A stretch of DNA of 32,247 bases from Patescibacteria group bacterium (GTDB lineage Bacteria > Patescibacteriota > Minisyncoccia > Phycocordibacterales > UBA1006): the NCBI GenBank assembly GCA_020428645.1, contig JAGQMN010000009.1, positions 1-32,247 of the forward strand, written 5' to 3'. Each line of letters starts with the position of its first letter. Within the stretch, counting starts at the first letter, position 1. The notes beneath the pieces are model-generated. The model did no database searches. It saw only the letters and a program-made list of their open reading frames with translations, and had not been told where the DNA came from. Positions 1 to 32,247 of the stretch are shown in pieces. Both the position numbers and the translations under genes were made by a program.

Positions 1-302
1 AGGTCAGCAACGAGACGATTCTGTTCAATTTCTGCAATAATGTCACCCTTCTTCACCTCGTCACCTACGTGAACATTGACGGCTTTTATACGTCCAGAAC
101 TTGCAAATCCGAGATCAACACGGTCACGGGCATCAATCGTTCCTGCCAAGAGTAACTCGTCCGATACATCAGTACGCGTAACGGTGTACGTTGAGTATGG
201 TTCAGCGTTGTTTTTTCGAATAACAATAAGTAGTAGTATCAATAGAATGATACCTCCAATGATCCAGTAGCGTTTTTTAATTTTTTTGAGTGTAGCTAAC
301 AT
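1..302 (-). CDS. Efflux periplasmic adaptor (MFP/HlyD family), N-terminal part
   Basis: Partial gene: the start is at 302 and the reading frame runs off the left edge after 100 codons. A basic N-terminus (MLATLKKIKKRYW) is followed by one membrane anchor (about residues 13-28), then a biotinyl/lipoyl-like barrel with the typical phrases GTIDARDRVDLGF, SGRIKAVNVHVGDEVKKGD and IIAEIEQNRL. This is the pattern of membrane fusion proteins that link an inner-membrane ABC or RND pump to an export path; in CPR bacteria such adaptors usually sit beside MacB-like ABC transporters (family knowledge; the partner lies outside the window). A TATAAT box ends 11 nt before the start codon and there is no Shine-Dalgarno site, so a very short leader is likely. 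Confidence 0.85.
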   Translation of the reverse strand, partial: MLATLKKIKKRYWIIGGIILLILLLIVIRKNNAEPYSTYTVTRTDVSDELLLAGTIDARDRVDLGFASSGRIKAVNVHVGDEVKKGDIIAEIEQNRLVAD

Positions 303-493
303 AGTATTGACTGATTATACCGTAAATTTGAGTATTGTGTATAAATCAATGTATGGACTTGCTATTTTAAAATATCAATATATGCTGAAGATCAGTTTAC
401 TTTTTCTATCAATCATTGGAGCGCCTGGTGCATTATTAATGGGGACATTATTATGTGAACCAGGCTGACTCCAGTGTGTGGAAGATTTCTTTG
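303..493. other. Intergenic stretch without a supported gene
   Basis: AT-rich spacer between the MFP gene and the proposed RNA at 494-664. It contains a 28-codon plus-strand frame (382-468) with a hydrophobic product but no convincing promoter or start signal. A 7-bp inverted repeat (423-429 with 459-465) encloses two copies of CATTATTA. I see no other element. Confidence 0.4.
314..319 (-). promoter_or_regulatory. -10 box of the MFP gene
   Basis: Minus-strand TATAAT, 11 nt from the ATG at 302. No good -35 box is visible. The expected leader is only about 4-5 nt. Confidence 0.55.
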
Positions 494-664
494 AAAAAAA
501 TATGCACTAGTCTGCTTCAGTATTAACCTTGTGAGGTTGGTTTTAATTCCTGAATCCTTGCTAGTGCAACTCGTTGTTGTTTGGTTGTTTAGTTAGCCGT
601 TTGGCTTGATACCGGTGAAGTATTAGGGTTGCTGCTATACGCTTCACCGGTTACAACCAAAACC
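494..664 (-). ncRNA. Candidate structured RNA of unknown class
   Basis: Two folded domains are visible. Domain 1 is a three-way junction: 580-588 pairs with 653-661 (9 bp), enclosing a 4-bp hairpin (595-598/603-606) and a perfect 10-bp hairpin (611-620/642-651, 21-nt loop). Domain 2 is a long hairpin with stems 503-510/561-568 (8 bp), 515-519/550-554, 521-525/543-547 and an AACCT/AGGTT tip (524-528/533-537, alternative to part of the preceding stem). Read on the minus strand, domain 2 is followed by TA and seven U, as in an intrinsic terminator, and a TACAAT box (671-676) lies just upstream of domain 1, giving an RNA of about 170 nt. It does not match RNase P, tmRNA, SRP or any riboswitch I know. 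It could instead be a leader acting on the MFP gene about 190 nt downstream. Confidence 0.45.
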
Positions 665-670
665 ATAATC

Positions 671-676
671 ATTGTA
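671..676 (-). promoter_or_regulatory. Possible -10 box of the candidate RNA
   Basis: Minus-strand TACAAT, the same hexamer used before the exonuclease and rmuC genes. It places the transcript start just before the closing stem of the RNA. No good -35 box is seen. An 8-base complement between 677-684 and 635-642 links the promoter region with the loop of the 10-bp hairpin. Confidence 0.35.
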
Positions 677-718
677 GCGTATAGTTTACTTTTGGTTAGA
701 TTTAATTGCAAACGCTGC

Positions 719-747
719 AAAAAAGCCTGTTTCGTTGACAGGCTTTT
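719..747 (-). terminator. Intrinsic terminator after the SIMPL gene
   Basis: Perfect 10-bp stem (721-730 with 738-747), 7-nt loop, with six U (719-724) on the minus strand. It lies directly after the stop codon of the SIMPL gene. Confidence 0.85.
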
Positions 748-750
748 GTT

Positions 751-1425
751 TTAGTTCAATAGGTATCGCAAGGTTGATACCAGACGCACCTTTTTCATTT
801 CGGGTGATGCTGGGTCTTTTTCGCTGATGTCAAAGACTCCTTGATTTGCCCGCGCAAGAGCACCAATCCCCGCTCCTGAATCTTTGGCAAATTGTTCTGC
901 CGAGGTACGCGCATTCTCGATAGCCTCTGACAACATTTCAGGTTTATAGGTGTTGATGTCGTCGATTTCGTAGCTCACGTAGCTGTCAGACACCACAATG
1001 CCGTCCTCGATTAATGATAGAGTTTCCTGAGAGGTTGTTTTTACAAGGTCAATTTTATCCGTATACACCGACATTGATACACGGGCATTGTAACGGTACT
1101 GTGAACCGCTGTAGGTGTCCTGATAGGTGCTCGCAGGTGAAGTATTGATTTCACCGGCTTCGAATCCTGCCTTTTTCAGGAAATTGGTTACTCCGTTCAC
1201 CTGGGTTGCAATCTGACGATAGAGGTCGGTACTATCGTTTGATTTCACATCAAAATTCATTGTCCAGATAGCCCGATCTGCCTTGATAATACGTTCAGAC
1301 AACCCCTTTACCTCGACGTATTTCCCCTGGTTCGAGAATCCTCGTGCCGAAGACATAAAAATCAATGCCAATAATAACAGCACTCCTCCTGCAACCCCAA
1401 TAATAATTTTAATATTTTTGTTCAT
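751..1425 (-). CDS. SIMPL domain-containing protein (DUF541)
   Basis: 224 aa. Residues 8-26 form a membrane anchor or uncleaved signal. The rest is a SIMPL (DUF541/YggE-like) domain: KYVEVKGLSERIIKADRAIW near the start, the central TDLYRQIATQVNGVTNFLKKAGF and INTSPAS, and the late YEIDDINTYKPEMLSEAIENA and RTSAEQFAKDSG phrases. Family members are periplasmic or surface proteins with poorly defined roles, linked to oxidative-stress tolerance in E. coli (YggE) and signalling in animals. The length is typical. It is a single gene with its own terminator and a -10 box 11 nt before the start; no partner is evident. Confidence 0.88.
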   Translation of the reverse strand: MNKNIKIIIGVAGGVLLLLALIFMSSARGFSNQGKYVEVKGLSERIIKADRAIWTMNFDVKSNDSTDLYRQIATQVNGVTNFLKKAGFEAGEINTSPASTYQDTYSGSQYRYNARVSMSVYTDKIDLVKTTSQETLSLIEDGIVVSDSYVSYEIDDINTYKPEMLSEAIENARTSAEQFAKDSGAGIGALARANQGVFDISEKDPASPEMKKVRLVSTLRYLLN

Positions 1426-1436
1426 AATTAGTTTTA

Positions 1437-1442
1437 ATTATA
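1437..1442 (-). promoter_or_regulatory. -10 box of the SIMPL gene
   Basis: Minus-strand TATAAT ending 11 nt before the ATG. The -35 region falls in the 3' end of the upstream gene and is weak. Confidence 0.5.
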
Positions 1443-1451
1443 TCACTGTAT

Positions 1452-2264
1452 TTAAAATAATTCGTTTTCAAATTTATGTTCCTGTACCTCAATCAATTTC
1501 CTGACTTGATTTTTATAAGTAACTTTTGCTTTAATTTTTAATTTTTTACCCAGAAATTCTTGCCTTCTTTCTAGGTTAAAATCTAAATCTTCAAGAAAAA
1601 TCATTTGTACGTCTTTTTCAGTTCCATCAACTCTGAAGTTAAACGGGTTTTCATCGTAAAATTTACTTACACTAACCACCCCAATAAGTTCCTCTTCTTT
1701 TATATATTCTAAACTTTGTTGTTGAGAATTATCTTCCTGGATACCATCTAAAATACGATTTTTATCTTGAGTATTGATAATAATGTTAACATCTCCATCA
1801 CCATTATTGATTACGAGATTGTTACCATTACCAGTAATTGGAGCCATTGTTTTTTCAATACTATTTCTTATCTTTGAGTTGTCTCGTAAAGCATCAATAA
1901 TTTCTTGTTTTGGTTGGTAACTATTCTCATTTCTATGAAGATAATGATCAAATGTATCTTGTAGAAAAGGCATAATAAAAACTGCAATTAAATTTAAAGT
2001 GGTCTCATTCTTCTTTATGAATTTAACAATTTGTTTTAAGGAACCTTGTTCAATTTTAATAATTATTTGAAAATCCGTTTCAGAACGAGTTATCTTTTCT
2101 GCGTCCACATAAATATCTAAAATTTCAGAAATCAAAATCTTTAATCCCTGAAGTTCGCTTAACAATTCGTCCAAAGGTATCTCTCCATTATTAAATTTCT
2201 CACCCTCATATTTTAAAATCAATGTTTCTTCATAAACAAGTTGATTACCAAAAATATCAGTCAT
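1452..2264 (-). CDS. Orphan two-part protein, possibly DUF7946/DUF7947-like
   Basis: 270 aa, not recognised with certainty. Residues 10-100 (ETLILKYEGEKFNNGEIPLD, then a helical LLSELQGLKILISEILDIY and IIIKIEQGSLKQIVKFI) resemble the N-terminal half of soluble two-domain proteins found on plasmids and phages. The middle has a low-complexity, Asn/Gly-rich turn region (about 143-165, GNGNNLVINNGDGDVNIIIN) and the C-terminal 70 residues look like a beta-rich OB-like domain. The gene is AT-rich compared with the ATP synthase genes beside it, which fits an accessory gene. A TATACT box lies 6 nt before the ATG. No signal peptide or convincing transmembrane segment is visible. Function unknown. Confidence 0.75.
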   Translation of the reverse strand: MTDIFGNQLVYEETLILKYEGEKFNNGEIPLDELLSELQGLKILISEILDIYVDAEKITRSETDFQIIIKIEQGSLKQIVKFIKKNETTLNLIAVFIMPFLQDTFDHYLHRNENSYQPKQEIIDALRDNSKIRNSIEKTMAPITGNGNNLVINNGDGDVNIIINTQDKNRILDGIQEDNSQQQSLEYIKEEELIGVVSVSKFYDENPFNFRVDGTEKDVQMIFLEDLDFNLERRQEFLGKKLKIKAKVTYKNQVRKLIEVQEHKFENELF

Positions 2265-2270
2265 GCAAGG

Positions 2271-2276
2271 AGTATA
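2271..2276 (-). promoter_or_regulatory. -10 box of the orphan gene at 1452-2264
   Basis: Minus-strand TATACT with a 6-nt gap to the ATG; the transcript should be leaderless. It lies directly after the U-tract of the long hairpin that ends the ATP synthase operon. Confidence 0.6.
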
Positions 2277-2278
2277 TC

Positions 2279-2399
2279 AAAAAACCACAAAACGAGATAG
2301 AGAGCGAGGCGCTAAGGCGCGAGGACAGGCGGCGTATACAATACGACAAGTGTCCGAGCGCCGAAAGCAACAAAGCTATCTGCTCATTTTGTGGTTTTT
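2279..2399 (-). terminator. Long nested hairpin ending the ATP synthase operon
   Basis: About 120 nt fold into one extended imperfect hairpin: 2280-2292/2387-2399 (13 bp), 2296-2300/2376-2380, 2316-2320/2358-2362, 2323-2327/2351-2355, and a tip of 2333-2337/2341-2345 with a 3-nt loop. On the minus strand it ends in a U-run (2279-2284) directly after the operon. The interior is GC-rich, unlike its surroundings, so this may be a mobile or repeated palindromic element that doubles as the terminator. Confidence 0.65.
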
Positions 2400-2400
2400 A

Positions 2401-2829
2401 TTATTTGCGTTGACCTTTTTGGGCAAGTTTTACTCTGTTAAGTTCCCTCGCAATATCTCTCTCGAGTTTTGCGAAATCAACGTCTTCTTCGTGGTGTTTT
2501 TGATCCATAAAGTCTTGGGCACGTTTCAATGCTTCTTCGGCGCGTTCGATATCAATCTCGCTCGCGTTTTCAGAACGATCAGAGAGAATTACAACCTCGC
2601 TTCCATGACGTACTTCGAGGATTCCGCCATCAATCGCGTGGTAGACTTCTTTGCCGTCTTTTTTCACCATGGCTTGTCCGATGGTTAATGGAACAATCAA
2701 TGGAATATGCTCTGGGAGAACAGTAATCTCACCTTCTGATGTGGTCACGGTGATTTGATCAACATAATCATCGTACACAGTGCGAAGTGGTGTCGTAATC
2801 ACGACGTGTAGTTGTTTGTTTGCTGACAT
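2401..2829 (-). CDS. atpC: ATP synthase F1 subunit epsilon
   Basis: 142 aa, normal length. The N-terminal beta-sandwich is clear (LHVVITTPLRTVYDDYVDQI, then TSEGEITVLPEHIPLIVPLT and HAIDGGILEVRHGSEVVIL), followed by a helical C-terminal part (ASEIDIERAEEALKRAQDFM). Epsilon sits on the central stalk with gamma, couples rotation to the c ring and in many bacteria inhibits ATP hydrolysis through its C-terminal helices. Last gene of the operon, 12 nt after atpD. A basic tail (AQKGQRK) ends the protein. No Shine-Dalgarno site precedes the start. Confidence 0.95.
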   Translation of the reverse strand: MSANKQLHVVITTPLRTVYDDYVDQITVTTSEGEITVLPEHIPLIVPLTIGQAMVKKDGKEVYHAIDGGILEVRHGSEVVILSDRSENASEIDIERAEEALKRAQDFMDQKHHEEDVDFAKLERDIARELNRVKLAQKGQRK

Positions 2830-2841
2830 ACGACTACAGGG

Positions 2842-4254
<1,413 letters not shown>

Positions 4255-4258
4255 TTAA

Positions 4259-5143
4259 TTACGACATTGCTGACGATCCCCCAACGATTTCGGCAATTTC
4301 TTGGGTAATGGATGCCTGCCGTGCACGGTTATAGTTAAGTCTAAGGTCTTCGAGCATTTCACTCGCGTTATCTGATGCGTTACGCATCGCCATTACGCGG
4401 GCGCTGTGTTCTGATGCCAATGATTCAAGAAGGAGCTGGTAGATCACCGTCATGAGTACCGCTGGTACCACGGTGTCGAGCACTTCTTGTTCATTTGGTT
4501 CAAAGGTGTACTGCGCGAGTGATTTTTTATCAGCCTGTTCTTTTAGTGAAAGCAGTTTTTCGGTTCGATCAACGTCGAGCGGAATCATCGGAATGACACG
4601 TGCTTCAAATGATAGTGATGAAACGAATTTCGTATACGCTACGACCACCTGACGGTACGATTCATCACTGCGGTAGGCTTCGGTCACTGTATGCAGGAGC
4701 GAACGTACCTCGCCTCCGGTAAAGTAATCCGAAAATTCGGTGAAACTCGCAATCACGTTGAGATTATTTCGTCCCGCAATTCGTTCAGATTGTTTACCAA
4801 CAACAATAGCATCAATAGATGTGCCAGGGTGTTCGTTTACAAAATTGGTTACCTGTTTTGATACGTTCATATTGTATCCGCCACAGAGTCCCTTGTTCGA
4901 TGCGATGATCACCATCAATACCCTTGTCCCGGTTTCTCGTTCCTCGAGAAATGGATGACTGAGTTGTCGATGAACGTGGAGATTTTCGAGGAGTTCGAAT
5001 GATCGTGTTGCAAAGATGTCAGACGCAGCTCGTTTTTCGACTGACTTTTTCATCTTTGATACCGAGATCATCTCCATAGCCTTGGTAATCTTTCCGATGT
5101 TCTGAACCGACTTCATTTTTTGTTTAATCGTTTTTGTCTGCAT
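4259..5143 (-). CDS. atpG: ATP synthase F1 subunit gamma
   Basis: 294 aa, normal length. The central-stalk rotor is identified by the N-terminal helix (TIKQKMKSVQNIGKITKAM, then MISVSKMKK), the middle Rossmann-like part (ASNKGLCGGYNMNVSKQV) and the C-terminal helix (SARVMAMRNASDNASEMLE, NYNRARQASITQEIAEIVGG). The coiled coil turns inside the alpha3-beta3 ring and contacts epsilon and the c ring. 18 nt separate it from atpA and 13 nt from atpD. No Shine-Dalgarno site. Confidence 0.97.
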   Translation of the reverse strand: MQTKTIKQKMKSVQNIGKITKAMEMISVSKMKKSVEKRAASDIFATRSFELLENLHVHRQLSHPFLEERETGTRVLMVIIASNKGLCGGYNMNVSKQVTNFVNEHPGTSIDAIVVGKQSERIAGRNNLNVIASFTEFSDYFTGGEVRSLLHTVTEAYRSDESYRQVVVAYTKFVSSLSFEARVIPMIPLDVDRTEKLLSLKEQADKKSLAQYTFEPNEQEVLDTVVPAVLMTVIYQLLLESLASEHSARVMAMRNASDNASEMLEDLRLNYNRARQASITQEIAEIVGGSSAMS

Positions 5144-5161
5144 GGTTCGAAAATCGTTAGG

Positions 5162-6658
5162 TTATCCAGTAAATACGTCGTTGAATTCAGTGATCGCTGC
5201 CTTGAGCGCGTCTTGAGTCGCGTCTTCCCAACCCTTGTTAATATCAGCGAGGAGCGACGATTTAGACGCCTCGAGGAATGCGTAAAATTCAGATTCCCAC
5301 TTTTGAATATCCTGTCGTTCAATATTTTTGAGGAATCCATTATTGAGTGCGTAGATTGATGCCACCTGTTTTGCCATGGTGATTGGGCTGTACTGTTTCT
5401 GTTTCAATAGTTCAACTGATTTTGCACCATGGTCGAGGGTGGCCTTGGTTTGTGGGTCGAGGTCTGAGTCAAATTGTGCAAATGATTCGAGCTCTCGGTA
5501 CTGTGCGAGTGCAAGTTTCATTGGTCCTGCAGTTTTCTTCATTGCCTTGGTTTGTGCTGATCCTCCTACACGTGATACTGAGAATCCAACGTTAATCGCT
5601 GGGCGAATACCTTTGTTAAAGAGCCCTGCTTCGAGGAAGATTTGCCCATCGGTAATTGAAATTACGTTGGTTGGAATGTATGCAGAGATATCACCTCCCT
5701 GGGTTTCAATAACTGGCAATGCAGTAATCGATCCTCCTCCATTATCTGCATTCAAACGACACGCTCGTTCGAGAAGTCGTGAGTGGAGGTAGAATACGTC
5801 TCCTGGGTATGCCTCACGTCCTGGTGGGCGTCGCAAGAGGAGTGAGATTTCACGGTATGCTGCAGCATGTTTCGTCAGGTCATCGTACACAACGAGCACG
5901 TCTTCACCCTTATCAAGGAAGTACTCACCAATTGCGACACCAGCATACGGTGCAATGTATTGAAGCGCTGAAGAATCAGACGCACCAGCCAAGACAACAG
6001 TGGTATAATCCATTGCTCCTGCTGATTCTAATTTTTGAACAGCGCGCATTACCTTTGATTTTTTCTGTCCAATGGCAACGTACACACATTTCATGTTCTG
6101 TCCTTTTTGGTTGATGATAGTGTCGATAGCGAGTGCTGTTTTACCGGTCTGGCGGTCTCCAATGATGAGTTCTCGTTGTCCTCGTCCGATTGGAACGAGC
6201 GCGTCGATTACCTTGATACCTGTTTGCATTGGTACTGATACGGGCTCACGAGTCATAACACCAGGAGCCACACGTTCGATCAACTGATCAACGTCTTTTT
6301 TAATATCACCATTTCCATCAACAGGTTGTGCGAGTGGGTTCACCACGCGTCCAACAATAGCATCACCGACCGGGATCGAGAGAATCTGCCCGGTTCGCTT
6401 TGCCTTATCACCTTCTTTGATGGCGAGGTAATCACCAAGCACAATAATACCTACGGTGTCTTCTTCGAGGTTGAGTGCTACCCCAATGGTTCCATTCTCA
6501 AACTCAATCATTTCAGATGCCTGACACTGCGAAAGCCCTGAGACACGCGCAATACCATCCCCAACTGCCTGAACAATACCGTATTCAGTAACGTCAACAG
6601 TTTTTTCAAAGCTGTTAATTTGCTCTTCAATTTTTTTAATAAGTGTTTCTGTATTCAT
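5162..6658 (-). CDS. atpA: ATP synthase F1 subunit alpha
   Basis: 498 aa, full length. Non-catalytic nucleotide-binding subunit. The beta-barrel domain comes first ([16 protein letters not shown] at 27-42), then the P-loop GDRQTGKT at 167-174, [20 protein letters not shown], the [20 protein letters not shown] segment, and [17 protein letters not shown] carrying the arginine finger. The C-terminal helical domain is present. The gene lies 7 nt after atpH, in the usual H-A-G-D-C order. No Shine-Dalgarno site precedes the ATG. Confidence 0.98.
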
Positions 6659-6665
6659 ATCAGTG

Positions 6666-7046
6666 TTATCGAGTTAACGTCGTTTTAAGTCTCGTAACTT
6701 GGTGATGGAGTGACCCATCGTACATGTGTCCTTGGTAGGTTGCCTTAAATCCACCAACTACCGATGGATCACGTGTCTCCTCTACCCTAACGTCCTTTGG
6801 TGCACCGGTGGTACTGCGGATATTGTCGATGTCTTTTTTGGTAAGTTCGTAGCGAGAGATAATGCGCAGTATGGTATCGGACGATGCACTCGATGTAAGA
6901 CGTCGTACGTGATCGAGTACTTGTGGCAAAATCCCTGAGAGGTTATGTGCCTCAATGTATCCCAAAAAACGTTTGAGTTCTTTCTCTGCGTTAGGTTGTT
7001 CAGCGAGTTTGATTGCAAACTCTGCAAGCGTGCGAGATTTCATCAT
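6666..7046 (-). CDS. atpH: ATP synthase F1 subunit delta (short form)
   Basis: 126 aa against about 175-180 aa for the family. Delta (OSCP-like) links the b stalk to the top of F1. The C-terminal half is well kept ([20 protein letters not shown] and [10 protein letters not shown], matching the family's DPSIIGG...DGSVRRQL pattern), while the N-terminal helical bundle is reduced to roughly 60 residues. The short form is probably genuine: the reading frame starts 4 nt after atpF ends, leaving no room for a longer product. Starts at MM or the next M are both possible. Lineage reduction is the likely cause. Confidence 0.88.
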
Positions 7047-7050
7047 AGAA

Positions 7051-7554
7051 CTACTGATTTTTTAAGAGCTCGAGCGCTCGCTTGCTCACTTCAGCGTTAC
7101 GTTTCGTATCAACGTCTTCTTCGAGGATTTTTTGAACACCCATAGCTACCAAACCAGCTGTCTTCTCAAAAAGTTCTTTTTCCATCTGCGTTTTGTTCTT
7201 TTCGATTTGAACATCTGCTTTTGCAACGATAGCATCCGCTTCTTCTTGAGCTTTTTTCTTGGCGTGTGCAAGCTGATCATCAGCTGTTTCTTTTGCACTA
7301 GCAACAATGCCGTTGGCTTCTGCGCGGGCTTGTTTCAACGCTTCTTCGGCTTGTTGTTGTGCAACGAGCAGTTCTGTTTCAGATTGCTGTGCTTTATCGA
7401 TACCCTGTTGAATCATTGAGCGACGATCATCAATGATTTTTTTCATTGGACCAAACACCCACTTCTTTAAAATGAAGTAGATGATTAAAAAGCTTACCAA
7501 GTTTGCAATAGCAACGCGGTAATCAAATCCAATTGTTCCTAAAATTTCAAGCAT
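7051..7554 (-). CDS. atpF: ATP synthase Fo subunit b
   Basis: 167 aa using the ATG at 7554. The open frame extends further upstream but would overlap atpE, and the family begins as here, with a short N-terminus followed by a membrane helix (about 12-30, YRVAIANLVSFLIIYFILKK). A long charged helix follows (FGPMKKIIDDRR, then repeated Ala/Glu/Lys/Gln-rich turns to residue 167), the dimeric peripheral stalk that holds alpha3-beta3 and delta against subunit a. 37 nt separate it from atpE, 4 nt from atpH. Confidence 0.95.
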   Translation of the reverse strand: MLEILGTIGFDYRVAIANLVSFLIIYFILKKWVFGPMKKIIDDRRSMIQQGIDKAQQSETELLVAQQQAEEALKQARAEANGIVASAKETADDQLAHAKKKAQEEADAIVAKADVQIEKNKTQMEKELFEKTAGLVAMGVQKILEEDVDTKRNAEVSKRALELLKNQ

Positions 7555-7591
7555 GATACGGGCTGAGTGTGTAGTAAATAATGAATAATAA

Positions 7592-7807
7592 TTAGATAAG
7601 GAAGAAAAGTGCGAATGCGTAGAGTGCGGTTGACTCAGCAAGTGCAACTCCAATGAGCATTCGTGTAAAGATGGTTCCTGCCATTTCTGGGTTTCGTCCC
7701 ATAGCTTCGAGTGCTTTTCCAATGAGGTATCCCTCACCAATACCTGAACCGAACATAGATACGGTTGCAAGTCCCTTTCCAATAAGTTTTGCTGCTTCTT
7801 CTGTCAT
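7592..7807 (-). CDS. atpE: ATP synthase Fo subunit c with two-carboxylate ion site
   Basis: 71 aa, two membrane helices joined by the polar RNPE loop (38-41). The ion-binding carboxylate is E58 in LAESTALY; S59 and Y63 match the sodium-coordinating Ser and Tyr of Na+-type rotors. In helix 1 the GIGEGY motif places E25 exactly 33 residues before E58, where Ilyobacter/Propionigenium c rings have Gln32; Fusobacterium nucleatum has Glu there and its ring binds Na+ through two carboxylates (Glu32/Glu65). Sodium coupling is therefore likely but inferred. The protein is short at both ends. Its 104-nt upstream gap, the largest in the operon, carries two hairpins. Confidence 0.96.
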   Translation of the reverse strand: MTEEAAKLIGKGLATVSMFGSGIGEGYLIGKALEAMGRNPEMAGTIFTRMLIGVALAESTALYAFALFFLI

Positions 7808-7843
7808 AACAATAAATAAACTAATGTTTTCTTAAATAAATTT

Positions 7844-7883
7844 GAACCGAAAGGCTCATTGTAAGCGGAGAAACTATTTCCCC
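7844..7883 (-). promoter_or_regulatory. Two hairpins in the atpB-atpE spacer
   Basis: On the minus strand GGGGAAA pairs with TTTCTCC around a 3-nt loop (7867-7883) and GAGCC pairs with GGTTC around TTTC (7844-7857). Both contain a G-U pair that exists only in the minus-strand RNA, which supports folding in the operon transcript. They lie 37-76 nt before atpE, the subunit needed in greatest number, so a role in mRNA stability or atpE translation is plausible. Confidence 0.5.
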
Positions 7884-7911
7884 GACTACCATGAATCTTT
7901 TGATATATGTT

Positions 7912-8712
7912 CTACTCTTGCGTTCCTGCTTCTTCGGCTGGTTTGATTGCAAGCATGTAGTACGCTGCGACGAGTACTGCAAACACCATTGCCTGAAGAG
8001 CACCAACGAAAATGTTCATTCCATACCACACACCTGGCAAGATGTATGCGAATGCTCCGAGTAAAATAATCATAAGGATTTGTCCTGCGTACATGTTGGC
8101 GAAGAGACGAATCGAGAGTGAAATGACCTTTGCGATTTCACCAACAATGTCGAGTACTCCAACAAAGAGATCGACAAGAGAAATTGAACCCTCCCCAATA
8201 CTTTTCTTGAATCCCTTGATAACATCTCTGAATTTAAAGAATTTTTCAAGGTACGCAATAATTCCCCATTCTTTAATACTAATCAGATTGATTACGATAA
8301 TTGACCCAAGGGCAAGCCCAAATGTCGTATTAAAGTCACCGGTTGGTGTTTGAAAGAGTTGGTTACCATTCACCATAATTTCAGAGAGGCCCGGAACAAG
8401 CCCAAGCAGGTTTGCAACCAAGAGGTATATGAACATGGCACCAATCACTGGAAAAATAACCTCTGAACGTTTTTTGTCATTCGTAACCTCATCGAGCATA
8501 TCAACCATACCAACATAGAGAAATTCCATTACGGTTTGAAAACGAGTAGGAATGGTTGTGAATGTTTTTCGTACCACAACTGCAAGAACAACAAAGAGCA
8601 CAATAATGAGAAAAATCATTACTGTTGATGCGGCGATTGGAAAACCAGCAACATCAAATAAAAATACTGGATCAATACCAGGGATATCCCGTTGTATGCT
8701 AAAAAAGTTCAT
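7912..8712 (-). CDS. atpB: ATP synthase Fo subunit a
   Basis: 266 aa, five to six membrane helices. The essential stator arginine is R202 in SLSIRLFANMYAG, and the last helix carries the conserved Gln (LQAMVFAVLVAAYY, Q240). Earlier landmarks are PTRFQTVMEFLYVGMVDML and LLVANLLGLVPG. Subunit a provides the two half-channels through which ions enter and leave the c ring. It lies 42 nt after the AtpZ-like gene and 104 nt before atpE. The ion choice (H+ or Na+) is read from the c subunit rather than from this protein. Confidence 0.97.
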   Translation of the reverse strand: MNFFSIQRDIPGIDPVFLFDVAGFPIAASTVMIFLIIVLFVVLAVVVRKTFTTIPTRFQTVMEFLYVGMVDMLDEVTNDKKRSEVIFPVIGAMFIYLLVANLLGLVPGLSEIMVNGNQLFQTPTGDFNTTFGLALGSIIVINLISIKEWGIIAYLEKFFKFRDVIKGFKKSIGEGSISLVDLFVGVLDIVGEIAKVISLSIRLFANMYAGQILMIILLGAFAYILPGVWYGMNIFVGALQAMVFAVLVAAYYMLAIKPAEEAGTQE

Positions 8713-8754
8713 GTAAAAAACAGTGTTCTGAGAAACAATATCACTATTGTAGTA

Positions 8755-9072
8755 CTACTCTTCCTCGTTGTCGTAATGTGGAGTAGGTGTGTCTTCACCT
8801 AATTCATTTCGCAAGTCTGCGATATTCTGATCGATACGTTTCATCTTTTTTGAGATGATGTTGAAGTATCGAATAGTCAAGACCCATGAGAATACAAAGG
8901 CAATGGGCAACGCTATCCAGGTAGCATTACCTCCCAACCGCATTCCTATAAGGACTGCAATTAGCAAAGGAACGGCAAACAAACCAGCGATTTTGAGACC
9001 TGCCCAAAAGATTCGGGTAACGTGCTCATCGCGTTCTTGTATAAGAGTTTGTAACTGTTCTTCTTTTTTCAT
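8755..9072 (-). CDS. AtpZ/AtpI-like membrane protein at the head of the ATP synthase operon
   Basis: 105 aa from the ATG at 9072 (MKKEEQL). Upstream in-frame codons belong to the leader hairpin and are not used. A charged N-terminus is followed by two membrane helices (about 24-45, AGLKIAGLFAVPLLIAVLIG, and 50-68, WIALPIAFVFSWVLTIRYF), then a basic and an acidic tail ending in DNEEE. Two-helix proteins in first place of an atp operon are usually AtpZ/AtpI, which help c-ring assembly or Mg2+ supply. The sequence match is weak, so position and topology carry the call. Confidence 0.7.
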   Translation of the reverse strand: MKKEEQLQTLIQERDEHVTRIFWAGLKIAGLFAVPLLIAVLIGMRLGGNATWIALPIAFVFSWVLTIRYFNIISKKMKRIDQNIADLRNELGEDTPTPHYDNEEE

Positions 9073-9085
9073 AGTAAAAAAAGAT

Positions 9086-9108
9086 CGACACTGTTTTTTA
9101 CAATGTCG
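9086..9108 (-). promoter_or_regulatory. Leader hairpin of the ATP synthase mRNA
   Basis: 9-bp stem (9086-9094 with 9100-9108, one G-U pair or mismatch) with a 5-base A loop on the minus strand. It begins just after the expected transcript start and ends 13 nt before the first ATG. This is one of few genes here with a real 5' leader. Confidence 0.5.
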
Positions 9109-9113
9109 CGAAC

Positions 9114-9141
9114 AGTATAGCATGGTTTGTTTTTAGAGCAA
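9114..9141 (-). promoter_or_regulatory. Promoter of the ATP synthase operon
   Basis: -35 TTGCTC (9136-9141), 16-bp spacer, -10 TATACT (9114-9119). The leader would be about 35 nt. The -35 box touches the U-tract of the upstream gene's terminator. Confidence 0.75.
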
Positions 9142-9142
9142 G

Positions 9143-9175
9143 AAAAAAGTAGTTGAACTATTATAGTTCAACTAC
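9143..9175 (-). terminator. Terminator overlapping the end of the gene at 9161
   Basis: Perfect 11-bp stem (9149-9159 with 9165-9175), 5-nt loop, six U at 9143-9148. The last codons and the stop of the upstream gene lie inside the stem. Confidence 0.9.
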
Positions 9176-9550
9176 TGTACCTGTTTGTAGGTTAATGAGT
9201 TTAAAGGCTCGTTCCCTGATATTGTCCTTTTTCTCTTGAATTAACTTTTGTATAAGTTTCTTTCTATTAAGAGAAGTTTCCTTAAAAAGCTTTTTAAATT
9301 TCCAAACGGTAATGCCAAATATTCTTCGTCGTACCTGGAACCATTGTTGCATTTTTTTAACGTCTTCATCTGAAATGTAAGCAAGAGATCGTTTGTCTGC
9401 AATAGCTTCTAAATCATACAAATCTAATGTAATGAAAGGTTTTCCAATTGGTTTTAGATCTTCTTTAGAAATAGTGAGAAATAGTTTTTTTAACCTCTCA
9501 TAAATTTCTGTAGTTTCGTGTTTGTATTCTTCTTCGTTGATGGATTTCAT
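9161..9550 (-). CDS. Hypothetical protein, charged and helical
   Basis: 129 aa, unrecognised. It has no signal peptide or membrane helix. The first 30 residues are acidic and helical (EEEYKHETTEIYERLKKLF), the middle is mixed (PIGKPFITLDLYDLEAIADK), and residues 75-115 are strongly basic (RRRIFG, WKFKKLFKETSLNRKKLIQ). The AT-rich codon use resembles other orphans here. A TTGTAA/TATACT promoter about 55 nt upstream and an overlapping terminator make it a single-gene unit between the ATP synthase operon and the tRNA cluster. Confidence 0.7.
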   Translation of the reverse strand: MKSINEEEYKHETTEIYERLKKLFLTISKEDLKPIGKPFITLDLYDLEAIADKRSLAYISDEDVKKMQQWFQVRRRIFGITVWKFKKLFKETSLNRKKLIQKLIQEKKDNIRERAFKLINLQTGTVVEL

Positions 9551-9608
9551 GTGTCATGAGGAAAAAATTAGTGAGACTTCAGTTAGCAAGTTACGTTCTT
9601 TATGCCGA

Positions 9609-9636
9609 AGTATACCAAAACAAAAAACCTTTACAA
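9609..9636 (-). promoter_or_regulatory. Promoter of the gene at 9161-9550
   Basis: -35 TTGTAA (9631-9636), 16-bp spacer, -10 TATACT (9609-9614). The leader is about 50 nt. The -35 box lies inside the hairpin of the preceding terminator. Confidence 0.6.
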
Positions 9637-9647
9637 GTGTAGGTTTT
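9622..9647 (-). terminator. Terminator downstream of the tRNA-Ile unit
   Basis: AAAACC pairs with GGTTTT (9624-9629 with 9042+600, i.e. 9642-9647) and the inner TACA/TGTA extends the stem; six U on the minus strand (9622-9627). It lies about 220 nt after tRNA-Ile, just past the second copy of the tRNA 3' end. Confidence 0.65.
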
Positions 9648-9652
9648 CATTG

Positions 9653-9674
9653 TATGTGCGCATGCTAGGACTTG
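9653..9674. repeat. 22-bp direct repeat, distal copy of the tRNA-Ile 3' end
   Basis: Exact 22-bp copy of 9865-9886, offset by 212 bp. The other copy covers the 3' end of tRNA-Ile: the acceptor 3' strand and part of the T arm. Such pairs are the usual footprint of tRNA-targeted integration (attL/attR), but the enclosed segment is only about 190 bp and has no integrase. Confidence 0.85.
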
Positions 9675-9864
9675 GTCACCACGATGGGTCACGTACGATT
9701 TCTTCGAAATCTACTTAAACCTCATCGTCTCGACCCCGCCGTCACCTACGGACTGCGTCTGTCTGCCGACAGGCAGGTCCGGCTTCGCAGGTGACTTTTT
9801 TCAAGTCCGCATACGTTTACTAAAACAAATAGCCTCGACACGTTCGTATCGAAACTATTTGTTT
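9675..9864. other. GC-rich palindromic segment between the tRNA-Ile repeats
   Basis: No open frame of interest. Three foldable blocks are present: 9824-9867, a hairpin with AAAACAAATAG/CTATTTGTTTT arms and further inner pairing; the block bounded by GTCACCT (about 9741-9747) and AGGTGAC (about 9788-9794) with inner CGGAC/GTCCG and CTGCC/GGCAG stems; and ACGATG/CATCGT arms around a GATTTC/GAAATC hairpin (about 9678-9728). The GC content of the middle is well above the surroundings. Relic of a mobile element, a palindromic intergenic repeat, or a structured RNA are all possible. Confidence 0.5.
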
Positions 9865-9886
9865 TATGTGCGCATGCTAGGACTTG
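9865..9886. repeat. 22-bp direct repeat, copy at the tRNA-Ile 3' end
   Basis: Covers the last 18 nt of tRNA-Ile and 4 nt beyond. Identical to 9653-9674. Confidence 0.85.
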
Positions 9887-9942
9887 AACCTAGGACCTCG
9901 TCATTATCAGTGACGCGCTCTAACCACCTGAGCTACACGCGC
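9869..9942 (-). tRNA. tRNA-Ile (anticodon GAT)
   Basis: 74 nt, full cloverleaf. The acceptor stem GCGCGTG pairs with CATGCGC (one G-U), the D arm is GCTC/GAGC, the anticodon stem CGTCA/TGACG encloses CTGATAA with anticodon GAT, and the T arm CTAGG/CCTAG encloses TTCAAGT. The discriminator base is A, as expected for isoleucine. CCA is not encoded and must be added. A TATACT box lies about 40 nt upstream. Confidence 0.97.
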
Positions 9943-9981
9943 ATATATATTGTTGTGTTAAACAAAAGTTAACTGAAACAG

Positions 9982-9987
9982 AGTATA
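9982..9987 (-). promoter_or_regulatory. -10 box of tRNA-Ile
   Basis: Minus-strand TATACT about 40 nt before the mature 5' end. A TTTGCA-like -35 sits 16 bp further upstream. Confidence 0.5.
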
Positions 9988-10010
9988 TCAAAATAACTCG
10001 TTTTGCAAAC

Positions 10011-10047
10011 AAAAAGGGAGTCAACTAATAAAAGAAGACTCCCCCTT
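10011..10047 (-). terminator. Terminator after the tRNA-like gene
   Basis: GGGAGTC (10016-10022) pairs with GACTCCC (10037-10043), followed by five U (10011-10015) on the minus strand. Confidence 0.75.
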
Positions 10048-10057
10048 ACAAATTTTT

Positions 10058-10128
10058 CAGTAAATGCGAGGCTCGAACTCGCGACCTTCCACAAAAGCAG
10101 ACGCTCTAGCCAACTGAGCTAATTCACC
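10058..10128 (-). pseudogene. tRNA-Lys-like gene with a shortened anticodon loop
   Basis: 71 nt. D arm (GCTC/GAGC) and T arm (GCGAG/CTCGC around TTCGAGC) are perfect, and the acceptor stem pairs GGTGAAT with ATTTACT using two G-U pairs, one at the 1-72 position. The anticodon arm is odd: TCTGC pairs with GTGGA (two G-U), leaving a loop of only four T. The standard 7-base loop would need three more bases. The body resembles tRNA-Lys(TTT). Either a degenerate tRNA, an unusual functional one, or a local sequencing error; a normal anticodon cannot be read. Confidence 0.65.
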
Positions 10129-10247
10129 AAATAAATAGAAATTTTCTGTTAAAGAATTATGAGGCTATGAACCTAATGATTCTAGGAGAGTACAGCCGAG
10201 TGACTTTACGGACACTGTATTATTCCTAAAAAATTTCTAAGATAAAT

Positions 10248-10862
10248 TTAAACCTTTTTTGTTATTTGGTCAAACAACTCAGGAAAGTCTTCATCAAGAA
10301 AGTGTCCCCTATCCTCAAATACATGTAATTGTGACCCTGGAATTTGTTCGTGGTATCTTTCTGATTCTTCAAAAGGAACAATTTCGTCGTCTTTTGAGTG
10401 GTAAATGTGAATTTCAGGAATGCTTTTTTCTAAGAGTTTTCCGGGAAAATTAGTAAGATTAAAATCACTTTGACTCTTGCCTTTATTTGCTAGGTCATAA
10501 ACAGATCCAACAAAATGAATTTGCTTAATAGTTACTGGGAAATCATTCTCACTTAGGTACTTGGCAAGAAAAATTCCACCAAGGGAGTGTCCTATTAATA
10601 CAATATCGTTACGTAAAAATTCAAAAGATTTTTCAAACCAAATTTTCCATTCAAGGTATTTCGCATTTTCCTTGTTAGGCATACGTGGACGGATAAGTTC
10701 ATAAGTGTCCATGTTCAAAAATAACTCGTGGTTATGTGACCATCGATTTCTATGTTTCATTCCATCAATGTTGAAGTCCCATAACTTAAGCTGATCCAAA
10801 AAATCACCATAGGTATTAAAGCAACTACCTCCATGAATATGTAGTATCTGCTGTTTGTTCAT
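10248..10862 (-). CDS. Small alpha/beta hydrolase
   Basis: 204 aa. The fold is shown by the N-terminal strand and oxyanion segment ILHIHGGS, the nucleophile elbow GHSLGG (S93), the acid segment HSKDDEIVPF (D159) and the catalytic His in EDRGHFLDED (H187). Spacing is that of small RBBP9/YdeN-like serine hydrolases; the substrate cannot be told. No signal peptide, so cytoplasmic. It lies 24 nt after prfA but has its own TATAAT box 6 nt before the ATG, so it can be transcribed separately as a leaderless mRNA. Codon use is AT-rich. Confidence 0.88.
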   Translation of the reverse strand: MNKQQILHIHGGSCFNTYGDFLDQLKLWDFNIDGMKHRNRWSHNHELFLNMDTYELIRPRMPNKENAKYLEWKIWFEKSFEFLRNDIVLIGHSLGGIFLAKYLSENDFPVTIKQIHFVGSVYDLANKGKSQSDFNLTNFPGKLLEKSIPEIHIYHSKDDEIVPFEESERYHEQIPGSQLHVFEDRGHFLDEDFPELFDQITKKV

Positions 10863-10868
10863 AGATTC

Positions 10869-10874
10869 ATTATA
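10869..10874 (-). promoter_or_regulatory. -10 box of the hydrolase gene
   Basis: Minus-strand TATAAT, 6 nt before the ATG, located in the short spacer after prfA. Confidence 0.65.
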
Positions 10875-10886
10875 ACAAAAAGACGA

Positions 10887-11870
10887 TTATTCGTCTTCTG
10901 CTTCGAGTTCATCTTGTTTATGACGTAATTTTTCGTAGATGCGACCAAAATCACCTGCCATGATACCCTCGATGTTTGACCACGATTCTTTAATGCGGTG
11001 ATCAGTAATACGGTCCTGCGGAAAATTGTACGTTCGAATTTTCTCTGACCGATCCCCTGTTCCAATTTGTTTCTTTCGTTTGTCAGCGTACTTTGCCTGT
11101 TCCTCTTCGTCTTTTAGTTGTTGGAGTTTAGAGCGAAGAATTGAGAGAGCGTTTTCTTTGTTTTTCAATTGGGTACGCTGGGCGGTCGATCGAACGTCCA
11201 ATCCTGTTGGTTTGTGAATCACCCGCACCGCGGTTTCAACCTTGTTGACATTTTGTCCTCCTGCCCCACCTGATCGTGATGTTTCAAACTCAAGGTCTGC
11301 ATCATTCAATTCAATCGTTGTGCGCTTAAACAATGGCATAATCGCCACTGAAATCGTTGAGGTATGAATACGCCCCTGTTTTTCGGTTTCAGGAACACGC
11401 TGTACTCGGTGTACTCCTGTTTCCCATTGGAGGTGGTCGTAGGCACCTTCGCCTTTTATTTCGAATGAGGCTTCTTTATACCCACCAACATCATTAGTTG
11501 AAGTGTCCACGATACTCCAGCTCCAACCCTTCATCTCAACATAGCGTTGGTACATTTCTGCCATTTCGTGTGCAAAGAGCGATGCTTCGTCCCCACCAGC
11601 GCCAGCTCGAATTTCCAAAATAATCTCGCGTGGAGACTCTTTATCAGCTTCTTCTTCCTTTTTGATAATATCCTCTGCCTGTTGAATATAGGTATTAATC
11701 TGCAAAATAAGGTTGTTAATCTCGTCGTTTGCAAGTTCTGCCATTTCAGGGTCTTCAATCATATTTTTCGTCTCATCGAGTTTACGTGTGAGATCAATGA
11801 TTTGAGAAGCGAAAAACTGAGTGCTTGGGGTATCTTGAATTTTCTCAATATCGTGTTGGATAATTTCCAT
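10887..11870 (-). CDS. prfA: Peptide chain release factor 1
   Basis: 327 aa from the ATG at 11870. A GTG 15 nt upstream would extend the frame, but the promoter -10 box (TATACT) lies within those codons, so the ATG is preferred. It reads UAA/UAG stop codons. The RF1 tripeptide is PET at 160-162 ([15 protein letters not shown]), which separates it from RF2 (SPF), and the peptidyl-tRNA hydrolysis motif GGQ is at 204-206 ([11 protein letters not shown]). The N-terminal helical domain is about 25-30 residues shorter than in E. coli. The methyltransferase prmC is not next to it here. Confidence 0.97.
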
Positions 11871-11876
11871 GCGAGC

Positions 11877-11905
11877 AGTATACACAAAAAAAGATGCATT
11901 TTAAA
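11877..11905 (-). promoter_or_regulatory. Promoter of prfA
   Basis: -10 TATACT (11877-11882), 6 nt from the ATG, with a weak -35 TTTAAA 17 bp upstream that lies in the preceding terminator stem. Confidence 0.6.
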
Positions 11906-11925
11906 CCTCGTGGTTAAAATGCATC
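11885..11925 (-). terminator. Terminator of the secreted-protein gene
   Basis: Stem of 14 bp with one bulge (11893-11907 with 11912-11925), 4-nt loop, seven U following. It overlaps the prfA promoter. Confidence 0.88.
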
Positions 11926-11936
11926 ATCTACGGCGC

Positions 11937-12515
11937 TTAATTTAACAAAATCTTATCAAATCTGTTTGAATAAATTTCATCAACAAAATAACGTGTTATT
12001 TCCTCAATGAGCCGAACCCGTGCTTCTGTATACACCGGACTTGGTTCAACAAGTTCGGGTTTGTTATTGGACACCATAAAGGTAGTTTCAATATCCTTTG
12101 ACCAGCCAAAATTTTTTACAACCACTTGAAAACTCATCCGTGTGTAAAACAGTTTATCTTGTCGTAATACCTCAAATGTCTGCCACCCACCTTCGCTGCG
12201 CGCTTCCGGATAGGTTACGAGAAATCCATCATATTTACTCTCAATAATGAATTCGTGCGTGTGTTCTGTGCATGCATTTTGTTCACAGAGACGATCGGTC
12301 TTTGCAAAAAAATAGACACGTTTGTTTTTATCTTCAAACATTGCAGTTTGAAATCTAAAAATACATACATTAATTCGGTCATACATTTGTTGAAATGATG
12401 ATGCTTCGCGTTCTAAGCAAAGGGTATACAGATCCAAGGGATCACCTGTGACAAACTCTTGTGCGTACACAGAGGAACAAAACATAAAACAAAATACATA
12501 TTTAATTGTGCTCAT
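11937..12515 (-). CDS. Secreted hypothetical protein
   Basis: 192 aa. It starts with a signal peptide (TIKYVFCFMFCSSVYA, likely cut before QEF). The mature part has four cysteines (in LCLERE, NVCIF, LCEQNAC) that could form two disulfides, several aromatic beta-strand-like stretches (RVYFFAKTD, YDGFLVTYPEA, MSFQVVVKNFGW) and a helical C-terminus. No family is recognised. Export to the cell surface or outside is the only safe inference. It is a single gene with its own terminator; its promoter is unclear (a poor TAAATT 8 nt before the ATG). Confidence 0.75.
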   Translation of the reverse strand: MSTIKYVFCFMFCSSVYAQEFVTGDPLDLYTLCLEREASSFQQMYDRINVCIFRFQTAMFEDKNKRVYFFAKTDRLCEQNACTEHTHEFIIESKYDGFLVTYPEARSEGGWQTFEVLRQDKLFYTRMSFQVVVKNFGWSKDIETTFMVSNNKPELVEPSPVYTEARVRLIEEITRYFVDEIYSNRFDKILLN

Positions 12516-12560
12516 GGTAAATTAATTTAAAGATCAACTGTTTTTTATTTAACCATAGAA

Positions 12561-12595
12561 ATAAAAAACTACCTAGTCTTTATGTTGGTAGTTTT
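12561..12595 (-). terminator. Terminator overlapping the gene at 12573
   Basis: 9-bp stem (12565-12573 with 12587-12595) and U-run on the minus strand. The final codons of the gene fall in the loop and 3' arm. Confidence 0.8.
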
Positions 12596-12899
12596 CGAGG
12601 AGGACATCAAAATCAGGTACTTCAATTTCAGCATCGTAGTTCTTGCGAACGTGATCAGCAGCATGAACAACACGTCGTTTGCACTGTTCAATATCAAATG
12701 AGAGTTGGTTGTGCAGTTCAAAGTCGTACTTGTCGCTTTTGAAATTTTTATGTTCGACCTGTTCGAGGTACTGGTCGTACAAATCGTACATGCGGTGCAC
12801 TTCTTCTACTACAATTTCGCGATAGTTTTCTACCGCTTGTTGTTTTTCTCGATCAGTATAGTGGTGATCGGTTTTTTTACTTTTTTTGATGTCTTTCAT
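12573..12899 (-). CDS. Small charged hypothetical protein
   Basis: 108 aa from the ATG at 12899 (MKDIKKSKKTDHHY). A longer frame runs upstream through the rpmE region but is rejected because the -10 box and the rpmE terminator lie there. Lys/His-rich N-terminus, then mostly helix (EKQQAVENYREIVVEEVHRM, YDQYLEQVEHKNF, IEQCKRRVVHAADHVRKNY) with an acidic C-terminal tail. No membrane helix, and one cysteine. Function unknown. A TATAAT box 9 nt upstream predicts a leaderless mRNA. Confidence 0.75.
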   Translation of the reverse strand: MKDIKKSKKTDHHYTDREKQQAVENYREIVVEEVHRMYDLYDQYLEQVEHKNFKSDKYDFELHNQLSFDIEQCKRRVVHAADHVRKNYDAEIEVPDFDVLLENYQHKD

Positions 12900-12908
12900 T
12901 GTGCGTTT

Positions 12909-12938
12909 ATTATAACACGTTGCTAAAAAAAATCGCAA
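12909..12938 (-). promoter_or_regulatory. Promoter of the gene at 12573-12899
   Basis: -35 TTGCGA (12933-12938), 18-bp spacer, -10 TATAAT (12909-12914), 9 nt before the ATG. Confidence 0.6.
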
Positions 12939-12964
12939 AATAAAAACACCCAAACATGTGGTGT
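12937..12964 (-). terminator. Terminator of rpmE
   Basis: ACACC (12946-12950) pairs with GGTGT (12960-12964), followed by a U-rich tract on the minus strand. Short stem, directly after the stop codon. Confidence 0.65.
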
Positions 12965-12966
12965 AA

Positions 12967-13224
12967 TTATTTCTTCTGTGCAGCTGCCATTCGCTTCTTG
13001 AACTTCTCGGCACGTCCTGCGGTATCGAGACGCTTTTCTGTACCGGTATAGAATGGATGTGACGCTGAAGAGATTTCAACTTTAACGAGCGGATACTCTT
13101 TTCCATCGTGCCATTTCGCAGTTTCCTCTGATGGCATGGTTGATGAAACCAAGAATTGTTGTCCGCTGGCGTTATCGTGGAAAATCACCTTACGGTAATC
13201 TTGTGGATGAATGTCGTTCTTCAT
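12967..13224 (-). CDS. rpmE: 50S ribosomal protein bL31, zinc-free type
   Basis: 85 aa from the ATG at 13224 ([15 protein letters not shown]), which matches the usual bL31 start MKxxIHP; an ATG four codons upstream is possible but non-canonical and overlaps the -10 box. Landmarks are [32 protein letters not shown] and [10 protein letters not shown]. The protein has no cysteine, so it is the C- (zinc-independent, type B-like) form. It helps join the 50S central protuberance to the 30S head. It may be co-transcribed after the transglycosylase gene, as no terminator separates them. Confidence 0.96.
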
Positions 13225-13234
13225 AACGTAGAGC

Positions 13235-13262
13235 ATACTATCACATTAACCTGATTACACAA
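13235..13262 (-). promoter_or_regulatory. Promoter of rpmE
   Basis: -35 TTGTGT (13257-13262), 16-bp spacer, -10 TAGTAT (13235-13240), 10 nt before the preferred ATG at 13224. Confidence 0.5.
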
Positions 13263-13265
13263 GTA

Positions 13266-14648
13266 CTATTGCCGTTCAATAATGTCGATATTTGCTTGAA
13301 TGCGAACAGTACGATTCATTACCCCATCACCATAAAATGCATTCTTTACGCTTGGATCAGAACAACTACGTCCTGAATAGTATTTACATGCGGCTTCTCG
13401 TTCAGCAGTATAGGTTTGTGCACCTGCACCAAGATCAGAAACGTACAGTGCTGTCGCATGAATGGCGTGTTGTGCATTCCATGGATTCGCTACTGAAACC
13501 CCAACTGATTTTGCAATTCGGGACTCGTAGCTTTGCCAGGTGGTTGGAATAAACTGTGATGGTCCCATAGCACCTCCCCATCCTGAATACTGACCATTTA
13601 CTTTAATAGGACATGATAACGGTGTTCCAACAAGAGGACGACCTAATTTCTTCATCAACGATTGGTAGATAGTTTGATCGTCACGCCACGAACCACTCGT
13701 TGGTCCTGGCATGATGTCACTCCAAATTGGTTCGTTCGTGTTTCGGTTACACGTACCAACATTTTTACCAAGATTTGATTCCTGTTCAAGAATTGCCAAA
13801 ATGAATGCAGGACGAACACCAGTTTTCTTACTTGCCTCTTTGGCAAACGCATATGCATCACCGAATGGAATTCCACCACCAGCAAGGTCACGCAATTCAA
13901 AGAGTTTACTCGTGATTTCTTGAATTTCTTTTTCTCGAATAGCACGCAGTTGCGTTAGTGAAGCTTCAGCTTGTTCACTGACCGCGAGTGCTTGATCACG
14001 TTCTTTCTTTTGGTCTTCTATCTTCTTCTGCTCAACCTGTAATCCGTATTTAGCAGCATCTTCTTCTTCTCGTTTCTTCTCAAGTTCAGATTTTTGACCG
14101 TAGATATCGACCTTGAGTTGATCAATGATAGCAAATGAATCAGAAAGTGAATCTTGTACATATGAAAATGCAGGGGCATCCTCATAAAAATCAGATACCT
14201 GTTCATTGCTCAGTATAAATTCGAACACCGTTGAATCATCAAGCTCGTATCGTTTACGGAGAATCTTTTCGAGTGATTCTTTTTCTCGCTGTAATTTTTG
14301 ATTAAGTTGTTCAAGACTCTGTTCTCGCTCAACAATATCACTTTTAATGTTTTGAATGAGGCTATTTTTCTTTTTAATTTCAGTTGAGGTTTTTTTAATT
14401 TCACCATTTAATTGGGTAATCTCAGCACCAAGTTTTGCTTGATTTTGATCCTGTAATTGAATACCACCGTTAATAACCTGAATTTCTTTTGCAAGATCTT
14501 CGAGGCGTTTGCGACAGTCAGATTCGTTCTCTTCTCGGTTACATTTACTCACATCAAATTGGGCATTCACAGTGTGCGTCTGTAGTCCGTACATTCCTAT
14601 CATCAATGTACTCACAAGAAATATTGTAGTTCGTATGTGTGTTTTCAC
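13266..14648 (-). CDS. Lytic murein transglycosylase with N-terminal coiled coil
   Basis: 460 aa, GTG start. A signal peptide (about 1-29, ending TVNA-QF) is followed by a long coiled coil (about 40-250, Glu/Lys/Gln heptads) like those of the EnvC/CwlO/PcsB hydrolase activators, then a catalytic domain from about 262. The catalytic glutamate is probably E290 in LAILEQESNLG, and GAMGPSQFIPTTW (359-371) is the MltB-type signature. Such enzymes cut the glycan strands of peptidoglycan with 1,6-anhydro product formation. Joining an activator-like coiled coil to a lytic domain suggests recruitment to a division or secretion site. Five cysteines in the catalytic part may form disulfides outside the membrane. 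A TATACT box lies 9 nt before the GTG. Confidence 0.9.
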   Translation of the reverse strand: MKTHIRTTIFLVSTLMIGMYGLQTHTVNAQFDVSKCNREENESDCRKRLEDLAKEIQVINGGIQLQDQNQAKLGAEITQLNGEIKKTSTEIKKKNSLIQNIKSDIVEREQSLEQLNQKLQREKESLEKILRKRYELDDSTVFEFILSNEQVSDFYEDAPAFSYVQDSLSDSFAIIDQLKVDIYGQKSELEKKREEEDAAKYGLQVEQKKIEDQKKERDQALAVSEQAEASLTQLRAIREKEIQEITSKLFELRDLAGGGIPFGDAYAFAKEASKKTGVRPAFILAILEQESNLGKNVGTCNRNTNEPIWSDIMPGPTSGSWRDDQTIYQSLMKKLGRPLVGTPLSCPIKVNGQYSGWGGAMGPSQFIPTTWQSYESRIAKSVGVSVANPWNAQHAIHATALYVSDLGAGAQTYTAEREAACKYYSGRSCSDPSVKNAFYGDGVMNRTVRIQANIDIIERQ

Positions 14649-14657
14649 AGTAGTGGT

Positions 14658-14663
14658 AGTATA
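14658..14663 (-). promoter_or_regulatory. -10 box of the transglycosylase gene
   Basis: Minus-strand TATACT, 9 nt before the GTG start. No clear -35. Confidence 0.5.
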
Positions 14664-14698
14664 TCAGATTAATTTGTTTTGGTATCACATTTTGTAAC

Positions 14699-14726
14699 TT
14701 GCAATATGTGCTTGAATATATATAAT
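14699..14726 (+). promoter_or_regulatory. Promoter of rplY
   Basis: -35 TTGCAA (14699-14704), 16-bp spacer, -10 TATAAT (14721-14726), 10 nt before the ATG. It is divergent to the transglycosylase promoter. Confidence 0.72.
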
Positions 14727-14736
14727 CCTTGGTATT

Positions 14737-15384
14737 ATGATTGAGCTAAAAGTATTAAAACGAGATCCTGAAGATAGTAATGAATACCTACGGTCACAAG
14801 GGTTAGTACCTGCGGTAATGTACGGTGCTCACTACGACAGTACTCCAGTATCAGTGGATGACATTGAATTTCGTAAGGTATACCGTGAAGCTGGTACCTC
14901 ACACGTTATTACAACGACTGGTGATATTACAGGTGAAATGTGTCTTATACAAGATATGCATGCACACGTTGTGTCAGGTGAACTCCTTCATGTTGATTTC
15001 AAGGTGATTAACAAAGGTGAAAAAACCGAGGTAACCGTACCTGTTGTACTGGTTGGGGAAGCACCTGCTAAGAAAAATGGTCTTGGAATTATTCACCAAG
15101 GGATTGAGGAATTAGTTGTGGAAACACTTCCAAGTAATATTCCAGAAAGTATTGAAGTAGATATCTCAGGGCTTACAAACCTAGGAGATGGGATTAAGGT
15201 ATCTGATATCACCCTAGCAAAAGATGTTACCTTGATCGATGCTGATGAAGATATGACCATCGTATCAATTGTCGCACCACGTGCTGAAGAACCTGAAGCG
15301 GAATCAACATCAGATACCACTATGGAACCTGAACTTGTTGGACAAAAAGGTAAAGCAGAGGAAGTATCGACTGATTCTGAGTAG
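14737..15384 (+). CDS. rplY: 50S ribosomal protein bL25 (CTC/TL5 form)
   Basis: 215 aa, the long two-domain form. The N-terminal 5S-rRNA-binding domain includes LRSQGLVPAVMYG and LIQDMHAHVVSGELLHVDF; the C-terminal CTC domain contains VPVVLVGEAPAKKNG, LEVETLPSNIPESIEVDIS-like ELVVETLPSNIPESIEVDIS and GDGIKVSDITL. The last 40 residues are an acidic, disordered tail (EEPEAESTSDTT). It binds 5S rRNA at the central protuberance, and in some bacteria is linked to general stress. Single gene, the only plus-strand one between 1 and 18584. Confidence 0.96.
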   Translation: MIELKVLKRDPEDSNEYLRSQGLVPAVMYGAHYDSTPVSVDDIEFRKVYREAGTSHVITTTGDITGEMCLIQDMHAHVVSGELLHVDFKVINKGEKTEVTVPVVLVGEAPAKKNGLGIIHQGIEELVVETLPSNIPESIEVDISGLTNLGDGIKVSDITLAKDVTLIDADEDMTIVSIVAPRAEEPEAESTSDTTMEPELVGQKGKAEEVSTDSE

Positions 15385-15414
15385 TAAAAAACCGGCTATG
15401 AAGCGCGGTTTTTT
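15385..15414. terminator. Bidirectional terminator between rplY and the convergent gene
   Basis: AAAAAACCG pairs with CGGTTTTTT (about 15386-15394 with 15406-15414) with an 11-nt loop, giving U-tracts in both directions. It overlaps the last codons of the minus-strand gene. Confidence 0.85.
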
Positions 15415-15758
15415 GTTACCATAAATTGTTGTAAACCTTCAGGATCACTAATGGTATACACCGGTATGGATTCTGGATGTATATTTAACTGATACTGTTT
15501 GTTATTATAAATGATTTTCATAGAACCCCCGTCCACAGAAATTACATTTTCTACAACAATACGTTTGTATACTTTTTCTTTTCGATCAATAATCCAAACA
15601 TGTGGATACATAATTGGTCTGCCAGTTTCTGATTGTAATGATAATAAATCAGGTACAATTGGTTTAAAATAACAGTGTGGTTGAGTTAGTTCACAACCCA
15701 ACGGATCTTTAGTGAAAGGTATCACTTCTGGAATAATGTCTGAGATTATTTCTGTCAC
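15396..15758 (-). CDS. Hypothetical protein
   Basis: 120 aa, GTG start. No signal peptide or membrane helix. Proline-rich N-terminal half with two cysteines (PLGCELTQPHCYFKP), then a beta-rich stretch (YPHVWIIDRKEKVYKRIVV, MKIIYNNKQYQLNI) and a short tail. Function unknown; the compact strand pattern would fit a small beta-barrel or SH3-like fold, but that is only an impression. It follows pheT with a terminator in between and ends inside the bidirectional terminator shared with rplY. Confidence 0.6.
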   Translation of the reverse strand: MTEIISDIIPEVIPFTKDPLGCELTQPHCYFKPIVPDLLSLQSETGRPIMYPHVWIIDRKEKVYKRIVVENVISVDGGSMKIIYNNKQYQLNIHPESIPVYTISDPEGLQQFMVTKNRAS

Positions 15759-15806
15759 GAGATAAATTTTTTTAAGTTAATGTTCAGTGTTGACTCTTGT
15801 ATACAT

Positions 15807-15833
15807 GAAAAAACAGATATTGTATATACCTGT
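15807..15833 (-). terminator. Terminator of pheST
   Basis: ACAG pairs with CTGT, with an inner A/T stem (about 15813-15833), then six to seven U on the minus strand. It touches the pheT stop codon. Confidence 0.65.
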
Positions 15834-17743
15834 TAACGAATTTCACACCCATTATATTCGAGGGTGCGTTGTATGTTTTGCATATCACTATCTACATCAA
15901 CATCCGTAAGTGTTTGTTCTGGTGATTGAAATACCAGAGAAAACGCATACGACACTCTTCCCTCTTTTTCAAATTGGTCGAATAGAAATACTTTTACCAG
16001 ATGCGAAGTGTCAGTAGCAGTAATATATCCATATGCGATATCATCGGTAATACCCTGTGGTGCCCAAAACGAAATATCTCGAGTCACAAATGGGTATGGT
16101 GAAATTGAATGAAAAGTTGCTGTCTCTTCGTAACTCTTCATATCAAAAATATTTTCATATGATTTCGGATCTATATGAATAGTATCGAGAGGAAAAGTTA
16201 GCGTATTCCCATGGTATTCAGCATCAATCTGCGTACCAACATGATTGCCAATATCAACCACAAGTGTCTCGAGCTGTTCTCGTTCGATGCCGTATTTTTT
16301 ATTCGCTGATGTACCAGCATTCATAACGGCAATTGAGCACATATTCGCTTCTCCATCTTTGGTATAGACACGTCCAATTTCAAATAGTTGCGTACGGTCA
16401 CCACCAAAGAAATCTTGATTTCGTGAATTGAGTTCGAGTGCGTCTTGTAGTCCGGTGTGGAGATTTTTTCGAAGCCCTGCCTTGTCGCTAGCAATTGGAT
16501 TTTTAACCATAACCTCACCTTTTTTTGTAAATGAATACGTCATGACATCACAAAAACCACGCTCAACGAGCATATTTTTTATTGTATTCTGTAGATACAC
16601 TTGTGGATGTATACGAGGTGTAAATGTATACCCTCCGACATCTTGAGTATCAATATTATGGTAGCCATAGATACGTCCAATTTCCTCGATCACATCTTCA
16701 GGAATCGTAAGGTCGAGGCGTTCAAAGGGTACGTGCACCTCAAAGACATCATCCTGTTCGTGGTGCTGGTATCCGAGCCGTTCAAAAATATCAGTTACGT
16801 CACGAGTTGAAATCTGAATACCCAGAAGTCGTTGAATGTGTCCCAGGGATAGTGTAATCGTTCTCGGTGGTTCAGCCACAGGATAGGTATCAGATACACC
16901 ACTAATAGTGGTTCCATCAGTATGGGCAACGTCAGAGATGAGCATTGAAACATATTCCATAGCGTGTGGTGCTAATTCTGAACTAATAGCATTTTCAAAC
17001 CGTTTCGAAGAATCAGTGTGGAGTTTTACCCGACGCGCAGTTTGACGTGTCGTCAGTGGATTAAAATTAGCCACCTCGAGAATGATATTGGTCGTGTGTT
17101 CATCAACCTCTGCCTTACGCCCACCCTTTACACCAGCGAGTGCAAGCACCCCTTCGTTATCAGCAATAACCAGATCATTTGGTGTCAGTATAATTTCCTC
17201 ACCGGTTAAGGTAATCATTTGTTCGCCATCTTCTGCGTTGCGAACGATAATATCGCCAACAACCTTATCAGCATCAAAGGCGTGAATCGGTTGCCCGGTA
17301 TCAAACATAACGTAGTTTGTTGCATCTACAATATTGTTGATTGAACGTTGACCGATGGCAGTGAGCCGATCACCTAACCAGTCAGGTGATGGTGAGACAG
17401 TGACATGAGAAATGTATCGCGCTACGTACCGGTAACACTGATCGTTGTTTTCAAGAATGACAGTAGGTACGTCTTCAGTATATGTAACTATATCGTGGTA
17501 ATGGTAGCGATCACTCAATAGTTCATTCCGTGTTAATGCAGCGTACTCACGCGCAACACCAGCATGCGAAAGGCAATCGTGCGCACGATTTGGCAGTACA
17601 TCAATATCAATAACGCTATCGGTATCTTGGTGATCAATACCTTCAAGCTCAAAAGCATGCATCATCAACGTTTCTGCAATGTCTTCAGTAGGGGGTAATT
17701 CAGTTGCAAAGTAGCTTTGAAGCCAGTTTCGTGAAATGAACAT
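15833..17743 (-). CDS. pheT: Phenylalanine-tRNA ligase beta subunit, short form
   Basis: 636 aa against about 790. The B1 domain opens the protein (MFISRNWLQSYFATELPP) but then passes directly from LEGIDHQDTDSVIDIDVLPN to RAHDCLSHAGVAREYAAL; the inserted EMAP/OB-fold tRNA-binding domain (about 110-150 aa) of most bacteria is missing. The B3/B4 editing region, B5 (DVTDIFERLGYQ), the inactive synthetase-like core (VEEIGRIYGYHNI-type EEIGRIYGYHN, CDVMTYSF) and the C-terminal FDX-ACB domain (PYPFVTRDISFW ... SPEQTLTDVDVD) are present. It forms the (alpha-beta)2 enzyme with pheS, 9 nt upstream. Confidence 0.95.
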   Translation of the reverse strand: MFISRNWLQSYFATELPPTEDIAETLMMHAFELEGIDHQDTDSVIDIDVLPNRAHDCLSHAGVAREYAALTRNELLSDRYHYHDIVTYTEDVPTVILENNDQCYRYVARYISHVTVSPSPDWLGDRLTAIGQRSINNIVDATNYVMFDTGQPIHAFDADKVVGDIIVRNAEDGEQMITLTGEEIILTPNDLVIADNEGVLALAGVKGGRKAEVDEHTTNIILEVANFNPLTTRQTARRVKLHTDSSKRFENAISSELAPHAMEYVSMLISDVAHTDGTTISGVSDTYPVAEPPRTITLSLGHIQRLLGIQISTRDVTDIFERLGYQHHEQDDVFEVHVPFERLDLTIPEDVIEEIGRIYGYHNIDTQDVGGYTFTPRIHPQVYLQNTIKNMLVERGFCDVMTYSFTKKGEVMVKNPIASDKAGLRKNLHTGLQDALELNSRNQDFFGGDRTQLFEIGRVYTKDGEANMCSIAVMNAGTSANKKYGIEREQLETLVVDIGNHVGTQIDAEYHGNTLTFPLDTIHIDPKSYENIFDMKSYEETATFHSISPYPFVTRDISFWAPQGITDDIAYGYITATDTSHLVKVFLFDQFEKEGRVSYAFSLVFQSPEQTLTDVDVDSDMQNIQRTLEYNGCEIR

Positions 17744-17752
17744 AATCGGTTA

Positions 17753-18469
17753 TTAATTATTAGCATGTAGTGCATCGTGTAATTTCATGTCGCCCTGGTA
17801 CAGTAGTCGAATATCATCAATACCGTACTTCATCATTGTTAGACGATCGATACCCACACCAAACGCAAAACCTGAATACTGTTCGGGATCAATGCCGACA
17901 TTTTTCAACACGTTTGGATGCACCATTCCTGCACCCAACACCTCGAGCCAACGATCACCAAATTTTAGATCAATTTCAATTCCCGGTTCGACAAAAGGAA
18001 AATATCCTGGGCGAAACCGAAATTCAATTGGTCGTCCATAGTATTCCCTGAGAAACGTTTCAAGCGTTCCTTTGAGGTGTGCAAGCGAGATACCTTTTCC
18101 AACAACCAAGCCCTCAACTTGATGGAACTGTGCTTCATGAGTTCTATCGGTAGCCTCCTGTCGAAACACCATACCTGGCGCAATAATTTTTAGCGGTAGT
18201 TCTTTTCCGCTTTTCACAAAATCTTCCATGAAACGAATTTGTACTGACGAAGTATGCGTTCGCAGTACGTGGTCATCAGTACCTTTGATAAAGAACGTAT
18301 CTTGCATATCACGAGCAGGATGATCTTTAGGTACATTCAATGCGTCAAAGTTGTGCCACTGATCCTCGATATGCGGACCATCAGCAATTTCAAATCCCAT
18401 GCGTACAAAAATGTCACTGATAGTTCTGATAGTTTGAGAAATTGGGTGGAGTTTACCGTTTCCAGTCAT
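17753..18469 (-). CDS. pheS: Phenylalanine-tRNA ligase alpha subunit, short form
   Basis: 238 aa from the ATG at 18469, against about 330-350. A TTG 63 nt upstream would lengthen the frame, but the ATG has a TTGATT/TACACT promoter ending 7 nt before it. Family similarity begins at once with HPISQTIRTISDIFVRMGF; the N-terminal coiled coil of about 85-100 residues that contacts tRNA-Phe is absent with either start. The class II core is intact: motif 2 (GMVFRQEATDRTHEAQFHQ), FRFRPGYFPFVEPGIEIDL and motif 3 (GFAFGVGIDRLTMMKYGI). It charges tRNA-Phe together with pheT. Confidence 0.95.
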   Translation of the reverse strand: MTGNGKLHPISQTIRTISDIFVRMGFEIADGPHIEDQWHNFDALNVPKDHPARDMQDTFFIKGTDDHVLRTHTSSVQIRFMEDFVKSGKELPLKIIAPGMVFRQEATDRTHEAQFHQVEGLVVGKGISLAHLKGTLETFLREYYGRPIEFRFRPGYFPFVEPGIEIDLKFGDRWLEVLGAGMVHPNVLKNVGIDPEQYSGFAFGVGIDRLTMMKYGIDDIRLLYQGDMKLHDALHANN

Positions 18470-18476
18470 GCTACTG

Positions 18477-18505
18477 AGTGTACCTGGAGAACCCTTAAAA
18501 ATCAA
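18477..18505 (-). promoter_or_regulatory. Promoter of pheST
   Basis: -35 TTGATT (18500-18505), 17-bp spacer, -10 TACACT (18477-18482), 7 nt before the ATG. It argues for the internal ATG as the pheS start. Confidence 0.62.
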
Positions 18506-18525
18506 TTTTGGAGAACAGTGAATTG

Positions 18526-18554
18526 TTGACAAAACAACTTTTTAATAATATTGT
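18526..18554 (+). promoter_or_regulatory. Promoter of the small gene at 18585
   Basis: -35 TTGACA (18526-18531), 17-bp spacer, -10 TATTGT (18549-18554). Leader about 24 nt. Divergent to the pheST promoter. Confidence 0.7.
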
Positions 18555-18584
18555 TTTTATGTAACTCTTTTAAATCAATACGCA

Positions 18585-18842
18585 ATGAAAAAAAATATTA
18601 GTTTTATTTTGCATTGTATTTTCATGTTTATTCTTATTGTTTGGTTTTTAACTGCAGTATCCGCGATGGTAAACCTTGCTCCAAATGATTGGAATGCTGA
18701 GATATTCCTAGTCTCCTGGTTTGTTGTATTATTCCTTTATAAAAAATGGTTCAAAAAAGGAATTTCAAAAACCCTCAAAATTTTTAAAAAAATTGGGGAC
18801 AAATTTGATGAAGATATGGATACAATTTCACGCTTATTCTAA
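18585..18842 (+). CDS. Small membrane protein
   Basis: 85 aa, unrecognised. Two predicted membrane helices (about 6-28, FILHCIFMFILIVWFLTAVS, and 38-53, AEIFLVSWFVVLFLY) are joined by a short NLAPNDWNAE loop and followed by a basic amphipathic stretch (KKWFKKGISKTLKIFKKIG) and an acidic end. Very AT-rich. Stand-alone unit with a TTGACA promoter and a terminator, the first of six plus-strand orphans of this type in the right half of the window. Confidence 0.68.
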   Translation: MKKNISFILHCIFMFILIVWFLTAVSAMVNLAPNDWNAEIFLVSWFVVLFLYKKWFKKGISKTLKIFKKIGDKFDEDMDTISRLF

Positions 18843-18855
18843 GTTCAAAAAGAAT

Positions 18856-18894
18856 AAAAAAACTTTCATACTACCCCTATGGAAGTTTTTTATT
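18856..18894. terminator. Terminator between the small gene and gatB
   Basis: 11-bp stem (18857-18867 with 18881-18891). A U-G pair exists only in the plus-strand RNA, but U-runs occur on both sides, so it may serve both convergent genes. It overlaps the gatB stop codon. Confidence 0.82.
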
Positions 18895-20326
18895 TCAACA
18901 ATTCTTCAAACAACTCGGTCAAAATCTGTGGGTTTCCGGCCCCCTTCGTTTCCTTCATCGCCATACCGACAAAGAATTTCATGAGCGTGTCCTTCCCTGC
19001 CTTAAACTCGGCAACTTGGTCAGGATTATCGTCAATAATTTTTTGCACAATAGCTTTCAAGGCCTCAGGATCGTTATCTTGTTTCAATCCCATTTCATCA
19101 GCAAGTGTTTCAGGATCGCCACCATCGGTCATCATACGTGCGAGGATGTCTTTAGCTCCACGTGAACCAATATCACCCTTATTCACCATATTCATCAATG
19201 TTGCAAACATTGATGAATCAAGAGTTGTCCATATGTTTCCATCAAAATTTTTAAACGCATCTGATTTGAGAATACCAATAATGTCAGATGTAATGTAGTT
19301 TGAAGCTGTCTTGATAAGGTTTGTATCTCCTGCAAATTCAGCAACTACTGATTCAAAAAAGTTCGCCATGTCAGGATTACCAATGTATGATTCAATATCT
19401 TCTGACTTGATACCATATTCAGATACATACCGAGCGCGTTTCTCTACTGGTAGTTCAGGTAAATCGGCTTGCATAGCATCGAGATCAAAAATTTCATGCA
19501 AATAGAGTTTTGGTAAATCAGGTTCAGGAAAGTACCGATAGTCTTTTGCATCTTCCTTCGATCGTTGTGAGAAGTTCGTTCCCGCTTCGTCATTCCATCC
19601 TCGGGTTTCTTGCACTAAGGTTTCCCTGTTTTCGAGTGCAGTAATCTGACGCTGTATTTCGTAGGCTGCAGCGCGTCCTGCTGCTGAAATAGAACCGATA
19701 TTTTTGGTTTCGGTTTTTGTTCCAAGGGTATCGGTTTTTGAAACCGATATATTGAGCTCGATGCGCATTTCTCCTTTTTCAATGTTTGCATCACCTGCGC
19801 CAAGATACCGCAACACAAGCTGAAGTTCACGTGCAAAATTCATCACGTCATCAGGGGTGTGCAATACTGGTTCGGTCACCAATTCCATCAACGGAGCACC
19901 CGCACGATTAAAATCGATATCTGAATGGTGTTCGTGGTGTTTTGATGTTGCGGTATCTTCTTCGAGGTGGATACGGGTTAACGCAAAACCAGCGAGGGTT
20001 CCACCTGAAACAATAGGATACTTGTACTGTGAAATCTGGTAGCCTTTTGGAATATCTGGGTAAAAGTAGTGTTTACGGTCAAACTCGGTAAAGTTTGCAA
20101 TCGTACCACCAACGGCCAGTCCAATACGCACCATATGTTCGACAGCTTGTTGGTTAATCGTTGGGAGCGTTCCTGGATGCGCAAGATCAATAGGAGAAAT
20201 ATTTTGATTCGGCTCAGCGTGGAATGGATTATTCAAGGATGGTGAAAACATTTTTGTTTTGGTCTTCAAGTGTGCATGAATTTCAAGTCCAATCGTTGCG
20301 GTGTAGCCTTTCATATCAATAGTCAT
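18890..20326 (-). CDS. gatB: Asp-tRNA(Asn)/Glu-tRNA(Gln) amidotransferase subunit B
   Basis: 478 aa, full length. The kinase-like cradle domain is clear: ATIGLEIHAHLKTKTKMFS, DRKHYFYPDIPKGYQISQY, LEEDTATS, DFNRAGAPLMELVTEPV, GEMRIELNISV. The C-terminal helical and YqeY-type tail (about 330-478, PDMANFFESVV, KDILARMMTDGGDPE) binds tRNA. GatB activates the side-chain carboxylate of mischarged tRNA for amidation, with ammonia supplied by GatA; gatA and gatC are not in the window. The usual NSF of the KNLNSF motif is GSI here (TKNIGSISAAGRA). A free-standing YqeY protein is encoded at 23273. Promoter 7 nt upstream. Confidence 0.97.
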   Translation of the reverse strand: MTIDMKGYTATIGLEIHAHLKTKTKMFSPSLNNPFHAEPNQNISPIDLAHPGTLPTINQQAVEHMVRIGLAVGGTIANFTEFDRKHYFYPDIPKGYQISQYKYPIVSGGTLAGFALTRIHLEEDTATSKHHEHHSDIDFNRAGAPLMELVTEPVLHTPDDVMNFARELQLVLRYLGAGDANIEKGEMRIELNISVSKTDTLGTKTETKNIGSISAAGRAAAYEIQRQITALENRETLVQETRGWNDEAGTNFSQRSKEDAKDYRYFPEPDLPKLYLHEIFDLDAMQADLPELPVEKRARYVSEYGIKSEDIESYIGNPDMANFFESVVAEFAGDTNLIKTASNYITSDIIGILKSDAFKNFDGNIWTTLDSSMFATLMNMVNKGDIGSRGAKDILARMMTDGGDPETLADEMGLKQDNDPEALKAIVQKIIDDNPDQVAEFKAGKDTLMKFFVGMAMKETKGAGNPQILTELFEELLK

Positions 20327-20333
20327 GGTTTCT

Positions 20334-20361
20334 ATTCTAAACGAAGGGGTCTAAATTACAA
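20334..20361 (-). promoter_or_regulatory. Promoter of gatB
   Basis: -35 TTGTAA (20356-20361), 16-bp spacer, -10 TAGAAT (20334-20339), 7 nt before the ATG. Confidence 0.65.
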
Positions 20362-20367
20362 TGTTGT

Positions 20368-20396
20368 TTGACAGAATTAATAATAATCGCTATGGT
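20368..20396 (+). promoter_or_regulatory. Promoter of the gene at 20434
   Basis: -35 TTGACA (20368-20373), 17-bp spacer, -10 TATGGT (20391-20396). Leader about 30 nt. It stands back to back with the gatB promoter, 6 bp apart. Confidence 0.65.
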
Positions 20397-20433
20397 AATA
20401 CTTAGATAAATCAACAAAAAAACATTATAACTA

Positions 20434-20838
20434 ATGAATCTAATTATATTCACACCTCTTAATTTTAATCCGGAAGATAAATTTACTATTATTGTTGCTG
20501 ATAGTAGCAACGAAAAAGTAAAGTTGAAAAAAAATGAATTGTTCCCAAATGGTTCACAGATCTACCATCTTAAAAACTGTTCACGGTTAACAGCAGAAAG
20601 TCGTTTAAATATGTATTCAAATACACCTAGGATGCGAAAAAATGAGTTTGACCTTTATGGTGATGTGACATTCGATAAACTTGGTGATTTACTATACTAC
20701 GAAGATGAGGGAAGACTTATTCTGTCAAACTACTATTTGAATACAAAATTTATGAACCAGTTACCCAAACCGAGGAGAGAGAGGATAAGAGTGATTCCTT
20801 TGTTTTCAAAAAATTGGTGGAAAAATATTGCACTCTAA
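20434..20838 (+). CDS. Hypothetical protein
   Basis: 134 aa, unrecognised. Soluble-looking: it begins with a beta-like MNLIIFTPLNF, then FTIIVADSSNEKVKLKKNEL, a cysteine in HLKNCSRLTAESRLN, an acidic middle (FDLYGDVTFDKLGDLLYYED) and a basic, tryptophan-rich end (PKPRRERIRVIPLFSKNWW). AT-rich codon use. It is a single-gene unit with a TTGACA promoter and a terminator between gatB and obgE, both of which run the other way. Confidence 0.65.
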   Translation: MNLIIFTPLNFNPEDKFTIIVADSSNEKVKLKKNELFPNGSQIYHLKNCSRLTAESRLNMYSNTPRMRKNEFDLYGDVTFDKLGDLLYYEDEGRLILSNYYLNTKFMNQLPKPRRERIRVIPLFSKNWWKNIAL

Positions 20839-20846
20839 TTTTTAAG

Positions 20847-20880
20847 ACAAAAACCCGCACCTATGCCGGGTTTATTTTTG
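20847..20880. terminator. Bidirectional terminator
   Basis: AAACCCG (20851-20857) pairs with CGGGTTT (20867-20873), with U-rich tracts on both strands. It serves the plus-strand orphan and obgE, whose stop codon it overlaps. Confidence 0.8.
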
Positions 20881-21849
20881 TTCCAAATAATCAGTGAGTA
20901 CTTTTTTAAATGCCTTGATAGAGTCCTCGTCGTAGGCACTCATGGTGTAGATGCGGTCGTGCCCAGCAACACTTTGTATATCTGTAATAATCGCAGGTAG
21001 TTCAGGTGCTTCGATGAGATCAGTTTTAGACAAAAGAATAATTTCGTCTTTTGCAGTGAGTTCAGCATCATAATCACCAAGCTCTTTACGAATAACCTGG
21101 TAATCAGCAATTGGATCTTCAGAATCAAGACCAATAAAATGTACCAACGATTTCGTTCGACGAATATGGCGAAGGAATTTGTGACCAAGTCCTTTACCGT
21201 GTGACGCACCCTCAATAATACCTGGGATATCTGCAAGAATATACCCGTGCATATCACCAAGGTGTGGATCGAGTGTTGTGAAATGGTAGGCACCGACTTT
21301 TGATTTTGCATTAGTGAGCGCGTTTAACAACGTCGATTTCCCCGCGCTTGGCAATCCAACAAACCCGATATCAGCAAAGAGCCTGAGTTCAATAGTGAAA
21401 TCAGCTTCTTCACCTGGTGTTCCTGGTGTCCACTCATACGGTGTAGTATTAGTAGATGATTTAAAGTGTTCGTTCCCAAGACCACCACGACCACCTTTCA
21501 GGAGGGTAATTTCCTGATCAACATCAGTAATTTCAATACTCTCCTCTGTTATTGTGTTTGTAATAACGGTTCCGCGTGGAAATTTGAGAATTAAATCCTC
21601 ACCATTCTTGCCCTCTTTGCTATTGTTTCCACCTGGCTCTCCATTCTCTGCTGAAAAATTTCGTTTATGAAGATAGTAATCAAGGTACGCTAAATCAGCA
21701 ACACCAGCAGCAATAACATTACCACCATTACCACCGTTACCACCACTTGGTCCACCTTTTGGTTTAAATTTCTCCTGTCGCCAACGAACAACGCCGTCTC
21801 CGCCGTTTCCTGCCTGAATATGAAGTTCTAGTTCATCGACAAATGCCAT
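20872..21849 (-). CDS. obgE: GTPase Obg, without C-terminal OCT domain
   Basis: 325 aa. The glycine-rich Obg fold occupies residues 1-157 (LHIQAGNGGDGVVRWRQEKF, GGPSGGNGGNGGNV, GEPGGNNSKEG). The G domain follows: G1 GLPSAGKS (165-172), G2 near YHFTTLDPHLG, G3 DIPG (207-210), and SKTD in place of the usual NKxD at G4. The protein ends with the G domain; the OCT extension found in Firmicutes is absent. Obg acts in late 50S assembly and (p)ppGpp-linked growth control. The TTGACT/TAGACT promoter ends 9 nt before the ATG. Confidence 0.96.
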   Translation of the reverse strand: MAFVDELELHIQAGNGGDGVVRWRQEKFKPKGGPSGGNGGNGGNVIAAGVADLAYLDYYLHKRNFSAENGEPGGNNSKEGKNGEDLILKFPRGTVITNTITEESIEITDVDQEITLLKGGRGGLGNEHFKSSTNTTPYEWTPGTPGEEADFTIELRLFADIGFVGLPSAGKSTLLNALTNAKSKVGAYHFTTLDPHLGDMHGYILADIPGIIEGASHGKGLGHKFLRHIRRTKSLVHFIGLDSEDPIADYQVIRKELGDYDAELTAKDEIILLSKTDLIEAPELPAIITDIQSVAGHDRIYTMSAYDEDSIKAFKKVLTDYLEQK

Positions 21850-21858
21850 ACTGCAATT

Positions 21859-21886
21859 AGTCTAGGTTGTTTTTATAATAAGTCAA
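21859..21886 (-). promoter_or_regulatory. Promoter of obgE
   Basis: -35 TTGACT (21881-21886), 16-bp spacer, -10 TAGACT (21859-21864), 9 nt before the ATG. Confidence 0.68.
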
Positions 21887-21895
21887 AACACAACC

Positions 21896-22816
21896 TTAAT
21901 TGTATAGTGCTAATTCAGCTAGTTTTCGTGCGCCCTCGCGCGTTTCTGCCACTGCCATAAATCGCGCGTTGTGACAAAATACTGCGTCAGGTACGCCAGT
22001 AACTTCTGCTAATTCACTTCCTCGCTTTCCTGCCCATGATTCAGGAAGTGATTTTCGATTTTCAAATGAACACGCTTCTTTGCGCATCGCTAACACTTTC
22101 CAGTTCTCGTTACTCTTACAAATAATGAAGATCACTTCCTTGTGCTTATCGAGCACTTGAATTAATGAGCTGACGCTTACGTGGTACGGAACTTCCAAAA
22201 TGGTTGTACTGTCAGACTCGTCATAAATAGATTGAATTTTATTAACCATTTCTAAACGATCACCAGCACGCTGTATTTCACGTTCGAGAAGTTTTTGAAA
22301 AAAGTCTACGAGGTATCGAAAACTTTTCAATTGCGTATCTGTGTCACCGGCTTCTTTCCAGGTATTTTGATACGCACCAACAATACCATACATACCGTAA
22401 TCACACAGACCACATTCAGTCGGTTCACTAATACTGATACCATTATCAATAGCATCTATAGGTTGTACAATTCTACGATCAATATCTTGGAAAATTTCAT
22501 CACCACTACAGATACGTGATCCATACGTATTCCACACCAATCCAAATGCAGCGTACGGAATTCCATTTTCTCGTTCACCTGCGCCTCCTGGTTGGTGATG
22601 ATCAAAACGATTCATTGATGGATCATGAACACCGCCAACATCAACCACATAGTCAGCTCGTGCAATTACGTCTTTATCTCGCGATCGAATAATGCGGTAG
22701 CGGTATCCTTGTTGGTGTAAATATATAGCAAGTGTAGCACAGGCAAAAATGTCATCCGCATGAAATGAACCGTTGTGTGTTACGATGCTCTTTTTCTTGG
22801 TAAGTATGGGTATCAT
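21896..22816 (-). CDS. MYG1 family exonuclease-like protein (UPF0160, DHH superfamily)
   Basis: 306 aa, normal length. N-terminal metal-binding signatures of the DHH phosphoesterase superfamily are visible: THNGSFHADD (H14, H19, D21, D22), DYVVDVGGVHDPS (D59) and FDHHQPGG (D72-H73-H74). IPYAAFGLVWNTYG and the C-terminal SLPESWAGKRGSELAEVTG and VFCHNARFMAVA are typical of MYG1. The eukaryotic member is a 3'-5' RNA exonuclease in mitochondria and nucleus; the role in bacteria is not settled. TATACT lies 6 nt before the ATG, so the mRNA is probably leaderless. Confidence 0.93.
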   Translation of the reverse strand: MIPILTKKKSIVTHNGSFHADDIFACATLAIYLHQQGYRYRIIRSRDKDVIARADYVVDVGGVHDPSMNRFDHHQPGGAGERENGIPYAAFGLVWNTYGSRICSGDEIFQDIDRRIVQPIDAIDNGISISEPTECGLCDYGMYGIVGAYQNTWKEAGDTDTQLKSFRYLVDFFQKLLEREIQRAGDRLEMVNKIQSIYDESDSTTILEVPYHVSVSSLIQVLDKHKEVIFIICKSNENWKVLAMRKEACSFENRKSLPESWAGKRGSELAEVTGVPDAVFCHNARFMAVAETREGARKLAELALYN

Positions 22817-22822
22817 ACTTCT

Positions 22823-22850
22823 AGTATATAGAACTCTCTTTTTCTCGCAA
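22823..22850 (-). promoter_or_regulatory. Promoter of the MYG1 gene
   Basis: -35 TTGCGA (22845-22850), 16-bp spacer, -10 TATACT (22823-22828), 6 nt before the ATG. The -35 overlaps the U-tract of the upstream terminator. Confidence 0.68.
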
Positions 22851-22880
22851 AAAGAAAACAGGTCTCATTGACCTGTTTTC
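22849..22880 (-). terminator. Terminator of the YvlD-like gene
   Basis: Perfect 11-bp stem (22854-22864 with 22870-22880), 5-nt loop, five U on the minus strand. Confidence 0.9.
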
Positions 22881-22882
22881 TA

Positions 22883-23224
22883 TTATCCTGTTAATTTATC
22901 AAGAATCCAATTTGCTATTGTCAACGCAAGAGCTCCCCAAAGTGCGGACATAAAGTCAACGACAATAAATCCATCAATGATGGATGCAACAAACCAAAAT
23001 AAGAGAATATTAATCAAAAGTCCAAAGAGACCGAACGAAAGAAGATTCAGCGGTAGCGTGATCACCCGTAAAATTGGTTTAATAGCAAAGTTAATGAGCG
23101 CAAAGAGAAGTGCCACAATAACAGCAGTACGACCGCTATCAATAGAAATACCACTCACGAGTTCAGGGAGAAGGTAGTAAACAACGAGTGCTGTACCAAT
23201 AATATGCAAGATAAATTTCTTCAT
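22883..23224 (-). CDS. YvlD/phage-holin-IV-like membrane protein
   Basis: 113 aa with four membrane helices (about 5-20, 31-47, 55-80, 90-108). The family's landmarks are LFALINFAIKPILRVITLPL and NLLSFGLFGLLINILLFWFV, then a C-terminal LTIANWILDKL. Databases call the family 'phage holin family protein', but bacterial copies such as YvlD are ordinary chromosomal membrane proteins, tied to envelope stress in Bacillus; no phage context exists here. It lies between yqeY and MYG1 with its own terminator. The promoter is unclear; a poor GAAAAT box sits 6 nt before the ATG. Confidence 0.88.
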   Translation of the reverse strand: MKKFILHIIGTALVVYYLLPELVSGISIDSGRTAVIVALLFALINFAIKPILRVITLPLNLLSFGLFGLLINILLFWFVASIIDGFIVVDFMSALWGALALTIANWILDKLTG

Positions 23225-23264
23225 ACTAAAATTTTCTCATATATCAGAGGTTTTCGCAAAAAAG

Positions 23265-23286
23265 AAAAACTACTATGCAAGTAGTT
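23265..23286 (-). terminator. Terminator overlapping the end of yqeY
   Basis: AACTACT (23268-23274) pairs with AGTAGTT (23280-23286), 5-nt loop, followed by five U in the minus-strand RNA. The last three codons and the stop lie in the stem. Confidence 0.78.
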
Positions 23287-23722
23287 CATCAACAACAGTT
23301 TTTACATCAGCCCCGTCTGCTCTTCCTTTTAATTCACCCATTAGTGATCCCATCAATTGGCCTTTGTTAACACCATCGCCTATGTCCGCAATTTTTGCTT
23401 GAGCAATCGTTTTAATGTCATCGAGTGACATCATGGTCGGTAGGTACTGTTCAATAATTGCGAGTTCCGCCTGTTCATCTTCAGCGAGTTCAGGTCGACC
23501 AGCATCGGTATACTGCTGAATTGAATCTTTTCGTTTTTTTGCTTCTTTGGTTAGTACATCCATTGCCATATCGTCATCAACTGGAGTATCTGGTGCTTTA
23601 CCAGTTGCAACAATGGCATTCGTCATAGCTGACATTAAACCACGGTACGTAGTAACCGCTGCCATATTTCGATCCTTCATAGCAGCTTTCATATTTTCTT
23701 TCATTTGTTCTTGAAGTGTCAT
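23273..23722 (-). CDS. yqeY: GatB/YqeY domain-containing protein
   Basis: 149 aa from the ATG at 23722 (MTLQEQMKENMKAAMKD); an in-frame TTG two codons upstream is unlikely. Typical YqeY: TTYRGLMSAMTNAIV, LTKEAKKRKDSIQQYTDAGR, ELAEDEQAELAIIEQYLP, and the C-terminal NKGQLMGSLMGELKGRADGA. It resembles the GatB tail domain that binds tRNA; the free protein's role is unclear. Monocistronic with a TTGCAT/TAGACT promoter and an overlapping terminator. Confidence 0.95.
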   Translation of the reverse strand: MTLQEQMKENMKAAMKDRNMAAVTTYRGLMSAMTNAIVATGKAPDTPVDDDMAMDVLTKEAKKRKDSIQQYTDAGRPELAEDEQAELAIIEQYLPTMMSLDDIKTIAQAKIADIGDGVNKGQLMGSLMGELKGRADGADVKTVVDELLA

Positions 23723-23731
23723 ATACAACAG

Positions 23732-23760
23732 AGTCTATATTTTTTATAGAGTGAATGCAA
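23732..23760 (-). promoter_or_regulatory. Promoter of yqeY
   Basis: -35 TTGCAT (23755-23760), 17-bp spacer, -10 TAGACT (23732-23737), 9 nt before the ATG. Confidence 0.65.
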
Positions 23761-23780
23761 ATTCCCACACAATAAATTAT

Positions 23781-23808
23781 TTGACATATGATGTTTGTAA
23801 TATATAAT
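23781..23808 (+). promoter_or_regulatory. Consensus promoter of the gene at 23842
   Basis: -35 TTGACA (23781-23786), 16-bp spacer, -10 TATAAT (23803-23808). Both boxes match the consensus. The leader is about 27 nt. Divergent to yqeY. Confidence 0.82.
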
Positions 23809-23841
23809 TTATACCAAATAACCTTTAACTTAAAGCTTACT

Positions 23842-24186
23842 ATGAAAACACTGAGTATACTTATCATCGCGAGTTACATAACCATCACGGTGTGGATGAT
23901 ACATCGTGTCATTTACAAAAAAAAGAGTTTCCTTGCTGAAGAACTGTATGGATCAAATAAGCTTGATCCAATAATAACAGTTGCATGTGCCATTCTTACA
24001 TTATTGCTTCTAGTTGCTGATATTTTTTTTGTAACCGCTGGTTATCAAACTGTTTTTAAAACGGAAGAAATTGTAGGACAAGTTATTGGAAACCGAAGTT
24101 GGTTGATTCTTATAGGTCTAGCTTTGGTATTCAAATCTATTTTGGTAATTGTTAATCAGAAATACTTCAAAACAATTAAAAAGTAA
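23842..24186 (+). CDS. Hypothetical membrane protein
   Basis: 114 aa from the ATG at 23842. The frame is open further upstream, but the promoter lies there. Three membrane helices: about 4-19 (LSILIIASYITITVWM), 44-67 (IITVACAILTLLLLVADIFF) and 84-104 (WLILIGLALVFKSILVIV), with basic ends (YKKKS, KYFKTIKK). No family recognised. The strong consensus promoter suggests good expression. Ends at a clean plus-strand terminator. Confidence 0.7.
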   Translation: MKTLSILIIASYITITVWMIHRVIYKKKSFLAEELYGSNKLDPIITVACAILTLLLLVADIFFVTAGYQTVFKTEEIVGQVIGNRSWLILIGLALVFKSILVIVNQKYFKTIKK

Positions 24187-24197
24187 TACAATTATTT

Positions 24198-24230
24198 AAA
24201 AAACCTTGGTTGATCTGAGGTTTTTTATTA
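24198..24230 (+). terminator. Terminator of the gene at 23842
   Basis: AAAAAACCT (24198-24206) pairs with AGGTTTTTT (24218-24226), 11-nt loop. Confidence 0.85.
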
Positions 24231-24245
24231 TTTTAATTTAATTGC

Positions 24246-24251
24246 TACAAT
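24246..24251 (+). promoter_or_regulatory. Extended -10 box of the exonuclease gene
   Basis: TGC-TACAAT, 7 nt before the ATG. The TGN extension compensates for a poor -35. Confidence 0.6.
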
Positions 24252-24258
24252 ACTTAAT

Positions 24259-24978
24259 ATGAAACACACACTCATCTTTCTCGATACCGAAACCACTGGA
24301 GCTGGTCCTGACGACCGACTCATCCAGGTTGGGTACCGGACGACCGACGGTACCGACGTGAACGAGTTGTATAGTACCGATCGCAAGATCGACATCGGTG
24401 CCATGGCAACCCACCATATCACTGAAAGCATGATCGAGGGTAAACCGCGATTTGTTGATAGCCCCGCTTTTGAAGATTTAAAAAATCGTTTTGCCAAAGA
24501 TCACGTCTTCGTAGCACACAACGCACCTTTTGATGTGGCAATGATTGAAAAAGAGAGACTCCACGTTGGTCCGGTGATTGATACCTTGAAAATTGCGCGT
24601 GCACTCGACCCTAATGAGAAAATTGAATCCTATGCATTGCAATACCTGCGCTACTTATTAGGAATCGAGGTAAAGGCTACCGCCCACGACGCCTGGGGTG
24701 ATATTTTGGTTCTGGAACAGTTATTCTATCGCCTCCTCAAAAAAATTGTCGAGGAAACGGGTAAATCCCAAGACGATGCTATCGATTGGATGATTGAAGA
24801 ATCAAAGAAACCAACCCTCTATCGCAGCATTAAATTCGGCAAATACGCGGGGCAAAAACTAGAAGACGTTGCTGAAACGGATCCCGGATACCTACGCTGG
24901 CTATTAGGTGAGAAAGAAAAAGAAGAAATCCCTGATGAAAATTGGCTGCATACGCTAAAACACTACCTACACCTGTAA
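24259..24978 (+). CDS. DnaQ-like 3'-5' exonuclease (ExoX-like)
   Basis: 239 aa. DEDDh exonuclease domain: D9 and E11 in FLDTETTG, D92 in AHNAPFD, H143 and D148 in HDAWGD. After residue about 185 comes a small C-terminal module (YRSIKFGKYAGQKLEDVAE, DPGYLRWLL) of the type that follows exonuclease domains in ExoX-like proteins and is thought to aid DNA binding. Probable role: removal of mismatched or single-stranded DNA 3' ends in repair. Codons are richer in G+C at third positions than those of the flanking orphans. Leaderless promoter (TACAAT, 7 nt). Confidence 0.9.
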   Translation: MKHTLIFLDTETTGAGPDDRLIQVGYRTTDGTDVNELYSTDRKIDIGAMATHHITESMIEGKPRFVDSPAFEDLKNRFAKDHVFVAHNAPFDVAMIEKERLHVGPVIDTLKIARALDPNEKIESYALQYLRYLLGIEVKATAHDAWGDILVLEQLFYRLLKKIVEETGKSQDDAIDWMIEESKKPTLYRSIKFGKYAGQKLEDVAETDPGYLRWLLGEKEKEEIPDENWLHTLKHYLHL

Positions 24979-24992
24979 GTAGTGTTTTATTT
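24957..24992 (+). terminator. Terminator overlapping the end of the exonuclease gene
   Basis: 10-bp stem (24957-24966 with 24979-24988) followed by a U-rich run. The final codons lie inside it, and the following TTGACA (24991-24996) may be the -35 of the next gene. Confidence 0.8.
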
Positions 24993-25055
24993 GACATGAA
25001 TAAATATATATGCAAATCTAAAAAAGAACTATTTTTAAATCAATTCTTTTACATT

Positions 25056-25865
25056 ATGAATACTACACTTAAAATCTTCCTCTCAGCAGCACTAGGTGCG
25101 CTCATCGGAAGTCTTGTTGCACTCGAACTAACCAGTTACCTCTGGTGGATTGGAGCCATTGTTGGTGGACTTGCAGGCTACTTAGCCTATGAAATCCATC
25201 GAATACCAAGGGCGGTAAAAAATGGTTTTGAACAAATACTAAATTTTAGACCTGATTACAAGATGATACGCAGATTCTTTCTTGCTTATCTAGGGGGTTT
25301 AAGTATCAGCTATACTTTCTCTATCATTTGTTGTATTGGATTGTTAAACACAAACACAGCTATCAACAGTGAAGAAATCGTCTTGTTTTCTGTGATTTAT
25401 TTACCTCTATTCCTCTCAGTATGTGCTTTGCTAGCAATTTTAGCGGCTACCCTTCCTCCTAACGAACAAACAGACGAGAATATTCGGGTAATAAGAGAAA
25501 GTCATAGAAGATTAAGAATGGTGGCAATAAAATATTTAAATCCACTCGCATTCCCTTTTACAATAATTTACTTAATTGTAAAATCAATTACAAAAAATCA
25601 TCTAAGAATCATAAGTTTTATAAAAAAATCGCTTTTATTTATGGTTATAGGATTTTGGTTGAAACTTTATTTTTTATTGAAATTTATTTTCATTCAAATA
25701 CACTCCGATGTGCGTGTTATTTGTATGATTGGAGCGGCCATTGGAAGTATTATTGGGTACATTTTTCAGAATCCAATTTTAGGAGCCATTGTTGGTGGAA
25801 TCATGGGTATACTGAGCTATCAAATTATTTCGGTAAGAATTTTGAAATTAAAATCAAAAAGTTAA
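25056..25865 (+). CDS. Multi-pass membrane protein with duplicated glycine-zipper ends
   Basis: 269 aa from the ATG at 25056; the frame is open upstream, and an ATG at 24996 is a less likely start because it overlaps the promoter area. Membrane helices appear near 8-50, 75-100, 110-130, 165-185, 190-215 and 222-258. The N-terminal segment (LGALIGSLVAL ... IGAIVGGLAGYLAYEI) recurs near the C-terminus (IGAAIGSIIGYI ... LGAIVGGIMGILSYQI), and 18 nt are identical in DNA at 25152-25169 and 25782-25799, so the ends arose by duplication. No family recognised. Single gene with a strong terminator; -35-like TTGACA at 24991-24996 without a good -10. Confidence 0.7.
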   Translation: MNTTLKIFLSAALGALIGSLVALELTSYLWWIGAIVGGLAGYLAYEIHRIPRAVKNGFEQILNFRPDYKMIRRFFLAYLGGLSISYTFSIICCIGLLNTNTAINSEEIVLFSVIYLPLFLSVCALLAILAATLPPNEQTDENIRVIRESHRRLRMVAIKYLNPLAFPFTIIYLIVKSITKNHLRIISFIKKSLLFMVIGFWLKLYFLLKFIFIQIHSDVRVICMIGAAIGSIIGYIFQNPILGAIVGGIMGILSYQIISVRILKLKSKS

Positions 25866-25880
25866 TAGATACCAAAAATC

Positions 25881-25917
25881 GAAGCGTCAGATAAGTCCGG
25901 CGCTTCCTTTTTTATTT
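25881..25917 (+). terminator. Terminator of the gene at 25056
   Basis: GAAGCG (25881-25886) pairs with CGCTTC (25901-25906), followed by a long U-tract. Confidence 0.82.
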
Positions 25918-25933
25918 TCCATCTTCAAAATGC

Positions 25934-25939
25934 TACAAT
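25934..25939 (+). promoter_or_regulatory. Extended -10 box of rmuC
   Basis: TGC-TACAAT, 6 nt before the ATG; same arrangement as upstream of the exonuclease gene. Confidence 0.62.
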
Positions 25940-25945
25940 ACCTAC

Positions 25946-27016
25946 ATGAACACTATTTTATTAATTATTGGAATTGGGATTGTCGGACTCTTAATCTGGC
26001 TCATCACCGAAATCCGAAAGAACAAACAAACTGCCGAGGATTCAAACGCGATGCAGATCTTGGTTCAGAATATGAACGCGCTGCAAGATCGCCTGGACGG
26101 TTCACAAAAAGACATTTCAGAGGCCGTGCGCAACCAGTTTTCGGAATCACAAAAATTGATCCAGCGCATCAACGAACAAATGTCACAAAACCTGGTGAAT
26201 GTGACCAAGGAAATTACCGAGACCAAAGAAATGAATAAACAGGTCTTTGATCTGGCTGGTCAGCTATCAGACCTTGAGAAGGTTTTGAAGAACCAGAAAA
26301 CGCGGGGAAACCTAGGTGAAATGGGATTAGAACTGATTCTGTCGAATATCTTGCCTCCGACGGGATACCAGATGCAGTATGGATTCAAGGATGGGAAAAT
26401 TGTCGACGCTGTGATCAAGGTGCAGAACGATAAACTGATTCCTGTTGATGCTAAATTCTCGCTGGATAATTATCGCCGACTCGTCGATGAAACCGATGAT
26501 GAGAAACGTGCTGAATTAGAAAAGGCGTTCAAGACGGATCTGAAAAAACGTATCGACGAAACCGCGCAGTACGTTCGCCCTGACGAGGGTACCCTTCCCT
26601 TTGCGTTCATGTTCATTCCTGCCGAGGGGATCTACTATGACCTTTTGGTGAATGAGATCGGCGCGGTCAAGGCAAATACCCGCAGCCTGATTGATTACGC
26701 CTACCACGATAAGAAGGTAGTGATCGTTTCGCCAACGACATTCAGCGCCTACCTACAATCAGTGTTGTACGGATTCAAAGCCTTCCAAATTGAACAGTCA
26801 GCGGTCGAGATTCAGAAAAACGTCGAAAAATTAGGCCGCCATCTCGCCGTCTATGCCGAGGCTTTCGACAAAGTTGGCAATACCCTTGGCACCACGGTAA
26901 ACCATTACAACCGTGCGTCCAAAGAACTAGGTAAAATCGACAAAGACATCACAAAAATCACCGGGGCGTCGCCAGAACTGACAGCGAACCTCCTCGATAA
27001 ATCCCAAGAAGACTAG
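25946..27016 (+). CDS. rmuC: DNA recombination protein RmuC
   Basis: 356 aa. N-terminal membrane anchor (2-20, IIGIGIVGLLIWLI), coiled coil (about 28-115), then the RmuC domain: KTRGNLGEMGLELILSNILP, IPVDAKFSLDNYRRL, PFAFMFIPAEGIYYDLL, VVIVSPTTFSAYLQSVLYGF. The nuclease-like core (restriction-endonuclease fold) limits rearrangements at inverted repeats in E. coli. The many perfect inverted repeats in this genome give it plausible targets, but that is an inference. Codon use is G+C-richer than in its neighbours. A single-gene, leaderless unit. Confidence 0.96.
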   Translation: MNTILLIIGIGIVGLLIWLITEIRKNKQTAEDSNAMQILVQNMNALQDRLDGSQKDISEAVRNQFSESQKLIQRINEQMSQNLVNVTKEITETKEMNKQVFDLAGQLSDLEKVLKNQKTRGNLGEMGLELILSNILPPTGYQMQYGFKDGKIVDAVIKVQNDKLIPVDAKFSLDNYRRLVDETDDEKRAELEKAFKTDLKKRIDETAQYVRPDEGTLPFAFMFIPAEGIYYDLLVNEIGAVKANTRSLIDYAYHDKKVVIVSPTTFSAYLQSVLYGFKAFQIEQSAVEIQKNVEKLGRHLAVYAEAFDKVGNTLGTTVNHYNRASKELGKIDKDITKITGASPELTANLLDKSQED

Positions 27017-27036
27017 TCTATAAGGGCTAGTTTTTG
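27011..27036 (+). terminator. Terminator of rmuC
   Basis: ACTAG (27012-27016) pairs with CTAGT (27027-27031) and U-tract. It includes the stop codon, and its U-tract runs into the -35 box of the next gene. Confidence 0.6.
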
Positions 27037-27061
27037 ACATAAAAATGTTTATTGATATATT
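27034..27061 (+). promoter_or_regulatory. Promoter of the gene at 27111
   Basis: -35 TTGACA (27034-27039), 16-bp spacer, -10 TATATT (27056-27061); a second overlapping pair, TTGATA (27052-27057) and TATAAT (27076-27081), is also possible. Leader 25-45 nt. Confidence 0.65.
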
Positions 27062-27110
27062 GAAAAATAGCAAAATATAATTAATTTAATAACACTAAAC
27101 CATTTGATGT

Positions 27111-27395
27111 ATGAATTTAGAATATTTATTTTTAGGCTTAGGACTTACTATTATCTTACCCTTACTTATGTACGGATCCTACCGAATCAGTCCGTTACGA
27201 AAAAGAAAAGAAATGTTTGCAAAAGCTCCTTGGTTAGATGAGGAAGTTAAGCCAAATGAAAAAATTCTCAGTTACGATGACTTTAAATTCAAAAGAAACG
27301 GTGTAAAAGTGGGAGTTGTAAGTCTTCAGAAATTAGGTGAGGATAATGGATATCCAGAACCTAAAATTAGAAAAGCTCTCGTTAAATATCAATAA
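27111..27395 (+). CDS. Small single-pass membrane protein
   Basis: 94 aa, unrecognised. One N-terminal membrane helix (about 4-23, EYLFLGLGLTIILPLLMYG), then a basic stretch (RISPLRKRKEMF) and a soluble C-terminal part (DDFKFKRNGVKVGVVSLQKL, YPEPKIRKALVKYQ). AT-rich. Stand-alone with a TTGACA promoter and a strong GAAA-loop terminator. It lies between rmuC and the convergent GH3 gene. Confidence 0.65.
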   Translation: MNLEYLFLGLGLTIILPLLMYGSYRISPLRKRKEMFAKAPWLDEEVKPNEKILSYDDFKFKRNGVKVGVVSLQKLGEDNGYPEPKIRKALVKYQ

Positions 27396-27415
27396 AAAAT
27401 AACTTAAATACATTT

Positions 27416-27440
27416 CTGCACGGAAACGTGCAGTTTTTTA
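27416..27440 (+). terminator. Terminator with GAAA tetraloop
   Basis: CTGCACG (27416-27422) pairs with CGTGCAG (27427-27433) around GAAA, then six U. It overlaps the end of the convergent GH3 gene. Confidence 0.92.
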
Positions 27441-28952
27441 TAAATTACCAAGTAGCTCTTCAATATACTCTCGTTTATTTGAAAGTTTTGGTACCTTGTG
27501 TTGAGCACCAAGTTTACCGCGTGATTCCATCCACTGTATGAACGTACCCTGTGGTACAGCATGTAGAATTAATTCCTGCAGAGCAATATCATCCTGACGT
27601 TTCGCAGCGTAATCAGAATTCAATGATTGAAGTTTCTGATCGAGTTTTGTAATAAATGATTGTATATCACGAGGCTCTTGTTTGAATTCAACAACCCACT
27701 CGTGACCTCCCCTGCCGTGTTCATCCAGAAAAATTGGACCAGCCGTGTAGTGTTCAACTATTGCACCTGTTTGTTTACATACATGGCTCATAGCTTCGTC
27801 AGCATTCCCTACCATGAGCTCCTCACCAAATACATTGATGAAATGTTTCGTGCGTCCTGAAATTTTTATCCGATAGGGTTCGGTGCTGGTAAAACAAACC
27901 GTATCACCAATATCATACCGCCAGAGTCCAGCATTCGTGGTAATAATAACTGCGTAATCAACACCGACCTCAACATCAGATAATGTAACGGTTAATGGTT
28001 CTTTAGTTCCATACGAATTCATAAGAATGAATTCGTAAAAAATACCGTGATCAGTGAGAAGGAGCATCTCGCCCGGTTTAGATGGGTCGTCCTGAATCGC
28101 TAAAAACCCTTCAGAGGCATTGTATACTTCGAGATACTTCATATCATCAAACGGTAATAGTTTTTGAAAAATAGTTCGGTACGGTTCAAAGGAAACAGCA
28201 CCATGAACAAAGAGTTCGAGGTTTGGCCACACATCACGTAGTGTTGTGTACGGATGGGTTTTTTGTAATTCTTCAAAGAGTGCAACAAACCATGTTGGCA
28301 CACCTGATAGATGGGTAATATTTTTTCCTACCGTTTCTGTAATCATTGCTGGGATTTTATCTTTCCAGTGAGACATGAGTGCTGTCTTGATGGATGGTTC
28401 ACGATACCGTTCAGCCCACTGAGGTAACTCTGACATAATAATGGCTGATACATCACCAATTTTGATACTGTGCTCGTTCGTCTCGAAACTTCCCCCCAGT
28501 GAGAAAACAGATCCGTTGTTTTCAAATAAATCACTGTCGGGATAATTTTTGAAGAATAGTGAATACAGATCACGTCCGGCTTTGTAATTGTTCCCATACA
28601 ACGAATCATGCGACACAGGTATGTACTTACTGATGTCATTTGTTGTTCCTGATGATTTTGAGAACGAGGTTACCTTCCCTGGCCATAGTACATCAGACTC
28701 ACCATCGAGCATCCGGGTAATGTACGGTGCTATCTCTTCATAGGTCATAATCGGTACATCACGTTTAAATTCCTCGTAGGTTTCGATGTTTTTAAAATTG
28801 TGCGTACGGCCAAACTCGGTTTGTTCACCCAGGTGAATCAAATCGTACAATAAAATTTCCTGTGACATCAGAGCACTGGTTTTCCATAGTTCAACCTGGT
28901 AGATCCGTAGTTGAAAGTATTTCTTCATTGATGTTTCAACAATGGCTTTCAT
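27438..28952 (-). CDS. GH3 family acyl-adenylate-forming enzyme
   Basis: 504 aa. GH3-type member of the ANL superfamily: early FGRTHNFKNIETYEEFKRDV and PIMTYEEIAPYI; the ATP-binding loop SKSSGTT (98-104); YLEVYNASEGFLAIQDD as the adenine-side motif; LWRYDIGDTVCFT as the hinge motif; and the C-terminal GRTKHFINVFGEELM. Plant GH3 enzymes join auxin or jasmonate to amino acids through an acyl adenylate; the bacterial substrates are mostly unknown. No biosynthetic partner lies nearby. A TAGGAT box 9 nt before the ATG is the likely promoter. Confidence 0.92.
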   Translation of the reverse strand: MKAIVETSMKKYFQLRIYQVELWKTSALMSQEILLYDLIHLGEQTEFGRTHNFKNIETYEEFKRDVPIMTYEEIAPYITRMLDGESDVLWPGKVTSFSKSSGTTNDISKYIPVSHDSLYGNNYKAGRDLYSLFFKNYPDSDLFENNGSVFSLGGSFETNEHSIKIGDVSAIIMSELPQWAERYREPSIKTALMSHWKDKIPAMITETVGKNITHLSGVPTWFVALFEELQKTHPYTTLRDVWPNLELFVHGAVSFEPYRTIFQKLLPFDDMKYLEVYNASEGFLAIQDDPSKPGEMLLLTDHGIFYEFILMNSYGTKEPLTVTLSDVEVGVDYAVIITTNAGLWRYDIGDTVCFTSTEPYRIKISGRTKHFINVFGEELMVGNADEAMSHVCKQTGAIVEHYTAGPIFLDEHGRGGHEWVVEFKQEPRDIQSFITKLDQKLQSLNSDYAAKRQDDIALQELILHAVPQGTFIQWMESRGKLGAQHKVPKLSNKREYIEELLGNL

Positions 28953-28961
28953 ACACTCGTA

Positions 28962-28967
28962 ATCCTA
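28962..28967 (-). promoter_or_regulatory. -10 box of the GH3 gene
   Basis: Minus-strand TAGGAT, 9 nt before the ATG; weak TTATAG at -35 (17-bp spacer). Confidence 0.45.
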
Positions 28968-29044
28968 GCACGAGCGCACGGAGTCTATAAATACTTGATA
29001 AATATATGATTTGTGTGAATATTTAAATTAATAAAACAGTTCTT

Positions 29045-29413
29045 ATGAAAAATATACTACTCTTTGGGATATTCTTGATAATAAGTATATTTCACGTACA
29101 CGCCCAGCGATCGCATGATTTGTATGTGCATCGCAACACCCCAGGGGTATGTATGAATCCATTCGGAAGACACATTATTGACCACAATGGACAAATTCAC
29201 CTACTTGTAGGAAATAAATTTTGTAGTCAAAGATGTGAAGCAAAGTATGGTCACATATACCGACCAATGCCATTTACAAGCGTGCATCGGTACTGCACGT
29301 ATCATAAAAAGTATGATGTTATATACATCCAATTTAATGATCAGATCTATTGTAAATCCTACTTTTACGATTACGTGTACCCGTATATAATAACCTGGGA
29401 AAATTACAGATAA
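29045..29413 (+). CDS. Secreted cysteine- and histidine-rich small protein
   Basis: 122 aa. Signal peptide (LLFGIFLIISIFHVHA, cut probably before QRS). The mature protein has five cysteines: one in GVCMNPFG, two in KFCSQRCEAKYG, one in RYCTYHKKYD and one in IYCKSYFY, plus many His and Tyr. The FCSxxC pattern recalls TRASH/treble-clef metal sites, but the second half of such a site is not convincing, so metal binding or disulfides are both open. It may be a surface or released protein. AT-rich, plus strand, single gene; TTGATA at 28995-29000 is a possible -35 without a clear -10. Confidence 0.68.
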   Translation: MKNILLFGIFLIISIFHVHAQRSHDLYVHRNTPGVCMNPFGRHIIDHNGQIHLLVGNKFCSQRCEAKYGHIYRPMPFTSVHRYCTYHKKYDVIYIQFNDQIYCKSYFYDYVYPYIITWENYR

Positions 29414-29441
29414 AAAACCTATCGTACAGACTGGTTTTTTT
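29412..29441. terminator. Terminator between the secreted protein and lepA
   Basis: AAAAAACC (29412-29419) pairs with GGTTTTTT (29433-29440); U-tracts on both strands. It touches the lepA stop codon. Confidence 0.8.
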
Positions 29442-31233
29442 ACTTCTTCATCATCTTTAAGAACACATCGTGTGAAATGTTCACCCTTCCCATTTCCGCC
29501 ATTTTCTTCTTTCCCTTTTTTTGTTTCTCGCGGAGTTTCATTTTTCGGGTGATGTCTCCTCCATATAGTTTTGCGGTAACATCTTTTTTCAATGCTGAGA
29601 GTTTACGCGATGCAATAATCCGCCCATTCACCTTTGCCTGAATTTTTACCACGAACATTTGACGTGGCAGCGCTTCGTACAATTTTTCAACGGCCTTTTC
29701 CGCTTCTTCTTGGGTGCGTCTATTTGAAATAATACGAGCAAAGGCAGGTACCGGTTCCTCGGCAACCAAAATATCCATACGCGTTACATCAGCAGTACGC
29801 ATTTCTTTTATTTCATAGGAAATGGATGCATATCCAGATGACACTGATTTCAGTTCATCGAAAAAGTTACGCATGAGTTCACGAAGTGGCATCATCACCG
29901 TCATCTGCGTCCGACCGTCACTAAACGTATCAGTATCAGTTGTTTCACCTTCGTGTTCATAGAGGAGTCCCATAATATTCCCAATATATTCTGACGGTGA
30001 AATAATTTTTAACTCAACCCACGGTTCTTCCACCAAAGCTATATCTCCATGTTCAGGGAACAGCGCTGCTGAATATACCGTCACCATTTCCTCATTTTTC
30101 TTCATAACCTCGTAGGTGACGGACGGCATCGTCACTATCAGTTCGAGCTGAAATTCACGACGTAACCGTTCGGTAATGATTTCGAGGTGAAGCATACCAA
30201 GACACCCAATACGAAAACCACGACCGAGCGTTCCTGAGACCTCTTCTTCGTAGGAGAGTGATGAATCAGAGAGCTGGAGTTTACCAAGCGCAAGCCTGAG
30301 GAGATCAAAATCGTCCGTTGATTCAGGATAAATTGATGCCCATACAACTGGCGCTGGTTCTTGATATCCTGATAGTGTCGGGAGTGGTTTTTTAAATAGG
30401 GTTACCGTATCTCCTACCTGCGCTACCTTTGCCTCTTTGATACCGGTGGTCACGTAGCCAATTTGTCCGGCTGATAGTTCACCAGTTGATTGTGCATCAG
30501 GTTTAAACACACCAACATCGAGTGCAAAAAACTTTCGCTTTGATGTACCAAAAATCATTTGATCACCTTTTTTAATTGTTCCGTCCATGAGACGAACATA
30601 GATAATGACACCTTTATGGTTCGAGTATTCAAAATCAAAAACCAAACCACGCGCACTGTCAGAATCGGCAAGCATTTCTTTTGGCGGATCAACGTGTTCG
30701 ATAATATGTTGCAACAATATCTCAACACCCTCTCCTGTCTTACCTGAAACGAGCTGTACATCCTCAGGTTGTACACCGAGGAGTTCGACCACCTCATCTC
30801 GTACTTCGTTCACACGAGCGAGCGGTGAATCAACTTTTGACAAAACTGGGATAATGGTGAGTCCTGCAGACTGTGCCATTTCAAGTGTCGTGAAGGTTTG
30901 CGCCTGGACTCCCTGGGTTGCATCAACCAACAAAATAGAACCCTCAACAGCTTTGAGCGCACGTGATACCTCGTATGAAAAATCAATGTGCCCAGGCGTA
31001 TCAATGAGATTCAGTACGTATTTCTGCCTCTGGTACTCGTAGTTCATCGACACTGGTTGCATTTTAATCGTGATACCTCGTTCCTGCTCAAGCTCCATCG
31101 TATCGAGCATCTGATTACGCATGCTTCGTTCTGGGATAGTTTTGGTGATTTCAAGCATGCGGTCTGCGAGCGTTGACTTACCATGATCAATATGAGCAAT
31201 AATTGAGAAATTTCGAATATTCTCTAATTTCAT
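29440..31233 (-). CDS. lepA: Elongation factor 4
   Basis: 597 aa, full length. G1 AHIDHGKST (13-21), G2 RGITIKMQPVSMNY, G3 DTPGHID, G4 SKVDSP (the NKxD motif is SKVD), then domains II, III (LGMLHLEIITERLRREF), V, and the EF4-specific C-terminal domain with VKIQAKVNGRIIASRKLSAL and KDVTAKLYGGDITRKMKLR. EF4 back-translocates or remodels stalled ribosomes and aids 30S maturation. TAGTAT lies 7 nt before the ATG; no Shine-Dalgarno site. Confidence 0.98.
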   Translation of the reverse strand: MKLENIRNFSIIAHIDHGKSTLADRMLEITKTIPERSMRNQMLDTMELEQERGITIKMQPVSMNYEYQRQKYVLNLIDTPGHIDFSYEVSRALKAVEGSILLVDATQGVQAQTFTTLEMAQSAGLTIIPVLSKVDSPLARVNEVRDEVVELLGVQPEDVQLVSGKTGEGVEILLQHIIEHVDPPKEMLADSDSARGLVFDFEYSNHKGVIIYVRLMDGTIKKGDQMIFGTSKRKFFALDVGVFKPDAQSTGELSAGQIGYVTTGIKEAKVAQVGDTVTLFKKPLPTLSGYQEPAPVVWASIYPESTDDFDLLRLALGKLQLSDSSLSYEEEVSGTLGRGFRIGCLGMLHLEIITERLRREFQLELIVTMPSVTYEVMKKNEEMVTVYSAALFPEHGDIALVEEPWVELKIISPSEYIGNIMGLLYEHEGETTDTDTFSDGRTQMTVMMPLRELMRNFFDELKSVSSGYASISYEIKEMRTADVTRMDILVAEEPVPAFARIISNRRTQEEAEKAVEKLYEALPRQMFVVKIQAKVNGRIIASRKLSALKKDVTAKLYGGDITRKMKLREKQKKGKKKMAEMGRVNISHDVFLKMMKK

Positions 31234-31240
31234 GCTGTCT

Positions 31241-31246
31241 ATACTA
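31241..31246 (-). promoter_or_regulatory. -10 box of lepA
   Basis: Minus-strand TAGTAT, 7 nt before the ATG. No clear -35. Confidence 0.45.
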
Positions 31247-31307
31247 GCAGAAAGCTAAAAAGTATAAAGAATGGTGCATGGTAACTTTACAAAAATATTA
31301 AAATCAG

Positions 31308-31313
31308 TATAGT
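31308..31313 (+). promoter_or_regulatory. -10 box of the HhH-protein gene
   Basis: TATAGT, 9 nt before the ATG. Divergent to lepA, with about 60 bp between the two boxes. Confidence 0.5.
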
Positions 31314-31322
31314 AAAATACAT

Positions 31323-31877
31323 ATGGAATGGCTAACCCAAGCAATTATTACTCTGACACCACTTGCCCTTGTGGTGCTCCTTTTGGCTGCTATGGCAATT
31401 GGATGGATTGTATATGGATTTCGTGGATATGGTCACTGGTTCCGACGATTTCACCGATACCGAGCAATCCCTACCCGTCGCCAAATGCGTCGTGGCTATG
31501 GGTACGTTGAGTACGTTCCTGAGGTTATCAACCAACCAGTGATGCAACCACAGGCGCGACCTCCGCAGATTATTACGAAACCTAAACCTGTTATTACCAC
31601 CCCGGTAGTAGAGGCGCCTGTATCGTACTCAACCAAAGATGACCTCCAGGTAATCGAAGGAATTGGTCCAAAAGTAGAAGAGGTGCTCAATCAAAACGGT
31701 ATCTATACCTGGCACGAATTATCACAGACACCGATTGATAACATTGATGTGATGTTGAAACGAGCTGGTCTCACTCTCCAAGATCCTACCACCTGGGCAA
31801 AGCAGGCGTACATGGCCTACACCGGTGATTGGGATGAACTAAAAGCATATCAAGATATTCTTCACGGAGGTAAATAA
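31323..31877 (+). CDS. Membrane-anchored helix-hairpin-helix protein
   Basis: 184 aa. One membrane helix (about 9-31, TLTPLALVVLLLAAMAIGWI), a strongly basic juxtamembrane segment (RGYGHWFRRFHRYR, TRRQMRRGYG), a Pro-rich linker (about 70-98) and a C-terminal helix-hairpin-helix module (DDLQVIEGIGPKVEEVLNQN, then GIYTWHELSQTPID and LKRAGL, 106-155). HhH modules of this kind bind DNA or act as protein adaptors. A membrane-tethered DNA-binding role, for example in DNA uptake or nucleoid anchoring, is possible but unproven. TATAGT 9 nt upstream suggests a leaderless mRNA. Confidence 0.85.
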   Translation: MEWLTQAIITLTPLALVVLLLAAMAIGWIVYGFRGYGHWFRRFHRYRAIPTRRQMRRGYGYVEYVPEVINQPVMQPQARPPQIITKPKPVITTPVVEAPVSYSTKDDLQVIEGIGPKVEEVLNQNGIYTWHELSQTPIDNIDVMLKRAGLTLQDPTTWAKQAYMAYTGDWDELKAYQDILHGGK

Positions 31878-31893
31878 AAACAACTCGCGGTTT

Positions 31894-31927
31894 AACCTAT
31901 TCAAGATACTTATGTGGGTTTTTTTAT
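31894..31927 (+). terminator. Weak terminator after the HhH gene
   Basis: AACC (31894-31897) pairs with GGTT (31917-31920), followed by a U-tract. The stem is short. Confidence 0.35.
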
Positions 31928-31943
31928 TACCTCCTTATCAATA

Positions 31944-31979
31944 AGTCATTCTATCATTCTATAGAATGATAGAATGACT
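31944..31979. repeat. Perfect 36-bp palindrome made of four octamers
   Basis: Two copies of TCATTCTA in a row meet two copies of TAGAATGA, with AG/CT at the ends; 18-bp arms and no loop. There is no U-tract on either side, so it is not an ordinary terminator. Confidence 0.95.
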
Positions 31980-31983
31980 ACAG

Positions 31984-32017
31984 AAAAACATAACTCCATA
32001 CATGGAGTTATGTTTTT
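31984..32017. terminator. Bidirectional terminator with 15-bp stem
   Basis: Perfect 15-bp stem (31984-31998 with 32003-32017), loop TACA, five to six U on both strands. It is shared by the HhH gene and the convergent gene from the right edge. Confidence 0.92.
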
Positions 32018-32072
32018 TAATGCTCTGGAATAAACCTGTGCGTAGTGTCCGTTCTGTGCCAGTACTCGCTAT

Positions 32073-32078
32073 ATTATA
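32073..32078 (-). promoter_or_regulatory. Isolated TATAAT after the right-edge gene
   Basis: A consensus -10 hexamer on the minus strand in the 85-bp spacer, with a poor -35. A transcript from here to the terminator at 31984 would be about 80 nt with no open frame. Confidence 0.25.
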
Positions 32079-32104
32079 TGACGTATCAAAACCAAAGACG
32101 AAGG

Positions 32105-32247
32105 TTACAACGATGCTTCTCCTTGATGTTCAATGTGTGTCTTCCAGAGCTTGCGACGAATTGATCGTAAAAAGAGGTACATCTCTTCATTATGCATAAC
32201 AAAGAGTACAGCTCCACCTACGACAAAAGCAACAAGCCCGCTTATCA
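32105..32247 (-). CDS. C-terminal end of a membrane protein
   Basis: Partial: 46 residues plus stop, entering from the right edge. One hydrophobic segment (SGLVAFVVGGAVLFVMH) is followed by a basic amphipathic stretch (LFLRSIRRKLWKTHIEH) and a short tail (QGEASL). Such an end, membrane helix then basic cytoplasmic helix, is common in polysaccharide or lipid-transfer membrane proteins, but no family can be named from so little. Confidence 0.7.
   Translation of the reverse strand, partial: ISGLVAFVVGGAVLFVMHNEEMYLFLRSIRRKLWKTHIEHQGEASL

Follow-up and report, generated by a model that had tools for sequence, protein, structure and literature searches.

The window, by which we mean the whole stretch of 32,247 nucleotides analysed here, is the complete contig C39 of a 720-kb genome (G000). 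It contains an intergenic gap of exactly 448 bp (303-750), the length given in an earlier sequence-only reading of this DNA, and both genes that flank the gap code for membrane proteins and lie on the minus strand. Upstream is the gene for a SIMPL/DUF541 protein, which is related to proteins of Ca. Nomurabacteria/Paceibacterota, identifying the host as a Patescibacterium, and has orthologues within the genus and family that are 63-78% identical; downstream is the gene for an efflux adaptor. The features of the locus, in the direction of the minus strand, are as follows.

751-1425, minus strand: SIMPL/DUF541 protein gene, 224 aa, upstream (Pfam PF04402, E 1.8e-22)
715-747, minus strand: intrinsic terminator of the SIMPL gene, AAAAGCCTGTCAACGAAACAGGCTTTTTT (hairpin 721-747, minus-strand T run, z -3.5)
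671-676, minus strand: candidate weak -10 box TACAAT for an RNA that may start at about 662-664 (suggested by the sequence)
580-661, minus strand: 5' domain, a 9-bp closing stem (661-653/580-588) that encloses two hairpins (pair probabilities mostly 0.9-1.0)
651-642/611-620, minus strand: perfect 10-bp hairpin in the 5' domain (predicted fold)
606-603/595-598, minus strand: small 4-bp hairpin in the 5' domain (predicted fold)
503-568, minus strand: 66-nt hairpin, outer 8-bp stem TGCACTAG/CTAGTGCA (568-561/503-510) with a 50-nt loop (fold and conservation)
554-550/516-520, minus strand: inner 5-bp stem within the 66-nt hairpin (predicted fold)
494-500, minus strand: T7 tract, putative terminator tail right after the 66-nt hairpin, CATATTTTTTTCAAA (sequence)
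425-485, minus strand: further downstream hairpin, GGAG..GCCTGGT..ACCAGGC..CTCC (z -1.3, not clearly above chance)
314-343, minus strand: predicted promoter of the efflux adaptor gene, TATACA-N18-TATAAT, 11 nt before the ATG (scan and comparison)
3-302, minus strand: membrane fusion protein (MFP)/HlyD-type efflux adaptor gene, downstream, truncated at the contig end (Pfam PF13533, E 3.1e-10)

The minus strand of 494-664 folds with -50.3 kcal/mol, compared with a mean of -30.9 kcal/mol for dinucleotide shuffles, none of which equalled it (0 of 200; z -5.2), which bears out the earlier remark that the structure goes far beyond that of an AT-rich spacer. The 5' domain taken alone (580-664) reaches the same z of -5.2, the 66-nt hairpin alone has a z of -2.9, and the whole gap (303-750) has a z of -5.05. 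The 9-bp closing stem around two hairpins, one of them a perfect 10-mer, is predicted where the sequence-only reading had placed it, and the seven U with which the structure was said to end are the T7 tract at 494-500. Of the 8-, 5- and 5-bp stems described for the 66-nt hairpin the first two were recovered, with pair probabilities mostly of 0.9-1.0, whereas the apical 5-bp stem is weak (pair probabilities of 0.5-0.8). All stem pairs are of the Watson-Crick type, allowing both strands to fold. In fact, the plus strand of 494-664 folds nearly equally (z -4.1), so that folding does not pick the strand, and the opposite strand of the 66-nt hairpin is of equal or greater stability. Inverted repeats abound in the gap, which has 10 8-mer repeats against 0.6 expected. 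An 8-base complement between 677-684 and 635-642, also pointed out earlier, does exist, but it is not significant alone since one or more perfect 8-mer inverted repeats within 60 nt turn up in 36% of shuffled gaps, and it has no comparative support.

We then compared the locus with its relatives. By nucleotide similarity the element has no match in 19 genomes of the same family or in phage records. The gene order SIMPL-gap-MFP adaptor, with gaps of about 400-610 bp, is kept in three species of the same genus (G010, G011 and G017), and a counterpart of the 66-nt hairpin lies within the gap of G010 and of G011; it is absent from the gap of G017, in which the gene order is retained. No counterpart of the 5' domain (580-661) was detected in the relatives. 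The hairpins of G000, G010 and G011 share an 8-bp stem of the form TGNNNNAG/CTNNNNCA and a loop whose length is exactly 50 nt in each, the outer stems of the two sister species being TGCGTCAG/CTGACGCA and TGTGTCAG/CTGACACA. Among the three species both partners have changed in each of the four middle pairs, no pair of the eight is broken, and the remaining four are invariant. Such compensatory changes in the stems were what the sequence-only reading had proposed to look for, and they are present in the outer stem of this hairpin in two sister species. The pattern was reached by 3 of 500 shuffles and by no slid version. A stem of this form with a loop in this range occurred in 1-2 of 3,000 shuffles of each gap, a figure that is somewhat flattering because the form was set after the three gaps had been viewed. 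Despite its constant length, the loop is only 26-28% identical among the three hairpins. CATATTTTTTTCAAA follows right after the hairpin in two of the three species (G000 and G011); the hairpin of G010 has no directly adjoining T run, and a similar end, ATATTTTTTT, lies further downstream in its gap. As far as three sequences of one genus can tell, the covariation of the outer stem is genuine but shallow.

A covariance model of the hairpin (R1), run on the family and on 397 genomes of the order, gave good scores only to the three sequences from which it was built. In most of the next-best matches in the order genomes, at about 30 bits and an E value of 0.004 per genome, the stem is broken or the match overlaps a reading frame; such matches are expected by chance. 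On these searches, the 66-nt hairpin is genus-restricted, with no credible copy elsewhere in the family or order. Each of the three genomes holds one copy of it, and the longest stretch that the element shares with the rest of its own genome is 16 nt, leaving no second copy. A multi-copy family in the own genome was rejected after a scan for long-loop hairpins with a T run, in which the inspected matches were coding or gene-end sequences and unrelated. One DNA pattern derived from the 10-bp hairpin had no match in viral contigs. A 27-codon open reading frame over the first hairpin (MIMVLVVTGEAYSSNPNTSPVSSQTAN) was discarded, as it has no counterpart in the other gaps and no ribosome-binding site. 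The long-loop hairpins also raised the idea of an integron attC site, for which no RYYYAAC/GTTRRRY boxes were seen by eye. The literature searched offered nothing specific to the element.

The SIMPL-MFP gaps of G010 (L177) and G017 (L179) share a two-hairpin unit that is absent from the window. Its first part is a stem of AAACCCCCTCG../AAACCTCTTATTCTTT.., and its second hairpin has a conserved AGG-T/GTG-CCT internal loop, the loop motif ACACTTAAAAAAT and an inner stem that covaries (CCCT/AGGG versus CTTTTT/AAAAAG). No further copies of the ACACTTAAAAAAT motif with that structure were found.

The earlier reading could assign the element to no known class, and in agreement with this a scan of the gap with Rfam gave no family at threshold and only chance-level permissive matches. 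In the stretches of the own genome that were examined, Rfam at curated thresholds recognises only tRNAs and tmRNA. It misses even an RNase P RNA, which lies at L122:6578-6870 on the plus strand as judged by its motifs (GAGGAAAGTCCGG..ACAGAA) and scores below the gathering score, and the silence of Rfam is therefore weak evidence in this lineage. Of the housekeeping alternatives, tmRNA sits elsewhere in the genome, and so, by sequence motif, does an RNase P RNA. The size of the element is within the range of SRP RNA and 6S RNA. SRP RNA was nevertheless rejected, as the apical motif CAGG-GNAA-AGCAG is absent from the three 66-nt hairpins and the gap has no Rfam SRP match, and so was 6S RNA, with no RF00013 match and no long rod with a central bubble. 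The small and large bacterial Rfam models of SRP RNA gave no credible match for any of 20 genomes from the family, although control genomes were positive, so that SRP RNA in these 20 genomes is either very divergent or absent; the 6S RNA model likewise found nothing credible in the 20 genomes. Elsewhere in the window, at 10057-10129 on the minus strand, ARAGORN predicts, beside tRNA-Ile, a tRNA whose two-base anticodon is unassigned; Rfam does not list this tRNA.

The structured region lies between the SIMPL terminator upstream and the MFP promoter downstream and is thus insulated on both sides. The -10 box that had been noticed before the first stem, TACAAT at 671-676, is there, but it is weak and is not listed by a consensus promoter scan; no strong promoter is visible for the RNA. 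The MFP gene has a separate predicted promoter, which follows the T7 tract by about 170 nt and whose layout is kept as TATACA-N18-TATAAT in G000 and G010 and as GATACA-N18-TATAAT in G011, 7-11 nt before the ATG. Genome-wide in G000, ATG stands 6-7 nt after TATAAT more often than expected (24 and 31 occurrences versus about 10), which suggests that leaderless mRNAs are widespread there; before the MFP gene in the window the spacing is 11 nt.

This arrangement bears directly on the proposal that the element is a cis-acting leader of the MFP efflux gene, a riboswitch or attenuator with the T7 hairpin as its terminator arm. In G000, G010 and G011 the hairpin does lie upstream of MFP on the same strand, and its end is terminator-like. 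However, in these three species a conserved predicted promoter stands between the element and the MFP start, and a riboswitch is unlikely because this promoter is downstream of both the structure and the T7 terminator; there is also neither a conserved aptamer-like sequence nor an Rfam riboswitch match. We thus consider a leader highly improbable, and the switch acting on MFP that the earlier reading had entertained is not upheld.

The hairpin could instead do no more than punctuate transcription, as a second terminator in tandem or as a structured 3' end of the SIMPL transcript, maintained because it matters that transcription stops ahead of MFP, and with no product of its own. Such a role would fit the terminator form of the hairpin with T7, the many strong hairpins that fill the syntenic gaps, and the better conservation of stem and T tract than of the loop (26-28% identity). 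But a strong terminator is already there for the SIMPL gene, termination does not require the loop to be fixed at 50 nt, the hairpin of G010 comes without a T run, and the 5' domain would be left unexplained; altogether we regard punctuation alone as unlikely. It is also conceivable that the palindromes act as DNA, whether as protein-binding sites, in recombination or as a mobile hairpin. The Watson-Crick-only stems that fold on both strands, the excess of inverted repeats and the varying hairpin content among species all point that way, whereas the lack of a second copy in the own genome, the single copy in each of three genomes and the T7 tract, which keeps to one side in G000 and G011, argue against it, and we give this explanation only a slim chance.

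We favour, with a probability of about 0.58, a genus-restricted gene for a small non-coding RNA of about 170 nt, read on the minus strand from about 664 to about 494 and ended by an intrinsic terminator. Such a gene would sit between the SIMPL terminator and the MFP promoter, and the long-loop hairpin with the T7 tract would form the 3' end of the RNA and act as its terminator. The fold, the conserved gene order, the compensatory changes, the constant loop length, the T7 tract and the insulation on both sides speak for this reading. Against it count the shallowness of covariation among three sequences with four invariant pairs, the G010 hairpin with no T run adjoining it, the lack of a visible strong promoter, the stability of the opposite strand of the hairpin, the 5' domain with no counterpart in relatives, and the absence of the hairpin from G017. 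An intrinsic terminator at the 3' end, as looked for in a small RNA gene, is present as an 8-bp stem with T7 in G000 and G011, the 50-nt loop being atypical. This loop, with its recurring AACC...TCA-like stretch, might be presented to a partner, which could be a protein or an mRNA that pairs with it. We infer that the element is transcribed as an independent RNA from the minus strand, with the loop as its working part. The element itself is real, probably functional and ordinary in kind, and is a candidate for a new RNA family. A bolder proposal takes the SIMPL-MFP spacer of this genus as a modular RNA locus that evolves fast. Its long-loop hairpins, namely the 66-nt type, a type with a CCGG stem and the two-hairpin unit of G010 and G017, would be maintained through structure and loop length and not through sequence, and would make up a new RNA class peculiar to these reduced bacteria, which presumably depend on a host; we find this very doubtful. 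To our knowledge, the Patescibacteria have so far yielded few non-coding RNAs, and intergenic small RNAs there are little described. With its compensatory changes and its constant place in the gene order, the hairpin offers a concrete, testable candidate; its importance is modest, the family being narrow.

Among known systems, the riboswitch and attenuator leaders of efflux genes, for example the guanidine riboswitches, are likewise structured RNAs that precede a transporter-type gene on its own strand. The element differs from them in the MFP promoter that comes in between, in having no aptamer-like conserved sequence and in having no Rfam match. From the intergenic small RNA genes of bacteria that end in an intrinsic terminator it is set apart by the unusually long loop (50 nt) of its terminator hairpin and by the lack of an Rfam family. 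It is like these genes in its isolated position, with a terminator before it and the next promoter after it, in being structured with a hairpin and T7 at its end, and in its fast evolution and occurrence in few species.
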